Assembly: GCF_030268225.1 (NCBI RefSeq)
Contig: NZ_BSQG01000005.1
Span: 186,001-250,000, forward strand
DNA length: 64,000 bases
Source: Nocardiopsis ansamitocini
GTDB taxonomy: Bacteria; Actinomycetota; Actinomycetes; Streptosporangiales; Streptosporangiaceae
Reading direction: 5' to 3'
Positions 1-64,000 of the stretch are shown piece by piece. Both the position numbers and the translations under genes were made by a program. Under the pieces are notes generated by a model. The model worked only from the letters and a program-made list of their open reading frames with translations, ran no database searches and had not been told where the DNA came from. How positions within the stretch are numbered: position 1 is the first letter of the stretch; every line of letters begins with the position of its first letter.

Positions 1-199
1 ACCCGACGGCGAAGGTGGCGAACGAGGCCATCAGACCGGTCATCGGGTCGATGCCCGCGGGGAAGAAGAGGGTGGCGAAGACCAGGCTGGCGGCGGTGGC
101 GTAGATGTAGAAGTCGAACCACTCGATGGTCGTTCCGACGAAGGCCGCGATGGCCGCACGTGCCGGGTGATCGGACGTGGGGGGAATGCGCTCAGACAT
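1..199 (-). CDS. MHS-family MFS transporter, N-terminal fragment
   Basis: Only the first 66 codons are inside the window; the gene continues past base 1. Translation begins MSERIPPTSDHPARAAIAAF and includes VGTTIEWFDFYIY, the first-helix signature of the metabolite:H+ symporter branch of the major facilitator superfamily (ShiA, KgtP and ProP relatives), which import shikimate, dicarboxylates or osmolytes with protons. The ATG at 199 has GGAGTTGCC just upstream. It is divergent from the PucR regulator at 405, which is therefore a candidate controller. The substrate cannot be assigned from this fragment. Confidence 0.85.
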   Translation of the reverse strand, partial: MSERIPPTSDHPARAAIAAFVGTTIEWFDFYIYATAASLVFATLFFPAGIDPMTGLMASFATFAVG

Positions 200-404
200 G
201 GCAACTCCGTGCGGGAATCGGTCCGGACCGGGCGAGCGGGGAGTCGTCCCTGCTCGCGAGCGGTTCGGCGTGGGACGAACGGGCGATGATGTGACGGTAG
301 ACACCCGCACAACGCAACGCGCAGGACGATCTCCACAGTCGGGCCCGTGACTAATGTGCAGTCCGCACAGTCAGCGGCGCCGACCGGAAGACAAGGGGGA
401 AGGG

Positions 405-1955
405 ATGACGCTGACGGTCCGCGGACTCGTGGCTCACGATGACCTGGAAGTGCGAGCGGTGGCCGGGACGTCGGGCCTGGACAACCCGATCCGCTGGGCG
501 CACGTGACCGAACTCGCCGATCCGGTGCGGTGGCTGCGTGGCGGCGAATTGGTGCTGACCGTGGGCCTGGGCCTTGGCGCCACTCCTGCCGAGCAACGCG
601 CCTACGTGGCCCGGCTGTCCGCTGCGGGCTGCGCCGGTCTGGGGGTCGCAGTGGACACCTGGTTGAGCGAGCTGCCCCCGGCCGTTCCCGAGGCGGCCGG
701 CGCGTGCGAACTTCCACTGTTGGTGGTGGAGGGCAGCACGCCCTTCATCGCGATCGTGGAAGCGGTTGCCGACCACTACGCCGCCGAACGGGTGGAGGCT
801 CAGCGCCAGGTCCTGGCGGCCCAGGACGCGATGGCGCGCGCCGCGCTGCGCTCGGGGCCCGCCGGGGTGCTGGGCGAGCTGGCCACGGCCACCGGCGGAC
901 AGGCGCTGCTCTTGGACCGCAACGGCATGACCGCCTCGACCGCGCCCGCGGGCGAACCCGCATGGCACGCGGCGGCTCGCTCAGCGCTGGTACTGGACGG
1001 CTCACGACCGCGCGGGATGACCGTGCTCGCGGACGGCGCGGCCAGTGTGCTGTTGCAGAGCCTCGGGGCGAGCGGTACCACGCTGGGCTGGCTGGGGCTG
1101 CGCTGCGCGTCGCCCGTCTCCACCCACACCCGGATGCTGGCCAACCACGCGGCGTCCCTGCTGGCGGTGGACCTGCTGCATTCGCGTGACGCGCGGCGCG
1201 CGCTGCACCACCAGCGGGCGCCGCTGCTCCGTGCGCTGATCGAAGGCTCCACGGCGACGGAGGAACTGACCACCCGGCTTCTGCCGCTGCCGGTGGGACC
1301 GCTCGAAGTGGCCTACTATCCCGGTGACGACCCCGCCCGGTTGCTGGACGCGGCCGCGGACGCGCTGCCCGACGTCCTCGGCGACACCACCGGCACCGAA
1401 CGCGTAGCCATGTGCGCCCTGGGCGCGGGCCTGGTGGTGGTCCTGCCCGACACCAGTGGGACGGGCCCCCGGGTCGGCGAACGGCTCCTCGGAGTGCTGT
1501 CGGCAGCCGCGGGAGCGGAACGGTCGGCCGGGGCGTGCGGGGCACGGGGGCCGTCCGGGATACGCGAGGCGGTTGCGCGTGCCCGACACGCCGCAACGAC
1601 GGGACGCGGGTACCGCAACACCGACGACGCCGACTCCTGGTCCGTACTGCGGGGAGCCATCGACCCTGCCGCCGAGCGGGAGTTCACCCGCTCGGTCCTG
1701 GGCGCCCTTCAGGAACACGACACGCGCAATGGCGCCGACCTGGTGCACACCCTGCGGCACTACCTCGACAACGGGGCAGGGATCGAGGCGACAGCGCGGG
1801 ACCTCGGCGTGCACCGCAACACGCTTCGGACCCGGTTGCGCACCGCCGAGCGGGTCATGGGCCGCTCGCTGGACTCGCCCAGGCACCGCCTGGAGCTCGC
1901 CCTGGCCATGGAGCTGTCCCCCGATCCCGACCACACCGGTGAGGATCTGGAGTAA
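405..1955 (+). CDS. PucR-family transcriptional regulator
   Basis: About 516 residues with an N-terminal PucR-type sensor region (LTVRGLVAHDDLEVRAVAGT, then WAHVTELADPVRWLRGGELVLT), a degenerate GGDEF-like middle, and a C-terminal PucR helix-turn-helix near the end (YLDNGAGIEATARDLGVHRNTLRTRL). The family regulates purine, amino-acid or other catabolic genes in response to metabolites. I place the start at ATG 405 because AAGGGGGAAGG lies directly upstream; an in-frame GTG at 354 lacks a ribosome site. It is divergent from the MHS transporter, so local control of that transporter is a reasonable inference. Its stop lies 4 bp from the convergent dop stop. Confidence 0.9.
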   Translation: MTLTVRGLVAHDDLEVRAVAGTSGLDNPIRWAHVTELADPVRWLRGGELVLTVGLGLGATPAEQRAYVARLSAAGCAGLGVAVDTWLSELPPAVPEAAGACELPLLVVEGSTPFIAIVEAVADHYAAERVEAQRQVLAAQDAMARAALRSGPAGVLGELATATGGQALLLDRNGMTASTAPAGEPAWHAAARSALVLDGSRPRGMTVLADGAASVLLQSLGASGTTLGWLGLRCASPVSTHTRMLANHAASLLAVDLLHSRDARRALHHQRAPLLRALIEGSTATEELTTRLLPLPVGPLEVAYYPGDDPARLLDAAADALPDVLGDTTGTERVAMCALGAGLVVVLPDTSGTGPRVGERLLGVLSAAAGAERSAGACGARGPSGIREAVARARHAATTGRGYRNTDDADSWSVLRGAIDPAAEREFTRSVLGALQEHDTRNGADLVHTLRHYLDNGAGIEATARDLGVHRNTLRTRLRTAERVMGRSLDSPRHRLELALAMELSPDPDHTGEDLE

Positions 1956-1959
1956 CCCG

Positions 1960-3480
1960 CTACCGTCGCTCTCCGCCGAGGGCCGCCAGCAGGTCCGCCG
2001 CGGTGGCCGACCGGTCCAGCAACGCCCCGACGTGCTCCTTGGTGCCGCGCAGCGGCTCGAGGGTCGGCACGCGTTGCAGCGAGTCGGTGCCGGGGATGTC
2101 GAAGATGACGGAGTCCCAGGAGGCCGCGGCGACGGAATCGGCGTACTTGGCCAGGCAGCGGCCCCGGAAGTAGGCGCGGGTGTCGGTGGGCGGTTCGGTG
2201 ATGGCGAGTTCGACCTCGGCCTCGTCGAGCAGTCGCTGCATCCGTCCCCGGGCCACGAGGCGGTTGTAGAGCCCCTTGTCCTCGCGGACGTCGGAGTACT
2301 GCAGGTCCACGAGTTGGAGGCGGTGATGGTCCCAGTCGATGCCGTCGCGGGAGCGGTATCCCTCCAAGATCTTGAGTTTGGCGACCCAGTCGAGCTGGTC
2401 GGCCAGGCGCATGGGGTCCTCGGCCAGGGTTGCGAGGACGGCCTCCCAGCGGTCGAGGACGTCGGCGGTGTCGGGGTCGACGTCGGAGCCGAAACGATCC
2501 TCGACGTACTTGCGGGCCTGTTCCAGGTACTCGCCCTGCAACTGCAGCGCGGTCATCTTGCGACCGTCGCGCAGCCTGGCCGCGTGGGTGAGCGTGGGGT
2601 CGTGGGAGATCGCGCGGAGATCGGCCACGGGGGTCTCCAGCGACAGGTCACCGCTGAGGAAGCGGTCCTCGATCATGGCGAGCACGATCGCGGTGGTACC
2701 GGCCTTGAGATAGGTCGAGATCTCGCTCATGTTGGCGTCGCCGATGATGACGTGCAGACGACGGTACTTGTCGGGGTCGGAGTGCGGCTCGTCGCGGGTA
2801 TTGATGATGGGCCGCTTGAGCGTGGTCTCCAGACCGACCTCGACCTCGAAGAAGTCGGCGCGCTGGCTGATCTGGAACCCCGCGTCGCGCCCGTCCGCGC
2901 CGATGCCGACCCGTCCCGCGCCGCACACGACCTGACGGGAGACGAAGAACGGGATGAGGTTGCGCACGATCTCGGCGAAGGGCGTGGCCCGCTGCATCAG
3001 GTAGTTCTCGTGGGTGCCGTACGAGGCGCCCTTGTTGTCGGTGTTGTTCTTGTACAGCTGGATGGGCTCGACAGTGGGAATGGCCGAGGCGCGCCGGGCC
3101 GCGTCGGCCATGACGCGCTCCCCCGCCTTGTCCCACAGCACCGCGTCACGCGGACCGGTGACCTCGGGCGCGGAGTACTCGGGGTGGGCGTGGTCGACGT
3201 AGAGCCGCGCGCCGTTGGTGAGGATGACGTTGGCCAACCCCAGGTCCTCATCGGTGAGCTGGGTGGGGTCGGCGACTTCTCGGGCGAGATCGAAGCCGCG
3301 GGCGTCGCGGAGCGGGTTCTCCTCCTCGAAATCCCATCGGGCCTTGCGGGCCCGGGCCGCCGAAGCCGCCAGGTAGGCGTTGACCACCTGAGTGGAGGTC
3401 ACCATCGCATTGGCACCGGGGTTGCCGGGCACGGAGATGCCGTACTCGGTCTCGATGCCCATAATCCGCCGCACAGTCAT
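1960..3480 (-). CDS. dop: Dop, Pup deamidase/depupylase
   Basis: 506 residues. Dop deamidates the C-terminal Gln of the ubiquitin-like protein Pup to Glu and also removes Pup from substrates; it is an ATP-dependent carboxylate-amine ligase fold enzyme paralogous to PafA. The start [16 protein letters not shown], the [14 protein letters not shown] stretch carrying the catalytic Asp, and the Dop-specific loop (about residues 40-65, rich in Arg/Glu) separate it from PafA. In most actinobacteria pup, prcB and prcA follow directly, but here only 4 bp separate its stop from the convergent PucR gene. No Shine-Dalgarno precedes the ATG; GATAACCT about 8 bases upstream suggests a leaderless transcript. 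Confidence 0.95.
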
Positions 3481-3683
3481 AGGTTGAGGTTATCCAGCGG
3501 ACACCGTTTTGGAACGTCGTGTCGCCGATTGTGCTCTAACAGCCGCGCTGCGTCCGCGGGTCGGGTGCGGCGCCCAGGGCCCGAAAAGAGCCGGGACCAC
3601 TCCGCCACAGCACCGTGACCTGCACGGCTGCCGCCGCCCCGGAGCGTGGTGGCACGACGGGGCGGCGACAGGGCCCGGGCTGC

Positions 3684-4244
3684 TCAGTCTGCCTGGGCGA
3701 TGACCTCTTCGTGGACGGCGACCTGGTCCTCCTGGGTCGCCTGTTCCCCAAGCGCGGTGCTGAAGACGAGGATCTCCTCGGTGCGGCTGGTCAGCGAGCC
3801 CGCGTCGGCCCGGTACACGGCTTCCTCGCCCAGTCCGGCAACCTCCGTCTGGGCCGAGCCGGCCAGGCGCAGCTCGGAGAAGACGGGGTCGTGGGGATAG
3901 ACGTCGAGCATGTAGCCGCCGGTGGCACCCATCCAGCCGCAGTGCAGGCCCGGGAAACGATCGTGTGCCTGACCTGCGGCGGCCTCGGCGTCAGCGGGCA
4001 TCTCGAACTCGGCGGGGTCGTTGAACCACTCCTCCGACAGTTCCATGTCCGTGACGGCACCGTCGAGGGCGGGCGCGGCCTCGACAAGGCCGGCGCACGT
4101 CTCGGGCAGCGGCCACGTGCTGGCCTCAGGACTCTGTCCGGCAGCGTCGGGGGCGGCGGAGGAGGTATCCGGTTCGTCTGCTGCGGCACAGCCCACGAGC
4201 AGGACGAGAGCGCACAGGGTCAGGGATGGGGGGATGACGCGCAT
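3684..4244 (-). CDS. DUF3558-like lipoprotein, copy 2
   Basis: A 186-residue secreted lipoprotein. The signal peptide has a lipobox LVGC at about residues 15-18, followed by an acidic linker and a domain with TCAGLVEAAPAL, a Cys-Trp pair (HCGWMG) and GLGEEAVYR. These resemble the DUF3558 family of actinobacterial lipoproteins, whose function is unknown. Start chosen at ATG 4244 because CTGGAG lies 7 bases upstream; a longer frame to 4277 would add residues before the signal peptide. It shares the layout and several motifs with the gene at 4388-4942, so the two look like a tandem duplication that has diverged. Both lie between arc and dop on the same strand. Confidence 0.8.
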   Translation of the reverse strand: MRVIPPSLTLCALVLLVGCAAADEPDTSSAAPDAAGQSPEASTWPLPETCAGLVEAAPALDGAVTDMELSEEWFNDPAEFEMPADAEAAAGQAHDRFPGLHCGWMGATGGYMLDVYPHDPVFSELRLAGSAQTEVAGLGEEAVYRADAGSLTSRTEEILVFSTALGEQATQEDQVAVHEEVIAQAD

Positions 4245-4387
4245 GGGTACTCCAGGTGATAGCGGGGCGGGGAGCACCGCTCGGGGCGACCCGGGGCATG
4301 CGCTCCCTGAGCCACCGGATAGTACCGGTTCGGCTGCCCTGCGCCACCCCTGCTGCTCATCGACTTGGCGCGTACCGCAGGGGTGGC

Positions 4388-4942
4388 CTATTCGGCTGCC
4401 AGGATGTCGGTGTGCAGGGCCGTCAGCTCCGCACGCCCCAGGCCGAGTTCGTAGGTGGTGGCGAAGACGAGGGTCCGACCCGAACGGCTGACCATGGAAT
4501 GCATGCCGTTGCGTTCGCGGTGCAGGGCCTCCTCGCCCAGACCGGTCACCTCGGTACCGTCTCCGGCGCCCTCGGGGTCGAAACGGTGCTCCGACCAGAA
4601 CGGCTCGTCAGGGAACACCTCCACGACGAGGGAGGCGACCTCTCCGCCCTGCCAGGAGCAGACCAGGCCCGGCAGGGACTCCATGTCCTGTCCGATCAGC
4701 TCCTGCTCGTCGGCGGGCAGCGAGAACTCGGCGGGATCGTTGAACTGGTCGATGAGCGGGTCCAGCCCGGCCACCGCGTCGCCCAGCGCCGGAGCCTGCT
4801 GCGCGAGACCCGCGCAGTCCTCGGGCAGCGTCCACCCGCGGGCGGCGTCCTGATCCGTCTCCTGCGAGCCGTCGCCGGCGGAGCAGCCGGCGAGCAGGGC
4901 GAGGCAGAAGGCGGTGGCGGCAAAGAGTACTGCGCGGTGCAT
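4388..4942 (-). CDS. DUF3558-like lipoprotein, copy 1
   Basis: A 184-residue predicted lipoprotein with lipobox LAGC at about residues 16-19. The mature part contains DCAGLAQQAPAL, FNDPAEFSLPAD, VCSWQGG and GLGEEALHRER. The same blocks occur in the gene at 3684 (CAGL, FNDPAEFEMPAD, HCGWMG, GLGEEAVYR), showing common origin. Start set at ATG 4942, where AGGAG lies 9 bases upstream. Function unknown; family resemblance to DUF3558 is my reading of the motifs. A 143-bp gap to the next lipoprotein means the two may be transcribed separately. The 306 bp upstream (4943-5248) contain no gene, only the two hairpins listed separately and this gene's leader. Confidence 0.8.
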   Translation of the reverse strand: MHRAVLFAATAFCLALLAGCSAGDGSQETDQDAARGWTLPEDCAGLAQQAPALGDAVAGLDPLIDQFNDPAEFSLPADEQELIGQDMESLPGLVCSWQGGEVASLVVEVFPDEPFWSEHRFDPEGAGDGTEVTGLGEEALHRERNGMHSMVSRSGRTLVFATTYELGLGRAELTALHTDILAAE

Positions 4943-5086
4943 GTGGGAGAACTCCTGAAGGTGGGGGAGGCTCGGAACGCTCCGGAGGCGCCCCTCCGGG
5001 GCCACGTGCCCGCAGGCCCGCGCCCGGCTGCGGCCCCGGGCCGTGCGAGATGGCCGACCCTACACCAACGCCCCTGGTCGTTCCGG

Positions 5087-5120
5087 GGTTCCCCTCGGGA
5101 CGGCAGGCCCGAGGGGAACC
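5087..5120. terminator. Perfect 13-bp GC-rich hairpin
   Basis: GGTTCCCCTCGGG at 5087-5099 pairs perfectly with CCCGAGGGGAACC at 5108-5120 across an 8-base loop. It lies in the gap between arc (ends 5249) and the lipoprotein gene. There is no clear U-tract on either strand, so it could be a terminator or an mRNA-stabilising stem. Confidence 0.55.
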
Positions 5121-5189
5121 GGGGGCTTGCTTGTCCGCTCCTCTCGCCCCGGGACGATCGCGCAACCGTGACGAACGGGAAGAACGAGG

Positions 5190-5228
5190 ACGACGGGGAG
5201 CCACCGGTGGCCGGCAGGTCCCCGTCGT
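5190..5228 (-). terminator. Terminator-like hairpin after arc
   Basis: ACGACGGGGA (5190-5199) and TCCCCGTCGT (5219-5228) form a 10-bp stem beginning about 20 bases after the arc stop on the minus strand. Together with the second hairpin at 5087 it suggests arc transcription ends before the lipoprotein genes. Confidence 0.55.
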
Positions 5229-5248
5229 TCTTTCGGTGAAGCGCGTTC

Positions 5249-7003
5249 CTACAGGTACTGGCCGGTGTTGGCCACGGTGTCGATGGACCGGCCGGAGTCG
5301 GCGCCCTTCTTACCCGAGACCAGCGTCCGGATGTAGACGATGCGCTCGCCCTTCTTGCCGGAGATGCGCGCCCAGTCGTCGGGGTTGGTGGTGTTGGGCA
5401 GGTCCTCGTTCTCGGCGAACTCGTCCACGCACGCCTGGAGCAGGTGGGCGACCCGCAGCCCGCGCGCGCCGACTTCCAGGAAGTCCTTGATCGCCATCTT
5501 CTTGCCGCGGTCCACGATGTTCTGGATCATCGCGCCGGAGTTGAAGTCCTTGAAGTACAGGACCTCCTTGTCGCCGTTGGCGTAGGTGACCTCCAGGAAG
5601 CGGTTCTCCTCGGTCTCGCCGTACATCCGCTCCACGACGCGCTGGATCATGGCGTTGACGGTCTCGGCCGCAGAACCGCTGTGTTCGGCGAGGTCGTCGG
5701 GGTGCAGCGGAAGGTCGTCGACGATGTACTTGGCGAAGATGTCGCGGGCCGCTTCGGCGTCGGGACGCTCGATCTTGATCTTGACGTCGAGTCGCCCCGG
5801 ACGCAGGATCGCCGGGTCGATCATGTCCTCGCGGTTGGAGGCGCCGATGACGATGACGTTCTCCAGGCCCTCGACACCGTCGATCTCACTGAGCAGCTGG
5901 GGCACGATCGTGTTCTCGACATCGCTGGAAACACCCGAGCCGCGCGTGCGGAAGATCGAGTCCATCTCGTCGAAGAACACGATGACCGGGGTGCCTTCGC
6001 TGGCCTTCTCCCGCGCACGCTGGAAGACCAAGCGGATGTGCCGCTCGGTCTCGCCGACGTACTTGTTGAGCAGCTCCGGACCCTTGATGTTGAGGAAGAA
6101 GCTCTTGCCCGCGTCCTGGCCGGTGCGCTCCGCCACCTGCTTCGCCAGGGAGTTGGCCACCGCCTTGGCGATGAGCGTCTTGCCGCAGCCGGGCGGACCG
6201 TAGAGCAGGACGCCCTTGGGCGGACGCAGTTTGTGTTCGTAGAACAGGTCTTTGTGCAGGTAGGGAAGCTCGACCGCGTCGCGGATCAGTTCGATCTGAC
6301 CACCGAGGCCACCGATGTCGCTGTAGGCGATGTCGGGGACCTCTTCGAGGACCAGCTCCTCCACCTCGGACTTGGGGATGCGCTCGTAGACGTAGCCCGA
6401 ACGCGACTCCAACAGCAGCGAGTCGCCCACGCGCACCGGCTGGTCGCGCAGCGGCTCGGCCAGTCGAACGATCTTCTCTTCGTCGTGGTTGGAGATGACC
6501 AGGGCACGCTCGCCGTCCTCAAGGAGCTCCTTGAGCATGACGACCTCACCGATCGTCTCGTAGGAGGCCGCCTCGACGATGTTGAACGCCTCGTTGAGCA
6601 TGACCTCCTGCCCCGGCCGCAGGGTGTCGAGATCGACCGAGGGACTCACGTTGACCCGCATCTTGCGGCCGTTGGTGAAGATCTCGACAGTCTCGTCGTC
6701 ACGGGCCTCAAGGAAGACCCCGAAGCCTGACGGCGGCTGCGCCAGCCGGTCGACCTCCTCCTTGAGCGCCACGATCTGGTCGCGCGCCTCCTTCAGCGTC
6801 GCCACCAGGCGCTCGTTCTGACCGTTGGTCGCAGCCAGGCTGGCCTGGGCCTCCCGGAGTCGGTCCTCGAGCAACCGTACGTGCCGAGGGGAATCGGCGA
6901 GTTTGCGCCGCAGGACGCCCAGTTCCTGCTCCAAGTAGGAGACCTGGGCCACGAGCTCCTCACGGTCGCGCTCTGCCTGACGCTCGTCGTCGCGATCGGC
7001 CAC
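5249..7003 (-). CDS. arc: ARC/Mpa proteasome-associated AAA ATPase
   Basis: The hexameric ATPase that recognises pupylated proteins, unfolds them and feeds them to the 20S proteasome. About 584 residues: N-terminal coiled coil (residues ~10-75), OB domain, then one AAA module with Walker A GPPGCGKT and Walker B FFDEMDS. The C-terminus ends GQYL, the tail that docks into the proteasome alpha ring. Start chosen at GTG 7003, which has GGGAGG 8 bases upstream; a GTG at 7012 would abut the ribosome site. It lies downstream of trmI on the same strand, as in many actinobacteria. Unusually, two lipoprotein genes lie between it and dop, and the proteasome subunits are not in the window. Confidence 0.95.
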
Positions 7004-7127
7004 GTCCGCCACCTCCCGTTAAGAGGAAAAACCTAATCGGGAGCCTACCTACCCGGGGCCCATTCCTAACCTGTCCTCGGCGGCCAGTGTCGAACCACTC
7101 GGTTTTTAATCGCGGATAAGACGAGCT

Positions 7128-7162
7128 CACCCTGCCGATCAGGGTGTTCTCGTAATGAGAAC
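7128..7162. promoter_or_regulatory. Two abutting inverted repeats between trmI and arc
   Basis: CACCCTG-ccgat-CAGGGTG spans 7128-7146 and GTTCTC-gtaat-GAGAAC spans 7146-7162, sharing one base; both have perfect arms and 5-base centres. They lie between trmI (ends 7182) and the arc start, within about 180 bp holding T-rich stretches. They could be operators for arc or a two-hairpin terminator of trmI; the lack of a U-tract leans slightly toward operators. Confidence 0.45.
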
Positions 7163-7181
7163 GTAACGTCCGGTCCCGGCC

Positions 7182-8165
7182 TTACTGTCCGTTTTCGGAG
7201 TTGACAGGAGGAGTCGCAGCGTCCGTGGCCGCGGCGTCCGGCGTCGCGGCGGGCTCCACCGAACCGGCAGCGGCGGCTTCAGGAGCGGACTGTGCGCGGT
7301 TCTTGGCGTACTCCTCGCCGTAGGAGCCCTTGGCGGGACGACGGCGGCGGTCCGGCGCGGTGGTGTCGTCGGCCAGACGACGGGCGGTGACCAGGAAACC
7401 GGTGTGGCCGATCATCCGGTGGTCGGGGCGCACGGCCAGGCCCTCGACGTGCCAGGTGCGCAGCATGGTCTCGAAGGAGTAGGGCTCGTAGAAGGAGCCG
7501 TGCTCGCGCAGCCCTTCGACGACCCTGGAAAGCTGGGTGGTGGTTGCGACGTAGACGCAGATGAGACCGCCGGGGACCATCGCCTTGGCAACGGCGTCCA
7601 GGCACTCCCAGGGGGCCAGCATGTCCAGGACCACCCGGTCGAAGTCGCCTTCGTCCAGGCTCTCCACCAGGTCGCCGACCGTCAGTTTCCAGGCGGGGTG
7701 CTCGGCCCCGAAGAAACGCTGGACGTTGGTACGCGCGATGTCGGCGAAATCGGCGCGACGCTCGTAGGAGGAGAGCAGGCCGTCATCCCCCACAGCGCGC
7801 AGCATCCAGCACGACAGCCCGCCCGATCCGACACCGGCCTCCAGCACGCGGGCGCCGGGAAAGATGTCGGCCTGCGCGACGATCTGTGCGGCGTCCTTGG
7901 GGTAGACGATGGTCGCGCCGCGCTTCATCGACAGGGTGAAGTCGGCCAACAGGGGGCGCAGCGCCACGTAGGCGGTCCCCGAACTGGCGGTGACCACGCT
8001 GCCCTCGGGGGCGCCGATCAGATCGTCGTGGTCCAGGCGGCCACGGTGCGTGTGGAACGCCGTCCCGGCGCGCAGGGTGATGGTGTGCATCCGCCCCTTG
8101 GGGTCGGTCAGCTGCACGATGTCGCCGTCCCCGAAGGGTCCGCGGCGGCCGTGGATGCCGGTCAC
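7182..8165 (-). CDS. trmI: tRNA (adenine-58-N1) methyltransferase TrmI
   Basis: A 327-residue SAM-dependent methyltransferase that makes m1A58 in the T-loop of tRNA. The N-terminal beta domain ([20 protein letters not shown]) is followed by a Rossmann fold with [21 protein letters not shown] as the SAM site and VVLDMLAPW as the catalytic motif. The C-terminal ~50 residues are an Ala/Pro-rich tail. The GTG at 8165 ([11 protein letters not shown]) matches the usual family start; the frame stays open much further upstream, but that part runs antisense to ppgK. The order trmI-arc is widely conserved in actinobacteria. Confidence 0.93.
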
Positions 8166-8363
8166 TGATTTCTCGTCTCTGCGGTGTAGATCGTGTGCTT
8201 CTGGGCCGGTCGCCCAGCGTATCGGCCTTCGCGCACCCCCCGAAACGCGCAGGGGTGACGCGCCACACACTTCGCCCGGCGGGGGTTGGATACTGGTCGG
8301 ACGGCCTCGGAGTACCGGTGGCCAAGTGGCGGGTGTGGCCGACAGCAGAAGGGCATGAACTCG

Positions 8364-9137
8364 ATGGTGCAGCACGCGGTGCGGACCGGACTGGGAATCG
8401 ACATCGGCGGGAGCGGGATCAAGGGGGCCCCGGTGAACCTGGACACCGGGGAGTTCCTGGTGGAGCGGGTCAAGATCGCCACCCCGCAGCCCGCGACCCC
8501 CGAGGCGGTGGCCGAGGTGGTGGCCGAGATCGCCGCGCACTTCCCCCATCACGTGGATGCCGACTGCCCTCTGGGCGTCACGTTCCCCGCGGTGATCCAG
8601 CACGGGGTCGCGCGCAGCGCGGCCAACGTCGACCCGTCCTGGGTGGGCACCAATGTGGAGCACCTGCTGGCCAAGGCCACCGGGCGCCGGGTCTACGTCG
8701 TCAACGACGCCGACGCGGCAGCGGTGGCCGAGCACCGCTACGGGGCGGCTGCGGGAACCGAAGGAGTCGTACTGCTGACCACGCTGGGAACCGGAATCGG
8801 GACCGCGTTGCTGCTGGACGGCCGCCTGGTGCCCAACACCGAGTTCGGTCACCTGGAGATCGACGGGCACGACGCCGAGACCCGGGCTGCCTCCAGTGCC
8901 AAGGAGCGCGAGGACCTGTCCTACCAGCAGTGGGCCGAGGAACGCCTGCAGCGTTACTACTCGGTGGTGGAGGACCTGCTCTGGCCGGACCTGATCGTGG
9001 TCGGCGGCGGGGTGAGCCGCAAGGCCGACAAGTTCCTGCCGCACCTGCACCTGCGGGCGCCGATCGTCGCGGCTCAGCTGCGCAACACCGCCGGGATCGT
9101 CGGTGCCGCCGTCCTGGCCGCGGAGCAACTGGGCTGA
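8364..9137 (+). CDS. ppgK: Polyphosphate glucokinase PpgK
   Basis: A ROK-family cytosolic kinase that phosphorylates glucose using polyphosphate, and in many family members also ATP. Seen here: phosphate-binding [20 protein letters not shown] at the N-terminus, adenosine/phosphate loop [15 protein letters not shown], and the glucose-binding segment [11 protein letters not shown]. About 257 residues, typical length. ATG 8364 has AGAAGGG about 10 bases upstream; ATG 8355 is an alternative but nearly abuts that site. Divergent from trmI, with a perfect terminator hairpin just after the stop. Confidence 0.92.
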
Positions 9138-9155
9138 CGCACCGAAAAGACCACT

Positions 9156-9185
9156 GCCCGGCCGTGCCTCTCCCGACGGCCGGGC
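9156..9185 (+). terminator. Terminator after ppgK
   Basis: GCCCGGCCGT (9156-9165) and ACGGCCGGGC (9176-9185) form a perfect 10-bp stem with a 10-base loop, followed by GTTTCCCC. It begins 18 bases after the ppgK stop. Confidence 0.75.
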
Positions 9186-9273
9186 GTTTCCCCTCCCAGG
9201 GTGTGCGGTGCAACAGCCCGTCCTCCGCCACCAGAGGCGGGACCGGACCGGTCATACGTGCTCGGTGCGCCTG

Positions 9274-9654
9274 CTAGTTGGCGCGGGGGGTGAGCACTCC
9301 GAGGATGCGGCGCGCCGCAGCCGAGGAGTTGACTGCCGGGGTGAGCGGGCTCATGAACGGCACGGCCGGCTCTTCGTGCGAGGCACGCAGCCACCACCAC
9401 AGCCGGCCGCGGTGCGGACGCAGCACTGTGCGCTGAGTCCTCAGGGGCACACCCCAGATAGAGGACGGGTCGCGTAGAGTTGCGTCAATTGCGCCTATTT
9501 GGCCGTCCAGGGACGTCTCCAGCCCACACTCCTGCAGCCGCGCGTCGAGCGAGCGCAGAGCGGAGAGCCACAGCACGTCGTTGCGGCCGTAATCAATGTG
9601 CTGTCCGGATCCGGCCAGCGAAGGCATGCCCATTGGGGGTGTCTCGATGGTCAT
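9274..9654 (-). CDS. Hypothetical protein divergent from XRE regulator
   Basis: A 126-residue protein I do not recognise. It begins MTIETPPMGMPSLAGSGQHI, has a Trp/Arg patch (RGRLWWWLRAS) around residues 83-93, and ends in a small hydrophobic segment (ARRILGVLTPRAN). There is no signal peptide and no clear membrane helix. It is divergent from the XRE regulator at 9817, with a 162-bp intergenic region holding two palindromes. Small proteins paired with XRE regulators are frequent in actinomycetes (for example DUF397 pairs), but this sequence does not look like DUF397. Function unknown. Confidence 0.6.
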   Translation of the reverse strand: MTIETPPMGMPSLAGSGQHIDYGRNDVLWLSALRSLDARLQECGLETSLDGQIGAIDATLRDPSSIWGVPLRTQRTVLRPHRGRLWWWLRASHEEPAVPFMSPLTPAVNSSAAARRILGVLTPRAN

Positions 9655-9691
9655 TCACAGGTCCTATCCACTGGTGATTTCCCACGAAAAC

Positions 9692-9760
9692 GGGACTTTA
9701 GTCCCTTGACTCTGCACCCCCTTTCACCTCGAAAGATAACCCTATGCAAATCACGCATAG
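9692..9760. promoter_or_regulatory. Divergent control region with two palindromes
   Basis: GGGACT-TT-AGTCCC (9692-9705) and CTATGC-aaatcac-GCATAG (9742-9760) are perfect dyads in an AT-richer stretch between the hypothetical gene and the XRE regulator. TTGACT follows the first dyad at 9706. TAATCT about 6 bases before the ATG at 9817 looks like a -10 for a leaderless XRE transcript. The dyads are candidate binding sites for the XRE protein itself. Confidence 0.5.
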
Positions 9761-9816
9761 AGGTATTTCTTTTACGGATAGCCACGAAGCCCAGGTCGGG
9801 TCCCTAATCTAGGCTC

Positions 9817-11148
9817 ATGCCCCAGCGTGATGGTGCCTTACCTCCGGAGTTCTGGTCCCGCCCCGCAATGGCCACCGCACTGGCCACCTGCGACATGGCG
9901 GCGATCGTGGAAGCCATCCGGTTGACCCGCGGATGGTCTCAGGCTGAGTTGGCCCGAACCGTGGGCTACAGCCAGAGCTGGGTGTCACGAGTCGTCAACG
10001 GCCAACAGTCCCTCACCATCGACCAGGTGAGGGAGATCGCGGGACGGCTCGATATCCCGGTCCATCTTCTCAGGTTCGCGACCGTGGGCGCCATGCCTAC
10101 GTCCTTCGCATCGTCACGCCGTCCCACCGTGAGCGCGGTGGGCATCGTGAAGGGGGCGGATCCAACGAGGCGCCGAGAGTTCGCAAAGGTCGTCGCCATG
10201 ACGGCCACCCCACTGCCGTTGGCGAGCGCAGCGGGCAACATCAATGAGACCACGGCGCCGACCCTGCGCTCCATCACCGGTGGGCAGCGGCGTCTGGACG
10301 CATCCTCCCCCTCCCGCGACCTGGCCAAGGCCGCACTGGCCCACCTGGAGTTGTCGGGGCGGACCCTGGGGAGGGCACGACGTACACCGCACCTGGTGGA
10401 CGTGGCCGCCGCAGCCAGCGAAGCAGCGGGCTTCGCCGCGTGGCTGCATGCCGACATGGGTGACGCCGGGTCGGCACGGTCCTATTACCGGGTGGCGGTC
10501 GAGCATGCCCGTCAGGCCGGCCACGGCCTGCTCGACGTGTACATGCTGGGCAGCCTGGCCGCGTTCGAAATCGACTCCGACGATGCCGAGCTCGGGCTGG
10601 GCCTGGCCGCCGAGGCGACCCGCCGCCTCGGCAACGACTCCCACCCCACGGCGCGCGCCTGGCTGGCGTGCGTACGCGCGATGGGGTACGCCGGTCTGGG
10701 CGACTCCTCCTCCACGCACCGCGAGCTGAGGACGGCCGGAGCCGAGGTGGCCCGCCCCGACAACGCCGAACCACCATGGCCGTGGGTGTTCGCGTTCGAC
10801 GACGCGAAGGTGGCGGGGTACCGGGCACTGGCCGCGGTCCGCCTGCGGCGCCCGCACGAAGCCCGCTCGGCGTTCTACGAGGCGTTCGGCAACTCCCGGC
10901 CCCCCGGGGCCAAGCAAGGGGCGATCCTGATGGTGGAGCTCGCCTCGGCGCACGCCGATGCCGGAGACGTCGACGAGGCGTTCCGACTGGCCTCCGAAGC
11001 GCTGCGCACCGGAGTGAACTTCCGCTCCGAACGGGTGATCGGGCGGGTCAGGCGGTTTCGCCGCGACTACCACGGCCCGCGTGCCCGCTGTGTCAGCCTG
11101 CTGGACGAACAACTCACCGCGATGATCACCGGTCGGTTGCCGGCCTGA
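9817..11148 (+). CDS. XRE-family regulator with TPR-like C-terminus
   Basis: 443 residues. A Cro/CI-type helix-turn-helix occupies residues ~30-85 (LTRGWSQAELARTVGYSQSWVSRVVNGQ, given here by its flanks LTRGWSQ and SRVVNGQ). The remaining 350 residues are Ala-rich and helical, with repeated blocks such as ARSYYRVAVEHARQAG and HADAGDVDEAFRLASEALR, consistent with tetratricopeptide repeats used to bind a peptide or partner. Such regulators are abundant in Streptomyces and Nocardiopsis and often control a neighbouring small gene. No Shine-Dalgarno is visible before the ATG; a TAATCT box suggests leaderless expression. Target unknown, with the divergent gene at 9654 the best candidate. Confidence 0.85.
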   Translation: MPQRDGALPPEFWSRPAMATALATCDMAAIVEAIRLTRGWSQAELARTVGYSQSWVSRVVNGQQSLTIDQVREIAGRLDIPVHLLRFATVGAMPTSFASSRRPTVSAVGIVKGADPTRRREFAKVVAMTATPLPLASAAGNINETTAPTLRSITGGQRRLDASSPSRDLAKAALAHLELSGRTLGRARRTPHLVDVAAAASEAAGFAAWLHADMGDAGSARSYYRVAVEHARQAGHGLLDVYMLGSLAAFEIDSDDAELGLGLAAEATRRLGNDSHPTARAWLACVRAMGYAGLGDSSSTHRELRTAGAEVARPDNAEPPWPWVFAFDDAKVAGYRALAAVRLRRPHEARSAFYEAFGNSRPPGAKQGAILMVELASAHADAGDVDEAFRLASEALRTGVNFRSERVIGRVRRFRRDYHGPRARCVSLLDEQLTAMITGRLPA

Positions 11149-11178
11149 GAGGAGGCGCCCCGGGTCCTTTCCGCGGAC

Positions 11179-12339
11179 TCACCCCGCCGCGGCGAAGGCC
11201 CGGTTCACGTCGGCTGCGATCAGCACGCCGTAGGGGCTCCCGTCCGCCTCGACCAGGAGGTACTCGGCGGACGGGTAGTCGTGCATCGCCCGCAGCAGTT
11301 CCTCTCCGCTGGAGTCTGCCGAGAGCACGATCTCCGGAACGATGGCGCGCGCGGTGTTGGCGACCGGCAGCCACGGACGCCGGGGCTCGGGGACCGCCGA
11401 CACAGCGGTGTCGCTGACCAACGAGGTCGGGGTGCCCAGCGAGTCGGTGACGATGATGGCCCCGGCATCGGCCACTGCTCGTTGCCGCAGCGCCTCGGCC
11501 AACGGGGTGTCCCCGATCACCAGGACGGCCCGACGGGCGAGGAGCCGAGCGCGGATCGCGGGGATGCGCTGACGCAGTTGTGCGTTGCGCAACGACGAGC
11601 TGGCCCCCATCCAGATGAAGGCGCCCAGCAGCACCGACCAGAGCATCCCGAACAGGCTGGGTGCGACGCCCAACCAGACCGCGTACACGAACGGCAGCGC
11701 GATGATGAGGGCACCCAGCCCCCTGCCGACCCAGGCTGCCGCGACCGTTCCGCTGTGCGGCCGGCGGGTGACGGCCCACACCCCGGCGCGCAGGATTCTC
11801 CCCCCGTCCAAGGGGAGGCCGGGCAGCAGGTTGAAGACCGTCACCAGGAGGTTGGCCACCCAGAGCTGCCAGACCAGAACCCCGACGACGGTGGCCGGAT
11901 CGACGAGAAGATAGACGACGAAACCGCCACCGGCCAGTACCGCCGAGAGCAGCGGCCCGGAGAACGCGACCCAGAACTCGCGTCCCGGGGTCTGCGCCTC
12001 CCGTTCGATCTCGGAGACCCCGCCCAGCATGTAGAGGGTGATACGGCGCACCGGGAGGCCGAAGGAACGCGCGGCCACGCAGTGGGCGAGTTCGTGGATA
12101 AGCACCGAGACGTACAGCAACACGGCGAAGGCCAGGGCGACCAGATAGGAGGCCGGCCCCAGGTGCAGCGCACGCTCCACCATCGGCTGGTAGAGGACCG
12201 TGATGATCACCGCGATGAGCAGCCACGAGGGCGTGACGTAGACGGGTACGCCCAGCAGGGTGACGATCCGGATCCCACCGCGCCCTCTCGAACTGCTCGT
12301 GGTCCGTGTCTGCCGGGGGGTCCTGCCTTGTTCGGTCAC
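11179..12339 (-). CDS. Site-2 protease (M50) with C-terminal CBS-like region
   Basis: A 386-residue polytopic membrane metalloprotease. The zinc site HELAH sits in the second membrane segment (about residues 82-86) and the third ligand is in NLLPGLPLDGGRIL (about 167-180). Six or so hydrophobic helices fill residues 25-250; the C-terminal 130 residues are soluble and look like a CBS-domain pair (RRAVLVIGDTPLAEALRQ, then PSAEYLLVEADGSPYGVLIA). CBS-bearing M50 proteases cleave substrates within the membrane, sometimes sensing nucleotides. Here it is divergent from the RecB-like nuclease at 12410. The substrate cannot be read from sequence. Confidence 0.9.
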   Translation of the reverse strand: MTEQGRTPRQTRTTSSSRGRGGIRIVTLLGVPVYVTPSWLLIAVIITVLYQPMVERALHLGPASYLVALAFAVLLYVSVLIHELAHCVAARSFGLPVRRITLYMLGGVSEIEREAQTPGREFWVAFSGPLLSAVLAGGGFVVYLLVDPATVVGVLVWQLWVANLLVTVFNLLPGLPLDGGRILRAGVWAVTRRPHSGTVAAAWVGRGLGALIIALPFVYAVWLGVAPSLFGMLWSVLLGAFIWMGASSSLRNAQLRQRIPAIRARLLARRAVLVIGDTPLAEALRQRAVADAGAIIVTDSLGTPTSLVSDTAVSAVPEPRRPWLPVANTARAIVPEIVLSADSSGEELLRAMHDYPSAEYLLVEADGSPYGVLIAADVNRAFAAAG

Positions 12340-12409
12340 TCCTTCAGGCTACGCGGTCCCCGAACGCCGGGCCTGCGGATGTCGTCGTGCGCGTCTAGGG
12401 TGAGGAGTC

Positions 12410-13222
12410 ATGAGCTCCACTCCTTCTCCCGTGCTCCGGGCACTGTCGCCATCGCGTGCCGGGGACTTCATGCAGTGCCCTCTGATGTTCAGGTTCCGGG
12501 TGATCGACCGGTTGCCGGAGAAGCCCAGCCCGGCGGCCAAGCGCGGGACTTTGGTCCACGCGGTGCTGGAGCGCCTGTTCGAACTGCCCGCCGAGAGCCG
12601 CACCCCGCGCTCGGCACTGGCGCTGCTGGAGCCGCAGTGGAAGGAGCTGCGCGAACGCGAACCCGAGATCATGGAGATGTTCGCCGACGACACGGCGCTC
12701 CAGGAATGGCTGAGCGCCGCACGGGCGCTGGTGGAACGCTATTTCGAGATGGAACGCCCCGAACGGCTCGAACCACGGGAGCGCGAGATGCGGCTGGAGG
12801 TCGAGCTCGCGGACGGACCACGGCTGCGCGGCTACATCGACCGGCTGGACGTCGCGCCCAACGGCCAGGTGCGCATCGTCGACTACAAGACCGGCAAGAA
12901 ACCATCGGCCCGGTTCGAGGAGAAGGCCCGATTCCAGATCTTCTTCTACGCTGTCATGATCTGGCGCGAGACCGGCCGGGTCCCCGATCGCCTGCAGCTG
13001 CTGTACCTGGGCGGCGACGGCGGCGCACGATGGTACGACCCCACCGAGGCCGAGCTACGCGACGCCGAGGCGCACATCCGGTCGGTGTGGGACGAGATCA
13101 CCGCGGCCGCGCGGGCCGGGGAATGGCAACCGCGCAAGTCCAAGCTGTGCGGATGGTGTGACTACCAGGCGCACTGCCCGGAGTTCGGTGGGACTCCCCC
13201 TCCGCTGCCGGCCTCCTCCTGA
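12410..13222 (+). CDS. RecB-like PD-(D/E)XK exonuclease family protein
   Basis: A 270-residue single-domain nuclease of the RecB/Cas4-like fold. The N-terminus has SPSRAGDFMQCPLMFRFRV (first conserved Cys), then GTLVHAVLERLFELP; the catalytic core is VRIVDYKTGKKPSARF with the D-x-K-T-G signature; and a C-terminal Cys trio (KLCGWCDYQAHC) completes a probable Fe-S cluster with the first Cys. This protein is commonly found next to the M50 protease, trmI and arc in actinobacteria. Its substrate in these bacteria is not known; no helicase is encoded next to it, and no CRISPR array or other cas genes are present. Confidence 0.88.
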   Translation: MSSTPSPVLRALSPSRAGDFMQCPLMFRFRVIDRLPEKPSPAAKRGTLVHAVLERLFELPAESRTPRSALALLEPQWKELREREPEIMEMFADDTALQEWLSAARALVERYFEMERPERLEPREREMRLEVELADGPRLRGYIDRLDVAPNGQVRIVDYKTGKKPSARFEEKARFQIFFYAVMIWRETGRVPDRLQLLYLGGDGGARWYDPTEAELRDAEAHIRSVWDEITAAARAGEWQPRKSKLCGWCDYQAHCPEFGGTPPPLPASS

Positions 13223-13295
13223 CCGGCGGTGCCGATCCGGTCTCCGGGAAGCGCCAACCGTGATTGTGGTCCGCTGATCGGGAAGAATCGGGACC

Positions 13296-13979
13296 ATGTC
13301 CATCCGTGTGCTGCTCGTCGACGACCAACCCCTCCTACGCCAGGGCTTCCGGATGATCCTGGAGTCCCAGTCCGGGGTCAGTGTGGTGGGCGAGGCCGGT
13401 GACGGTCACGCCGCGGTGTCCGCCACCAGGCGGTTGCTGCCCGACGTGGTGCTCATGGACATCAGGATGCCCGGGAAGGACGGTATCGACGCCACCCGGG
13501 AGATCACCACGTGGGCGACACATGCCGGACAGGCCGTGCGGGTACTGGTCCTGACCACCTTCGACCTCGACGAATACGTGGTGGAGGCGCTGCGCGCCGG
13601 TGCCAGTGGCTTCCTCCTCAAGGACGTCCCTCCCACCGAGCTGCTGTCGGCGATCCACGTGGTGGCCGCGGGCGCCGCGACCGTGGCCCCCTCGATGACC
13701 CGCCGTCTCCTCGACCGGTTCGCCGACCGGCTGCCCTCGACGCGTGTCTCCGTCCCACCACGGATGCACTATCTGACCGAACGCGAGCGCGAGGTGCTTC
13801 GGCTGTTGGCACGCGGACTGTCCAACGCCGAGATCGCGCACCGGTTGGTGGTCAGTGAGACGACGGTGAAGACCCACGTCGGCAACGTACTGACGAAGCT
13901 GGGGCTGCGCGACCGGGTGCAGGCGGTGGTCTACGCGTACGAGAACGGGGTAATCACTCCGGGTAAGGCGGACGACTGA
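13296..13979 (+). CDS. NarL/LuxR-type response regulator (orphan)
   Basis: 227 residues. The receiver domain has the acidic pair DDQ (residues 8-10), phospho-acceptor Asp in VVLMDIRMPGKDG, and Lys in FLLKD. The C-terminal LuxR helix-turn-helix is LTEREREVLRLLARGLSNAE followed by VVSETTVKTHVGNVLTKL. No histidine kinase is adjacent: upstream is the RecB-like gene, downstream the ThrE-type exporter. It is similar in layout to the regulator at 48185, whose kinase is next door. It may use a distant kinase or regulate the exporter at 14199; neither can be decided from sequence. Confidence 0.9.
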   Translation: MSIRVLLVDDQPLLRQGFRMILESQSGVSVVGEAGDGHAAVSATRRLLPDVVLMDIRMPGKDGIDATREITTWATHAGQAVRVLVLTTFDLDEYVVEALRAGASGFLLKDVPPTELLSAIHVVAAGAATVAPSMTRRLLDRFADRLPSTRVSVPPRMHYLTEREREVLRLLARGLSNAEIAHRLVVSETTVKTHVGNVLTKLGLRDRVQAVVYAYENGVITPGKADD

Positions 13980-14198
13980 CCCGAGGGCTGCCACGGTTTG
14001 GAGCGGGCCCACCGTATCGGCGGGGCAACAGGGGAGATTCCACGTGACGGAGGTCACTCTTCGGAGTCGGTCGTGCGCCGCCAACCCCACGCCCCAGCCC
14101 CGCGTCCCACGGGGCGGGGCACATGCCTCGATCCCCCGAACTCATCCGATGACCGGATCGAGACGGGACCGTCTTGGAGGAGGTATCCAACCCCGGCG

Positions 14199-15626
14199 AT
14201 GACCGAGCGAGCCCAGCGGCACAGCCCGCTGAACGACGACACCCTGCTGAGCCGCCTGCGCGACTGGCGCGCCTCGCGCGATCCCGAATCGGGGGCGGAG
14301 GAGTTCGACGACGACGCGGTGCAGCTTCCCGACCCGCGGGCGATCGATCTGGTCCTTCGAGTGGGAGAGCTCCTGCTCGCCAGTGGGGAGTCCACCGAAG
14401 CCGTCAGCGAGGCGATGCTGAGCCTGTCGGTGGCCTTCGGACTGCCGCGCAGCGAGGTGTCGGTGACCTTCACCGCGATCACCCTGTCCTGCCACCCCGG
14501 CGGCGACCAGCCCCCGGTCACCGGGGAGCGTGTCGTACGGCGGCGCACCCTCGACTACTTCCGGGTCAGCGAACTGCACACCCTGGTCCAGGATGCGGCA
14601 CTGGGCCAGGTGGAACTGGAAGGGGCGATCGCACGGCTGCGCGCGGTCAAACGGGCCCAACCGCCCTACCCGCGCTGGCTGATGGTCGCTGGGTTCGGGC
14701 TGATCGCCTCCAGCGCCAGCGTGATGATGGGCGGCGGCCTCATCGTGGCCACCGCCGCGTTCCTGGCGACGGTGCTGGGCGACCGGGTCTCGGTCGGACT
14801 GGCCGAGCGCGGCGTGGCGGAGTTCTACCAGATGATCGCGGCCGCGACCATCGCCGCGAGCATGGGCGTGGGCCTGCTGTGGATCAGCTCCGAGCTGGAT
14901 CTGCGGTTGCAGGCTGCGGCGATCATCACCGGAAACATCATGGCGCTGCTGCCCGGGCGGCCCCTCGTCTCCAGTCTGCAGGACGGCATCAGCGGGGCCT
15001 ACGTCTCGTCGGCGGCACGGCTGCTGGAGGTGTTCTTCACCCTGGGCGCGATCATCGCGGGCGTCGGCATGGTGGCCTACACGGCCGTGCAGCTGGGCGT
15101 GAACATGGACCTGGACAATCTGCCCTCGGCCGGGACCTCGATGGCTCCCCCCGTACTGCTGGGAGCGGCCGGGATCGCCGTGGCGTTCGCGGTGTCCATG
15201 GCAGTACCGCTGCCGACCCTCGCCCCCATCGGCGCGTTGGGCGTGTTGATCTGGGTCTGCTACGCAGGACTGCGCGAGGTCCTGGATGTACCGCCGATCG
15301 TGGGAACCGCGGTGGGCGCGATCGTGATCGGCGTCCTCGGGCACTGGCTGGCACGACGTACCCAGCGCCCGGCGCTGACCTACATCGTCCCGGCGATCGC
15401 ACCGCTGCTGCCGGGCAGCATCCTGTACCGGGGGCTGCTGCAGATCAGCATGGGGGACCCGGTGTCGGGCATGGTGAGTATCTGCGAGGCCGTGGCCGTG
15501 GGCATGGCCCTGGGCGCCGGAGTCAACTTCGGTGGCGAACTCGTACGCGCCTTCCAACGGGGCGGACTGGCCGGCGCCGGACGCCGTGGGCGCCAGGCCG
15601 CACGGCGCACCCGCGGCGGCTACTGA
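14199..15626 (+). CDS. ThrE-type threonine/serine exporter family protein
   Basis: About 475 residues. The N-terminal half is the ThrE/DUF1212 domain (RVGELLLASGESTEAVSEAM, then VSVTFTAITLSC) with its cytosolic part and first five helices. The C-terminal half is the DUF3815 domain with another set of helices ending APLLPGSILYRGLLQI. The fused form is characteristic of Gram-positive ThrE, which exports threonine and serine in corynebacteria. The start at ATG 14199 has GGAGGAGG about 15 bases upstream, longer than usual, so the true start could differ slightly. The 219 bp before it contain ATCCG-atgac-CGGAT at 14146, a small dyad of unknown use. Confidence 0.85.
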   Translation: MTERAQRHSPLNDDTLLSRLRDWRASRDPESGAEEFDDDAVQLPDPRAIDLVLRVGELLLASGESTEAVSEAMLSLSVAFGLPRSEVSVTFTAITLSCHPGGDQPPVTGERVVRRRTLDYFRVSELHTLVQDAALGQVELEGAIARLRAVKRAQPPYPRWLMVAGFGLIASSASVMMGGGLIVATAAFLATVLGDRVSVGLAERGVAEFYQMIAAATIAASMGVGLLWISSELDLRLQAAAIITGNIMALLPGRPLVSSLQDGISGAYVSSAARLLEVFFTLGAIIAGVGMVAYTAVQLGVNMDLDNLPSAGTSMAPPVLLGAAGIAVAFAVSMAVPLPTLAPIGALGVLIWVCYAGLREVLDVPPIVGTAVGAIVIGVLGHWLARRTQRPALTYIVPAIAPLLPGSILYRGLLQISMGDPVSGMVSICEAVAVGMALGAGVNFGGELVRAFQRGGLAGAGRRGRQAARRTRGGY

Positions 15627-15631
15627 CCGAC

Positions 15632-15663
15632 GGCCCGTGTCCATAGCGGTACGGACACGGGCC
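15632..15663. terminator. Bidirectional terminator between convergent genes
   Basis: GGCCCGTGTCC (15632-15642) and GGACACGGGCC (15653-15663) form a perfect 11-bp stem between the stops of the ThrE-type exporter (+) and the DUF3592 protein (-). Confidence 0.7.
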
Positions 15664-15701
15664 CGCCCCGTTCGACGGTCCGCTGCCGGAGCACCCCATG
15701 C

Positions 15702-16388
15702 CTACCAGGGTTCCTTTTCGCACAGCGTCCACCCCACGCCCACGATGATCGAGGCCGCGATCAGGCCCGCGGCCCACCATGCCGAGTCGATGTCCACGTG
15801 GGCCTGCGGTTTGGGATCGACCCTGCCGCCGGGGTCGTAGGCCACCGCCAGGGGTCGGTCCGCGCGGTGGGCCGGACTGCCCGTGGTCAGGGTGGCGGGA
15901 GCACCGCCCAGACAGTCGAGACGGTAGTCGTAGTGGACCGTGTCGGTGGTAAAGCCGTAATCATCGACGTCAGTACGGGTGAGCGTCACGACCCGCGTGT
16001 CCACGTCCAGCACGGTGCAGTCGGCCACCCGTCCCCGGTCAGCCAGTACCCAGTTCTCGAAGGCGGTCGCCGTGGTCCCGATCGCCAGGAAGACGAGGGC
16101 TCCGGGCAGGAAAGCGGGGGTTCCGCGCAGGAGACTGACAGCGAGGATGCAAAAAGCGGTCACGTATCCGATCGTCGCCCACCAGCGCCCGCCTGGTCCG
16201 TACGCACTGAGCATCAGAAAACCGAGCAGCACCGCTGCGACGAGCAATGGCGCCGCCACGGCCGCGAGCACGCTCAGGTGCCGCGCGTCGAGAGCACGGC
16301 TGTACGAAGGACCCGATCCCCGTGCCGACCACACCACAGTGCCCCGTTCCCGCTCCCAGCGTTCGGATCTACTGGCGACAACTCTCAC
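15702..16388 (-). CDS. DUF3592-like membrane protein
   Basis: A 228-residue membrane protein. Three hydrophobic helices occur at about residues 38-62, 70-88 and 92-110, followed by an extracytoplasmic domain containing RVADCTVLDVDTRVVTLTRT and YRLDCLGGAPATLTTGSPAH, then a final helix near 205-222. The paired Cys and the -ADRPLAVAYDPGGRVDP- stretch fit the DUF3592 fold, function unknown. The frame opens with GTG at 16388 with GGGGAG close upstream. It converges with the ThrE-type gene and lies beyond the ABC operon terminator. Confidence 0.7.
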   Translation of the reverse strand: MRVVASRSERWERERGTVVWSARGSGPSYSRALDARHLSVLAAVAAPLLVAAVLLGFLMLSAYGPGGRWWATIGYVTAFCILAVSLLRGTPAFLPGALVFLAIGTTATAFENWVLADRGRVADCTVLDVDTRVVTLTRTDVDDYGFTTDTVHYDYRLDCLGGAPATLTTGSPAHRADRPLAVAYDPGGRVDPKPQAHVDIDSAWWAAGLIAASIIVGVGWTLCEKEPW

Positions 16389-16444
16389 CGCTCCCCCGCC
16401 TGTTACCGACGGGTTCTCCCGAACCGTGACCCGGACAGCAAGAA

Positions 16445-16491
16445 CGCCCGCCCGCCGGTCCCCCCTTGACGGGAGACCCGGCGAACGGGCG
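16445..16491 (-). terminator. Terminator-like stem after the ABC importer operon
   Basis: CGCCCG (16445-16450) with CGGGCG (16486-16491), and CGCCGGTC (16453-16460) with GACCCGGCG (one bulged C), make an interrupted two-part stem shortly after the dppDF stop. Confidence 0.5.
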
Positions 16492-16520
16492 CTGACGACG
16501 GCCGGGGCCGGCGGTGGATC

Positions 16521-18317
<1,797 letters not shown>

Positions 18318-18401
18318 TGCCGGTCTTCCTTCGGCTCGGGCGCCGCGGGAGGGTTGTCCCGGGGCGGGAGAGGATCGTCATCGTGGTACTGGGTCCGGCG
18401 A

Positions 18402-18426
18402 GGCGGTACCGGATCGCGGTACCGCC
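18402..18426 (-). terminator. Intercistronic hairpin, dppB/dppDF
   Basis: GGCGGTACC (18402-18410) and GGTACCGCC (18418-18426) form a perfect 9-bp stem with a 7-base loop just after the dppB stop. No U-tract; it may protect the 3' end of upstream mRNA or cause partial termination. Confidence 0.5.
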
Positions 18427-18433
18427 AGGCCGG

Positions 18434-19447
18434 CTAGTGCGCGGCCCGCACCCGGGGGTCGACCAGCGGGTAGAGCAGGTCGACGAGCAGGTTGCAGACG
18501 ACGATGAAGATTGCGCCGAACAGGGTGACACCCAGCACGACGGGGAGGTCCTTGTAAGCGATGGCGTTGACCGCGTAGCGGCCGATGCCGTTGAGCGAGA
18601 ACACCTGCTCGGTGAGCACCGCACCACCCAGGACCAGACCGATGTCCAGACCGAAGATGGTCAGGATCGGGGTGAGGGTCGGACGCAGGCCGTGCTTGAG
18701 GACGACCGTACGCTCCTTGAGGCCCTTGGCCCGAGCGGTGCGGATGTAGTCCTCGCCCATGGTCTCCAGCATTCCGGCGCGGGTCTGGCGCGCGTACTGG
18801 GCCGCGTGCAGGAAGGCCAGGACGACCCAGGGCAGGAACAAGCCCGACGCCCAGGCCACGGGGTTCTCGGTGAACGGCGTGTAGCTGGCGTTGGGCAGGA
18901 TCTTCCAGCTGTGGACCAGGAAGGCGAGCGCCAGCAGACCGGTGAAGAAGATCGGCATGGACACGCCGGCCAGGGCGACGCCCATGGCGACGCGGTCGAA
19001 GATGCTGCCCTTCTTGATCGCGGAGACCACACCGACGGCCACGCCGCCGATGAGCCAGAGCACGCCCGCGCCGATGGCGAGGGAGAAGGTCACCGGGAGG
19101 CGCTTGACGATCTCGCCGAAGACCTCGGTGTTGTTCTGGAAGGAGTAGCCGAAGCACGGCGCGGAGCAGTGCACGATGTCGCGGCCGTACTGGTAGTCGG
19201 CGCCGATGAAGATGCCCTTGAGGAATTCCCAGAACTGGACCGCGATGGGCTGGTCGAGGTTGAGGCGCTCGATGGTGGCCTCGATGGCCGCCGGGGTGGG
19301 CGCCCTACCGACGTACATGGCAGCGAGCTGCTCCACGGTCTGCCCGGCCATGCGGGGCACTCCGTAGAAGATGACGAACGTCACCATGGTGACGATACCC
19401 AGCAGTAGTGCGCCGGCGCCGAGGCGACGAAGGATGTATGTGAGCAA
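18434..19447 (-). CDS. Peptide ABC transporter permease, DppB type
   Basis: 337 residues, six membrane helices. The N-terminus MLTYILRRLGAGALLLGIVT is the typical first helix of the DppB/OppB family; a large periplasmic loop (about residues 30-110) contains the dipeptide CSAPCFGY; the cytoplasmic EAA-type motif is EDYIRTARAKGLKE, which contacts the ATPase. It pairs with the DppC-type permease at 23349 to form the channel. The two permease genes are separated by both binding-protein genes, which is not the usual dppABCDF order. Confidence 0.92.
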   Translation of the reverse strand: MLTYILRRLGAGALLLGIVTMVTFVIFYGVPRMAGQTVEQLAAMYVGRAPTPAAIEATIERLNLDQPIAVQFWEFLKGIFIGADYQYGRDIVHCSAPCFGYSFQNNTEVFGEIVKRLPVTFSLAIGAGVLWLIGGVAVGVVSAIKKGSIFDRVAMGVALAGVSMPIFFTGLLALAFLVHSWKILPNASYTPFTENPVAWASGLFLPWVVLAFLHAAQYARQTRAGMLETMGEDYIRTARAKGLKERTVVLKHGLRPTLTPILTIFGLDIGLVLGGAVLTEQVFSLNGIGRYAVNAIAYKDLPVVLGVTLFGAIFIVVCNLLVDLLYPLVDPRVRAAH

Positions 19448-19468
19448 CGTACGCCGGCAGCGACGGTC

Positions 19469-19497
19469 GGCCGGGACCCCTTGTGGAGGTCCCGGCC
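19469..19497 (-). terminator. Intercistronic hairpin, second binding protein/dppB
   Basis: GGCCGGGACC (19469-19478) and GGTCCCGGCC (19488-19497) form a perfect 10-bp stem between the second substrate-binding protein gene and dppB. Confidence 0.5.
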
Positions 19498-19549
19498 GCC
19501 CCCGCGGCCTTCACCTGCCTATCTCAAACTCGTGGACGGTGCTTGGGTG

Positions 19550-21307
19550 TTACTTGTTCGTGGTGCCCAGTGCCATGAAGTCGTACATGGCGTAACCCGA
19601 GTGGAAGTAGACGTTCGTCAGGTTCTCGGGCCGGTAGAGCACTGATTTCTCGAAGACCGCGGGCACGATCGCCGCGTTCTCCATGACCAGCCTGTCGACG
19701 TTAGCGTAGATCGCCGCCTGCTCATCGGGGTCGGTGGTCTCGGTGGAGCGTTCGAGCAACCGGTTGATGTCGGGGTCGTCGAGCTGCGACAGGTTGCTGT
19801 TGGACTGGGCGCGGATGTTGTCCCCGCCGTAGAGCAGCGGGTACAGCACGCCGTAGCCGGTCGGCCAGTCGGGGATCCAGCCGTAGAAGGTGAGCCCGAT
19901 GTCGTTGCTGTTGGCGTACTCCGGCGAGCCGGCGTAGCTCTTGGTGAACGGGCTGCTCGGGTACTCCTTGATCTCGGTGGAGATCCCGACCCGTTCAAGG
20001 CTTTGCTGGAGTGCCTGCGCGGCCTCGACCTCGGCCGGGCGGTCGCTGCGCACGGCGATGTTGGTGCTGAACCCGTCGGGTTCACCGCACTCCTGGAGCT
20101 TCTCCAGCGCCAGGTCGGCGTCGCCCTTGTCGTCTTCCGAGGGGTAGAAGTCGATGGTGGCGTCGTGGCCGGCCAGGGTGGGCGGCAGGAACTGGGTGGG
20201 GATCTCACCACCGATCTCACCACCCCAGGCGCGGCGCAGCGAATCGTGGTCGGCGGCGAACATGATGGCCTGGCGGCAGGCCACATCGTCCAGCGGCTCG
20301 ACCTGGGTGTTGATCGCCGCATAGCGTACGGCGCCGGTCGAGGGGTTGTCCAGCCGGGGCTTGATCTGCCCGTCGCTGATCGCGGCGCCCTTGGCTGCCG
20401 GGGAGAGGCCGTTTCCGCCGAGGTCGACGTCGAGCGCCCCCGTCATGAGGCGCTGGTCGATCTCGTTGGGGTCGAGCTCTTCCTCGACGGTGATCTCGTC
20501 GGGCAGGGCCTTGCGGATCGGGTCGGTGGCAGGGTCCCATTGGTCGTTGCGGACCAGGTGGAGTCCGCTTCCGGGCTGGTAGTCCTCGGCGAACTTGTAG
20601 GGGCCGGAGGAGAGGACGCGGGTCTGGTAGAGCTCGCCCTTGCCTTCTTCGGTGTCGACGGGGACCGGCGCGCTCTGGGGCTCGGTGAGGATGTAGGGGA
20701 AGTCGGCGAAGGGCCGCTTGAGCTTGAAGACCAGGGTGTGGTCGTCAGGGGTCTCGATGCCGCCGAAGCCGGCCAGCGGGTCGCCGCCGGCATAGGGGCC
20801 TGCGTAGGAGTCGCTGTCGGCCAGCAGCTCCTGGAAGTACTTGGGACCGTTGAGCAGTTCTTCGCCGTAGTTGCTGCGCGCGACGGCGTACTTGATGTCC
20901 TCGGCGACGATCTCCGTGCCGTCCTCGTACTTGAGGCCGGGGTGGATCTTGACCGTCCAGCTCAGACCGTCGTCGCTGGGGACGGGCAGATCGACGGCGA
21001 GGTCGGGGACCGCAGCGGTTCCGGCGGTGCCGACGTCGGGGGCATAGGTCATCAGCGCCCGCGCGTAGAAGCGCGTGAAGTTCCAGTTGTACCCGTAATA
21101 GGTGTTTCCCGGGTCGGTGCTTTCGATCTGGTCGCTGTATCCGAAGCGGAGCGTTCCACCGGTGGCGTCAGAAGGGTTGACAACCTGCTCGGTGGCAAAG
21201 TTGTACGTGTCCTCGACGTCGCTCCCTTCTTCGACTGAACCGCAGGCGCCGAGGAGGAGCACCGTAGCGGTCGCGACCGCGACGGAACCGAGTCCGCGCT
21301 TGTTCAT
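19550..21307 (-). CDS. Peptide ABC transporter substrate-binding lipoprotein, copy 2
   Basis: 585 residues, family 5 (DppA/OppA) solute-binding protein. The signal peptide MNKRGLGSVAVATATVLLLG is followed by lipobox Cys (LGACGS), so it is membrane-anchored outside the cell. Family blocks seen: SDQIESTDPGNTYYGYNWNF, IVAEDIKYAVARSNYGEELL, and a C-terminal IVPAVFEKSVLYRPENLTNV. It is clearly paralogous to the protein at 21512, with shared blocks throughout. The ligand is unknown; family 5 proteins bind di- and oligopeptides, and sometimes oligosaccharides in actinobacteria. Confidence 0.93.
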   Translation of the reverse strand: MNKRGLGSVAVATATVLLLGACGSVEEGSDVEDTYNFATEQVVNPSDATGGTLRFGYSDQIESTDPGNTYYGYNWNFTRFYARALMTYAPDVGTAGTAAVPDLAVDLPVPSDDGLSWTVKIHPGLKYEDGTEIVAEDIKYAVARSNYGEELLNGPKYFQELLADSDSYAGPYAGGDPLAGFGGIETPDDHTLVFKLKRPFADFPYILTEPQSAPVPVDTEEGKGELYQTRVLSSGPYKFAEDYQPGSGLHLVRNDQWDPATDPIRKALPDEITVEEELDPNEIDQRLMTGALDVDLGGNGLSPAAKGAAISDGQIKPRLDNPSTGAVRYAAINTQVEPLDDVACRQAIMFAADHDSLRRAWGGEIGGEIPTQFLPPTLAGHDATIDFYPSEDDKGDADLALEKLQECGEPDGFSTNIAVRSDRPAEVEAAQALQQSLERVGISTEIKEYPSSPFTKSYAGSPEYANSNDIGLTFYGWIPDWPTGYGVLYPLLYGGDNIRAQSNSNLSQLDDPDINRLLERSTETTDPDEQAAIYANVDRLVMENAAIVPAVFEKSVLYRPENLTNVYFHSGYAMYDFMALGTTNK

Positions 21308-21417
21308 GGGGTGCCTTTCGTGCGGGGCGAGCCAGGGGCGATTGGCGGCGCGCCCGTCAAGGTTCCGAAGTCCCGGGCCGACCAGAGGGGGCGGTCGGTC
21401 CAGATACGAGCGGGACC

Positions 21418-21448
21418 GGGGCCCGGATCCGTTCGGGATCCGGGCCCC
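21418..21448 (-). terminator. Strong intercistronic hairpin between the two binding-protein genes
   Basis: GGGGCCCGGATCC (21418-21430) and GGATCCGGGCCCC (21436-21448) form a perfect 13-bp stem with a 5-base loop, the most stable structure in the operon. No U-run follows on the minus strand. Confidence 0.6.
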
Positions 21449-21511
21449 GTCACCCGCAGGTGTGGTGCCGCTTCGCGGTAGCGGCGAACCGTACTGCCGA
21501 CTACTACTCGA

Positions 21512-23263
21512 TTACTCGGTGTTGGTGGTGCCGAGGGTCATGTAGTCGTACATCGCGAAGCCGTTGGAGAAGTGGACGTTGGTCAGGTTCTCCGGGCGGT
21601 AGAGCAGGCCCTTGTCGAAGACGACCGGCAGGACCGCGGCCTCCTCCATGACGATCTTGTCGATCTCGGTGTAGATCGCGGCGCGCTCGTCGTCGTCAAC
21701 GGTCTCGACAGACTCGTCGAAGAGGTCGTTGACCTCCTTGTTGTCGAACTCGGCCATGTTGTAGTTGCCGGAGTCCTTGATGGAGCGACCGTCGATGATG
21801 CTCTTCATGAAGCCGTAGCCGGTGGGCCAGTCGGGGATCCAGCCGAGGACGATCAGACCGAGGTCGTTGTCCTTGACGTAGTCGGGCGAACCCGCGTACT
21901 GGGTGGCGAAGTCCGAGGCCGGGTAGGACTTGATGCTGGTCTCGATCCCGACGCGGGACAGCGACTCCTGCAGGGCCTCGGCGGTCGCGATGTCGTTGTC
22001 GCGGCCCTCGCGCGCGGCGATGTTGACGCTGAAACCGTCCTCCTCGCCGCACTCCTTCAGCTTCTCCTTGGCGGCGTCGAGGTCGCCGGTGTTGTCCTCG
22101 GAGGGGTAGGGGTCGTAGTCGTTGTCGGCACCCGGCAGCTGCGGCGGCATGAGCTGGGTGGCGATGTCGCCACCGATGGCGCCGCCCCAGGCGCGCTGGA
22201 GGCTGTCGCGGTTGGCGGCGTACATGATCGCCTGGCGGCAGGCCACGTCGGGGATGACGGTGTTGTTGATGTTGACGTAGCGCAGGGCGCCGCTGGGCGG
22301 GTTGTCCAGGAAGGCCTGCTTGGACTCGTCACCGACGAGCTGGCCCTTCATGGCCGGGCCCACGCCGACACCGGCGAGGTCGACGTCGAGCTGGCCGTTG
22401 ACCAGACGCTGGTCGATCTCGTCCTGGTCGACACCGAGCTCGACGGTGATGTTGTCGGGAAGCGCCGTGCGGATGGGGTCGGACTCGGCGTCCCACTCCT
22501 CGTTACGGGTCAGGTTCAGCTTCACGCCGGGCTCGTAGTCGCCGTCGAACTTGTACGGGCCGGACGAGAGGACGCTGGTCTGGTACTGCTCGCCATTGTC
22601 GGCCTCGGCCGGGACCGGAGCGGTCTGCGGCTGGAGCAGGACGTAGGGGAACTCCGAGAACGACTCCTTGAGCTTGAAGACCAGGGTGTGGTCGTCAGGG
22701 GTCTCGATCGCGGTGAAGTTGTCGAGGTCGTCGTCCTCGTAGGGACCCTTGTAGTCGTCCTCGTCGAGGAGCTGCGCGAAGAACTCGGGGCCCTTGCTCA
22801 GCTGGCCGCCGTAGTTGCTGCGCGCGATGGCGTACTTGATGTCCTCGGCGACGATGTCCGTGCCGTCCTCGTACTTCAGACCCTGCTTGAGCTTGACGGT
22901 CCAGGTCTTGGCCTCGTCGCTGGGCTCGGGCATCTCCTCGGCGAGGTCGGGGACGATCTCGGAGGAGGCGGCGCCCGGCTCGGTCTTGTAGGTGACCAGG
23001 GTGCGCGCGTAGTAACGCGAGAAGTTCCAGGAGAACCCGTAGTAGGTGTTACCGGGGTCCGTGGAGTCGAAGTCGTCGTTGATGGCGTAACGCAGGGTGC
23101 CACCGGTGGCGTCGGAGGGGTTGACGACCTCGGTCGCGCCCTGGTTGAACTCACCCGGTGCGTCACCGCTTCCGGTACCGCCGCCGTCACTTCCGCCACA
23201 GGCGGAGAGCAACAGAGCAGAGGCCGCGCCGAGCGCGATAAACCCCAGTGCTCGTTTCTTCAA
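21512..23263 (-). CDS. Peptide ABC transporter substrate-binding lipoprotein, copy 1
   Basis: 583 residues. Lipoprotein signal MKKRALGFIALGAASALLLS with lipobox Cys (LSACGG) and a Gly/Ser-rich tether. The solute-binding family 5 fold shows INDDFDSTDPGNTYYGFSWN, DIVAEDIKYAIARSNYGGQL and VLPVVFDKGLLYRPENLTNV, the same order and wording as the second copy at 19550. Tandem duplication followed by divergence is the simplest reading; the two may differ in ligand preference while sharing one channel. It is the second gene of the operon, just after dppC. Confidence 0.93.
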   Translation of the reverse strand: MKKRALGFIALGAASALLLSACGGSDGGGTGSGDAPGEFNQGATEVVNPSDATGGTLRYAINDDFDSTDPGNTYYGFSWNFSRYYARTLVTYKTEPGAASSEIVPDLAEEMPEPSDEAKTWTVKLKQGLKYEDGTDIVAEDIKYAIARSNYGGQLSKGPEFFAQLLDEDDYKGPYEDDDLDNFTAIETPDDHTLVFKLKESFSEFPYVLLQPQTAPVPAEADNGEQYQTSVLSSGPYKFDGDYEPGVKLNLTRNEEWDAESDPIRTALPDNITVELGVDQDEIDQRLVNGQLDVDLAGVGVGPAMKGQLVGDESKQAFLDNPPSGALRYVNINNTVIPDVACRQAIMYAANRDSLQRAWGGAIGGDIATQLMPPQLPGADNDYDPYPSEDNTGDLDAAKEKLKECGEEDGFSVNIAAREGRDNDIATAEALQESLSRVGIETSIKSYPASDFATQYAGSPDYVKDNDLGLIVLGWIPDWPTGYGFMKSIIDGRSIKDSGNYNMAEFDNKEVNDLFDESVETVDDDERAAIYTEIDKIVMEEAAVLPVVFDKGLLYRPENLTNVHFSNGFAMYDYMTLGTTNTE

Positions 23264-23348
23264 TGTAGTCAGCCTTTCTTACGGGCTAGGGAAATACGGT
23301 GGGGATGTCCTCCGGCAGGTGCCCGGTCCGGTTGCGACCGGTCACCGC

Positions 23349-24374
23349 TTAGTCGGAGGAGCGAGGGTCGAAGGCATCGCGCAGGCCGTCGCCGAAGAGG
23401 TTGAAGGCAAGCACGGTGATGAAGATCGCCACACCGGGGATGATCACGAAGTGGGGTGACGTCGTGTAATAGGGCAGCGCCTCGGAGAGCATGCGTCCCC
23501 AGGTCGGGGTGGGGGGGCTGATTCCCACACCGAGGAAGGACAGCGCCGCCTCGAAGAGGATGTTGGTGGGGATGAGCAGCGTCGCGTACACCAGGATCGG
23601 CGTGAGCAGATTGGGCAGCAGCTCTCGGAAGAGGATGTGCCGGTTGCTCGCGCCCAGGCTCCGGGCGGCCTCGACGAACTCTCGCTCCTTCAGCGTCAGG
23701 GTCTGGCCCCGGACGATGCGGCCGACGTAGGGCCAGTTGAAGAAGCCGATGATGAAGACGATCAGTCCGACCCGCAGCCCGTTTCCGGTGAGCCCGAACG
23801 CGGAGTCGGGGATGACACCGACCAGCGCGATTGCGAACAGCAGCAGCGGGAAGGCCAGGAAGATGTCCATGGCCCGGCTGATCACGGTGTCGACCCAGCC
23901 GCCCACGTATCCGGCGATGATCCCCAAGACGGTGCCGATGAACACGCACAGGATCGTGGACAGGAAGGCGACCAGCAGCGAGATCTGCGCACCGTAGAGG
24001 ATGCGGCTGAAGAGGTCTCGCCCGGTCTTGGGCTCCAGACCCAGCAGGTGGTCCCAGCTGATGCCGCCGGTCTTGTCGATCCCCGCGAACGGGTTGTCGG
24101 GGTCCTTGTAGACGCCACCGGTGGCCGGGTCGATGGGAGCCTGGTTGAACTCGGTGGGCGGGTAGCCGAACCACTTGACCAGCAGCGGCGCGAACACCGC
24201 GGCGAGGATGAGCAGCAGCACGATGAGGCCGGCGATCATCGCGATCTTGTCGCGACGAAGGCGCTGCCAGGCGATCTGGGTGAGCGAACGACTCGCAACG
24301 TTGCGGGCCCCTCGGGCAATCGCCTCTGGATCGGCCTGCTGCGCCGATTCTGGTGCGTCCAAAGGCGCGGTCAT
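23349..24374 (-). CDS. Peptide ABC transporter permease, DppC type
   Basis: 341 residues. An N-terminal cytoplasmic tail with the OppC_N region (ASRSLTQIAWQRLRRDKIAM) precedes the first helix, followed by five further helices. The EAA motif is LKEREFVEAARSLGASNRHI. It forms the channel with the DppB-type protein at 18434. It is the first gene of the operon, so the long upstream region 24375-24970 should contain the operon promoter. The gap after it (23264-23348) holds a small dyad CCGGT-tgcg-ACCGG at 23328. Confidence 0.92.
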   Translation of the reverse strand: MTAPLDAPESAQQADPEAIARGARNVASRSLTQIAWQRLRRDKIAMIAGLIVLLLILAAVFAPLLVKWFGYPPTEFNQAPIDPATGGVYKDPDNPFAGIDKTGGISWDHLLGLEPKTGRDLFSRILYGAQISLLVAFLSTILCVFIGTVLGIIAGYVGGWVDTVISRAMDIFLAFPLLLFAIALVGVIPDSAFGLTGNGLRVGLIVFIIGFFNWPYVGRIVRGQTLTLKEREFVEAARSLGASNRHILFRELLPNLLTPILVYATLLIPTNILFEAALSFLGVGISPPTPTWGRMLSEALPYYTTSPHFVIIPGVAIFITVLAFNLFGDGLRDAFDPRSSD

Positions 24375-24970
24375 GACACCACTACTCCCCCACTACCTGC
24401 TTGTGGCTGCGGATTCGACTCCGGTGGATCTTCCGGATAACTCGGCGGGACCGACGTGATTCGGGGGTGAAGAGGAGCCCGATGATCACGCTTCGACTGA
24501 TCCGGCCGTCACTGGCTGTGAGTGGGTCTCTCACACCAGTGGCGTCAAACTAAGCCCCGCTTAACGGATGACGCAAACAGAACTAACCCTCATTGTGCGC
24601 CCTACAGCGCACGACGGACAATTTACGCCCGAGTAGGTAGCAAAACGTCCAGCCAGGCACCTTGTAGCTGAATCGTGACGAGACAAAGCTAAATCCGTCA
24701 TCTGTGCGCAGGACGCACACCGACCCTCGGGACCATGCACTGGTTACTCATTGTGCACGAACGGAGGCTTTCCGTGCCAGGACGGCGGCCTGCAATGTCT
24801 CGCGCAGAGTGAGCATATGTGATCCGAAAAGGAACTTTCCCGACACGAGCAACGGCGGCCCCGCCACCAGCTTCCCATGAAGGAAACCGGGCGGAACCGC
24901 CGTCGAAAACGCACGACCGAATCGGACACGACGGCCCTTCGAGCGTTGGCGCGACGCGGTCACCGCCGGC
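24375..24970 (-). promoter_or_regulatory. 596-bp gene-free control region upstream of the ABC importer
   Basis: I see no convincing gene here. It contains several dyads: a 30-bp interrupted palindrome at 24511-24540 (ACTGG and TGTGAG on the left, mirrored by CTCACA and CCAGT), GTGCGC-cctaca-GCGCAC at 24595-24612, and GTGCG-cagga-CGCAC near 24704. The 10-mer CTCATTGTGC occurs twice, at 24589 and 24747. Base composition is noticeably less GC-rich than in the flanking genes. This is probably the promoter/operator region of the importer operon; the regulator is not identifiable. Confidence 0.55.
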
Positions 24971-25447
24971 TCAGTCGATTCCGCGCTTGCGCAGCAACGC
25001 CTCGATGTCGTCGAAATCGTCGTCCGCCCCGGACGTCGGTGCTGCGGCGGGCTTGGCCTTGGGCGCCGCGACCTGGGGCGCACCCTCAGCAGCACCCCCG
25101 GCTGCCGCGGTCGGGCGCTTGGCCCCCGCCCGGACACCGATCCCGCGTGCCGCCATGAAGCCGCCGGCCACCCACAGCACCACGGCCAGGCCGGTCAGGG
25201 CGACACCGGCCCAGACGATCGGATTGAACACCAGGCTCGCGAAAAAACCGATGACATCGGCGACCAGGCGCCACAGGATCGTCATCAGCCCCATGAGGCC
25301 AACGGCCAGGGGGAGCAGTGACCAGGCCACCGCACGCAGCCCGGGCGCGGCGCCCTTGCGGCGCCACACCAGCCACGAGACGATCAGCCCCACCACAGTG
25401 AGAGCGGCTCCCAGCACCGGACCTTCAAAAGGGATCTGTGTCGGCAT
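24971..25447 (-). CDS. Actinobacterial membrane protein of unknown function
   Basis: 158 residues. Helices at about residues 9-27, 42-62 and 72-96, then an Ala/Pro/Lys-rich cytoplasmic tail ending in an acidic stretch (DDDFDDIEALLRKRGID). I do not recognise a family with certainty; the short C-terminal acidic helix after a disordered linker is reminiscent of a partner-binding tail. It lies alone on the minus strand between the HAD phosphatase and the ABC control region. Function not assigned. Confidence 0.65.
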   Translation of the reverse strand: MPTQIPFEGPVLGAALTVVGLIVSWLVWRRKGAAPGLRAVAWSLLPLAVGLMGLMTILWRLVADVIGFFASLVFNPIVWAGVALTGLAVVLWVAGGFMAARGIGVRAGAKRPTAAAGGAAEGAPQVAAPKAKPAAAPTSGADDDFDDIEALLRKRGID

Positions 25448-25546
25448 GGTTCCAGTCTGACATCACCTGCTGCCCGAGAGCATCAGGCGTGTCCCCTAGG
25501 GAGGGCAGGTCGCGACGGGTGGCCACGGTTCACGCTCGGATTGTCG

Positions 25547-26202
25547 TCAGGGACGCGCCACCGAACGGACCCACTGGGCGTCGATGCCCTCCAGTGATTG
25601 CACGACGTGGCGCCGGTCGGCCTCTTCGATGGCCATCAGGTGCGGCACGGCCACGGTGACGCAACCGGCGGCCTGGGCCGAGGCGACACCGGTGGGCGAG
25701 TCCTCGAACGCCACACACCGCCGGGGGTCGACGCCCAGCATCCGTGCGGCCTTGAGGTAGGGCTCGGGGTGCGGCTTGTTGTGCGACACCTCGTCACCGG
25801 CGACGGTGACCTGGAAGTAGTCGGCGCCGATGAGGTCCAGGGAGTAGCCGATCAGCGGCCGATGGGTGGAGGTGACCAGTGCCATCGGGATACCGGCATC
25901 GGCGATCTGGGCGAGGAGCTCCTTGGCTCCGGGGCGCAGGTCCGCCCCGCCCTTGAGCCGGGTCTCCATGGCCTCCGCGAGCATGGTGTGGATCTGCTCC
26001 GCGGAACGGTCGGTGCCCGTCTTGTCGATCATGTACCGGGTGACCATGGTCGCCGAGGCGCCGACCGTGTTGCGCTGGTCCTGGTCGGTCCAGACCGCGC
26101 CGAGCTCGCTCACAACCTCGCGCTCGCATTCCCCCCACAGGTGCTCGGTGTCGATCAAAGTGCCGTCCATGTCGAACAGCACGGCGTGGATCGTCTCAGC
26201 TG

Positions 26203-26206
<4 letters not shown>
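25547..26206 (-). CDS. HAD-superfamily phosphatase (PGMB/phosphatase-like)
   Basis: 219 residues. Motif I DMDGTLIDTEHLW gives the nucleophile Asp; motif II is ALVTSTHRP; motif III and IV are the Lys in HNKPHPEPYL and the acidic pair in VAFEDSPTGVASA. The helical cap sits between residues 17 and 85. Substrates of this HAD subfamily are small phosphorylated metabolites such as beta-phosphoglucomutase-type sugars or phosphoglycolate. The start ATG overlaps the metH stop in the tetranucleotide ATGA, so translation is probably coupled to MetH; a link to methionine or one-carbon metabolism is inference only. Confidence 0.92.
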
Positions 26207-29673
<3,467 letters not shown>

Positions 29674-30107
29674 ATACCTGGCTTCGGTGTTGGACTGGGG
29701 TTCCGCGGGCCGTGCCCGTTGTCCAGGGGGTCGTAGCCGTGACCGGCTCAGCCCTCGGGGTCGGACGACGGTGTCCTACGGCTGGCGGCGCGGCCGACCT
29801 CCCGACGATATCGCACGGGTTCAACAAGGGCTCGGACGCGTCGGAAGAACACCGGTGCCGCCGTTGTTATGCCCTCGTCGACCCGACACCGTGTCGTTGT
29901 ACGGGAGGGGCACACACTTGGTGCTCGCCCACTGCGCCCACTGGGGCGTTGGACATAGGGTGGTCGGGACCGGCCGAGCCGCGTTCGACTTCGTCGTCGG
30001 ATGAGTTCGCCGCCGACGCGACTTGGGTTCGCGGAACGGCCGGATGGCAGTCGGTGGTGTCGACCGGGTGACCCACCAGTGGCGCCCGGAATGTGAGGAG
30101 ACGGCCT
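29674..30107. other. 434-bp gene-free divergent region between metH and PAC2
   Basis: No gene is supported here. The right end holds the PAC2 ribosome site AGGAG (30096-30100). I searched both strands by eye for cobalamin or SAM riboswitch cores and found none that hold together: the B12-box-like GAAGCCAGG just before the metH start on the minus strand stands without the other conserved blocks. Promoters for both genes presumably lie here, but I cannot point to them. Confidence 0.5.
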
Positions 30108-30953
30108 GTGCCTGAGCTCGACAGCGTCGGAAAGCTCGTCGAGCCCGTGATGGTGGCCGCGTTCGAGGGGTGGAACGACGCCGGTGACGCGGCCAGCGCC
30201 GTCGTCGAGCACCTGGCCACCACGTGGGGTTCCGAAGAACTTCTTTCTCTGGATTCGGAGGACTACTACGACTTCCAGGTCGCGCGGCCGCGGGTGAAGT
30301 CGGTCGACGGCAACAGCCAGTCCATCCGATGGCCGGGGGTGAAGGTGTCGGTGTCGCGTCCGCCCGGCGGGCGGGATGTGCTGCTGGTCCGGGGGTCGGA
30401 GCCGAGCATGCGCTGGCGAGGGTTCGCCAGCGACCTGTTGTCGGTGGCGCAGGAGTTGGGAGTGCGCCGGGTCGTCCTGCTCGGCGCGTTGCTCGCGGAC
30501 GTGCCGCATACCCGGCCGGTGCCGGTGACGAGCGTGTTCTCCCATCCCGAACTGGCCAAGACGATGAACCTGGAGCCGACGACCTACGACGGCCCCACGG
30601 GGATCATCGGCGTGCTGCACGACGTGTTCAGCCGAGCGGGTGTGGAGACGTTCTCGTTGTGGGCCGCTGTACCGCACTACGTGGCGCAGCCGCCCAGCCC
30701 CAAGGCAACCCTGGCGTTGCTGCGTCGGGTCGAGGACACCCTCGACCTCACCGTGCGCCTGGGCGAGCTGCCCGAGGACGCCAGGGCCTGGGAGCGCGGG
30801 GTGGACGAGTTGGCGGCCGAGGACTCGGACGTCGCCGGGTACGTGCGCAGCCTTGAAGAGGCCAAGGACGCCTCGGAGCTGCCCGAGGCGACGGGCGAGG
30901 CGATCGCGCGGGAGTTCGAACGCTATTTGAAGCGACGCGGCCAGGGATCCTAG
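30108..30953 (+). CDS. PAC2 family protein
   Basis: 281 residues, homologous to the PAC2 proteasome-assembly-chaperone family (formerly DUF75). The start VPELDSVGKLVEPVMVAAFE and the following WNDAGDAASAVVEHL are the family hallmark; FASDLLSVAQELGVRRVVLL and VFSRAGVETFSLWAAVPHY follow. GTG 30108 is chosen because AGGAG lies 7 bases upstream; the GTG at 30093 has none. In actinobacteria that own a proteasome the family's role is not settled; it is found near metH and mshC in this order in other actinomycetes. Followed by a 17-bp terminator. Confidence 0.88.
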   Translation: MPELDSVGKLVEPVMVAAFEGWNDAGDAASAVVEHLATTWGSEELLSLDSEDYYDFQVARPRVKSVDGNSQSIRWPGVKVSVSRPPGGRDVLLVRGSEPSMRWRGFASDLLSVAQELGVRRVVLLGALLADVPHTRPVPVTSVFSHPELAKTMNLEPTTYDGPTGIIGVLHDVFSRAGVETFSLWAAVPHYVAQPPSPKATLALLRRVEDTLDLTVRLGELPEDARAWERGVDELAAEDSDVAGYVRSLEEAKDASELPEATGEAIAREFERYLKRRGQGS

Positions 30954-30968
30954 CGGTTCTTGGGTCCA

Positions 30969-31009
30969 GGGGCCGGGCCCGGTGGGGTTTCTCCACCGGG
31001 CCCGGCCCC
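30969..31009 (+). terminator. Very strong terminator after PAC2 gene
   Basis: GGGGCCGGGCCCGGTGG (30969-30985) pairs perfectly over 17 bp with the arm at 30993-31009, with a 7-base loop, and is followed by GTTTTCCC. It is among the longest perfect stems in the window. Confidence 0.85.
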
Positions 31010-31117
31010 GTTTTCCCTGCGGCCGCGCCCGATTCGACCGGGAACCGACTGGCCGGCTCCGCGCCCGCCCGCCAGACGGCACGATCCGGCCCCCACGGGG
31101 CCGGATCCTCCCTGCCG

Positions 31118-31537
31118 TCAGCCCGGGGTGATCTGGCGCCACTCCCCCGTGGCCAGTACCGCGGCCCAGGCGCCGGCGATCCGGGCCAGGCCGCGCCGCA
31201 CCTCGTCGACCACGGCCGGGGCCAGTGGCGACAACGCCGCCTCACCCGGCACCAGGCGCACGGTCACACGCAATCCGTCGAGCACCCGCTGGGCACGGGC
31301 CACGGCCTCGGGATCGCCGGGGCCCCCTGCCGCGTGGCTCAACTGGGCGCGCAGTCCGTCGCGCAGGGCGATCGCCTCGTCGAGGTCGGCGAGGGTGATG
31401 GGGATGGCCCCCTCGGTGGCCAGCCGCTGCTCCCGGAGGAAGCGGGCGAGATCGGCCCGGTCGGAGAGCGAGTCCCCGGTACTGATGAAGGTGTGGATGA
31501 GAGCGGCGGCGCCGCTCTTCTTGGTGGGGGTTGTCAT
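31118..31537 (-). CDS. ABATE-domain protein lacking the CGNR zinc finger
   Basis: 139 residues. The sequence follows the ABATE (DUF1470) domain: an N-terminal HTFISTGDSLSDRADLARFL, a central ITLADLDEAIALRDGLRAQL, and a C-terminal region AGAWAAVLATGEWRQITPG. In the usual CGNR family the text after the last segment continues into a zinc finger with C-G-N-R, but here the frame stops right there. The protein is therefore the ligand/stress-sensing half alone. CGNR proteins are thought to be transcription regulators; without the finger it could act as an antagonist or partner. Family match is moderately sure; function is inferred. Confidence 0.7.
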   Translation of the reverse strand: MTTPTKKSGAAALIHTFISTGDSLSDRADLARFLREQRLATEGAIPITLADLDEAIALRDGLRAQLSHAAGGPGDPEAVARAQRVLDGLRVTVRLVPGEAALSPLAPAVVDEVRRGLARIAGAWAAVLATGEWRQITPG

Positions 31538-31672
31538 AGGGATATGACATCACGGAACGCCATCGCGTGATGACGGTTCGGCGGCTCCCCCGACCGTGCC
31601 CGCGACTGCGCGGCGCACGGTCGGTCTCCCCGGGGGGCGGGCGATCGCAGCGGCCTGGAGAGACCGCACGGG

Positions 31673-32899
31673 TCAGAGCGCTACACCCAGGAGGGTGTCG
31701 ACGATGTCGCGCAGCAGGGCCGGGGCTGCGGGGTCGCCGTGCGGCTCGGCCAGTGCTCTCCTCGCCCAGGTGTCGACGGCCAGCAGCGCCGCGGGCGAAT
31801 CGAGGTCGGCGGCAAGCGCCGCACGCACCTCGGCCAGCAGTGGAGCGGCGTCGGGTGCAGCGGGCAGGGCGGCGGCGGAACGCCAGAGCTCCAGGCGGGC
31901 ACGGGCTTCGTCCAGGGAGGTGTCGCCCCACTCCCAGGCGGTGCGGTAATGGTGTTCGAGCAGGGCCAGGCGTACCGCCATCGGGTCCACCCCGTCGGCG
32001 CGCAGCCGCGAGACGAAGACCAGGTTGCCCAACGACTTGGACATCTTCTCGCCGTCCAGGCCGACCATCGCCACGTGCACGTAGTTCTGCGCGTGCGGGG
32101 CGGTACCGGTCGCACAACGCGCCTCGGCCGCGCCCATCTCGTGATGGGGGAACACGAGGTCGTCGCCGCCGCCGTTGAGGTCGAAGGACATGCCGAGCTC
32201 GTGCAGGGAGATGGCGCTGCACTCGACGTGCCAGCCGGGACGGCCACGGCCGAGCGGGGTATCCCAGGCAGGCTCTCCGGGACGCTGGGCACGCCACAAC
32301 AGCCAGTCCAGGGGATCCTTCTTGCCGGGGCGCTGGGGGTCGCCGCCACGCTCGGCGAACAGGTGCAGCATCTGGTCGCGGTCCAGGCCGCTGACCGAGC
32401 CGAAGCCCTCGGAGGAGGCGGCGGAGAAGTAGATGTCACCGTCGAGTTCGTAGGCCGCGCCCCGTTCCCGCAGGCGGGCGACGAAATCGGCGATGAGGTC
32501 GATGGACTCGACGACTCCGACGTAGGCGCGCGGCGGCAGGATCCGCAGGGCCGTCATGTCCTCACGAAACACCTGGATCTCGCGTTCGGCCAGGGCCCGC
32601 CAGTCCTCGCCGGTGGCCGCGGCCCGTTCCAGGAGGGGGTCGTCGATGTCGGTCGTGTTCTGGACGTAGTCCACGTCATGGCCGGCATCGCGCCACACCC
32701 GGTTGAGCAGGTCGAAGACGAGGTAGGTGAAGGCGTGCCCCAGGTGTGCGGCATCGTAGGGGGTGATCCCGCAGACGTAGAGTCGCGCTGTACGGTCGGG
32801 GGTTGTCGTGCGCAGGGTGCCGGTGACGGTGTCGTGGACGCTGAGCGGCCCGCCGTTTCCGGGGAGGGCGACGGTTTCGGGCGCAGACCAAGAACGCAT
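31673..32899 (-). CDS. mshC: MshC, cysteine:GlcN-Ins ligase (mycothiol synthesis)
   Basis: 408 residues. It ligates L-cysteine to 1-D-myo-inosityl-2-amino-2-deoxy-glucopyranoside with ATP, the third enzymatic step of mycothiol synthesis in the cytosol. Derived from cysteinyl-tRNA synthetase: zinc ligand in [14 protein letters not shown]-like AHLGHA, zinc site WHVECS, and KMSKS in [10 protein letters not shown]. It lacks the tRNA-binding domain, consistent with length. The start is ATG 32899 (MRSWSAPE), the common family start; a TTG at 32905 is less likely. No good ribosome site is visible. The remaining mycothiol genes are not in this window. Confidence 0.95.
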
Positions 32900-33021
32900 G
32901 AGCAAGAGACTATCTGCCCGTCTGGGCGGAATCGGCCCAGCATGGCATCTGACCTAGGGAGACGAACGCCCCAGTCGTCGTGGGAATCGGATCGGGCGGC
33001 GGATGTGTTCGTGGGAGGCAC

Positions 33022-33258
33022 TCAGGGCGTGTCGGGCGGCCGCGAGGAGAGGGCGACCATCGCCATGCTCGCCACGACCGCCCCCAGGCACAGCACCGAC
33101 AGTCCCAGGTTGTCGTGACTCCAGTGCCACAGGGTGGCCGCCAGCGCGACCACGTAGAGCAGCCAGTAGGCCGCGCGCTCCCAGGCCAGCGCGGCTTTGG
33201 CCCGGCCCGCACCGCCGTTGGGGCCGCCCGGGCGCGCGTGCGCTCCGCGATTGGTCAC
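33022..33258 (-). CDS. Small two-helix membrane protein
   Basis: 78 residues if started at GTG 33258, with a Gly/Arg-rich N-terminus (RPGGPNGGAGRAKAALAWER) and two hydrophobic helices, AAYWLLYVVALAATLWHW and LSVLCLGAVVASMAMVAL, separated by SHDNLG. GGAAGGG is about 13 bases upstream, a little far. It lies between mshC and the NRDE gene on the same strand. No family recognised. Coding is supported by frame-consistent hydrophobic pattern and codon bias, not by any named motif. Confidence 0.5.
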   Translation of the reverse strand: MTNRGAHARPGGPNGGAGRAKAALAWERAAYWLLYVVALAATLWHWSHDNLGLSVLCLGAVVASMAMVALSSRPPDTP

Positions 33259-33367
33259 TTCGAGTACGCAACCCTTCCGACTGGGGCTTTTTCGGTCCTG
33301 CCTCAACTGGCTCGACTAACAGACGTCTGCCTGGCGACAGTGGTTTACCGGGGCAGCGTTCGACGGA

Positions 33368-34189
33368 TCAGCGGATCATCCGCCAGGCGGTCGGGTCGCC
33401 CGGCCGGTCGCTGAAGGCGTAGCGCAGCGCCGTGGGCGCGCAGGCCAACAGGGTGATCGACCCGGTGGCCCACACCCTGCCGTCCATGAGTTCGACCCGG
33501 GTGATCAGGGCTGCGGGGTCGTCGGTCCCCGAACCGGTGCCGGCGGTGCGCGCCCCGTCGCGTACGGAACCGTCGAGCAGGCCGGGCCAGGCCCCCCAGA
33601 CGGCTCCGACCGAGCCGGCCGACGCCAGGACGGTGGCGCCCGGCACCGGACGGGTGCGCTCGAACAGCGGGGTGTTGCGGGCGGCGCGCGGCTCGGCCGG
33701 GTCAACACCGTTGTTGACGACGATGGTGACCCCCGGGGCGAGCGCCTGGCGCGCGAGCCCGGTCCCGTCCCAGCTGAGCAGGGCCGCAGCTTCGCTGTCC
33801 GCGATGATCAGGTGAAACGGGTCGAATGCGCGCAACTGGTCGGGGGAGAGCCCGAGTTCACCCGTGCGTGCTGCCAGGAGGGGGAGCTCGCCCCTGCTGC
33901 GGCGCGGGATGTCAGGGGCGACGGTGCGGTCCAGTACGGGGCGCCGACCAGCGGTGTGCGCGGTGTCGAGCCGTCCGTTGAGGACGGCGGCGACGCGGGG
34001 GGAACCCTGCGTCGAGACCGCCAGCCATGTCCCACCGGCCAGCAGGTCGCGTCCGCCGAGCAGTCCTGGGCTACTGGGCCAGTGCGCGCCCGGCGACTCG
34101 AAGGGACGGTCGGTCATCTCGTCGCGCAGCGCTGCGACGACCAGCGGGACGGGCGACGCCGGGTCGAAGCCGATGATGACGGTGCACAT
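33368..34189 (-). CDS. NRDE-family protein (TANGO2-like)
   Basis: 273 residues. NRDE proteins are N-terminal-nucleophile-fold proteins related to eukaryotic TANGO2. The mature N-terminus would be Cys2 after Met removal (MCTVIIGFDPASP), the expected nucleophile position. The NRDE-like motif here is degenerate: RDEMTDRPFESPGAHW matches the usual NRDE...RP pattern in part. ATG 34189 has AAGGAG 7 bases upstream. TANGO2 relatives have been tied to heme or lipid handling; a function in actinobacteria is not established. It is divergent from the P-type ATPase gene. Confidence 0.85.
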   Translation of the reverse strand: MCTVIIGFDPASPVPLVVAALRDEMTDRPFESPGAHWPSSPGLLGGRDLLAGGTWLAVSTQGSPRVAAVLNGRLDTAHTAGRRPVLDRTVAPDIPRRSRGELPLLAARTGELGLSPDQLRAFDPFHLIIADSEAAALLSWDGTGLARQALAPGVTIVVNNGVDPAEPRAARNTPLFERTRPVPGATVLASAGSVGAVWGAWPGLLDGSVRDGARTAGTGSGTDDPAALITRVELMDGRVWATGSITLLACAPTALRYAFSDRPGDPTAWRMIR

Positions 34190-34426
34190 CCGAGCACTCC
34201 TTAACGCAAGAGACACACCCACCATAAGCGCCGGATAACGGGCCGACCGAATGAAAGAGCCAGGGCCGGCCCCGGCTCTGGCCAGGGTGGAAAACAATGC
34301 TCGCGCGAACACGCGAAAGCCACCGGTCTCATAAGCTCAGACCTCCGGTGCGTGAGCACCCCGGCCCGGCCGCGTCCTCTAGACGCCGCCGCTGGCCCCA
34401 GAAGGCAATTCACGGATGGAGACCGG

Positions 34427-36850
<2,424 letters not shown>

Positions 36851-36879
36851 CCTTCGGCGGCGGTCGCGTGGTGCGGCCG

Positions 36880-36906
36880 GCCGGCGCGGGCACGTCCCGC
36901 GCCGGC
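36880..36906. terminator. Bidirectional terminator between convergent genes
   Basis: GCCGGCGCGGG (36880-36890) and CCCGCGCCGGC (36896-36906) form a perfect 11-bp stem with a 5-base loop between the ctpE-like gene (+) and the SCO1664-type gene (-). Confidence 0.75.
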
Positions 36907-36911
36907 AGCGG

Positions 36912-37661
36912 TCAGATCGGCGGCCAGGGGACGGCCGGCCAGTCCGGGGAGGGGTAGGGGTGCAGATCGTGCTCGCACAAGACCTCGACCCGCCGGCGGG
37001 TGGCGTAGCGTTCGGGCCCCGTCAGGTGTTGCTCCAGGGTCCGCGCGAGGTCGCTGTGGGGGGTGGTGAGCAGGGTGAGCAGGGAATTCAGCCGCTCCAG
37101 CGCTCCCTCGGGCAGGGATTCCCCGGCCCACTGCCACAGCACGGTGCGCAGTTTGTAGTCCTCGGCGAACGCGACCCCGTGGTCGCAGCCGTAGAGATGG
37201 CCGTCCGGGACCGGCAGCAGATGTCCGATCTTGCGGTCGGAATTGTTGATGACGGCGTCGAAAACGGCCATCCGGCGCAGCCCCGGATGGTCGAGGTCGC
37301 GGGCAAGCGCGATGAGGTCGACCGCCGGGTCGGGTTCGGTCCACAACTGCACCATCCCCGGCCCGTGCGGGCCGTCGCGGTACACCGTCGGCGGGACCAC
37401 CGCCCAGCCCAGCGCCTCCGACACCGCGTGCGCCGCGACCTCCCGGCCGGCAAGCGTGCCGTCGGGGAAGTCCCACAGCGGCCGCTCCCCCGCGACCGGT
37501 TTGTACACGCAGGCGGCACTGTCGAGGCCCGAGGAGACCTCGCAGTAGAGGGTGGTGTTGGAAGCGCCGGTCAACCGCCCGAGCACCTGGATGTGGCCGG
37601 CTCGGAGAAGCTCCAGAAAGTCGGCTGCGGTGCGGCGATCGGACGGCGACGACGCTGTCAT
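36912..37661 (-). CDS. SCO1664 family protein
   Basis: 249 residues. The pattern YCEVSSGLDSAACVYKPVAGERPLWDF (shown by its ends YCEVSSG and GERPLWDF) followed by AHAVSEALGWAVVPPTVYRD and FDAVINNSDRKIGHLL fits a HipA/PI3K-like kinase fold with a nucleotide-binding Lys (VYKP) and a catalytic-type N-N-S-D-R segment. It is known in streptomycetes as the SCO1664 family, function unknown. It lies directly before DUF3090 and a histidine phosphatase on the same strand, a cluster conserved in actinobacteria near mshC. I infer an ATP-dependent enzyme; the substrate is unknown. Confidence 0.85.
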   Translation of the reverse strand: MTASSPSDRRTAADFLELLRAGHIQVLGRLTGASNTTLYCEVSSGLDSAACVYKPVAGERPLWDFPDGTLAGREVAAHAVSEALGWAVVPPTVYRDGPHGPGMVQLWTEPDPAVDLIALARDLDHPGLRRMAVFDAVINNSDRKIGHLLPVPDGHLYGCDHGVAFAEDYKLRTVLWQWAGESLPEGALERLNSLLTLLTTPHSDLARTLEQHLTGPERYATRRRVEVLCEHDLHPYPSPDWPAVPWPPI

Positions 37662-37686
37662 GCGGCCCCCCGTTTTTCTTCGTGCC

Positions 37687-38265
37687 CTAGTTCAGCCCGA
37701 CAGGCTTGTACCCATTCTGGCGCGGACAGATGTGCCCCTCGGGGTCCAACGGTCCACCGCACAGGGGGCAGTTGGGACGCCCGGCTGCCACGACGCGCAG
37801 CGCCCGTCCGGCAAAAGCCCGCGCAAAGGCCGGCGTGAGGTAGACGCGGAGGACGTCGTGGGCGGTCTCGGTGTCGGCGAATGCCTCCACCTCTTCTTCC
37901 GTGGTGGGTTCCCCGCCCGATTCGACCTCGCGGATCTGCTGGGCCTCGATCACCACGCGCCTGGTGTCGGAGTCCCAGGCCAGAGCCATCGTGCCGACCC
38001 GGAAGTCCTCCTCGATCGGCTGCTCCAGCGGAGCATCGTCGCTTCCCGCCGTGGCGTCGAGGTCGGTGTCGTCGCCGAAGCGGCGCCGGACCTCGTCCAA
38101 GAGTTCCCCGACCCGTTCCGCAAGTGCAGTGACCTGCGCTTTCTCCAGGGCAACACTGGTGACACGGCCATCGCCGACGGCCTGGAGGAAGAAGGTGCGC
38201 TCCCCTGGCTGGCCGACGGTGCCGGCCACGAATCGTTCGGGCGGGTCGTACTGGAACACGGGCAT
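37687..38265 (-). CDS. DUF3090 family protein
   Basis: 192 residues. Family hallmarks are the start MPVFQYDPPERFVAGTVGQP, RTFFLQAVGDGRVTSVALEK, and the C-terminal zinc-finger-like CPLCGGPLDPEGHICPRQNG. ATG 38265 is the conserved start. The role is unknown, but the protein is always found with SCO1664-type and phosphoglycerate-mutase-like genes in actinobacteria, suggesting one pathway. The gap to the SCO1664-type gene is 25 bp, so they are likely co-transcribed. Confidence 0.9.
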   Translation of the reverse strand: MPVFQYDPPERFVAGTVGQPGERTFFLQAVGDGRVTSVALEKAQVTALAERVGELLDEVRRRFGDDTDLDATAGSDDAPLEQPIEEDFRVGTMALAWDSDTRRVVIEAQQIREVESGGEPTTEEEVEAFADTETAHDVLRVYLTPAFARAFAGRALRVVAAGRPNCPLCGGPLDPEGHICPRQNGYKPVGLN

Positions 38266-38354
38266 CGCTGAGGCTCCGGGAATGGTCTGCGCTGGCTGGG
38301 CATGGTGACGGCCCCGCGCGTGCGGGGACGGGAAACCGGCTGGGAACTGTTCTA

Positions 38355-39056
38355 TCAGCCTTCGCCTGCGCCTCCGCCGACCACTGCGTCGGTAGAGCCG
38401 GCCGCCCCACCGACCTGGAGTCCCGACAGGGACTCCCCGAGGTCGTTGAGGCGCAGCAGGAACGGGCGGAACGCGGTGTAACGCACCGCGCTGAGCGAGC
38501 ACGGGTCGGCGTTGAGGCGCTGAAACTGGTCCAGGTGCAGGCCGAGTGCGTCGGCGAGGATCGCCTTGATCACGTCACCGTGACTGCACACCAGGTAGAC
38601 CGGATGCTCCGTGTGCTCGGTGAGACGCGTGTTGTGGTCGCGTACCGCCGCGACCGCACGGTGGGCCGTCTCGGCCAGGCTCTCCCCGCCGGGGAAGCGC
38701 GCACCGCTGGGATGGGACTGCACGACCTGCCACAGCGGCTCATGGGCCAGCTCCGCCAGCGGACGTCCGGTCCACTCGCCGTAGTGGCACTCCCCGAAGC
38801 GCTCGTCGACGGTGATCGCGGGGGCGGCCTCGGCCGCGTCCGCGATCGCCTGGGCGGTCTCGCGGCAGCGCTCCAGCGGGCTGGACACGATCGCGTCGAA
38901 GCGGATCGGGGCCAGTCGCGCACCGACCCGGGCGGCCTGGGCGCGCCCGCGTTCGTCCAGGTGCACGCCCGGGGTCCATCCGGCGAGGGCGGAACCGGTG
39001 AGGGGGGTCAGTCCGTGCCGGACCAGCACCAGGGTCGCGGTTCGCGTGCCGCTCAC
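38355..39056 (-). CDS. Histidine phosphatase family protein (MSMEG_4193-like)
   Basis: 233 residues, phosphoglycerate-mutase-like fold. Catalytic RHG is in LVLVRHGLTPLTG, the second Arg in SSPLERCRETAQAI, Glu in DERFGECHYGEWTGR, and the second His in VCSHGDVIKAILAD. The C-terminus ends in a Gly/Ala-rich tail. It starts at GTG 39056, overlapping the stop of the upstream membrane gene in GTGA, so translation is probably coupled. Part of the DUF3090/SCO1664 cluster. Phosphatase activity is likely; the substrate is unknown. Confidence 0.9.
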   Translation of the reverse strand: MSGTRTATLVLVRHGLTPLTGSALAGWTPGVHLDERGRAQAARVGARLAPIRFDAIVSSPLERCRETAQAIADAAEAAPAITVDERFGECHYGEWTGRPLAELAHEPLWQVVQSHPSGARFPGGESLAETAHRAVAAVRDHNTRLTEHTEHPVYLVCSHGDVIKAILADALGLHLDQFQRLNADPCSLSAVRYTAFRPFLLRLNDLGESLSGLQVGGAAGSTDAVVGGGAGEG

Positions 39057-39649
39057 TGGCCCGGGACCTCGTCGCCGGCTCGCGGACGGTCGGGATCGGT
39101 GAGACCGTTCCAGAGGTAGGAGGTGGCCCCTCGGGATTCGAGGCGCTCGCGGTACTCCTCGATGGTGGACCTGGTGGGCAGCGCGACCATGGCCATACCC
39201 AGCAGGGAGATGACCGCCCCGGCCAGGAGCGGGGTGAGGCTCATCTCGCCCAGGAACGCCCCGACCAGACCGAGCATCACAGCGGCCTCGCACAACGCGA
39301 GGCGGACCAGGGTCGTGGAGTTGGCCCTGAGGACCGCCTGATGCCCAGCGGCCCCCGGGGTGAGGTCCGTGTCCAGGGGCGCCGGCCGGAGCAGGAACGC
39401 CGCGGCCACCGCGCCCAGCCCGACGGCCGGAAGCGCGATGGCGATCGGGGTGAAGGCGAACTCCACCCCGATGACGACGACCATGACCCCGGTGATCAGC
39501 GGGATCACACCCGCCATGGCCACGGAGAGCAGGCGAAGGACCGACAACGGCGTGGCACTGCCGCCCAACGAGGCGAGGAAACCGGGGTCCGCCTCGCTCC
39601 CCAAGGGGGAGGCCCATCGCCGGGAGGCGCGATCGTGTGGGGTGCTCAT
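39053..39649 (-). CDS. Membrane protein of unknown function upstream of histidine phosphatase
   Basis: 198 residues with hydrophobic segments around residues 34-62, 63-85, 108-130 and 133-152 (for example VAMAGVIPLITGVMVVVIGV, IALPAVGLGAVAAAFLL, LLAGAVISLLGMAMVAL). I do not recognise a named family. The start ATG 39649 has no ribosome site; TATATGGT just upstream may be a -10 for a leaderless message. The stop overlaps the next gene by 4 bp (GTGA). Co-expression with the phosphatase is therefore likely. Confidence 0.7.
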   Translation of the reverse strand: MSTPHDRASRRWASPLGSEADPGFLASLGGSATPLSVLRLLSVAMAGVIPLITGVMVVVIGVEFAFTPIAIALPAVGLGAVAAAFLLRPAPLDTDLTPGAAGHQAVLRANSTTLVRLALCEAAVMLGLVGAFLGEMSLTPLLAGAVISLLGMAMVALPTRSTIEEYRERLESRGATSYLWNGLTDPDRPRAGDEVPGQ

Positions 39650-39712
39650 CACCAGACCATATAAGCAGGCGGGCCGGGGAAACACCCCTGTCCCGGGACG
39701 TCCCCGCCCCGG

Positions 39713-40609
39713 TCAGGAATCCGCGGGGACGGCGGTCTCGGTGCCCTGCTCCTGGACGGTGACCTCTCCCGACGAGGCATCCGCTCCCGACTCCGGGGTG
39801 AGCACCCCGAAGCTGACGAGGGTCAGGATGAGCACGCCGAGCACGATGCGGTAGTAGACGAAGGGCATGAAGCTGTTGGTGGAGATGAACCGCATGAACC
39901 AGGCGATGACCGCGTAGCCCACCACGAAGGCGACCACGGTGCCCACGATGGTGGCACCGACTCCGGCGTATTCGTCACCGCCGATGTCCTTGAGCTTGTA
40001 GACCCCCGAGGCGAAGACCGCGGGCATCGCGAGCAGGAAGGCGTACCGGGCCGCGGCCTCGCGCTTGAAGCCCAGCAGCATCCCGCCGGTGACGGTGGCT
40101 CCGGAACGGGAGACGCCCGGGACCAGGGCGAGCATCTGGAAGAGGCCGAAGACGACGCCGCGCTGGGCGGTGAGGTCGGTGAGCTCGCGGTGCTTGCGGG
40201 AGTAACGGTCCACGATGCCCAGCAGCACGCCGAAGACGATGAGGGTCAGGGCGATGAGGCGCAGGTCGCGGAAGGGTTCGGCGATCTGCTCCTCGAACAG
40301 CAGCCCGGCGATGGCGATGGGCAGGCTGCCCAGGATGACGTACCAGCCCATACGGGCATTGATGTCGCGCCGGAGTTCCTTGACGACCAGAGAACGGCAC
40401 CAGGTGCTGATGATGTTCCAGACGTCTTTGCGGAAATAGATCAGCACCGCGAGTTCGGTACCGATCTGGCTGACCGCGGTGAACGCCGCACCCGGGTCGG
40501 GCCATCCGGAGAAGGCCGCGACGATGCGCAGGTGGCCGCTGGAGGAGATCGGCAGGAACTCGGTCAGTCCCTGGACAAGCCCAAGGACGATGGCCTCGAT
40601 GATGGACAC
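39713..40609 (-). CDS. uppP: Undecaprenyl-diphosphatase UppP
   Basis: 298 residues, polytopic. It dephosphorylates undecaprenyl pyrophosphate to recycle the lipid carrier for peptidoglycan and gives bacitracin resistance when overexpressed. Motifs: LGLVQGLTEFLPISSSGHLR with the conserved Glu and Ser, and LALVPGVSRSGATVTGGMLL with the catalytic Arg. A Glu/Thr-rich tail of about 20 residues extends past the last helix. GTG 40609 (VSIIEAIVLG) matches the usual start; AGGAG is 11 bases upstream. Divergent from the aldo/keto reductase, with 243 bp between. Confidence 0.94.
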   Translation of the reverse strand: MSIIEAIVLGLVQGLTEFLPISSSGHLRIVAAFSGWPDPGAAFTAVSQIGTELAVLIYFRKDVWNIISTWCRSLVVKELRRDINARMGWYVILGSLPIAIAGLLFEEQIAEPFRDLRLIALTLIVFGVLLGIVDRYSRKHRELTDLTAQRGVVFGLFQMLALVPGVSRSGATVTGGMLLGFKREAAARYAFLLAMPAVFASGVYKLKDIGGDEYAGVGATIVGTVVAFVVGYAVIAWFMRFISTNSFMPFVYYRIVLGVLILTLVSFGVLTPESGADASSGEVTVQEQGTETAVPADS

Positions 40610-40852
40610 GGCTGGTTCGGCTCCTGGAGATATGGACACTGCCACGCGGGTGCCGCGGGAGGAGTGGGTGGGAAGACCCCGGCAGCTTACTCCGTCCGCC
40701 CCTCGGCGCCCCGACCCGCGAATTCGGGCGCGGACGGACGGTGAACGAGTGGTGAAGCGCGCCGGTCGCCCGAACGGCGGCGCGGGGGCCGCATGGGGGT
40801 CGTACCGCACGTCGAGCTGTGCCGACGCACGCGAAGCGGTACTCTCCGCGCC

Positions 40853-41812
40853 ATGGAACAGCGACAGGTGGGCGGGTCTGGCCTGTGGGTCTCCCGGGTC
40901 GCCCTGGGGACGATGACCTGGGGCAAAGACACCGAGGAGGAAGAGGCGGGCGATCAGCTCGCCGCGTTCGTGGACGCGGGCGGCACGTTGATCGACACGG
41001 CCGACATCTACACCGGCGGCCACAGCGAACGCATTGTGGGCCGCCTGCTCCGCACGGTAGTGCGTCGCGACGATGTGATAATCGCCACTAAGGTGGGGCA
41101 CACTCCGGACCGCCAACGCCCGTGTGATACCTCCCGGCGCCACCTCATGGCCTCCTTGGAGGCTTCACTGCGCCGGATGCAGGTCGAGCACGTGGACCTG
41201 TGGCAGTTGCACGTGCACGACCCAGACACCCCGGTCGAGGAGACGTTGTCGGCGGTGGACGCGGCCGTCGCCTCGGGCAAGGTCCGCTACGTCGGGGTGG
41301 GCGACGTGGCCGCATGGCAGCTGGCCAAGTACGCCACGTGGCAGGCGGCCGGCCGCGACCAGGGGCGTTCCCCCATCATCTCGGTCGGCACGGAGTACTC
41401 GCTGCTCAACCGCCGCTGCGAGAGCCGGCTGTTGGACGCGGCCACCGACTCCAGGGTCGGGATGATCGCCTGGGGCCCGCTGGGGCGCGGTGTGCTGACC
41501 GCCAAATACCGCAACGGGGTGCCCAGCGACTCCCGCGGAGCGTTGCCGCACATGGCGCCCTACGTCGAGCCTTACCTGGACGAGCACAGCAGACGCGTCG
41601 TGGAGTCGGTGTGCACCGCTGCCGACGGCCTGGGTGTCTCTCCGCTGGCGGTCGCGCTCAGTTGGGTCCGCGACCAGCCGCACGTGGCCACCGCGACCGT
41701 GGGCCCGCGCACCGCGACCCAACTGGGCGAGATCTTGGCGGCCGAGACGGTGACACTGCCCCGAGAGATTCGTGAGGCCCTGACCGACGCATCGGCCGCG
41801 ACCGCCCACTGA
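40853..41812 (+). CDS. Aldo/keto reductase
   Basis: 319 residues, NADPH-dependent TIM-barrel reductase. Catalytic residues are seen as Asp/Tyr in DTADIYTGGHSER and Lys in IIATKVGHTPDR; His is in WQLHVHDPDTP. The NADPH-binding C-terminus is present as HVATATVGPRTATQLGEILA. It resembles the general YghZ/potassium channel beta-type aldo/keto reductases. Start ATG 40853; the frame is open further upstream but without a ribosome site. Single gene, divergent from uppP. Confidence 0.9.
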   Translation: MEQRQVGGSGLWVSRVALGTMTWGKDTEEEEAGDQLAAFVDAGGTLIDTADIYTGGHSERIVGRLLRTVVRRDDVIIATKVGHTPDRQRPCDTSRRHLMASLEASLRRMQVEHVDLWQLHVHDPDTPVEETLSAVDAAVASGKVRYVGVGDVAAWQLAKYATWQAAGRDQGRSPIISVGTEYSLLNRRCESRLLDAATDSRVGMIAWGPLGRGVLTAKYRNGVPSDSRGALPHMAPYVEPYLDEHSRRVVESVCTAADGLGVSPLAVALSWVRDQPHVATATVGPRTATQLGEILAAETVTLPREIREALTDASAATAH

Positions 41813-42030
41813 CCCGCGACCGGACCCGATCGTCCACAGTTCACGCGGTGGTCCGGCGCAAGCGCGCGAACAGTGGCACCCTTGGACGTACACCGCGGCA
41901 TCGGCGGGGCAACGGCACCCACCAGGTTCGACGCATGCTCGTGACCCGCGAACGCGCCCCCGGAGACGTTTCGCGCGGTCCGGTGGGCGGTTCTCGATAG
42001 GCTCGCCCATCGGGGTTCGCCCCGCAGCCC

Positions 42031-43827
42031 ATGTCCGACGCCAGCACACCAGTGAGGTCTGTTCCCGTGGTCGACCCGTCATCGCCGCCCCCGCCCGCCG
42101 CAGCGGACGACGCCGCCGAAGGCACCCGGCAGGTGCTGGCACGGATGGGCGCCCCCGCGGAACTGGCGCCGCGCCTGGTGGCCGTGTTCGGACCCACTGC
42201 GGCCCACGAGCTCACCGCCGACCCCTGGCGCCTGCTGGAGCTGCCCGCGGTCACCGTGCAGCAGGCGGACTTCTGCGCGCGGACGCTGCTGGGTGACGCC
42301 GCACACCCCGACGACCCCCGGCGCGGCCGCGCACTGGTGGCCCATCTGCTGCGTCGCGCAGCGCGCAGCGGGCACACCGCCCTGGCCGAGGCCCGGGTGG
42401 CCGGCGCCCTGCGCGACCAGCAGGTGCGCTCGGTCGACGCGGCCATGAGCGCAGCGACCGACGGGCCGCACGTGCAGCTCGTCGAAGTGTTCCCCGACTC
42501 CGCCGACGACGACGAGTTCGGCGAGGATTCCCCCGAGATGCCCGATGCCGAACGCTTTCTGGCGTTGGACGGACTGGGCCTGGCCGAACAGCAGCTGGGC
42601 GAGGGCCTGCTGCGGCTCATCAGTGCAGAACCGATCATGGACTCGGCAACGGCCGTGGAGACCGTGCAGGCCGCGGCTGCCTCGCTCGACCGGGAGCTGC
42701 TGCCCGAGACGGCCGCGGCAATGGTCACCGTCGCGTTGCGGGGCGTGAGCGTGCTCGTGCACGGGGCGGGCTCGCACGCGACCATCGCCGACGCCGTGCG
42801 CTACGCCTCGGCGATCGCGGAGGAGAGCCAGGTCGGCCTGGTGGTGGCAGCGCCGACCGCATCCGGTGCCGCCGCGTTGAACCTCAGGCTGGCGGACTCC
42901 GCGGTACGGGCGGGCACGGTGGCCGGACTCCTGGACGCGGGTGGTCCCGGAGAAGCGGGGCTCGTGGTCCTCACCGACGCCACCGCCCTGGACACCGAGA
43001 CGGCCGCGGCGCTGGTGGCGGCCTGCGGCGACGATACCCACTTGGTGCTGGTGGCCGACCCCGGGCTGCTCCCCTCGGTGGGGCCCGGACAGTTGGTCGA
43101 CGACCTGATCACCTCACGGGTGGCGGCCGTGGCCGTGCTGCCGGGCGACCCGGCTCCGGGCCCGCAGGTGCTCCTGGCCGCGGAGGTCGCCGACGGCCGG
43201 TTCGACCCCACTGACGTCCACGCTCCCGATCGCGAGGTCGTGGTCGTCCCGGCGGCCTCCGCGGGTGAGGCCGCGCACCGCGCGGTCCAGCTGATCACCG
43301 ATGCCGTTCCGCGTGCGTTCGGGATCGCCGCCGAGCACGTCCAGATCATCACGGCCGAGCGCACCGGGGAGGCCGGCTCGGACGCCGTCAACGCCGCGTG
43401 CAAGGCGCACTTCAATCCCGGCCCCGGCGCGGTGGCCGGTCTGGACCCCGGCGACCGGGTCCTGCTCGCCGGAAGCGGGCCCGGGTACCTCCCCGGTGAC
43501 GCAGGCGTGCTGGGTGCGGTGGGCGAGAAAGGCGCCGCGGTGGAACTGGTCGACGGACGTACCGTCACCGTCTCGGTGCCGGCCCACTTGCGGCCGGGCT
43601 GGGCGATCACCGTCCCCGCCGCGCAGGGCGGGACCTGGCCCGCAGCGATCCTGGTCTACGGTCCCGACGCCCCTGTGTCGCGTGCGCAGTTCTACACCGC
43701 GCTCACCAGGGGGGAGAGCCACGTCTGTGTGGTGACCGCCAACGCTCCCGCGCTGTCGGGGGCGGTGCGCGACGCGACCGCCCCCGAACGACACACCCGG
43801 CTGGTGCAGATCCTGCGCGAGAGCTGA
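42031..43827 (+). CDS. RecD2/TraA-like helicase homologue with inactivated Walker motifs
   Basis: 598 residues with the layout of RecD2-type helicases: an N-terminal helix-hairpin-helix region (residues ~25-90; VLARMGAPAELAPRLVAVFG, ADPWRLLELPAVTVQQAD), a central RecA-like domain, an SH3-like insert (~490-530; LDPGDRVLLAGSGPGYLPGD), and a C-terminal UvrD_C-like motif RAQFYTALTRGESHVCVV (~551-568). The Walker A position, residues 244-251, reads HGAGSHAT where family members have GGPGTGKT, so the catalytic Lys is missing; the Walker B position reads VVLTDAT (about 312-318) rather than VVVDEAS. It is therefore probably not an ATPase and may act as a scaffold or DNA-binding protein. The frame is intact, so it is not a pseudogene. 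Confidence 0.75.
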   Translation: MSDASTPVRSVPVVDPSSPPPPAAADDAAEGTRQVLARMGAPAELAPRLVAVFGPTAAHELTADPWRLLELPAVTVQQADFCARTLLGDAAHPDDPRRGRALVAHLLRRAARSGHTALAEARVAGALRDQQVRSVDAAMSAATDGPHVQLVEVFPDSADDDEFGEDSPEMPDAERFLALDGLGLAEQQLGEGLLRLISAEPIMDSATAVETVQAAAASLDRELLPETAAAMVTVALRGVSVLVHGAGSHATIADAVRYASAIAEESQVGLVVAAPTASGAAALNLRLADSAVRAGTVAGLLDAGGPGEAGLVVLTDATALDTETAAALVAACGDDTHLVLVADPGLLPSVGPGQLVDDLITSRVAAVAVLPGDPAPGPQVLLAAEVADGRFDPTDVHAPDREVVVVPAASAGEAAHRAVQLITDAVPRAFGIAAEHVQIITAERTGEAGSDAVNAACKAHFNPGPGAVAGLDPGDRVLLAGSGPGYLPGDAGVLGAVGEKGAAVELVDGRTVTVSVPAHLRPGWAITVPAAQGGTWPAAILVYGPDAPVSRAQFYTALTRGESHVCVVTANAPALSGAVRDATAPERHTRLVQILRES

Positions 43828-43845
43828 GCCTCCGGGAAACGTGCG

Positions 43846-44607
43846 TCACACACGGTCCAGGAAACCGCCGTCCACGACCAGGTTGGTCCCGGTGATGTAC
43901 TCGGCCGCCGGCGAGCCCAGGAACACCACGGCACGGGCGACGTCCTCGGCCGTGCCGAGGCGACCGCTGGGGATACGGGAGCGGATGCCGGCATAGAAGT
44001 CGGGGTCGGTCTCCCGACGCCGGGCCCAGCCGCCTCCCTCGAACTCGGTGGGCCCCGGGGAGACGGTGTTGACGCGCACCCCTCGGGCAGGGAGCGTGCG
44101 GGCCAGACCGGCCGCGTAGTGGTTGAGTGCTGCCTTGAGCGGGCCGTACGCCTTCGGTCCGGACGGAGCGGAGGTGTGCAGCGCCGAGGTGCTGGAGATC
44201 AGTACCACCGAGCCGCCCCGGGCGGAGGCCGCCAGGTGCTCCTCGGCCTCGTCCACGAGGTGGACGAAGGGCATGAGGTCGGTACTGAAATTCCGTTGCC
44301 ACTGGTCGGGAGACGCACTGCTGCCGGCGGAGACGTTGGATACCACGATGTCGATTCCACCCAGTTCATGGGCCGCGCGGGCGACGAAGGCGCGCAGGGC
44401 CGCCTCGTCGGTGACGTCCAGCGCCTGATCCACGACCGTGGCACCCGTGCCGCGCAGTTGCCCGGCCGCCTCGGTGAGCGGCTCCGGGGAGCGCGCACAG
44501 ATCGCGAGGTCGGCGCCTTCGTCGGCGAAGGTCTGGGCGATGGCACGGCCGATGCCGCGACTGGCGCCGGTGACCACGACCCTTGCTCCGTCGAGTCCCA
44601 AGTCCAT
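43846..44607 (-). CDS. SDR-family oxidoreductase
   Basis: 253 residues, classical short-chain dehydrogenase. Cofactor loop TGASRGIGRAIAQ, NNAG-equivalent VSNVSAGSS, catalytic Ser in LISSTSALHTS, and Tyr-x3-Lys in AYGPLKAALN. The C-terminal VAFLGSPAAEYITG-like segment reads VVFLGSPAAEYITGTNLVVD. It lies downstream of fabI on the same strand, but a strong hairpin (44646-44683) separates them, so it may have its own promoter. Substrate not identifiable. Confidence 0.9.
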   Translation of the reverse strand: MDLGLDGARVVVTGASRGIGRAIAQTFADEGADLAICARSPEPLTEAAGQLRGTGATVVDQALDVTDEAALRAFVARAAHELGGIDIVVSNVSAGSSASPDQWQRNFSTDLMPFVHLVDEAEEHLAASARGGSVVLISSTSALHTSAPSGPKAYGPLKAALNHYAAGLARTLPARGVRVNTVSPGPTEFEGGGWARRRETDPDFYAGIRSRIPSGRLGTAEDVARAVVFLGSPAAEYITGTNLVVDGGFLDRV

Positions 44608-44645
44608 TGTCGTCTCCCTCTGTCGGTGACCGTGGGTCAGGCAAA

Positions 44646-44683
44646 GGCCGCGGGTACCCGAGTGGTGGCGGGTACCCGCGGCC
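44646..44683 (-). terminator. Terminator after fabI
   Basis: GGCCGCGGGTACCC (44646-44659) and GGGTACCCGCGGCC (44670-44683) form a perfect 14-bp stem; the minus-strand tail reads TTTGCC. It follows the fabI stop by 16 bases. Confidence 0.75.
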
Positions 44684-44698
44684 GGGTGGTGCTGGACA

Positions 44699-45463
44699 CT
44701 ACGCGCCGGTGGAGTGGAACCCTCCGTCGACGTGCACGATCTCGCCGGTGGTGGCCGGGAACCAGTCCGAGAGCAGCGCGACGACGGCGCGGGCGGCGGG
44801 CTCGGGGTCGGTGGTGTCCCAGCCCAGCGGGGCGCGCTCGGGCCACGCCGAGGCCAGCTGGTCGAAGCCGGGGATGCTGCGGGCGGCCATGGTGCTCAGC
44901 GGGCCCGCGGAGACCAGGTTGACCCGGATGTTCTGCTCGCCGAGGTAGCGGGCCAGGTAGCGCGCGGTGGAGGTGAGGCCGGACTTGGCCACGCCCATCC
45001 AGTCGTAGATCGGGTAGGAGACGCTGTTGTCGAAGTCCAGCGCCACCACCGAGCCACCGTCCTTCATCAGCGGCAGCACCGCGGTGGTGAGGGACTTCAG
45101 CGAGAAGGTCGAGGTGTGGATGGCCGTGGCGACGTCCTCCCACTTGGTGTTGAGGAAGTTGCCGCCCAACGCGTCCTGGGGGGTGAAGCCGATGGAGTGC
45201 ACGACGCCGTCGAGGCCGTCCACGTGCTCGGCGATACGTCCGGCGAGGCTTTCCAGGTGGCCCTCGTCGGTCACGTCGAGTTCCAGCACGGGGGGCGTGT
45301 CGGGCAGCCGTTGGGCGATGCGGTTGACCAGGCTGAGCCGACCGTATCCGGTGAGCACGACCGTGGCGCCCTGCTCCTGGCAGAGCTTGGCCACGTGGAA
45401 GGCGATCGAGGAGTCGGTGAGCACCCCGGTGACCAGGATGCGCTTTCCTTCAAGAATTCCCAT
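44699..45463 (-). CDS. fabI: Enoyl-ACP reductase FabI (InhA-like)
   Basis: 254 residues. NADH-dependent reduction of the enoyl-ACP double bond in the last step of each fatty acid elongation round. The cofactor loop is TGVLTDSSIAFHVAKLCQEQ, and the catalytic Tyr-x6-Lys is YDWMGVAK in SYPIYDWMGVAKSGL. HSIGF and GPLSTMAAR (the flexible substrate loop) are present. Like mycobacterial mabA-inhA it follows fabG on the same strand, 69 bp downstream. It is the target type of isoniazid and triclosan in other bacteria. Confidence 0.95.
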   Translation of the reverse strand: MGILEGKRILVTGVLTDSSIAFHVAKLCQEQGATVVLTGYGRLSLVNRIAQRLPDTPPVLELDVTDEGHLESLAGRIAEHVDGLDGVVHSIGFTPQDALGGNFLNTKWEDVATAIHTSTFSLKSLTTAVLPLMKDGGSVVALDFDNSVSYPIYDWMGVAKSGLTSTARYLARYLGEQNIRVNLVSAGPLSTMAARSIPGFDQLASAWPERAPLGWDTTDPEPAARAVVALLSDWFPATTGEIVHVDGGFHSTGA

Positions 45464-45532
45464 TGGCGGTTTTTGTCCTTGTTCGATAGTTGCCGTGCGG
45501 AATCAGGGGCGGCCGAAGCCGACGGGGGGCGC

Positions 45533-46471
<939 letters not shown>

Positions 46472-46512
46472 TCACGCCCCTCGCCGGACGTCCGGCACGA
46501 CCAGCCCGCCCG

Positions 46513-47535
46513 TCAGTGCGCGTCGAGACGGTCGATGCCCGCGGCGATCAGGGCGGGCACGGCGGTGCCGACCCGCTCGAAGTCGGCTCCTACGGTCTGG
46601 CCGTGGATGAACCGGTAGTGGATGCCTTCCAGGATCACCGCGATCTTGAAGTAGGCGAAGCTCACATACCAGGCGAGGTCGTCGACATCGCACCCGGAGC
46701 GCTCGACGTAACGGGCGACGATCTCCCGACTCCCCGGGAATCCCGGGGCCCGACGCACACTGCTCACCCCGATGTCCTCGGGGAGTTCCGCGCTGCTGTA
46801 GGCCAGGACGAGGGCGAGATCGGTGAGCGGGTCGCCAAGAGTGGACATCTCCCAGTCCAGAACGGCCGTAATGCGGTCGGCGTCATCCACCAGGACGTTG
46901 TCCAGGCGGTAGTCCCCATGGACGATCGCCGCGGCGCGTTCCCGCGGAAGACCCGCGGCGAGCCGGGCGCGAAGCTCCTCGGCACCGGCGAGGTCGCGAC
47001 TGTGCGAGGCGGCCAGTTGTCTGCTCCAGCGACGCAGTTGCCGCTCCAGGAAGCCGTCGGGACGCCCGAAGTCGGCGAGCCCCACGGAAACCGGGTCGAC
47101 CGCATGCAGTTCGGCGAGGGTGTCCACGAGCCGCAGCAGAACAGCGTGAGTGCGCCGGGGGCCGATGGCCGCCAGTTGGGCGCCGTCGCGGTAGGGAGTG
47201 CCGGGGACGAGGTCCATCACGTAGAAACGCGCACCGATGACCGATTCGTCCGTGCACAGCAGCCGGGTGGCGGGGACCGGAACGGGGGTGGCGGCCAGGG
47301 CGGTGATGACGCGGTACTCGCGGGCCATGTCGTGTGCGGTGGGCAGGACGTGGCCCAACGGTGGCCGGCGCACCACCCAGTGGTGCACGCCGTCGGTGAT
47401 GGCATACGTCAGGTTGGAGCGGCCTCCCTCGATGAGTCGCCCGGTCAACGTTTCGCCCACCAGGCCGGGGCGTGCCTTGTCCAGGTACCTTCTCAGCCGT
47501 TCGAGGTCGAGCCCGGGTGGGTTGGCTCCGCTCAC
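46513..47535 (-). CDS. APH-like phosphotransferase family protein (acyl-CoA-associated type)
   Basis: 340 residues of the aminoglycoside-phosphotransferase fold. Seen: a Gly-rich loop LIEGGRSNLTYAI, VVRRPP for the ATP-binding Lys/Arg, the catalytic HGDYRLDNVLVDD, and the metal-binding DWEMSTLGDPLTDLA. This branch is often encoded beside acyl-CoA dehydrogenases and is used in lipid or sterol catabolism (FadE36-like). Start set at GTG 47535, which has GGGGGA close upstream; ATG 47547 lies immediately downstream of the operator and could be a leaderless alternative. A TetR-type operator at 47551 overlaps its promoter. Confidence 0.85.
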   Translation of the reverse strand: MSGANPPGLDLERLRRYLDKARPGLVGETLTGRLIEGGRSNLTYAITDGVHHWVVRRPPLGHVLPTAHDMAREYRVITALAATPVPVPATRLLCTDESVIGARFYVMDLVPGTPYRDGAQLAAIGPRRTHAVLLRLVDTLAELHAVDPVSVGLADFGRPDGFLERQLRRWSRQLAASHSRDLAGAEELRARLAAGLPRERAAAIVHGDYRLDNVLVDDADRITAVLDWEMSTLGDPLTDLALVLAYSSAELPEDIGVSSVRRAPGFPGSREIVARYVERSGCDVDDLAWYVSFAYFKIAVILEGIHYRFIHGQTVGADFERVGTAVPALIAAGIDRLDAH

Positions 47536-47550
47536 AGTTCCCCCCATCAC

Positions 47551-47568
47551 ATACCGACCGACCGGTAT
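47551..47568. promoter_or_regulatory. TetR-type operator
   Basis: ATACCG-accgac-CGGTAT is an 18-bp dyad with perfect 6-bp arms, in the style of FadR/KstR-type TetR operators (repeats of ACCGAC/GGTCGG). It lies just before the starts of the phosphotransferase gene and 86 bp from the end of the truncated TetR gene. Confidence 0.7.
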
Positions 47569-47653
47569 CTACTACCGGGCGTAGCGCAATATACCCCAGA
47601 GGGTCACGACCGGGAGGACCGCGAGGAGAAGAGAAAAGCGTCGCGGGCCACAA

Positions 47654-48079
47654 TTATCGAGCGATCGAGGAGGCGGCCGGACGCAGGCCGTCGAGGAGCA
47701 ACCGCGCGTAGTATTCTCCCGCCGCCGCGGGCGTCCATTCCCCCCGCGGCTGGAACCAGGTGCGCAGCGAACGCACCGAACCGAAGAAGAAGTCGGCCAC
47801 CACGTCCCCGGCAACCTGATCGGCGAAGACACCGCTGCGCTGGCCCTGCTCGATCAACCCGTGGAAGAGTTCGCGCTCGCTCCGACCGGGAAAAACGGCC
47901 ACCGGTCCGGCGACCGCCGCGACCACGACCTCGACGGCGGCGGCGCGCAGGCGCCCCTCGACTCCCGTCCCTGCGACAATGGAGTCAAAGCGGCTGACCA
48001 CAACGGCCACGGCACTGCCCTTCTGCGGCTCGAACAACCTCGGCCCGAGACGGCCGGACACGGCCACCGCGGTGCACAC
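47654..48079 (-). CDS. TetR-family regulator missing its DNA-binding half (possible pseudogene)
   Basis: 141 residues; full TetR proteins are about 190-220. The C-terminal part is a good TetR ligand/dimer domain: ERELFHGLIEQGQRSGVFAD, VVADFFFGSVRSLRTWFQPR, and AGEYYARLLLDGLRP. The N-terminus (MCTAVAVSGRLGPRLFEPQK) seems to align only with the third helix of the usual HTH and the segment just after it, so helices 1 and 2 are missing. Only 105 bp separate its start from the stop of the upstream response regulator, leaving no room for the missing exon-equivalent. It thus looks 5'-truncated by a deletion. If translated, it could still dimerise with other TetR proteins. Confidence 0.6.
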   Translation of the reverse strand: MCTAVAVSGRLGPRLFEPQKGSAVAVVVSRFDSIVAGTGVEGRLRAAAVEVVVAAVAGPVAVFPGRSERELFHGLIEQGQRSGVFADQVAGDVVADFFFGSVRSLRTWFQPRGEWTPAAAGEYYARLLLDGLRPAASSIAR

Positions 48080-48184
48080 GGAACCACCTTAGGACGCGCC
48101 GGTCACCACCACCCACTCCAGGCGTTATTTATACGTGACCTTCATGTGTCGCCACTGTTACGAAGACACCGGTTCCGATCCGAC

Positions 48185-48835
48185 TCACACCCAGCCGGCA
48201 TCGTGGGCCGAGATCGCGGCCTGCACCCGGTTGCTCATGTCCAGTTTGGCCAGGATTCGGCTCACATGGGCCTTCACCGTCGCCTCGCGCATACCGAGTT
48301 CCCGCCCCGCCTCGGCATTGGACATGCCCCGGGCGACAGCCACCAGGACGGCGCGCTCGCGTTCGCTCAGCACGTCCAGCCGCCGAGCAGCCTGGTCCGC
48401 ACCTGCCGCAGGAGCCTGGGCCGCGAAACGCTCCAGCATCCGCTTGGTGACACTGGGGGCCAGCATCGCATTGCCCTCGTCGATGGTGCGCACCGCTGTG
48501 ATCAGGTCCCGGGGCGGAGTGTCCTTGAGGAGGAAACCCATCGCCCCGGCGCGCAGCGCCGCGTGCACGTACTCGTCCAGGTCGAAAGTGGTCAACAGGA
48601 TGACTTTGGGCGATCCGGGCAACTCGGCGAGTCGGGCCGCAGCGGTCAGCCCGTCCATCCCCGGCATCCGGATGTCCAGCAGAATGACGTCGGGGGCGAG
48701 CCGGGCCGCCAGTTCCAGCGCTTCGGCTCCGTCCGCCCCCTCGCCGACGACTTCGAGATCGGGGGCGGAGTCCAGGATCATCCGCAGTCCTGAACGCACC
48801 AACTGTTCGTCATCGACCAAAACGATCGAAATCAC
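48185..48835 (-). CDS. NarL/LuxR-family response regulator
   Basis: 216 residues. Receiver domain: DDEQ at residues 7-10, phospho-acceptor Asp in VILLDIRMPGMDG, and Lys in FLLKDTPPRD. LuxR-type DNA-binding domain: LSERERAVLVAVARGMSNAE and GMREATVKAHVSRILAKLDM. Start GTG 48835 with GGGGG just upstream, 10 bp after the kinase stop, so the two are co-transcribed and probably cotranslated. This kind of pair commonly controls a neighbouring ABC exporter; the only one here is the decayed copy at 50456. Confidence 0.94.
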   Translation of the reverse strand: MISIVLVDDEQLVRSGLRMILDSAPDLEVVGEGADGAEALELAARLAPDVILLDIRMPGMDGLTAAARLAELPGSPKVILLTTFDLDEYVHAALRAGAMGFLLKDTPPRDLITAVRTIDEGNAMLAPSVTKRMLERFAAQAPAAGADQAARRLDVLSERERAVLVAVARGMSNAEAGRELGMREATVKAHVSRILAKLDMSNRVQAAISAHDAGWV

Positions 48836-48845
48836 GCGGCCCCCG

Positions 48846-50111
48846 TCATGGTTGCTCTCCGGTCGACGGGCCCTCGGCCCGCGCTGCCTCCACCAACGGC
48901 AGGACGGCGCGCACCTGCCACGCACCGTCGGGGTGGGGCCCCGCGGCGAGCGTACCGCCGGCCAGGGTGACGCGCTCGCGCAACCCCGCCAGGCCGTACC
49001 CACTGCTGGGCGGGCTCTCCTTTGCGCCCGTCGACGGCGGGTCGTTGACCACCACCACCTCCAGGTCGCAGGAACCGTAGTCCAGCCGCAGGCTCGCCGG
49101 GCTGTTGGGGGCATGCTTGGCAACGTTGGTCAACGCTTCCTGGACCACCCGGTAAGCGGTGCGCTCCAGCTGGGCCGCCAAAGGGCGCGGGGTTCCGGTG
49201 GTCCGCCACCGCACCTCCACACCGGCAGCACGCGAATCGTTGATCAGTTTGGCGAGGTCGCTGAGCATCGGCTGGGGAGCAGTGGGGGCGCCTGCCGTCT
49301 GGTCGTCCCGCAACACCCCAAGGATCTCCCGCAGTTCGGCCAGCGCCTCCCGTCCGGTGGTGCGGATCAGTCCGGCCGTCCGCACGGTCGCGTCGTCCCC
49401 GGCCGACACCTCCAGTCCGCCGGCGTGCAGGACCATCAGGCTGACCCGGTGGGCCACCACATCGTGCATCTCCCGGGCGATTCGGGTCCGCTCGGCTGCG
49501 ATCGCGGTCTCGGCCTTGAGGTTCTGCTCGCGCTCCAGCCGCGCGGCACGGTCGCGGAGGTTGTCCACGAGTTGACGCCGGGTCCCCACCCACAGCCCCA
49601 GGACCAGCGGGAGGACAAGGGAGAAGCTGACGGTGAAGAGGGTGGTCCCGAAAGGCTGCTCCCAGTAGACGACGACCAGCGCCAGGAAGTAGGCGATTGC
49701 CCAGGACACCAGCCGGAACCGGTCAGCGGACCAGACCGCGTAGCTGTAGATAGCGATGGACAGCGGGACGAAATTGCCGAAGAGCAGCAGCAGCGCCAGG
49801 CTCAGTGCCAGCAGCCAGATGGGCCGCGAGCGGCGCAGCATGATCGTGACGGCGACCGCGGTCGGCAGGACCAGCAGGAGGATCAGCGCATACGTGACGA
49901 CCAGCAGACGGGGCAGGACACTGCCCGAATCGCCGGCGAAAAGGCTGAAGGTCAGTATGCCGTTGCCGAGGGTGGAACCGAATCCGCCGGCCATCCCCAG
50001 CATCACGAAGGGGAAGAAGCCGATCGCCCAGCAGACGTCGGCCACCCTGTAGCGGTGCGTCCGGCCCCACTTCCAGGGCGCGGCCGTCCGTTGCATCCAT
50101 CGCCACACCAT
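48846..50111 (-). CDS. NarL-type sensor histidine kinase
   Basis: 421 residues with six or so membrane helices in the first 180 (for example DVCWAIGFFPFVMLGMAGGF and WLLALSLALLLLFGNFVPLS). The HisKA_3 phospho-acceptor is in RTRIAREMHDVVAHRVSLMV, the ATPase N-box in VQEALTNVAKHAPNSPASL, and the G-box in GYGLAGLRERVTLAGG. No large sensory domain is present, so it is an intramembrane-sensing type. No ribosome site precedes ATG 50111; TAGAAT about 10 bases upstream suggests a leaderless transcript. Its partner is the regulator at 48185. Confidence 0.93.
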   Translation of the reverse strand: MVWRWMQRTAAPWKWGRTHRYRVADVCWAIGFFPFVMLGMAGGFGSTLGNGILTFSLFAGDSGSVLPRLLVVTYALILLLVLPTAVAVTIMLRRSRPIWLLALSLALLLLFGNFVPLSIAIYSYAVWSADRFRLVSWAIAYFLALVVVYWEQPFGTTLFTVSFSLVLPLVLGLWVGTRRQLVDNLRDRAARLEREQNLKAETAIAAERTRIAREMHDVVAHRVSLMVLHAGGLEVSAGDDATVRTAGLIRTTGREALAELREILGVLRDDQTAGAPTAPQPMLSDLAKLINDSRAAGVEVRWRTTGTPRPLAAQLERTAYRVVQEALTNVAKHAPNSPASLRLDYGSCDLEVVVVNDPPSTGAKESPPSSGYGLAGLRERVTLAGGTLAAGPHPDGAWQVRAVLPLVEAARAEGPSTGEQP

Positions 50112-50175
50112 GAGCGGGATTCTACGAGCGGATGAGCAGCCAAAGAATCCCTGTTCAAAGGCGTGGCGCGCGGGT

Positions 50176-50268
50176 GACGAAAGTCGATGGCCCGTATCCG
50201 GGCAGGTAGCGGCGCAATCGGCCGACGCTCTGCTTCCCGATGGTGTTGCAGGGCACCGACGAAAGTCG
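50176..50268. repeat. Two copies of an 11-bp dyad upstream of the ABC remnant
   Basis: GACGAAAGTCG occurs at 50176-50186 and again at 50258-50268, 82 bp apart. Each has GAC-gaaa-GTC dyad symmetry. They lie in the 344-bp gene-free stretch (50112-50455) between the histidine kinase and the ABC pseudogene. They are candidate binding sites for the neighbouring response regulator. I see nothing else functional in this stretch. Confidence 0.5.
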
Positions 50269-50455
50269 GGAACGGTTTCGGGCGAAAGGACGACCCTGGG
50301 CCTTCCCTCCCCCTTCGACCGTGGCCGCGATCAGCAGTTCGGGCGAGGTCGAAGGGGCGGGCCGGCCCAGCGTGGAATTCGTCGGCCGGGCGGCCTGCAC
50401 AGTCACGTCTGCGCCCGACCGGCTGATGCCTCCACCCATGCCCAGGAGAACCACC

Positions 50456-51355
50456 GTGAGCCGGACGGCGGCGTCCCCCGTCCCATCCGCCGCGCCCGCG
50501 GTGGCGGCGCGCGGGCCGACCAAGGTGTACGGGGCGAGAACCCCTGCGGTGCGGGGATCGGGCGGGGTGGACGTGGAGTTCGCCCGGGGCGCGTTCACGG
50601 CCGTCGTGGGCCCTCGGAGTCGGGCGGTCCCCCCTGATGCAGTGCTTGGCGGGCCGACACCGCCACGTCCAAAAGCATGCGCCTGGGCCGCACCGGCATC
50701 ACCACCCTCGACGACAGACGGCTCACCCGGCCGCGCCGCGAGCGCATCGGATTCATCTTCCAGTCCTTCAACCTGCTCCCCATGCCGACCGCGCACCACA
50801 CCATCGTGCTGCCCGCCCGGATCGCCAAACGCACCGTGGACGCCCGATGCCTGGCCCACGTGATCGGGGCGGTGGGGGTGGCCGACCGCCTGGACCACCC
50901 GACCTCCGAACTTTCCGGGGGTCGGCCACAGCGCGTGGCCCGTGGCCCGCGCCCTGCTGGACGCGCCCGAGGCGGTCTATTCCGACGCCCACCGGCAACC
51001 TGGACGCGCGCTCGGGAGCAGAGATCCTGATCGCGGTGTTCGGCGTCGCCACCACCATGGCGCTGCCGGTGATCGAACGTCGCCGGGAATCGGCTCTGGT
51101 GCGCGCCCTGGGGCTGTCCAAAGGACAGGTGGGCGCGATGCTTGAGCATCGAGGCGGTACTGGTGTCGCTGGTGGGCGCCGTGCTGGGCATCCTGTTCGG
51201 CTGAGCTGCGGGAAACATGTTCATGGACCGGGCCCTGCCGGTGGGGCAGATCTGCGCCTTCATCGCGATCGCGGTGCCGACAGGACTGATCGCCTCGATC
51301 GCGCCGGGCCGTGCGGACCTCGATCACGGGGGCGCTGACGAGCGACCAGCATCGG
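50456..51355 (+). pseudogene. Decayed MacB-like ABC transporter (ATPase fused to permease remnant)
   Basis: A LolD/MacB-type exporter gene is recognisable in pieces on different frames. GTG 50456 (with CAGGAG upstream) opens a frame with ARGPTKVYGARTPAVRGSGG and GVDVEFARGAFTAVVGP. A frameshift follows at about 50612, where the Walker A region reads GPSESGGPP-like instead of GPSGSGKST. The middle resumes in another frame (ERIGFIFQSFNLLPMPTAHH), then SELSGG, with further shifts near 50925-50985. From 51000 the ATPase text (LDARSGAEIL) runs straight into FtsX-permease text (IERRRESALVRALGLSKGQV), so the missing part of the permease was deleted. The end reaches LIASIAPGR near 51310. Several lesions mean no working protein. 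Confidence 0.85.
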
Positions 51356-51523
51356 CCGATTGCGCGAAACGGGCGTTTTCCAGGAGTTTCTCGTCGAGCG
51401 CCCGCTTTGCGTTTCCTATTTCCCTCCGGAGCTGCTTCCGGGTTACATTCCTGGGTATCGCCGCCGGAAGGCCCGCTGCGCCGGACCATTCCAATCGCTA
51501 ATTCCGATCGATAGAGTAGGTTT

Positions 51524-52927
51524 ATGGTCCGCGATCTGATGGAGCCCGATCCGCGGCCGGTCATCGCCTGCGTGGGTGGCGGGGCAAGTTCCGCCCTCAC
51601 CGCGATCGCGCTGCTGCGCGCCACCACGTGGCTGCGACTGCGCTACCGGCTCGTGCTGTTCGACGAGCACGGCCGGCACGCGCGCGGGGTCGCCTACTCC
51701 ACCCACGACGACGGCCACCTGCTCAACTCGCCGCTGAAATCCATGTCCGCGCTCCCCGACCAACCCGGCCATCTCGCCGAATGGTCGCACGAGCACGCTC
51801 TCGGACACGGACCGGACTCCTTTCTCCCCCGTCGCGTCTACGGCGACTACCTGGCCCAGACGCTGGCCCGGACGGCGGCCTGGGCGCAACCGCACGCCTC
51901 CCTGGAGTTGCGCACCGCCCGGGTGGAGTCGGCCCGTCCGGGCGACGACGGTGTCACCCTGCGTCTGGGCAGCGGCGAGGAGCTGCGCGCCTCCGGCGTC
52001 GTGGTTGCCACCGGCAACGCCGCCGGGATGCACACCCCCGGCTGCCCGGAATTGCCGGGAGTCGTCTCCGACCCGTGGCACCCGGACTCCGGGATCACAG
52101 CCCTTGAGCGCGCCGACCGGGTTCTGGCGGTGGGAACCGGCCTCACCATGGTCGATGTCGCCCTGAGCCTGACCCGCAGCCGCCCGGACACGGTGGTGCA
52201 CGCGGTCTCGCGGCACGGACTGCTGCCGCAGGAGCACCGGCTTCCCCTGGTCACCCCGCCGGGACTGGTCGACCTGCACGGCATGGCGGGCAACCCTCCG
52301 TCGTTGCGCGACCTGACCCGGCGGGTCCGCGCGGCGGTACGGGACTATCCGGGGGACTGGCGCCACGTCGTGGACTCGCTGCGGCCGCACGTGCAGATGG
52401 TGTGGCAAGGGCTGTCCGCGAGCGAACAGCGCCGCTTCCTGGACCGCCTGGCCCGGCACTGGGAGGCCGCACGCCACCGGATGGCACCCGAGGTCGCCGC
52501 CCGGCTTTCGGCGCTGCGCGCACAGGGCCGGCTCCGGATCCACAGCGGTGGGCTCCGCGAGGTCGGCCGGGCAGACGGCGCGTTGCGCGCCCGACTGGGC
52601 GATGGAACGGCCCTGGACGTGGACGCGGTGCTGAACTGCACCGGTGCCAACCCCGGAAGCGCGCCTTTCATCACCCGCATCCTCGGTGACGGCCTGGCGC
52701 GCCCCAACCACCTGGGCCTAGGGGTGGACACCTGCCCGCGCGGCGCCCTGGTGACCCCGTCCGGGCGGGTCAGCCGACGCCTGTTCGCTTTGGGGCCGGT
52801 ACGCCGCGGCCAGCTCTACGAGACCACGGCGATTCCCGAGATCCGTGCCCAGGCCGAGCAGTTGGCCCAGCGAATCGCCGACACCGTGCTCCGCAATCGC
52901 GCGGTGGAACCGACCGTGGTGCCCTGA
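51524..52927 (+). CDS. FAD/NAD(P)-binding protein (hydroxylase/HydR-type FAD_NAD-binding family)
   Basis: 467 residues. A Rossmann FAD site IACVGGGASSALTAIALLRA opens the protein; the conserved stretch LFDEHGRHARGVAYSTHDDG followed by HLLNSPLKSMSALP is characteristic of the FAD-NAD(P)-binding Pfam family PF13454. A second nucleotide site VLAVGTGLTMVDVALSLTRS occurs around residue 205. The C-terminal VLNCTGANPGSAPFITRIL and QLYETTAIPEIRAQAEQLA are typical of this group, which includes amino-acid or acyl N-hydroxylase-like flavoproteins of unclear reactions. Stand-alone gene, ends at a bidirectional terminator. Confidence 0.82.
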   Translation: MVRDLMEPDPRPVIACVGGGASSALTAIALLRATTWLRLRYRLVLFDEHGRHARGVAYSTHDDGHLLNSPLKSMSALPDQPGHLAEWSHEHALGHGPDSFLPRRVYGDYLAQTLARTAAWAQPHASLELRTARVESARPGDDGVTLRLGSGEELRASGVVVATGNAAGMHTPGCPELPGVVSDPWHPDSGITALERADRVLAVGTGLTMVDVALSLTRSRPDTVVHAVSRHGLLPQEHRLPLVTPPGLVDLHGMAGNPPSLRDLTRRVRAAVRDYPGDWRHVVDSLRPHVQMVWQGLSASEQRRFLDRLARHWEAARHRMAPEVAARLSALRAQGRLRIHSGGLREVGRADGALRARLGDGTALDVDAVLNCTGANPGSAPFITRILGDGLARPNHLGLGVDTCPRGALVTPSGRVSRRLFALGPVRRGQLYETTAIPEIRAQAEQLAQRIADTVLRNRAVEPTVVP

Positions 52928-52939
52928 AACAGGCCCTGG

Positions 52940-52977
52940 CCCTGCGCCGGCACCGGACCGTGGGAGCCGGCGCAGGG
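52940..52977. terminator. Bidirectional terminator
   Basis: CCCTGCGCCGGC (52940-52951) and GCCGGCGCAGGG (52966-52977) form a perfect 12-bp stem between the FAD protein stop (+) and the Ppm1-like stop (-). Confidence 0.8.
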
Positions 52978-52982
52978 GTGGA

Positions 52983-53756
52983 TCAACCGGGGCGATGCGC
53001 CTCGCGCTCGTACTTGCGCAACCGGAAGGGGCGCAGCGCGGATTCGACCTGCACCGCGAGGTCCATCTTGCTGATGCCTTCGGCGCGGTCCTCGAAGTGA
53101 ATGGGGATCTCCAGCATCTTCTGGCCTCGACGGTAGGCACGAAAGTGCATCTCCACCTGGAAGCTGTACCCGCTGCTGTGGATGCTGCCCAGGTCGAGGG
53201 CTTCCAGGGCCTCACGGCGCCAGAGTTTGAAGCCCGCGGTGACGTCGCGGATGGGCATCGCCAGGATCGCCTTGACGTAGGTGTTGGCCCAGCCGCTGAG
53301 CAGGCGGCGGCGCACTCCCCACTCCCCCGACAGACTGCCACCGGGTACGTAACGGCTGCCGATGACCACACCGGCACCGGTGGAGAGCAGGGTACCCAGC
53401 AACTGGGGCACATAGGCCGGGGGGTGGGAGAGGTCGGCGTCCATCTGGGCGACGAAGTCGGCCCCGTCGTCGAGGGCTCGGGTCATCCCGGCGATGTAGG
53501 CGCGCCCCAAGCCGTCCTTTGCGGTGCGATGCACCACCGTGATCCGGCCCGCGTGCTCGGCGGCAAGCTTGTCGGCGACCTCGCCGGTGCCATCGGGTGA
53601 GTTGTCGTCCACGATCACCAGGCCCAGGCCGGGCAGTTCGAGTGCCATCAGCTGGGCGACCAGCACGGGCAGGTTGTCCGCCTCGTTGTAGGTGGGGACG
53701 ACGACGCTTAGCCGGGATCGGGACCACGGCTCGGGCAGGGTGACCGGGGTGGGCAT
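52983..53756 (-). CDS. Polyprenol-phosphate mannosyltransferase, Ppm1 catalytic domain type
   Basis: 257 residues, GT2 family. It makes polyprenyl-phosphate-mannose from GDP-mannose, the donor for lipomannan and protein O-mannosylation. Seen: SVVVPTYNEADNLPVLVAQL, the DDNSPDGT diphosphate region, AQMDADLSHPP with the DxD metal motif, and GFKLWRREALEALD. No membrane or Lnt (N-acyltransferase) domain is attached, so it is the catalytic unit alone, as in corynebacteria and streptomycetes. ATG 53756 has GGAGG 10 bases upstream; ATG 53777/53774 are upstream alternatives. Ends in the terminator shared with the FAD gene. Confidence 0.9.
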   Translation of the reverse strand: MPTPVTLPEPWSRSRLSVVVPTYNEADNLPVLVAQLMALELPGLGLVIVDDNSPDGTGEVADKLAAEHAGRITVVHRTAKDGLGRAYIAGMTRALDDGADFVAQMDADLSHPPAYVPQLLGTLLSTGAGVVIGSRYVPGGSLSGEWGVRRRLLSGWANTYVKAILAMPIRDVTAGFKLWRREALEALDLGSIHSSGYSFQVEMHFRAYRRGQKMLEIPIHFEDRAEGISKMDLAVQVESALRPFRLRKYEREAHRPG

Positions 53757-53895
53757 GGGGGAGAAGGCCTCCATCATCGGAATCCGGGAGCGTAACCGGT
53801 GGCGGGTCGTGGTCGCTGGCTGCGTCTCACTCCAACCATTGTGGCCGGAACCGCCGCCCTCCGACGCCGACCGTCACGGCGACGGCATCGGGCCG

Positions 53896-54696
53896 TTACT
53901 CCCCGCGGTCGCTCTCCGGGACGGCGACGTGCACCGTGGTCCCCGTGTCCTCCAGGGTCATCAGGATCTCGGGGTCGGCGTGGTTGTCGGTGACCAGGTG
54001 CGCGATGGCTTCGGGAGCAACCGTCTGCACCATCGTGTCGGCTCCGACGGTGGTGTGGTCGGCGAGCACGATGACCTCCTCGGCGCAGGCGACCAGCGCG
54101 CGGTCCACACTCGCCACTGCGGCGTTGGACGTGCTCAGGCCCCGTTCCGCGGTCACCCCGTTGCCCGAGACGAATGCGCGGTGCACCCGCAGGCCGCCCA
54201 GGGAGTGTTCGGCCGCGCTGCCGACGAGCGCCATGAGCGAGCCGCGCAGCGTCCCCCCGGTCATCACGACCTCCACACCGGTGGCTTCGGCCAGGACCTG
54301 GGCGACGCGCAGCGAGTTGGTGACGACGGTGAGGCCCGCGCGGCCGGTGAGCTCGCGGGCCAGCGCCTCGGTGGCATCGCCGGGGCCGAGCACGATCGCG
54401 TCGTCGTCGACGACCAGCCGCGCCGCGGATCGGGCGATCGCCGGCCATTCGGACCGGGCGTGGTCGGCGGAGCGGGTATCGCCGGCACGTATTCGCCCTG
54501 GAAGGGCAGCCCCGCCCCGCCTGCGGTCGATGAGCCCTTGCGCCTCGAGCGTGCGCACGTCGCGGCGGACCGTCACCTCCGAGGCGCACACCCGATCGGC
54601 GAGGTCGCGCAGCGCCATCGTGCCGTTGGCCCGCACCAGCTCCAGGATCCGCTCCCGGCGCTCGGCGGCGAACACCGGTTTGCCCTCCCGAGCCAT
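53896..54696 (-). CDS. DeoR/GlpR-family transcriptional regulator
   Basis: 266 residues. DeoR-type HTH at the N-terminus: AAERRERILELVRANGTMAL and DLADRVCASEVTVRRDVRTL, with the usual RRGGAALP at the end of the winged helix. The C-terminal sugar-phosphate-sensing domain is present (IVLGPGDATEALARELTGRA, VVMTGGTLRGSLMALVGSAA, DHTTVGADTMVQTVAPE). Such regulators respond to sugar phosphates and repress sugar catabolic or transport genes. It is the first of two DeoR regulators in this region; the other at 56651 shares only the family fold. Target not shown by context. Confidence 0.92.
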   Translation of the reverse strand: MAREGKPVFAAERRERILELVRANGTMALRDLADRVCASEVTVRRDVRTLEAQGLIDRRRGGAALPGRIRAGDTRSADHARSEWPAIARSAARLVVDDDAIVLGPGDATEALARELTGRAGLTVVTNSLRVAQVLAEATGVEVVMTGGTLRGSLMALVGSAAEHSLGGLRVHRAFVSGNGVTAERGLSTSNAAVASVDRALVACAEEVIVLADHTTVGADTMVQTVAPEAIAHLVTDNHADPEILMTLEDTGTTVHVAVPESDRGE

Positions 54697-54783
54697 TTGA
54701 CCCCATCTCGATCTGCCGCGGCGACGGTCGGACCGGGTGGTCCGACCGCTGATGCCGCGATCAGATCATAAGGGAGCAGGCGG

Positions 54784-54966
54784 TCAGTCGAAGCGAACGC
54801 CGTGTGCGGAGAACGCCTTGTCGATCGCCTCGTCGTCACCATGGTCGTCGGAGGAATCGTCGCCGTCCTCGGTTCCGTTGCCGAGGACCAGGGCCAGGAT
54901 GAAGAGCGTCACCACAACGGCGAACGCGACCAGTGTGGCGATGCCGAACATCAGCAGCACGGACAT
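54784..54966 (-). CDS. Small single-pass membrane protein
   Basis: 60 residues: one hydrophobic helix at residues 3-29 (MFGIATLVAFAVVVTLFILA), then an acidic Asp/Ser-rich cytoplasmic or exterior tail (EDGDDSSDDHGDDEAIDKAF). ATG 54966 has GGGAG about 7 bases upstream. No named family; a membrane-anchored acidic tail is all that can be said. It stands between the two DeoR/MFS units and could be a regulatory or assembly subunit, but this is guesswork. Confidence 0.55.
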   Translation of the reverse strand: MSVLLMFGIATLVAFAVVVTLFILALVLGNGTEDGDDSSDDHGDDEAIDKAFSAHGVRFD

Positions 54967-55141
54967 GCCTTGGCTCCCTCGGGCCGGGGGTGAACCACCA
55001 TGCACGGCATCCGGGATATGACCCAGCTCACCGAGTACGTCCCTGTGGGGATTCCCTGCCCACGCACTCGTTACACGCGCCCAGGGGCTCGCCTTGGTGA
55101 TAGTGCTGTCACCCGATATCGGATGGTGGACGGACGCACTG

Positions 55142-55171
55142 CCGCCCGGCACCGGCTCCGGTGCCGGGCGG
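55142..55171 (-). terminator. Terminator after MFS gene
   Basis: CCGCCCGGCACCGG (55142-55155) and CCGGTGCCGGGCGG (55158-55171) form a perfect 14-bp stem with a 2-base loop just after the MFS stop on the minus strand. Confidence 0.8.
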
Positions 55172-55182
55172 TCGGAGAGGAC

Positions 55183-56439
55183 TCATGCGTCGACGGGGTG
55201 GACCGAACCCTCGCGGTCGGGGCGGAGCGCGACAGCAGCCAGTGCGATGAACACCGAGAGCACGGCCGGCACCGCCATGGCCACGGTCAGGTTGGTGACG
55301 TGGGCAAGGGCACCGATGGCCACGGGGCCGCTGAGCAGTCCCACATAGCCGATCGCGGCGACGAATCCGAGATTCCGGCCGGCGCGGGCGGGGTCGTAGT
55401 CGACGGCGGCGGTGAAGACCTGGGGAATGATGCAGGAGAGACCCGCCCCCATGATCGCGAAGCCCACGATGGAGGCGAAGGTCCAGGGCGCCACCAGGCT
55501 CAGGGTGAGCCCGCAGGCCCCCAGGAGCCCGCCCGCGCGCACGATGGCGACCGGGCCGAAGCGGGCGGTCAGGCGGTCTCCCACGAGACGGCCGGCGGCC
55601 ATGAGGGCGGAGAACGCGGCGAAGCCTGCCGCGGCCAGCGCACCGGACGCGCCCCGCTGGTCGTGGAGGAATACCGTGGCCCAGTCCGTGGCCGATCCCT
55701 CGGCGAGCATGCAGCACAGGGCGACCAGACCGAAGAACACGACCTTGGGCGAGATCCGGGCGCGACCCCCTGGTTTCGGGCTGGTCGGGTCCTGGTCACC
55801 ACGGACCGGGGCCGGGGCGGTGGAGTCCAGTCCGCCCAGCAGCCCACGACGCACGGCCACCGAGAGCACGACCAGGACCAGGGCGACGATCCAGAAGGTG
55901 AGAGCGGCGCTCATCCGGGCGTAGGCGGCCAGTCCGCCGAGGGCCGCGCCGGTGAAACCGCCGATGGAGAAGGCCGCATGAAAAGAGGCCATGATCGGAC
56001 GACCGTAGAGGCGTTCGACCCGGGCGGCGTGCACGTTGATGGGGACGTCGATCATGCCGTGGCCGGCCCCGATCGCGAACAGTGCCACGAAGAGGAAGGG
56101 CAGGGAGTTGGCGTAGCCCGGCGCGACCAGCGCGAGACTGCCGATGACGGCTGCGGGCAGGATGGTGGCGGTGCTGCCGTGCCGGTCCACCAGGCGTCCG
56201 GCGACCTGCATCGCGGCCAGCGCACCGACGGCCAGCCCCAGCAGGGCGAGGCTCAACTGCCCGTCGTTGAGTCCTGCCTGCTCCTTGACAGCGGGGATGC
56301 GGGCAGCCCAGGTCGCGATGATCATTCCCGCAACGAAGAAGTAGGCCCAGACGGTACGGCGTGCTCGACGCAGAACAGGGGAAACAGCCGGAGCGGCCTT
56401 CGGTGGCACAGGACGGGGAATGCGCTGGTTCTCGGTCAC
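55183..56439 (-). CDS. MFS transporter, YbjJ-like
   Basis: 418 residues, 12 predicted helices. The first two carry FFVAGMIIATWAARIPAVKE and GLNDGQLSLALLGLAVGALA, the signature of the YbjJ/fucose-permease-like MFS group, and the motif-A loop is GRLVDRHGSTATILP. The central cytoplasmic loop (about 205-235) is long and Pro/Arg-rich. Substrate unknown; relatives include sugar exporters. The upstream gene 56651 is a DeoR-type sugar-phosphate regulator on the same strand, with 211 bp between, so it is a plausible controller. Confidence 0.9.
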   Translation of the reverse strand: MTENQRIPRPVPPKAAPAVSPVLRRARRTVWAYFFVAGMIIATWAARIPAVKEQAGLNDGQLSLALLGLAVGALAAMQVAGRLVDRHGSTATILPAAVIGSLALVAPGYANSLPFLFVALFAIGAGHGMIDVPINVHAARVERLYGRPIMASFHAAFSIGGFTGAALGGLAAYARMSAALTFWIVALVLVVLSVAVRRGLLGGLDSTAPAPVRGDQDPTSPKPGGRARISPKVVFFGLVALCCMLAEGSATDWATVFLHDQRGASGALAAAGFAAFSALMAAGRLVGDRLTARFGPVAIVRAGGLLGACGLTLSLVAPWTFASIVGFAIMGAGLSCIIPQVFTAAVDYDPARAGRNLGFVAAIGYVGLLSGPVAIGALAHVTNLTVAMAVPAVLSVFIALAAVALRPDREGSVHPVDA

Positions 56440-56650
56440 GGTTCACCCTCACTCGGGTCGTGCTGGGGGCGTACTGGGCGGGCCCGACGTCGCCGGGATC
56501 GGCCGGCGGCGACGGGGCGAGGGGCGGCGCGGCCGGGTCGGCCCCGTCGCCCGAGCGGACCGGGAGCTCCGGACAGGAGCGCACCGGCGCCTGGAACCGG
56601 GCGCACGGACCGCCCGGGGGCACACGGTTGACGGATGGGAGGAAGGTGCG

Positions 56651-57409
56651 CTAGACGCACTGGACGACGACACCGGCGGCGCTGATCGCGGCCACGGCCT
56701 CGTCGGGGGCATCGGTATCGGTGACCAGGACGTCGATGTCGCCCACCGGGCAGACGTATCCCATGGCCACCTGGGCGAGTTTGGTGGAGTCGGCCGCCAG
56801 GACGACGCGCCGCGCCGACCGCATGGCTGCCCGTTTGATGGCGACATCGCCGAGGTCGTAGGCAGTGACCCCTTCCGCGACCGACAGGCCGCAGCATCCA
56901 AGGACGGCGGTGTCGAAGCGCACCGCGTTCAGCGACGCCTCTGCGAGAGGGCCGATCAGGGAGAGCTCGCCGACGCGCACTTCTCCCCCCGCCATGAGGA
57001 GGCGGGCAGTTCGACCATCACTGAGAACCTGAGCCACCTGCAACGACAAGGGCATCACGGTGATGTGTCGCTCGGCGAGTTCCCGAGCCACCTGGAGGGT
57101 GGTCGTCCCGCTGTCGAGCAGCACCGCCTGGCCGTCACCGATCAGCTCACCGACCGCCTCGGCGATCCGCCGTTTGGCATCGGGGGCTTGGCGCTCCCGG
57201 ATCGCATAGGGCGGCTCCTGTCCACGGGGCAACAGGCTGACCGCACCGCCGCGCACCCGACGCAAAACGCCCTGCCCTGCGAGGTGGTCGAGGTCGCGTC
57301 GGACGGTCATCTCCGAGTGTCCGGTGGTCTCGGCGAGTTCCACAACGGTGACCTCGCCCTCCTCACGGAGCCGGGCGACGATGAGATCCATCCGTTCGAC
57401 GCTGTCCAT
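56651..57409 (-). CDS. DeoR/GlpR-family transcriptional regulator
   Basis: 252 residues from ATG 57409 (MDSVERMDLIVARLREEG). HTH: VTVVELAETTGHSEMTVRRD and LDHLAGQGVLRRVRGGA. Sensor domain: AVLLDSGTTTLQVARELAER, ARLLMAGGEVRVGELSLIGP, and FDTAVLGCCGLSVAEGVTAY. The frame extends upstream to 57481, but those codons run through the AT-rich divergent promoter. No ribosome site is seen, so the message may be leaderless. It lies upstream of the YbjJ-like transporter and divergent from the PPTase, with three GAAC-type repeats in the intergenic gap as candidate operators. Confidence 0.9.
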   Translation of the reverse strand: MDSVERMDLIVARLREEGEVTVVELAETTGHSEMTVRRDLDHLAGQGVLRRVRGGAVSLLPRGQEPPYAIRERQAPDAKRRIAEAVGELIGDGQAVLLDSGTTTLQVARELAERHITVMPLSLQVAQVLSDGRTARLLMAGGEVRVGELSLIGPLAEASLNAVRFDTAVLGCCGLSVAEGVTAYDLGDVAIKRAAMRSARRVVLAADSTKLAQVAMGYVCPVGDIDVLVTDTDAPDEAVAAISAAGVVVQCV

Positions 57410-57432
57410 GTCGCAATTCAAACACAGAAGAT

Positions 57433-57493
57433 GTTCATTAGATCGAGTTACGGACCTTAAATATGTGTGAACTATCAGCATTGTCGAGTGAAC
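57433..57493. promoter_or_regulatory. Repeated GTGAAC elements in divergent DeoR/PPTase promoter
   Basis: GTGAAC occurs at 57467-57472 and 57488-57493, exactly 21 bp apart (two helical turns), and its inverse GTTCAT lies at 57434-57438. The stretch is AT-rich compared with both genes. This is a typical pattern for DeoR-family autoregulation. Confidence 0.4.
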
Positions 57494-57539
57494 CGAAGCA
57501 CATTGCCGCGCGACATCCCGAACCGGTCACAATGGTGGG

Positions 57540-58280
57540 GTGCTCTCCTCATCAGCCAGCAGCCCCGTCCCCTGCGCCGTCTGGTGGGCCGCCCCGGCCC
57601 TTGCCACGCCGGCCCTTCTCGACATTCTCGACACCGACGAACGGGCCCGGCACGGCCGCCTGCGCCAATCGAGCGACCGCGACCGTTACGCCGTGGCACA
57701 CGCCCTCGCCCGGTTGCTGTGCGCGCAGGAGAGCGGGTGCGACCCGCGAGAGGTGACGTTCGCCCTGCACTGCGGGTACTGCACGCGCACCGACCCCCAC
57801 GGCAAACCCCGCCCCACGGGTCCGTCCGAGGGGCTGGAAATCTCGATCACGCACTCGGGGGAACGCGTGGGGGTGGCGTTGTCCCGGGGAGTGCCCGTGG
57901 GACTGGACGTGGAAGCGATCAAGCCCACGCGCGACCTCGACGGCCTGGCCGACTACGCACTGACCGCCGCCGAGCGGGCAACCCTGGACGCCCGGCCCGA
58001 GGCCGAGCGGGCCGCGGGCTTCTTCTCCTACTGGTCGCGCAAGGAGGCACTGCTCAAAGCGACCGGGGCGGGACTCTCGGGCGGGTTGACCTCGGTTGCG
58101 GTCAACGGTCCGCACGAGGACGCGGCCGTGCTGCACTGGGATCCGCCCAATGCTCCCGCAGCCGTGTGCCTCACCGATCTGGACGCCGGAGCCGGCTACC
58201 GGGCGGCCTTGGCCGCCCTGGCCCCGGGCCCCCTGGCCCTCACCGTTCACGACGGTGCCGCCCTGCTCGCCTCCCACTGA
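57540..58280 (+). CDS. Sfp-type 4'-phosphopantetheinyl transferase
   Basis: 246 residues. It moves phosphopantetheine from CoA to the serine of carrier proteins in fatty acid, polyketide or nonribosomal peptide assembly. Sequence: SDRDRYAVAHALARLLCAQE with the Arg, DPHGKPRPTG, SITHSGERVGVALSRGV for the P1 motif, GLDVEAIKPTRD for Mg binding, and FFSYWSRKEALLKATGAGL with the W-x3-KEA signature. GTG 57540 has GGTGGG just upstream. No carrier protein or NRPS/PKS gene is in the window. Confidence 0.93.
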   Translation: MLSSSASSPVPCAVWWAAPALATPALLDILDTDERARHGRLRQSSDRDRYAVAHALARLLCAQESGCDPREVTFALHCGYCTRTDPHGKPRPTGPSEGLEISITHSGERVGVALSRGVPVGLDVEAIKPTRDLDGLADYALTAAERATLDARPEAERAAGFFSYWSRKEALLKATGAGLSGGLTSVAVNGPHEDAAVLHWDPPNAPAAVCLTDLDAGAGYRAALAALAPGPLALTVHDGAALLASH

Positions 58281-58342
58281 TCCCCCGCCCCGACCTGCCC
58301 GAGGACGGACAACCGGACGGGCAGCAGGGGCGCGCGGGGACG

Positions 58343-58981
58343 CTAGGCGGCCACGGCCAGCGCCACCCCGAAGGCGGTCAGCGCCATTCCACTGGTCAGC
58401 TCGATGCCCTGGCGAACCCTTCGCCGGCGCAGCAGCTCGGAGAGGTGGGAGATGGCGAACACGTAGACCGCCCACCACATCAACGCGATGGCGATGACGA
58501 TCGCCCCCAGGAGCATGATCTGCGGTGCGGCGGCCGCGTCAGGAGCAACGAACTGGGGAAGGAAGGTCAGGAAGAACGCCAGCGGCTTTGGGTTGAGCAG
58601 GTTGTTGAGCAGCCCCTGCGTAAAGGGCGAACCTCCTCGGCCGGACTCGGCCCCCGGCGCCAGCTCCGCGAGGTCCCCGCGCCGCCAGCCGCGCCACAGT
58701 CGCAGGAGGACGGCCGCGCCGAGGTAGACGAGGTAGGCCGCACCGGCGAAACGCAGCACGACCAGGGCGACCGGACTGGCCGCGATCATCACGGTGAGCC
58801 CTGCGGCGGCAAGCAACGTGTAGGCGGCGATCCCCGTCGTGGACCCCAGCCCGGTCGCCATTCCGGAGCCGTGCCCATGCGCCAACGTGTTCCGCGTGAC
58901 CAGCACGAAGTCCGGCCCGGGCAGGACGACGATGACGGCCGAGGCGAGCACGAACACGAGAAGGTGTTCGGGCATGGGCAT
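58343..58981 (-). CDS. LysE/RhtB-family amino acid exporter
   Basis: 212 residues, six helices. N-terminal LLVFVLASAVIVVLPGPDFV with the conserved PGPD, then LVTRNTLAHGHGSGMATGLG, and PKPLAFFLTFLPQF in the middle are LysE/RhtB landmarks. It pumps amino acids or homoserine lactone-type molecules out. ATG 58981 has GAGGAG 7 bases upstream. It is divergent from the Lrp/AsnC regulator at 59145, the classical arrangement for LysE-LysG or Lrp-controlled exporters. Confidence 0.93.
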   Translation of the reverse strand: MPMPEHLLVFVLASAVIVVLPGPDFVLVTRNTLAHGHGSGMATGLGSTTGIAAYTLLAAAGLTVMIAASPVALVVLRFAGAAYLVYLGAAVLLRLWRGWRRGDLAELAPGAESGRGGSPFTQGLLNNLLNPKPLAFFLTFLPQFVAPDAAAAPQIMLLGAIVIAIALMWWAVYVFAISHLSELLRRRRVRQGIELTSGMALTAFGVALAVAA

Positions 58982-59087
58982 AGCGGTACTCCTCAGGTGA
59001 TGATCGGGGTGCGGAGACGGGACTCCGAGGGCTGCGAACGACACACGGTCGGGGCGGCGAAAATCCGCCCAGTTCACGGCCACAATG

Positions 59088-59101
59088 CTTCAATTATGAA
59101 G
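59088..59101. promoter_or_regulatory. Lrp-type dyad in lysE/lrp divergent promoter
   Basis: CTTCA-atta-TGAAG at 59088-59101: 5-bp arms with a 4-base AT centre, the usual form of an Lrp/AsnC site, 44 bp before the lrp start and 107 bp from the exporter start. Confidence 0.6.
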
Positions 59102-59144
59102 ATACTTCCGCAAGAATCGCAAACTGCCGTGCTAAGTTCGGCAA

Positions 59145-59633
59145 ATGACTGAGAATGTTCGCTTGGATTCGGCCGACCTGGAGATTCTGCGGATCTTGCA
59201 GAACGACGCACGGATCACCAACCGCGATCTCGCGGCCTCCGTGGGCCTTGCCCCCTCGACCTGCCTCGATCGCGTGGCACGACTGCGCGAATCGGGCGTG
59301 ATCACCGGCAACCGGCTCCGGGTGAACCCCAGCGCACTGGGCCGCCCCATCCAGGCGTTCCTGTCGCTGCGGGTCCACCACAGCCACACAATGCTGCGCT
59401 CCACCGCCGAGCACATCCGCGCGCTGCCCGAGACCCGGGCCCTCTACCACCTGGCCGGGGTCGACGACTTCCTGGTGCTGGTCGCCGCCGCCGATGTGGC
59501 CGACCTGCAACGGCTGGTCGTGGACGAATTCACCACCCGCCCGGAGGTCACCCAGGTGCAGACGATGCTGGTCTTCGAGGAGTGGGAGGGCGGTCCCCTT
59601 CTCCCCCCGCAGGAGCACCGCGAAGCCGATTGA
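59145..59633 (+). CDS. Lrp/AsnC-family transcriptional regulator
   Basis: 162 residues. AsnC-type HTH: LDSADLEILRILQNDARITN, DLAASVGLAPSTCLDRVARL. The C-terminal RAM effector domain: TRALYHLAGVDDFLVLVAAA and PEVTQVQTMLVFEEWEG. Lrp proteins bind amino acids and switch exporters or catabolic genes; the divergent LysE-type gene is the obvious target. TAAGTT about 7 bases before the ATG looks like a -10 of a leaderless message. After the stop (59633) there are 270 bp without a gene before the protease at 59904. Confidence 0.93.
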   Translation: MTENVRLDSADLEILRILQNDARITNRDLAASVGLAPSTCLDRVARLRESGVITGNRLRVNPSALGRPIQAFLSLRVHHSHTMLRSTAEHIRALPETRALYHLAGVDDFLVLVAAADVADLQRLVVDEFTTRPEVTQVQTMLVFEEWEGGPLLPPQEHREAD

Positions 59634-59770
59634 GGGTGGCGAGCCGGACCGGGAAAGATCACAGCAGCCGACGACAGAACCTTTCCGGCATTTCCGGCCA
59701 CACCGTCTCGACCTGGACCGACACAAAAATCGCGCGGGTAAACGTATACCTGACGCCACACTCCTGTCGT

Positions 59771-59822
59771 GGTCAGGCAAGCCGTTCCTGCCTTGACCGT
59801 GGGCGACCGGCATTGATGTATT
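59771..59822 (+). promoter_or_regulatory. Candidate promoter with overlapping dyad upstream of protease/peptide cassette
   Basis: TTGACC (59793-59798) and TGTATT (59817-59822), 18 bp apart, make a plausible -35/-10 pair for the gene at 59904. The -35 is the right end of an interrupted dyad whose outer arms are GGTCA (59771) and TGACC (59794-59798), so a repressor bound here would block it. The upstream stretch 59634-59770 shows nothing else I can identify. Confidence 0.4.
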
Positions 59823-59903
59823 GCAGACGTGCCCAGCCTGCTCAGTGCCTCCCGCCCCTTGCCTCCCCACCGCCCCACAGGTGCGACCTCGGAGGCCCGC
59901 TAG

Positions 59904-61979
59904 GTGCGCGCGGACCAGGAAGCGCGGCTCGACAGCGAGTCGTTCACCCAGACCCTGCACGGGCACCGGGTCGTCGATCCCTACCAGGGACTCGAACAAG
60001 ACGAATCGCCGGAGACGAAGCGCTGGCTGGCCGACCGCGACGCAGAACTGCGCGCAGCCGCGACACAGTGGCCGCTGCGCGCCGACCTGGCCGACGACAT
60101 CCGCGGCCTCGTCTCCGGTGTGCTCTGGTCGGTACCGCAAACGCGCGGCACGGCCGTGTTCGCCACCCGGCGCGACGCCGGGGACGAGCATCCGCGGCTG
60201 GTCGTGGTGGAGGGCGACCACGAGCGGGTGCTGTTCGACCCATTGGCCGTGGACCCGTCCGGGGCGACCACGCTGGATGCCTGGGAGCCCAGCCCCGACG
60301 GCGCACTGGTGGCGGTGCAGACCTCCAGCGGCGGCACCGAACGCGGCGCACTCGAAGTGCTCTCGGCCACGGACGGAAACCCCGTCGAACGCCCCGTGCC
60401 CGGGGTGCGGTACTCCCACGTGGCCTGGTTGCCCGCCGAGCACGGCCCCGCCTTCTATTTCGCCCGGCGCGACGACGGCGACGGCCGCCGCGGGGTGTGG
60501 CTGCACCGGATCGGCGCTGCCAGGGGAACCGACACGTTGGTGCACGCGTGCACCGGTCCGCGGACCGTACCGGGCGTCCGGTTGCGCCGCGGGCGCTGGC
60601 TACTGATCAGCGAGAGCCACGGCACCGGGCACCGCAGCGACCTGTGGATCGCCGACCTGTCCGGTGAGGATCCCGGTGCTCCTGCGCTGCGCCCGGTCCA
60701 CGTGGGGCTGGAGGCGGAGTCCGAGGCCGACGTCGGGCCGGACGGGCTGTTGTACCTGCGCACCACGCACGGCGCACCGCTGCGCCGGGTGTGCGTCACC
60801 ACGCCCGAACGCCCCGACACAGGCAACTGGCGCGAAGTGGTCCCCGAGGACCCCGAGGCTACCCTGGACGGTTTCGCGGTCACGGGACGCCCCGGATCGG
60901 TCGAGGTGCTGGTGACCCGGACCCGACTGGGCATCAGCGAGTTGGCCTCACACGATCCTGAAAGGGGCACGGAACGGGCGGTCGAACTGCCCGGTGAGGG
61001 AATGGTCGCCGAACTGGCCGCGGACTCCCGGGGAGGCGCCCATTTCTGTTATGCCGACGTCTCCTCGCAATTGTCGGTATGGGTGTACCGCAGCGGCGAG
61101 CCGCCGATCCGCTGGCCGGCCGACCTCGCATCGGCCCCGGACCGCACGCCGGTTCGCAGGAGTGTCCTGTGGTGCTCCTCCGCCGACGGCACCCGGGTTC
61201 CGGTGAGCGTCTTCTCCCTGGACGGCGCGTCCGCCGGACCGACCATCCTGCACGGCTACGGCGGGTTCGGCCGTCCGCGCCAGTTCGGCTTCTCCGCGAC
61301 GGTGCTGGCCTGGCTGCGGGCAGGCGGACGCTACGCGGTCGCACACGTACGCGGCGGTGGCGACCGCGGGCGTGCCTGGCATCTGGCAGGCGCCGGACGG
61401 AACAAGGCGCGCGCGGTCATGGATCTCGTCGCCGCGGCCGACACCCTTGTGGCGCGGGGGATGTGCGACCGCGACCAACTGTGCCTGTCCGGCGGATCGG
61501 CGGGTGGACTGCTGGTGCTGGCCGCGACTGCACGGCGGCCCGACCTGTGCGCGGCGGTGATCGCCTCGGCGCCACTGGCCGACATGGTCCGCTTCGAACG
61601 GCTGGGGTTGGGCGCGATGTGGATCCGGGAGTTCGGCACGGCCGCCGATCCCGAGGACTTCGCCGCCCTCCTGGACTACTCCCCGTACCACCGCGTGCTG
61701 CGCGGCGGGCCGACCCGCTACCCGGCGGTACTGCTGACCGGGTTCGGCGGTGACACCCGCACCGGTGCCGCCCATCCCCGCAAAATGTGCGCGGCTCTGC
61801 TGGCGGCGGCCACCGGACCGCGCCCGATCCTGCTGCGCTACGAGCACGGCGTGGGCCACGGCCCGCGATCCGTGACCCGCGCAATCGAACTCGCGGCCGA
61901 CGCACACGCGTTCGCGGCTGCGGAGACGGGGCTGTCACCGGCCCGCCGACGGCGGGCCCGGCCCCATAACGAAAGATGA
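59904..61979 (+). CDS. Prolyl-oligopeptidase-family serine peptidase (S9)
   Basis: 691 residues, cytosolic. The N-terminal beta-propeller opens with DSESFTQTLHGHRVVDPYQG and ends near 430; the C-terminal alpha/beta hydrolase carries the catalytic triad: Ser532 in LCLSGGSAGGLLVLAA, Asp617 in LLTGFGGDTRTGAAHP, His652 in YEHGVGHGPRS. The HGYGGFGRPRQFGFSATVLA stretch forms the oxyanion side. S9 enzymes cut short peptides, often after Pro. GTG 59904 has GGAGG 8 bases upstream. The next gene, 11 bp after its stop, is a 37-codon peptide; S9 proteases such as FlaP remove leaders of class III lanthipeptides, which makes a maturation role for this one worth testing. Confidence 0.9.
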   Translation: MRADQEARLDSESFTQTLHGHRVVDPYQGLEQDESPETKRWLADRDAELRAAATQWPLRADLADDIRGLVSGVLWSVPQTRGTAVFATRRDAGDEHPRLVVVEGDHERVLFDPLAVDPSGATTLDAWEPSPDGALVAVQTSSGGTERGALEVLSATDGNPVERPVPGVRYSHVAWLPAEHGPAFYFARRDDGDGRRGVWLHRIGAARGTDTLVHACTGPRTVPGVRLRRGRWLLISESHGTGHRSDLWIADLSGEDPGAPALRPVHVGLEAESEADVGPDGLLYLRTTHGAPLRRVCVTTPERPDTGNWREVVPEDPEATLDGFAVTGRPGSVEVLVTRTRLGISELASHDPERGTERAVELPGEGMVAELAADSRGGAHFCYADVSSQLSVWVYRSGEPPIRWPADLASAPDRTPVRRSVLWCSSADGTRVPVSVFSLDGASAGPTILHGYGGFGRPRQFGFSATVLAWLRAGGRYAVAHVRGGGDRGRAWHLAGAGRNKARAVMDLVAAADTLVARGMCDRDQLCLSGGSAGGLLVLAATARRPDLCAAVIASAPLADMVRFERLGLGAMWIREFGTAADPEDFAALLDYSPYHRVLRGGPTRYPAVLLTGFGGDTRTGAAHPRKMCAALLAAATGPRPILLRYEHGVGHGPRSVTRAIELAADAHAFAAAETGLSPARRRRARPHNER

Positions 61980-61990
61980 GGTGAACGCAG

Positions 61991-62104
61991 ATGGACCCCA
62001 ACCAGTTCGAGGCAGAGGTCGAAGAGCTGACCGAGGTCACCTCGCGGGACATCACCGCAGGCGGCGACAGCGACGGCACTGACAGCAGTTCCGACTTCAT
62101 CTAG
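61991..62104 (+). CDS. 37-aa acidic peptide, candidate RiPP precursor
   Basis: Translation starts MDPNQFEAEVEELTEVTSRD and ends SSSDFI before TAG. GAGGTG lies 8 bases before the ATG, 11 bp after the protease stop. Residues 5-22 look like a helical leader with F6, E7, E9, E11, E12, L13 and E15; after ITAGG (21-25) the last 12 residues hold four Asp (26, 28, 31, 35), four Ser, one Thr and terminal F-I. There is no Cys, His or Lys, so thioether and ester linkages with Lys are excluded. A strong terminator follows at once. It is too short for common gene finders. Coding is supported by the ribosome site, tight spacing and placement; precursor status is inference. Confidence 0.65.
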   Translation: MDPNQFEAEVEELTEVTSRDITAGGDSDGTDSSSDFI

Positions 62105-62111
62105 CACGCTC

Positions 62112-62156
62112 GGGCGGTCGCCGAAGGGGCCTTTTCGGCGGCCGCCCCCTCTTTTT
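62112..62156 (+). terminator. Intrinsic terminator between peptide gene and oxygenase gene
   Basis: GGGCGGTCGCCGAA (62112-62125) pairs with TTCGGCGGCCGCCC (62134-62147): 14 bp with one G-T pair, followed by CCTCTTTTT. A good rho-independent terminator. Placed after the small peptide gene and 73 bp before the next start, it should make peptide mRNA more abundant than oxygenase mRNA. Confidence 0.85.
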
Positions 62157-62228
62157 CCGCTCCCCCGCGTTTTCCGGGCGGTGTCCGCGCACGCCCAGCC
62201 CCCCTGTGATTGTGGAGGACCACCGCTC

Positions 62229-63407
62229 GTGACCGATCGCCTGTTCACCGAGACGCTGCGCACCGCCGTCGGCGAGGACCTGCTCCAGTCCCGGTTGTCG
62301 AACGAGTTCGTGTTCGCCGACCTGGGTGAGGAGACCGTGCGCGAACTACTGACCTTCGATGCCCTCAGCGACATCCTCGGCTCCCACCAGTTGGAGCCGC
62401 CCCGGCTTCGGCTGCACCGGTTGGGAAAGCCGGTTCCCCTCAGCGACTACACCGAGCTGGGTGACTCCTCCGGGGGCGAACGGCGCGTGGTGCGCCCCGA
62501 GGCGCTGTACCAGCGGTTGCGCGAGGGGGCGAGCCTGGTCCTGGACGGCGTGGACCGGCTGCATCCGCCGGTCCGTGCGGCCACCGACGACCTGATGCGG
62601 CTCGTCCGTGAACGCGCCCAAGTGAACCTGTATCTGATCTGGGGCGACTCCCACGGTTTCGACACCCACTGGGACGACCACGACACCTTCATCGTGCAAC
62701 TGGCGGGGAGCAAGTCCTGGCAGGTGCACGGCCAGGGCAGCCGCCCGCACCCGATGAAGGTGGATGCCGACCACGCGCACACCCCACCCGGGACGACCGT
62801 GTGGGAAGGGATCCTGCGCCCCGGCCAGGTACTGCACGTTCCGCGCGGCTGGTGGCACACCGTCAAGGGCAACGGGGACGTCAGTATGCACCTGACGTTC
62901 GGGTTCACTCGCGCCACCGGGATCGATTGGGCACAGTCGCTGCTGAAGCGGCTGCACGAGGCGGAGTTCCTGCGCACCGACCTTCCCCGGTTCGCCTCTG
63001 CCGAGGAACGCCGCAAGCACCAGCACGAGCTGGTCCGGCGGCTGACCGATCTGGCGGAAGAACACGACCTGGACGGATTCTTTGCCGAACGCGACGCCCG
63101 ATTCCCGCGCCGGCAGTCCTTCGCCCTTCCCTGGGCGGTGGACGCTACGGTGCCGGATGCCGACACCGTCGTGGAGTTCACCCCGATCCTGCCCCCCGCC
63201 CTGGAGCGGGAAGACGACCGGGTTGCCCTGGCGGTGTCGGGGCGGCGCTACCGGTTCCCGGTGGCGGCCGAGCCGATGCTGGCCGAACTGGCCCGCGCGC
63301 GGACCCTGACACTGGGCGAACTGGCCACGAGCACCGGAACCGACGTGGCGACGGCCGCGGAACTGGCCCGGGTCCTGGTTCGCCACCAGCTGGTGCTGTT
63401 GCGGTAG
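62229..63407 (+). CDS. JmjC/cupin_4 Fe(II), 2-oxoglutarate oxygenase
   Basis: 392 residues. The JmjC core has the iron triad His147 and Asp149 in THWDDHDTFIVQLAGSK and His210 in HVPRGWWHTV; Lys162 (GSKSWQVHG) may bind 2-oxoglutarate. The spacing of 63 between the first and last His equals that of YcfD-type ribosomal oxygenases. A C-terminal winged helix follows (RTLTLGELATSTGTDVATAA), as in this family. Known relatives hydroxylate Arg or His in ribosomal proteins; here the neighbour is a small peptide gene, so the peptide is a plausible substrate. GTG 62229 has GGAGG 10 bases upstream. It can be read through the terminator or from its own promoter. Confidence 0.88.
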   Translation: MTDRLFTETLRTAVGEDLLQSRLSNEFVFADLGEETVRELLTFDALSDILGSHQLEPPRLRLHRLGKPVPLSDYTELGDSSGGERRVVRPEALYQRLREGASLVLDGVDRLHPPVRAATDDLMRLVRERAQVNLYLIWGDSHGFDTHWDDHDTFIVQLAGSKSWQVHGQGSRPHPMKVDADHAHTPPGTTVWEGILRPGQVLHVPRGWWHTVKGNGDVSMHLTFGFTRATGIDWAQSLLKRLHEAEFLRTDLPRFASAEERRKHQHELVRRLTDLAEEHDLDGFFAERDARFPRRQSFALPWAVDATVPDADTVVEFTPILPPALEREDDRVALAVSGRRYRFPVAAEPMLAELARARTLTLGELATSTGTDVATAAELARVLVRHQLVLLR

Positions 63408-63439
63408 AACCGGCGAAAGCCGCAGATGACACGCAGGTG

Positions 63440-63514
63440 ACGATGGCGTTCCGGACCCCCGGTGCGCCATCGTTGCGTATAACCTTCCCCTTCTGCGGCT
63501 TTGCCGCGGAAGGG
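63440..63514 (+). terminator. Two hairpins after the oxygenase gene
   Basis: ACGATGGCG (63440-63448) pairs with CGCCATCGT (63465-63473). Then CCCTTCTGCGGC (63488-63499) pairs with GCCGCGGAAGGG (63503-63514) with one G-T pair and a 3-base loop. They mark the end of the protease-peptide-oxygenase unit and isolate it from the iron-controlled gene downstream. Confidence 0.7.
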
Positions 63515-63555
63515 CAGGACACACCAAACCGATCCGCGTTAATTGCCAAAGTCAA

Positions 63556-63574
63556 TAGGTGAGGCTACCCTCAC
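63556..63574 (+). promoter_or_regulatory. Iron box (IdeR/DmdR site)
   Basis: The 19-bp window 63555-63573 reads ATAGGTGAGGCTACCCTCA, matching the consensus TTAGGTTAGGCTAACCTAA at 15 of 19 positions (TAGG, AGGCTA and CCT all present). It lies 113 bp before the start at 63686, which predicts repression of that gene when iron is plentiful. Confidence 0.7.
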
Positions 63575-63685
63575 TTGTATACAGGAGGTGACTGCCGCGC
63601 CGTCGGGAAGACCGACGCTGCCGCGCAGGCCACCGGGGCATTGATCGCGTCGGGCGCACTCGCGTCCGCAGGAAGGCTTTTCGCC

Positions 63686-64000
63686 ATGGCTCACTCGCGC
63701 CACCCGCTCTCCACGGTGGTAGACGCCTGTGCGCCGTTGAAGTTCTCGCCGCTGCCGCAGATCCGGACCGCCGAGGTCCTGACTGCGACGGAAGAACCGG
63801 AGACCGAGCACTGGTACCGGGCCGACCTCCTCTCGGCCAAGGGTGCGCTGGGCCCCGTCTACGACCGCTTCATGGCCGCGCACGGCCCCGGACACCCTCT
63901 TCCGTCGGCGACACACCTGTTGCGCCGGCTCTTGCGCGAGCCCATCTTCATGGTGGCAGCGGGGATCTATCTCACCGGGCGGGCACCGCTGCTGCGGGCC
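63686..64000 (+). CDS. Probable FhuF-like siderophore-iron reductase, N-terminal part
   Basis: The frame is open to the window end (105 codons). It starts MAHSRHPLSTVVDACAPLKF, and the later RFMAAHGPGHPLPSATHLLR and EPIFMVAAGIYLTGRAPLLR fit the helical FhuF-like (2Fe-2S) protein pattern; the Cys cluster that would prove it lies beyond the window. GGAAGG is about 10 bases upstream. The iron box at 63556 supports an iron-metabolism role. An alternative is another iron-regulated helical protein; confidence in FhuF is moderate. Confidence 0.5.
   Translation, partial: MAHSRHPLSTVVDACAPLKFSPLPQIRTAEVLTATEEPETEHWYRADLLSAKGALGPVYDRFMAAHGPGHPLPSATHLLRRLLREPIFMVAAGIYLTGRAPLLRA

Follow-up and report, generated by a model that had tools for sequence, protein, structure and literature searches.

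The window, a 64,000-nucleotide stretch of Nocardiopsis ansamitocini DNA, encodes at positions 42031–43827 of the plus strand a RecD2-like protein in which both Walker motifs have been destroyed while the frame remains open over 598 codons. On balance, we consider it probable that this protein is the Walker-less orthologue of a distinct family of short, actinobacterial RecD2-like helicases present at a fixed locus, and that it serves as an ATP-independent adaptor or regulator which docks via its 2A domain. Judged from its sequence, the protein would work as a pseudo-enzyme, that is, without ATPase activity. The open frame and the two altered motifs were the starting point of a preliminary description of this DNA and both are as reported there: HGAGSHAT occupies residues 244–251 and VVLTDAT occupies residues 312–318.

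The true start of the gene is probably GTG 42067 (42067–42069) rather than ATG 42031, which shortens the product from 598 to 586 codons. This start is likely because the context AGTGAGG...GTGGTCGAYCC, in which AGTGAGG (42051–42057, plus strand) is the putative ribosome-binding site, is kept in relatives (L043, L147 and L211), and because the frame of L043 begins only 2 codons ahead of the conserved GTG. A scan around the gene for sigma-70-type promoters and terminators, which is weakly informative in GC-rich DNA, returned none. An artefact of annotation or frameshifting was ruled out by the open frame, the codon-level constraint and the confident fold, which are described below.

By sequence comparison, the protein is related to RecD2 well beyond chance. 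It matches the RecD2 model TIGR01448 with an E-value of 5.5e-38 and 130.6 bits, relative to a cut-off of 500 bits, and scores above the Pfam cut-offs for HHH_RecD2 (PF14490), AAA_30 and UvrD_C_2. Proceeding from the N-terminus, the helical HHH_RecD2 domain (residues 33–116; 42127–42378, on the plus strand as are all features of the gene) is retained, with the invariant residues D95, R97, R98, G114 and T116. The former Walker A motif (42760–42783) has lost its lysine; its intact counterpart, previously given as GGPGTGKT, is GGPGTGKS in the family and GGPGCGKS in true RecD2. Former motif Ia reads AAPTASGAAAL (273–283; 42847–42879) as against AAPTGRAAKRL, with both Arg and Lys lost, and the former Walker B motif (42964–42984) stands in place of VVVDETS. 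A remnant of motif III, VADPGLLPSVG, is found at residues 341–351 (43051–43083), and the L(Y/H)RQ loop of motif IV is gone. Within the UvrD_C_2 region (523–568; 43597–43734), motif V has lost its His and Arg (VPAAQGGTW as against VHRAQGSEW), and the C-terminal, motif VI-like sequence YTALTRG is kept, as had been noted.

Two other elements said to be kept stand only in part. For the HhH, the helical HHH_RecD2 domain is there, but the real N-terminal (HhH)2 of the intact relatives is missing. For the SH3-like domain, a search of the window protein for Pfam SH3_13 finds nothing with the threshold set as loosely as E≤1, but strands at residues 476–527 of the AlphaFold model are consistent with a degraded domain of this type. 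The OB fold is absent from the window protein by Pfam and the N-terminal tandem HhH by Pfam and a family HMM; the genome's own true RecD2, L031, carries both at its N-terminus. The protein is strongly acidic, with a net charge of about −32 over three regions (−15 in HHH_RecD2, −14 in domain 1A and about −3 in 2A/2B) and 2 lysines in total; acidity is likewise a feature of the intact short family, where it is weaker in 1A. The conserved residues Trp524, Arg551 and Arg587 are still present. Pfam identifies no nuclease-type domain in the protein and the neighbouring genes are not recombination genes; there is no relaxase either, as the single 598-residue frame carries only RecD2-type domains.

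The AlphaFold models have pLDDT values of 93.6 for the window protein and 89.0 for the Actinomadura protein L071. The nearest solved structure found using Foldseek is RecD2 3gp8 (E 1.4e-30, TM 0.67/0.72), and the SF1B arrangement of 1A, 2A and 2B is retained in the model of the window protein. There are 235 positions that are ≥93% conserved in intact members, and 80 of these are kept in all three Walker-less groups. The best conserved stretch common to intact and Walker-less members is a block in domain 2A spanning residues 402–476 (43234–43458), where the mean frequency of the top residue is 0.76, compared to 0.50–0.71 elsewhere. Its conserved residues are R417, Q420, D424, P427, R428, N454, K458, N462-P463-G464, D472 and G474-D475-R476, and many conserved residues of the block are family-specific, being different in RecD2. 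In the model, a helix spans residues 411–430, and the spacing of R417, Q420, D424 and R428 would place them on one face of it.

The family was assembled by first searching 60 relatives, followed by a scan of the genome collection, searches by family and class and targeted fetches, which gave 171 distinct members in one alignment. The search of the 60 relatives yielded two sets: positional orthologues with ~40–65% identity and true RecD2 proteins with ~27–33%. Within the alignment, the Walker A Lys and the Walker B DE occur together in 66 members and are both missing from 105, and 0 members have one of the two. The Walker-less members come from all sampled genera of the Nocardiopsidaceae (Thermobifida fusca included), from Actinomadura, Thermomonospora and Actinocorallia, and from the Streptomycetales, where every copy read is of this type (Streptomyces, Kitasatospora and two families besides Streptomycetaceae). 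Intact members are found in the Geodermatophilaceae, Frankiales MAGs, Nakamurella, a Micromonosporaceae-like family (f19), some other families and also in three genera within the window's own GTDB family. We infer the assignments of f20/g56 to Streptomyces and of f19 as Micromonosporaceae-like. A match at E≤1e-20 is present in 118 of 119 Streptomycetales genomes (117 of the 118 of good quality), a count in which only part of the matches were read for Walker state and, in a few genomes, the best match may be the true RecD2. The window genome itself has one Walker-less positional orthologue and one true RecD2 (L031, 841 bits), with no second, intact copy of the short family, and in many genera of the window's GTDB family only the true RecD2 was found. 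As the same Walker loss recurs in the Streptomyces and Nocardiopsis orthologues, the comparison that had been proposed as a check, the loss is ancient. Recent decay in one strain is ruled out, all close relatives being without Walker motifs as well.

The loss extends beyond the Walker motifs. The Arg/Lys of motif Ia, the motif IV loop and the His/Arg of motif V are mostly gone in Walker-less members, of which 72 of 105 still have the Arg of motif VI. In place of Walker A and B there are lineage-specific motifs: HTGGEA/LVVLDAPQ in Streptomyces and HGxG/EAMx in Nocardiopsidaceae. Intact members have an N-terminal tandem HhH with GxGxxxA hairpins which precedes HHH_RecD2. An (HhH)2 model trained on half of the intact members detected the domain in 42 of the 43 that had been held out; among 131 Walker-less members it detected 0, whichever frame of the loci was read, from which it follows that the motor and the DNA-binding HhH were lost together. 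A six-frame search of the loci also eliminated the possibility that (HhH)2 had split off as a separate, upstream ORF. The intact short family (for example L067, L010 and L199) is separate from the true RecD2 present in many of the same genomes, and apparently constitutes an undescribed RecD2-like helicase with (HhH)2 in Actinomycetes; a literature search returned no functional paper on it.

The Walker-less protein is kept by purifying selection. The NG86 dN/dS is 0.37 in Nocardiopsidaceae, 0.34 in Actinomadura and 0.30 in Streptomyces. Saturation was handled using disjoint close pairs, which give 0.36, 0.33 and 0.26, respectively, and by neutral simulations with the same GC-rich bias, in which dN/dS is about 1.03. 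The values for intact sets and RecD2 are 0.20–0.33, or 0.20–0.23 in the comparison with the disjoint pairs, so that the Walker-less lineages are somewhat higher. The preliminary description had proposed that the protein was retained by selection after loss of the ATPase, and this is borne out by a loss common to every close relative together with a dN/dS of ~0.3. In Walker-less lineages, selection is more relaxed on domain 1A, which bears the Walker sites, than on 2A/2B: the median 1A to 2A/2B ratio is 1.35 in Walker-less pairs versus 0.85 in others (p=0.002, treating pairs as independent), the exceptions being Streptomyces alone (0.97) and four Micromonosporaceae-like intact pairs (1.68). Frameshifted copies of the pseudo-helicase occur in three sampled genomes (L238, L239 and L240, in G312, G321 and G021), and may represent decay or assembly errors. 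The G021 genome is a single contig, and the frame is open in its congener, G099.

Intact and Walker-less forms occupy the same locus across orders. This locus is defined by mshC, SCO1664, TIGR03847, MSMEG_4193, uppP and an aldo/keto reductase (AKR) gene. In the window, the mycothiol ligase gene mshC (TIGR03447) lies at 31673–32905 on the minus strand. It is followed, also on the minus strand, by the SCO1664-family gene (TIGR03843; 36912–37661), the gene for the conserved actinobacterial protein TIGR03847 (37687–38502), that for a putative MSMEG_4193-family phosphomutase (TIGR03848; 38355–39617) and an ORF for the undecaprenyl-diphosphatase UppP (TIGR00753; 39713–41143). The order is generally SCO1664 family, TIGR03847 and MSMEG_4193, often uppP, usually the AKR gene on the same strand, then the helicase; here, the AKR gene is at 40793–41812 on the plus strand. 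Intact forms reside at this locus in Geodermatophilaceae, the Micromonosporaceae-like family, Frankiales and three genera of the window's GTDB family. Downstream of the pseudo-helicase, on the minus strand (43846–46378), a FabI/InhA-type enoyl-ACP reductase gene (44699–45463; NF005908 above cut-off) is flanked by an SDR gene on either side. Within the window's GTDB family, this arrangement accompanies intact and Walker-less copies alike, and no SDR/FabI genes were seen downstream in the Streptomyces, Geodermatophilaceae and Micromonosporaceae-like loci examined.

How often the motor was lost depends on which tree is consulted. In the protein's own tree, with motif columns removed, all Walker-less members form one clade (99/99), although a constraint that unites the dead and intact copies from the window's GTDB family is not rejected by the AU test (p=0.095). 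The tree of five neighbouring genes requires three state changes and rejects a single Walker-less clade (AU p=0.009); it does not reject two origins, one in Streptomyces and one in the window's family (p=0.105). Because the neighbour-gene tree rejects a single Walker-less origin, at least two losses are implied, and our reading is that long-branch attraction affects the protein tree. The contrary history, which concerns only the number of events, is a single ancestral loss: the Walker-less members would truly form one clade, and intact copies within the window's GTDB family would have arisen as paralogues or by replacement in place. We regard this as rather doubtful. It accounts directly for the 99/99 grouping, and the constraint keeping the window's family together, tolerated as it is by the protein tree, has been counted with it. 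However, fast-evolving dead copies can attract each other in trees, and dead and intact copies in the window's GTDB family have the same neighbours on both sides, SDR/FabI genes included, which argues for vertical descent in place. Taken with repeated loss, the data raise a tentative possibility: that the helicase was converted at least two times, at the same chromosomal site, from an intact form to one without the motor and the HhH pair, leaving no surviving intermediates. Such conversion would imply a second role that is independent of both ATP and DNA.

The constraint remaining at residues 402–476 suggests docking through the 2A domain. In the mechanism we propose, the ancestral, intact helicase would have doubled as a docking subunit through 2A. 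The Streptomycetales and several Streptosporangiales lineages lost the N-terminal tandem HhH along with the whole motor (Walker A/B and motifs Ia, IV and V); the motor would have become dispensable, and the docking role would be what selection retained. The present-day protein would act on a partner protein as a rigid adaptor or regulator that needs no ATP. Several observations weigh against this. The conserved, polar face of 2A may instead pack inside the protein, against residues such as D95/R97/R98 or E186/R195; no partner was found and the neighbouring genes may be neighbours only; and the gene is dispensable because frameshifted copies exist in three genomes and many genera of the window's GTDB family have only the true RecD2.

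The preliminary description had instead seen in the protein a retained DNA-binding scaffold, that is, a dead helicase that still holds ssDNA or fork DNA, as PriA and TraI do, or reads sequence, as AddB/RecC does for Chi. The precedents are strong, HHH_RecD2 and the RecD2-like fold are retained, and Trp524, Arg551 and Arg587 are conserved. However, most Walker-less members have lost the Arg/Lys and His/Arg of motifs Ia and V, through which SF1 helicases touch ssDNA, the tandem HhH is missing from all 131, and the charge of −15, −14 and about −3 over HHH_RecD2, 1A and 2A/2B, with 2 Lys in the protein, counts against it too. We consider a DNA-binding scaffold unlikely, and this part of the description was not upheld. 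Improbable to a greater degree is a slow relic, in which weak selection lets a dispensable gene decay and its presence is owed to long survival times and not to function. Decay of this sort would fit the frameshifted copies in G021, G312 and G321, the many genera within the window's GTDB family that lack the gene, a dN/dS somewhat above that of intact sets and the loss of all motor motifs. It is difficult to square with a dN/dS of about 0.3 relative to the neutral 1.03, with near-universal presence and an open frame in Streptomycetales, with new, lineage-specific motifs conserved at the former Walker A/B sites and with a confident fold in two dead lineages. A ligand-sensing switch, in which the altered P-loop binds a nucleotide or another ligand without hydrolysis, has the least to recommend it and we think it very improbable: the model still shows the strand-loop-helix at 239–266, and each lineage conserves its own replacement loop, but there is no Lys, no Ser/Thr pair and no Asp-Glu, and the loops are unrelated and of differing lengths between lineages, which argues against one kept ligand.

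Relative to known systems, the window protein shares with RecD2 (TIGR01448; PDB 3gp8/3gpl/3e1s) the same fold and domain order from HHH_RecD2 to UvrD_C_2, but is without the OB fold, tandem HhH, Walker A/B and motifs Ia, IV and V, and falls below the 500-bit cut-off. The intact short family is orthologous, having the same locus and the same family-specific 2A residues, but unlike the window protein has (HhH)2, GGPGTGKS, DE and all SF1B motifs. The view that pseudo-helicases are little described is fair, although several are known. In Deinococcus radiodurans PriA, Walker A/B are degraded while DNA binding and DnaB contact are kept (PMC4504706). Like the window protein, it is an orthologue of a bacterial chromosomal helicase, with Walker A/B degraded clade-wide and the protein retained; it belongs to another helicase family, and the window family lost the HhH pair too, seemingly more than once. 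The vestigial helicase domain of F/R1 TraI has a RecD2-like fold without Walker A/B and functions in ssDNA binding and as a translocation signal (PMC3912908, PMC5422253). This domain lies inside a relaxase beside an active helicase, whereas the window protein is stand-alone and chromosomal, in a genome without an active copy of the short family, and its sequence argues against ssDNA binding. In AddB/RecC, an SF1 helicase fold without motor motifs has been co-opted for another role (PMC4824097), but these proteins are UvrD-like and fused or bound to nuclease-helicase complexes.

The family described here has the two attributes of a pseudo-helicase: descent from a putatively active helicase family, indicated by the intact-motif orthologues at the same locus, and clade-wide loss of the catalytic motifs with the protein kept under selection. 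As far as literature searches show, a stand-alone RecD2-type pseudo-helicase that is near-universal in Streptomyces, has lost HhH with the motor and has intact, same-locus orthologues is new. Bacterial pseudo-helicases are rarely documented and this one is widespread in a model group, being present in nearly all Streptomyces. With intact, same-locus orthologues in sister lineages and seemingly repeated loss of the motor, it offers a natural experiment that could reveal which function of a RecD2-like helicase is separable from ATP hydrolysis, and provides a first lead on the role of the short actinobacterial RecD2 family. If the repeated conversion is true, the helicase always had a second, ATP- and DNA-independent role, needed in nearly all Streptomyces, beside mshC and the SCO1664/TIGR03847/MSMEG_4193 group. 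To call the Walker-less proteins “RecD-like helicase” or “AAA family ATPase” would be to misname them.

The genes at 36912–41143, namely the SCO1664 family, TIGR03847 and MSMEG_4193, which have putative roles only, and uppP, are highly conserved in actinobacteria, lie near mshC and accompany the helicase in different orders. According to a review (PMC4255298), the linkage of SCO1664 to mshC is invariable and the two may belong to the same network. A link between the pseudo-helicase and mycothiol or chromosome partition is a lead only. The literature search for RecD2 with Streptomyces returned only general papers and that for SCO1664 this one review; no literature was found on SCO1670-1672 of S. 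coelicolor, tags whose assignment is a guess based on gene order.

Among the more distant Walker-less members are L027 (G047, family f10) and L252–L258 (families f48 and f49), each with their own loop sequences. The host of L027 is uncertain, given its very long branch and the 6% contamination of the genome that carries it. L074 (NYMS01000063.1) bears the label Glycomyces fuscus TRM 49117, but only tiny branches part its orthologue from the sister sequence of Nocardiopsis alborubida, and it is probably a mislabelled Nocardiopsis. In the window, the ORFs at 37687–38502, 38355–39617 and 39713–41143 overlap each other and the AKR gene; their true starts are internal, given that residues 82, 195 and about 180 are the first to match the respective families, with the TIGR03848 match at residues 195–397 and the TIGR00753 match at 184–436. 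In Actinomadura L071, the AKR gene overlaps the pseudo-helicase gene by 4 bases.

Follow-up and report, generated by a model that had tools for sequence, protein, structure and literature searches.

A probable remnant of a TetR-type repressor gene beside a conserved predicted operator in Nocardiopsis ansamitocini

We analyzed a stretch of 64,000 nucleotides of N. ansamitocini (the window), in which a short tetR-like ORF and a predicted operator lie upstream of a kinase gene. TetR_A is one of two paralogous TetR repressors in this bacterial family, and the ORF is most likely a decaying, functionless remnant of its gene, i.e., a pseudogene, as judged from sequence comparisons. We consider it highly probable that TetR_A is represented here by this functionless remnant and that the operator, as part of a lipid-catabolism regulon, is read by the paralogue TetR_B and released by an acyl-CoA-type ligand. 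The TetR_A duplicate would have been stripped of the HTH and of a portion of its ligand domain. TetR_B, whose gene lies on another contig, would bind the operator at 47551-47568, and the kinase gene would be repressed until TetR_B is released by an acyl-CoA-type ligand. This reading builds on the orthology and decay of the remnant, the conservation of the operator, the intact TetR_B and the sites shared with other genes; from these, we infer binding and repression by TetR_B, its ligand, the membership of the regulon and the remnant's lack of function. The locus captures the loss of a duplicated repressor beside a persisting binding site, the gene being complete in relatives, a remnant in the window and absent from the relative G062. 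The type of event is already known, as it represents ordinary gene loss after duplication with survival of an operator. The locus also points to a predicted actinobacterial regulon in which an ACAD11-type kinase and a dehydrogenase are placed under one shared operator. An earlier note on this DNA had described the truncated gene and the operator; its observation was confirmed in part and its interpretation partly supported.

The truncated ORF and its full-length orthologues

The features of the locus are as follows.

46513-47535, minus strand: APH-fold kinase gene; the GTG start at 47535 is preferred by comparison with relatives, a start at 47550 is possible
47551-47568, no strand assigned: predicted TetR operator ATACCGACCGACCGGTAT, the proximal site of the kinase promoter, class ATACCGACCGGTCGGTAT
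47585-47599, minus strand: element CTGGGGTATATTGCG, 15 bases common to the window and G062
47654-48079, minus strand: TetR_A remnant ORF, 141 codons plus stop, GTG start, without HTH, most likely a pseudogene
47678-47884, minus strand: sole clearly homologous part of the remnant, corresponding to residues 147-215 of the TetR_A protein of locus L009, 57% identical
48185-48835, minus strand: LuxR-type response regulator gene, the neighbor of TetR_A in relatives

The description of the ORF as a tetR gene lacking the HTH proved correct, since Pfam found no TetR_N domain in it, and the upstream HTH frame named in the earlier note as a possible refutation was not found when full-length TetR_A and TetR_B were compared with the surrounding 1 kb by tblastn at E-values up to 1000. 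This search returned the C-terminal match and one chance match of 22 residues on the other strand and outside the HTH, and nothing else. The dimerization/ligand domain, which the note took to be left over, is not intact. The ORF matched Pfam TetR_C_24 (E 1.9e-12) at profile positions 52-114 of 114 only, and recognizable TetR sequence is confined to roughly its last 70 residues, where residues 66-134 pair with the above-mentioned part of the 217-residue L009 protein. Residues 1-65 resemble TetR_A weakly: equally high scores were obtained with 10 of 1000 shuffles against TetR_A residues 51-150 and, against full-length TetR_A, with 27 of 1000. About 18 residues ahead of the conserved C-terminus are absent. 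The remnant thus possesses neither the N-terminal HTH nor the complete C-terminal ligand/dimer domain of a functional TetR repressor. Its C-terminal 70 residues align with the TetR_C_24 group, to which its intact relative TetR_B belongs, but unlike TetR_B it lacks the HTH and half of the TetR_C_24 profile. No NCBIfam match was obtained for the ORF at E 0.01.

The GC contents at the three codon positions of the remnant (0.74/0.54/0.83) are gene-like and near those of the neighboring genes, indicating a frame that is still coding or lost this role only recently. By eye, an AAGGTGG stretch precedes the GTG start. Together with the open frame, these features suggest that the remnant could be translated, which counts against our reading. 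The openness of the frame is weak evidence, because at this GC content long frames often stay open by chance; an ORF of 537 amino acids overlaps the same stretch on the opposite strand.

Full-length orthologues were sought in 341 genomes of the same family, for which eight candidates per genome were scored (all candidates in the case of the own genome and G062). As the note had anticipated, such orthologues exist: the TetR_A group comprises 22 loci (L037-L058) with proteins 74-100% identical in this search, and the HTH is complete in 21 of them; in the remaining one (L058), the HTH is present apart from an ambiguous base at helix 1. Many more-distant TetR proteins were also found, 289 of the 341 genomes having some match at E 1e-25. 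Further short forms, likewise named in the note as a refutation, were not seen among the 22 loci, L058 being ambiguous at helix 1. None of the 21 NCBIfam matches of TetR_A reached its cut-off, so that no name could be assigned; the best match among solved sequences was 3dcf (E 2e-25).

The genomic context agrees with this assignment. Within the retrieved stretches, which extend about 1.5 kb to each side, the same response regulator gene adjoins TetR_A in 10 of the 22 loci (77-83% identity). In genome G010 (locus L009), the response regulator, the TetR and the kinase genes follow each other on a single strand, which is the arrangement found in the window. When the DNA between response regulator and kinase was compared with that of L009, strong similarity was restricted to 208 bp of the 3′ part of tetR (69% identity) and to the end of the response regulator gene, the remaining matches being weak (E 0.15 or more). 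The interval is shorter in the window than in L009, and only 105 bp separate the remnant ORF from the response regulator stop codon.

A sequencing or assembly error concealing a full-length TetR_A might be considered for a draft genome of 42 contigs. We rejected a hidden HTH on the basis of the tblastn search described above, and regard such an error as extremely improbable in view of the shortened interval and of the scatter of changes at conserved positions across the retained part.

Descent and decay of the remnant

For phylogenetic analysis, the 100 TetR matches listed were reduced to 86 by removing duplicates, copies of one locus and sequences shorter than 160 residues, and were thinned further to 52 by dropping rows of named genome contig loci, mainly from Streptomyces. 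In a quick tree of these 52 relatives and the fragment, the remnant grouped with TetR_A (23 rows) with 98% SH-aLRT support. This grouping and the presence of TetR_A's neighbor assign the remnant to TetR_A by descent; it counts against our reading that the fragment row fills only 32% of the alignment columns. The end branch of the remnant had a length of 1.39 compared to a median of 0.085, i.e., it was about 16 times longer. The remnant is 52-60% identical to TetR_A proteins, which share 70-99% with each other over the same stretch. Twenty-one columns are conserved in at least 95% of the 86 relatives; six of them are changed in the remnant and three more are gapped, whereas in a leave-one-out comparison over the same columns the relatives deviated at 0.26 positions on average and at four at most.

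In G062, the loss of TetR_A is complete: the gene was absent when all 72 candidates of this genome were scored. One candidate was a close match (L065, 67%), the next reaching 26% or being weak and partial, and L065 was placed as sister of the TetR_B of the own genome (support 98 in the quick tree). The locus itself is closely related to that in the window. The G062 kinase is, with 75% identity, the most similar one found (at most 71% in one set of relatives and 66% among the 80 best of 568 relatives), its response regulator is the most similar of seven compared (86%), and 237 bases lie between the response regulator stop codon and the kinase start codon.

These data bear on the proposal of the note that the truncated protein acts as an antagonist. 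The short protein would still be made and would form inactive heterodimers with TetR_B through its C-terminal helices, so that a broken duplicate would have become an anti-repressor, titrating TetR_B as a dimerization decoy and relieving repression beside an operator of its own family. TetR proteins carry their dimer helices at the C-terminal end, which is the part of TetR_C_24 retained here; the open frame and its codon-position GC would also fit. On the other hand, the remnant is 43% identical to the TetR_B of its own genome over the retained stretch, the conserved residues changed in it include two adjacent histidines, the 22 TetR_A loci showed no second short form (L058 being ambiguous), and the gene is missing from G062. 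Nothing pertinent on truncated TetR antagonists was present among the literature matches listed. We regard heterodimer formation as very improbable and give the decoy function an equally small chance. A decaying TetR_A remnant agrees better with these observations.

The operator upstream of the kinase gene

The note had described a perfect 18-bp operator. The two arms are indeed perfect, but the inner six bases do not form a perfect inverted repeat, and the sequence deviates from the 18-base consensus ATACCGACCGGTCGGTAT at two inner positions, which counts against our reading. Palindromy alone was rejected as evidence for an operator, because inverted repeats of two 6-base arms with a 6-base spacer are common in the window (43 versus about 36 expected). 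The exact 12 arm bases are present a single time in the 5.53-Mb genome, with about 0.12 occurrences expected. It is this uniqueness and the recurrence of the site before orthologous kinase genes, i.e., its conservation, that led us to take the operator as real.

The 12-base pattern proved too noisy for searches, with 115 places per strand at up to two mismatches in the own genome compared to 46 in the control, and therefore the 18-base consensus was used. Upstream of kinase orthologues, it was found with at most three mismatches in 59 of 112 rows. Scrambled palindromes, 200 in each case, never matched as well for 57 of these rows, and for the other two, one of 200 did. The 112 rows exclude two copies of the own locus (L001 and L004) and include it twice (L007 and L081); L009 and L037 are from the same genome. 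As the consensus was picked after the first sites had been seen, the 80 later loci (the best 80 of 568 relatives) were recounted apart, and 52 of them reached three mismatches. Among 17 further loci of the family, 12 had a site with at most four mismatches and five, all of genus g9, had seven. The site in the window is thus a conserved site of type ATACCGACCGGTCGGTAT that is predicted to serve as an operator.

Sites of this type are mostly missing from less similar kinases. Six genomes of genus g9 (L013, L199-L203) have seven mismatches at the kinase gene, L014 and the Nocardiopsis locus L150 have six, and the Nocardiopsis locus L158 has five. The operator class is therefore not universal, which counts against our reading, as does the finding that the best matches upstream of the TetR_A genes themselves have four to nine mismatches. 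In genus g9, the kinase operator has diverged although TetR_A is present. Two operator-like sites 83-85 bp apart precede the kinase gene in some relatives (L195, 2533-2550 and 2618-2635; L008, 1332 and 1415; L196).

G062 retains two operator-like sites in its kinase promoter, AAACCGACCGCTCGGTAT with two and ATACCGTCCGGTTGGTTC with four mismatches, located 85 bp apart. In addition, it shares with the window the 15 bases of CTGGGGTATATTGCG, whereas 300 shuffles gave at most 11, and by eye the distance of the TATATT within this element to the operator is 19 bases in both. No sigma-70 type promoter was detected when 47400-48300 was scanned, and the shared promoter element at the kinase gene is proposed on its conservation with G062 only.

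A further suggestion of the note was that the kinase gene has become constitutive, the local repressor being dead and the operator unbound. The broken TetR gene would be in line with this, as would the disappearance of the distal operator present in some relatives, whose best match in the window has eight mismatches. However, the operator arms are intact, G062 keeps operator-like sites and the spacing to the promoter element without having TetR_A, comparable sites mark linked genes, and the genome encodes an intact paralogue whose recognition-helix residues are the same. Constitutive expression is accordingly improbable, if somewhat less so than the antagonist. Of the three readings put forward in the note, use of the operator by another TetR protein has the strongest support, also because G062 retains its sites in the absence of TetR_A.

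TetR_B and a predicted lipid-catabolism regulon

Of the 16 matches to TetR_A obtained in the own genome at E 1e-5, TetR_B is, apart from the fragment, the sole close one (61% identity), the next reaching 27%. TetR_B has TetR_N (PF00440, E 4.6e-20) and TetR_C_24 (PF17932, E 4.1e-25), the domains of a TetR repressor, and is predicted to act as one. The recognition-helix region VTKGAMYHYF is common to TetR_A and TetR_B. A second tetR gene with the same operator, as the note had proposed to look for, was found in part: a site with three mismatches is located 69 bp before the TetR_B start codon, but it matches well in one half only, which counts against our reading. Relatives of TetR_B in G010, G023, G064, G093 and G062 have sites with three to five mismatches before their own genes. 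On these grounds, TetR_B probably controls the operator in the window.

In the own genome, the 18-base consensus matched seven sites with up to three mismatches, compared to two in the control. TetR_B and the seven sites are as follows.

G000:C6:19709-20323, strand not given: TetR_B, intact paralogue on another contig of the own genome
Contig C2: site at a zinc-type oxidoreductase gene
Contig C4: site at an SDR gene
Contig C6: site at the TetR_B gene itself
Contig C8: site 18 bp before the start of an acyl-CoA dehydrogenase gene
Window, 47551-47568: site at the kinase gene
Contig C9: site inside a candidate ORF
Contig C10: site flanked by a zinc-dehydrogenase-like ORF and, in divergent orientation, a TetR-like ORF

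Directly before the kinase gene in other genomes, we recognized by eye genes for relatives of the C2 oxidoreductase (L016) and of the C4 SDR (L015, L018). In the Streptomyces loci L118 and L101, an acyl-CoA dehydrogenase gene follows the kinase gene and a TetR gene faces it. The operator probably belongs to a small lipid-catabolism regulon comprising the ACAD11-type kinase, the ACAD11-type acyl-CoA dehydrogenase, the SDR and the zinc-type oxidoreductase. In locus L221 (2336-4207), divergent ORFs recognized by eye as TetR-like and zinc-dehydrogenase-like flank an operator with three mismatches.

The kinase in the window aligned with the kinase domain of ACAD11 (E 8e-50) and is of the ACAD11 type by sequence; higher scores were obtained with 9o56, by name an aminoglycoside phosphotransferase (2e-60), and 3dxp, by name a putative acyl-CoA dehydrogenase (7e-52). 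The C8 protein matches the ACAD11 dehydrogenase domain (E 5e-137), followed by 4hr3, a putative acyl-CoA dehydrogenase (2e-123), the rest among the matches listed being at 4e-44 or weaker. ACAD10/11 and the bacterial LvaA/LvaC are reported to process 4-hydroxyacyl-CoAs (PMC12440821), and it is to the domains of ACAD11 that the two proteins correspond. In contrast to ACAD11, the kinase and the dehydrogenase are encoded here by separate genes on different contigs, and their substrate is predicted from sequence.

In a limited exact-letter search of the open-access literature, the operator core and three variants of it turned up in two papers only, which both deal with the phenylacetate pathway. 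PaaR of Burkholderia cenocepacia is described as a TetR-type repressor of phenylacetate genes tied to a ACCGACCGGTCGGT repeat, which is needed for the control of paaA (PMC2770484). PaaR resembles the system proposed here in being of the TetR type, in repressing a catabolic pathway and in having a repeat that is the core of our consensus, but it stems from another organism and another pathway. These parallels to PaaR with ACCGACCGGTCGGT and to ACAD11 make ligand-released repression by TetR_B the likely mechanism.

Downstream of the kinase gene (43846-46378 in the window), we noticed by eye a run of short-chain-dehydrogenase-like ORFs, some of them FabG-like and enoyl-reductase-like. FabG-like and enoyl-reductase-like ORFs also follow the kinase gene in G062.
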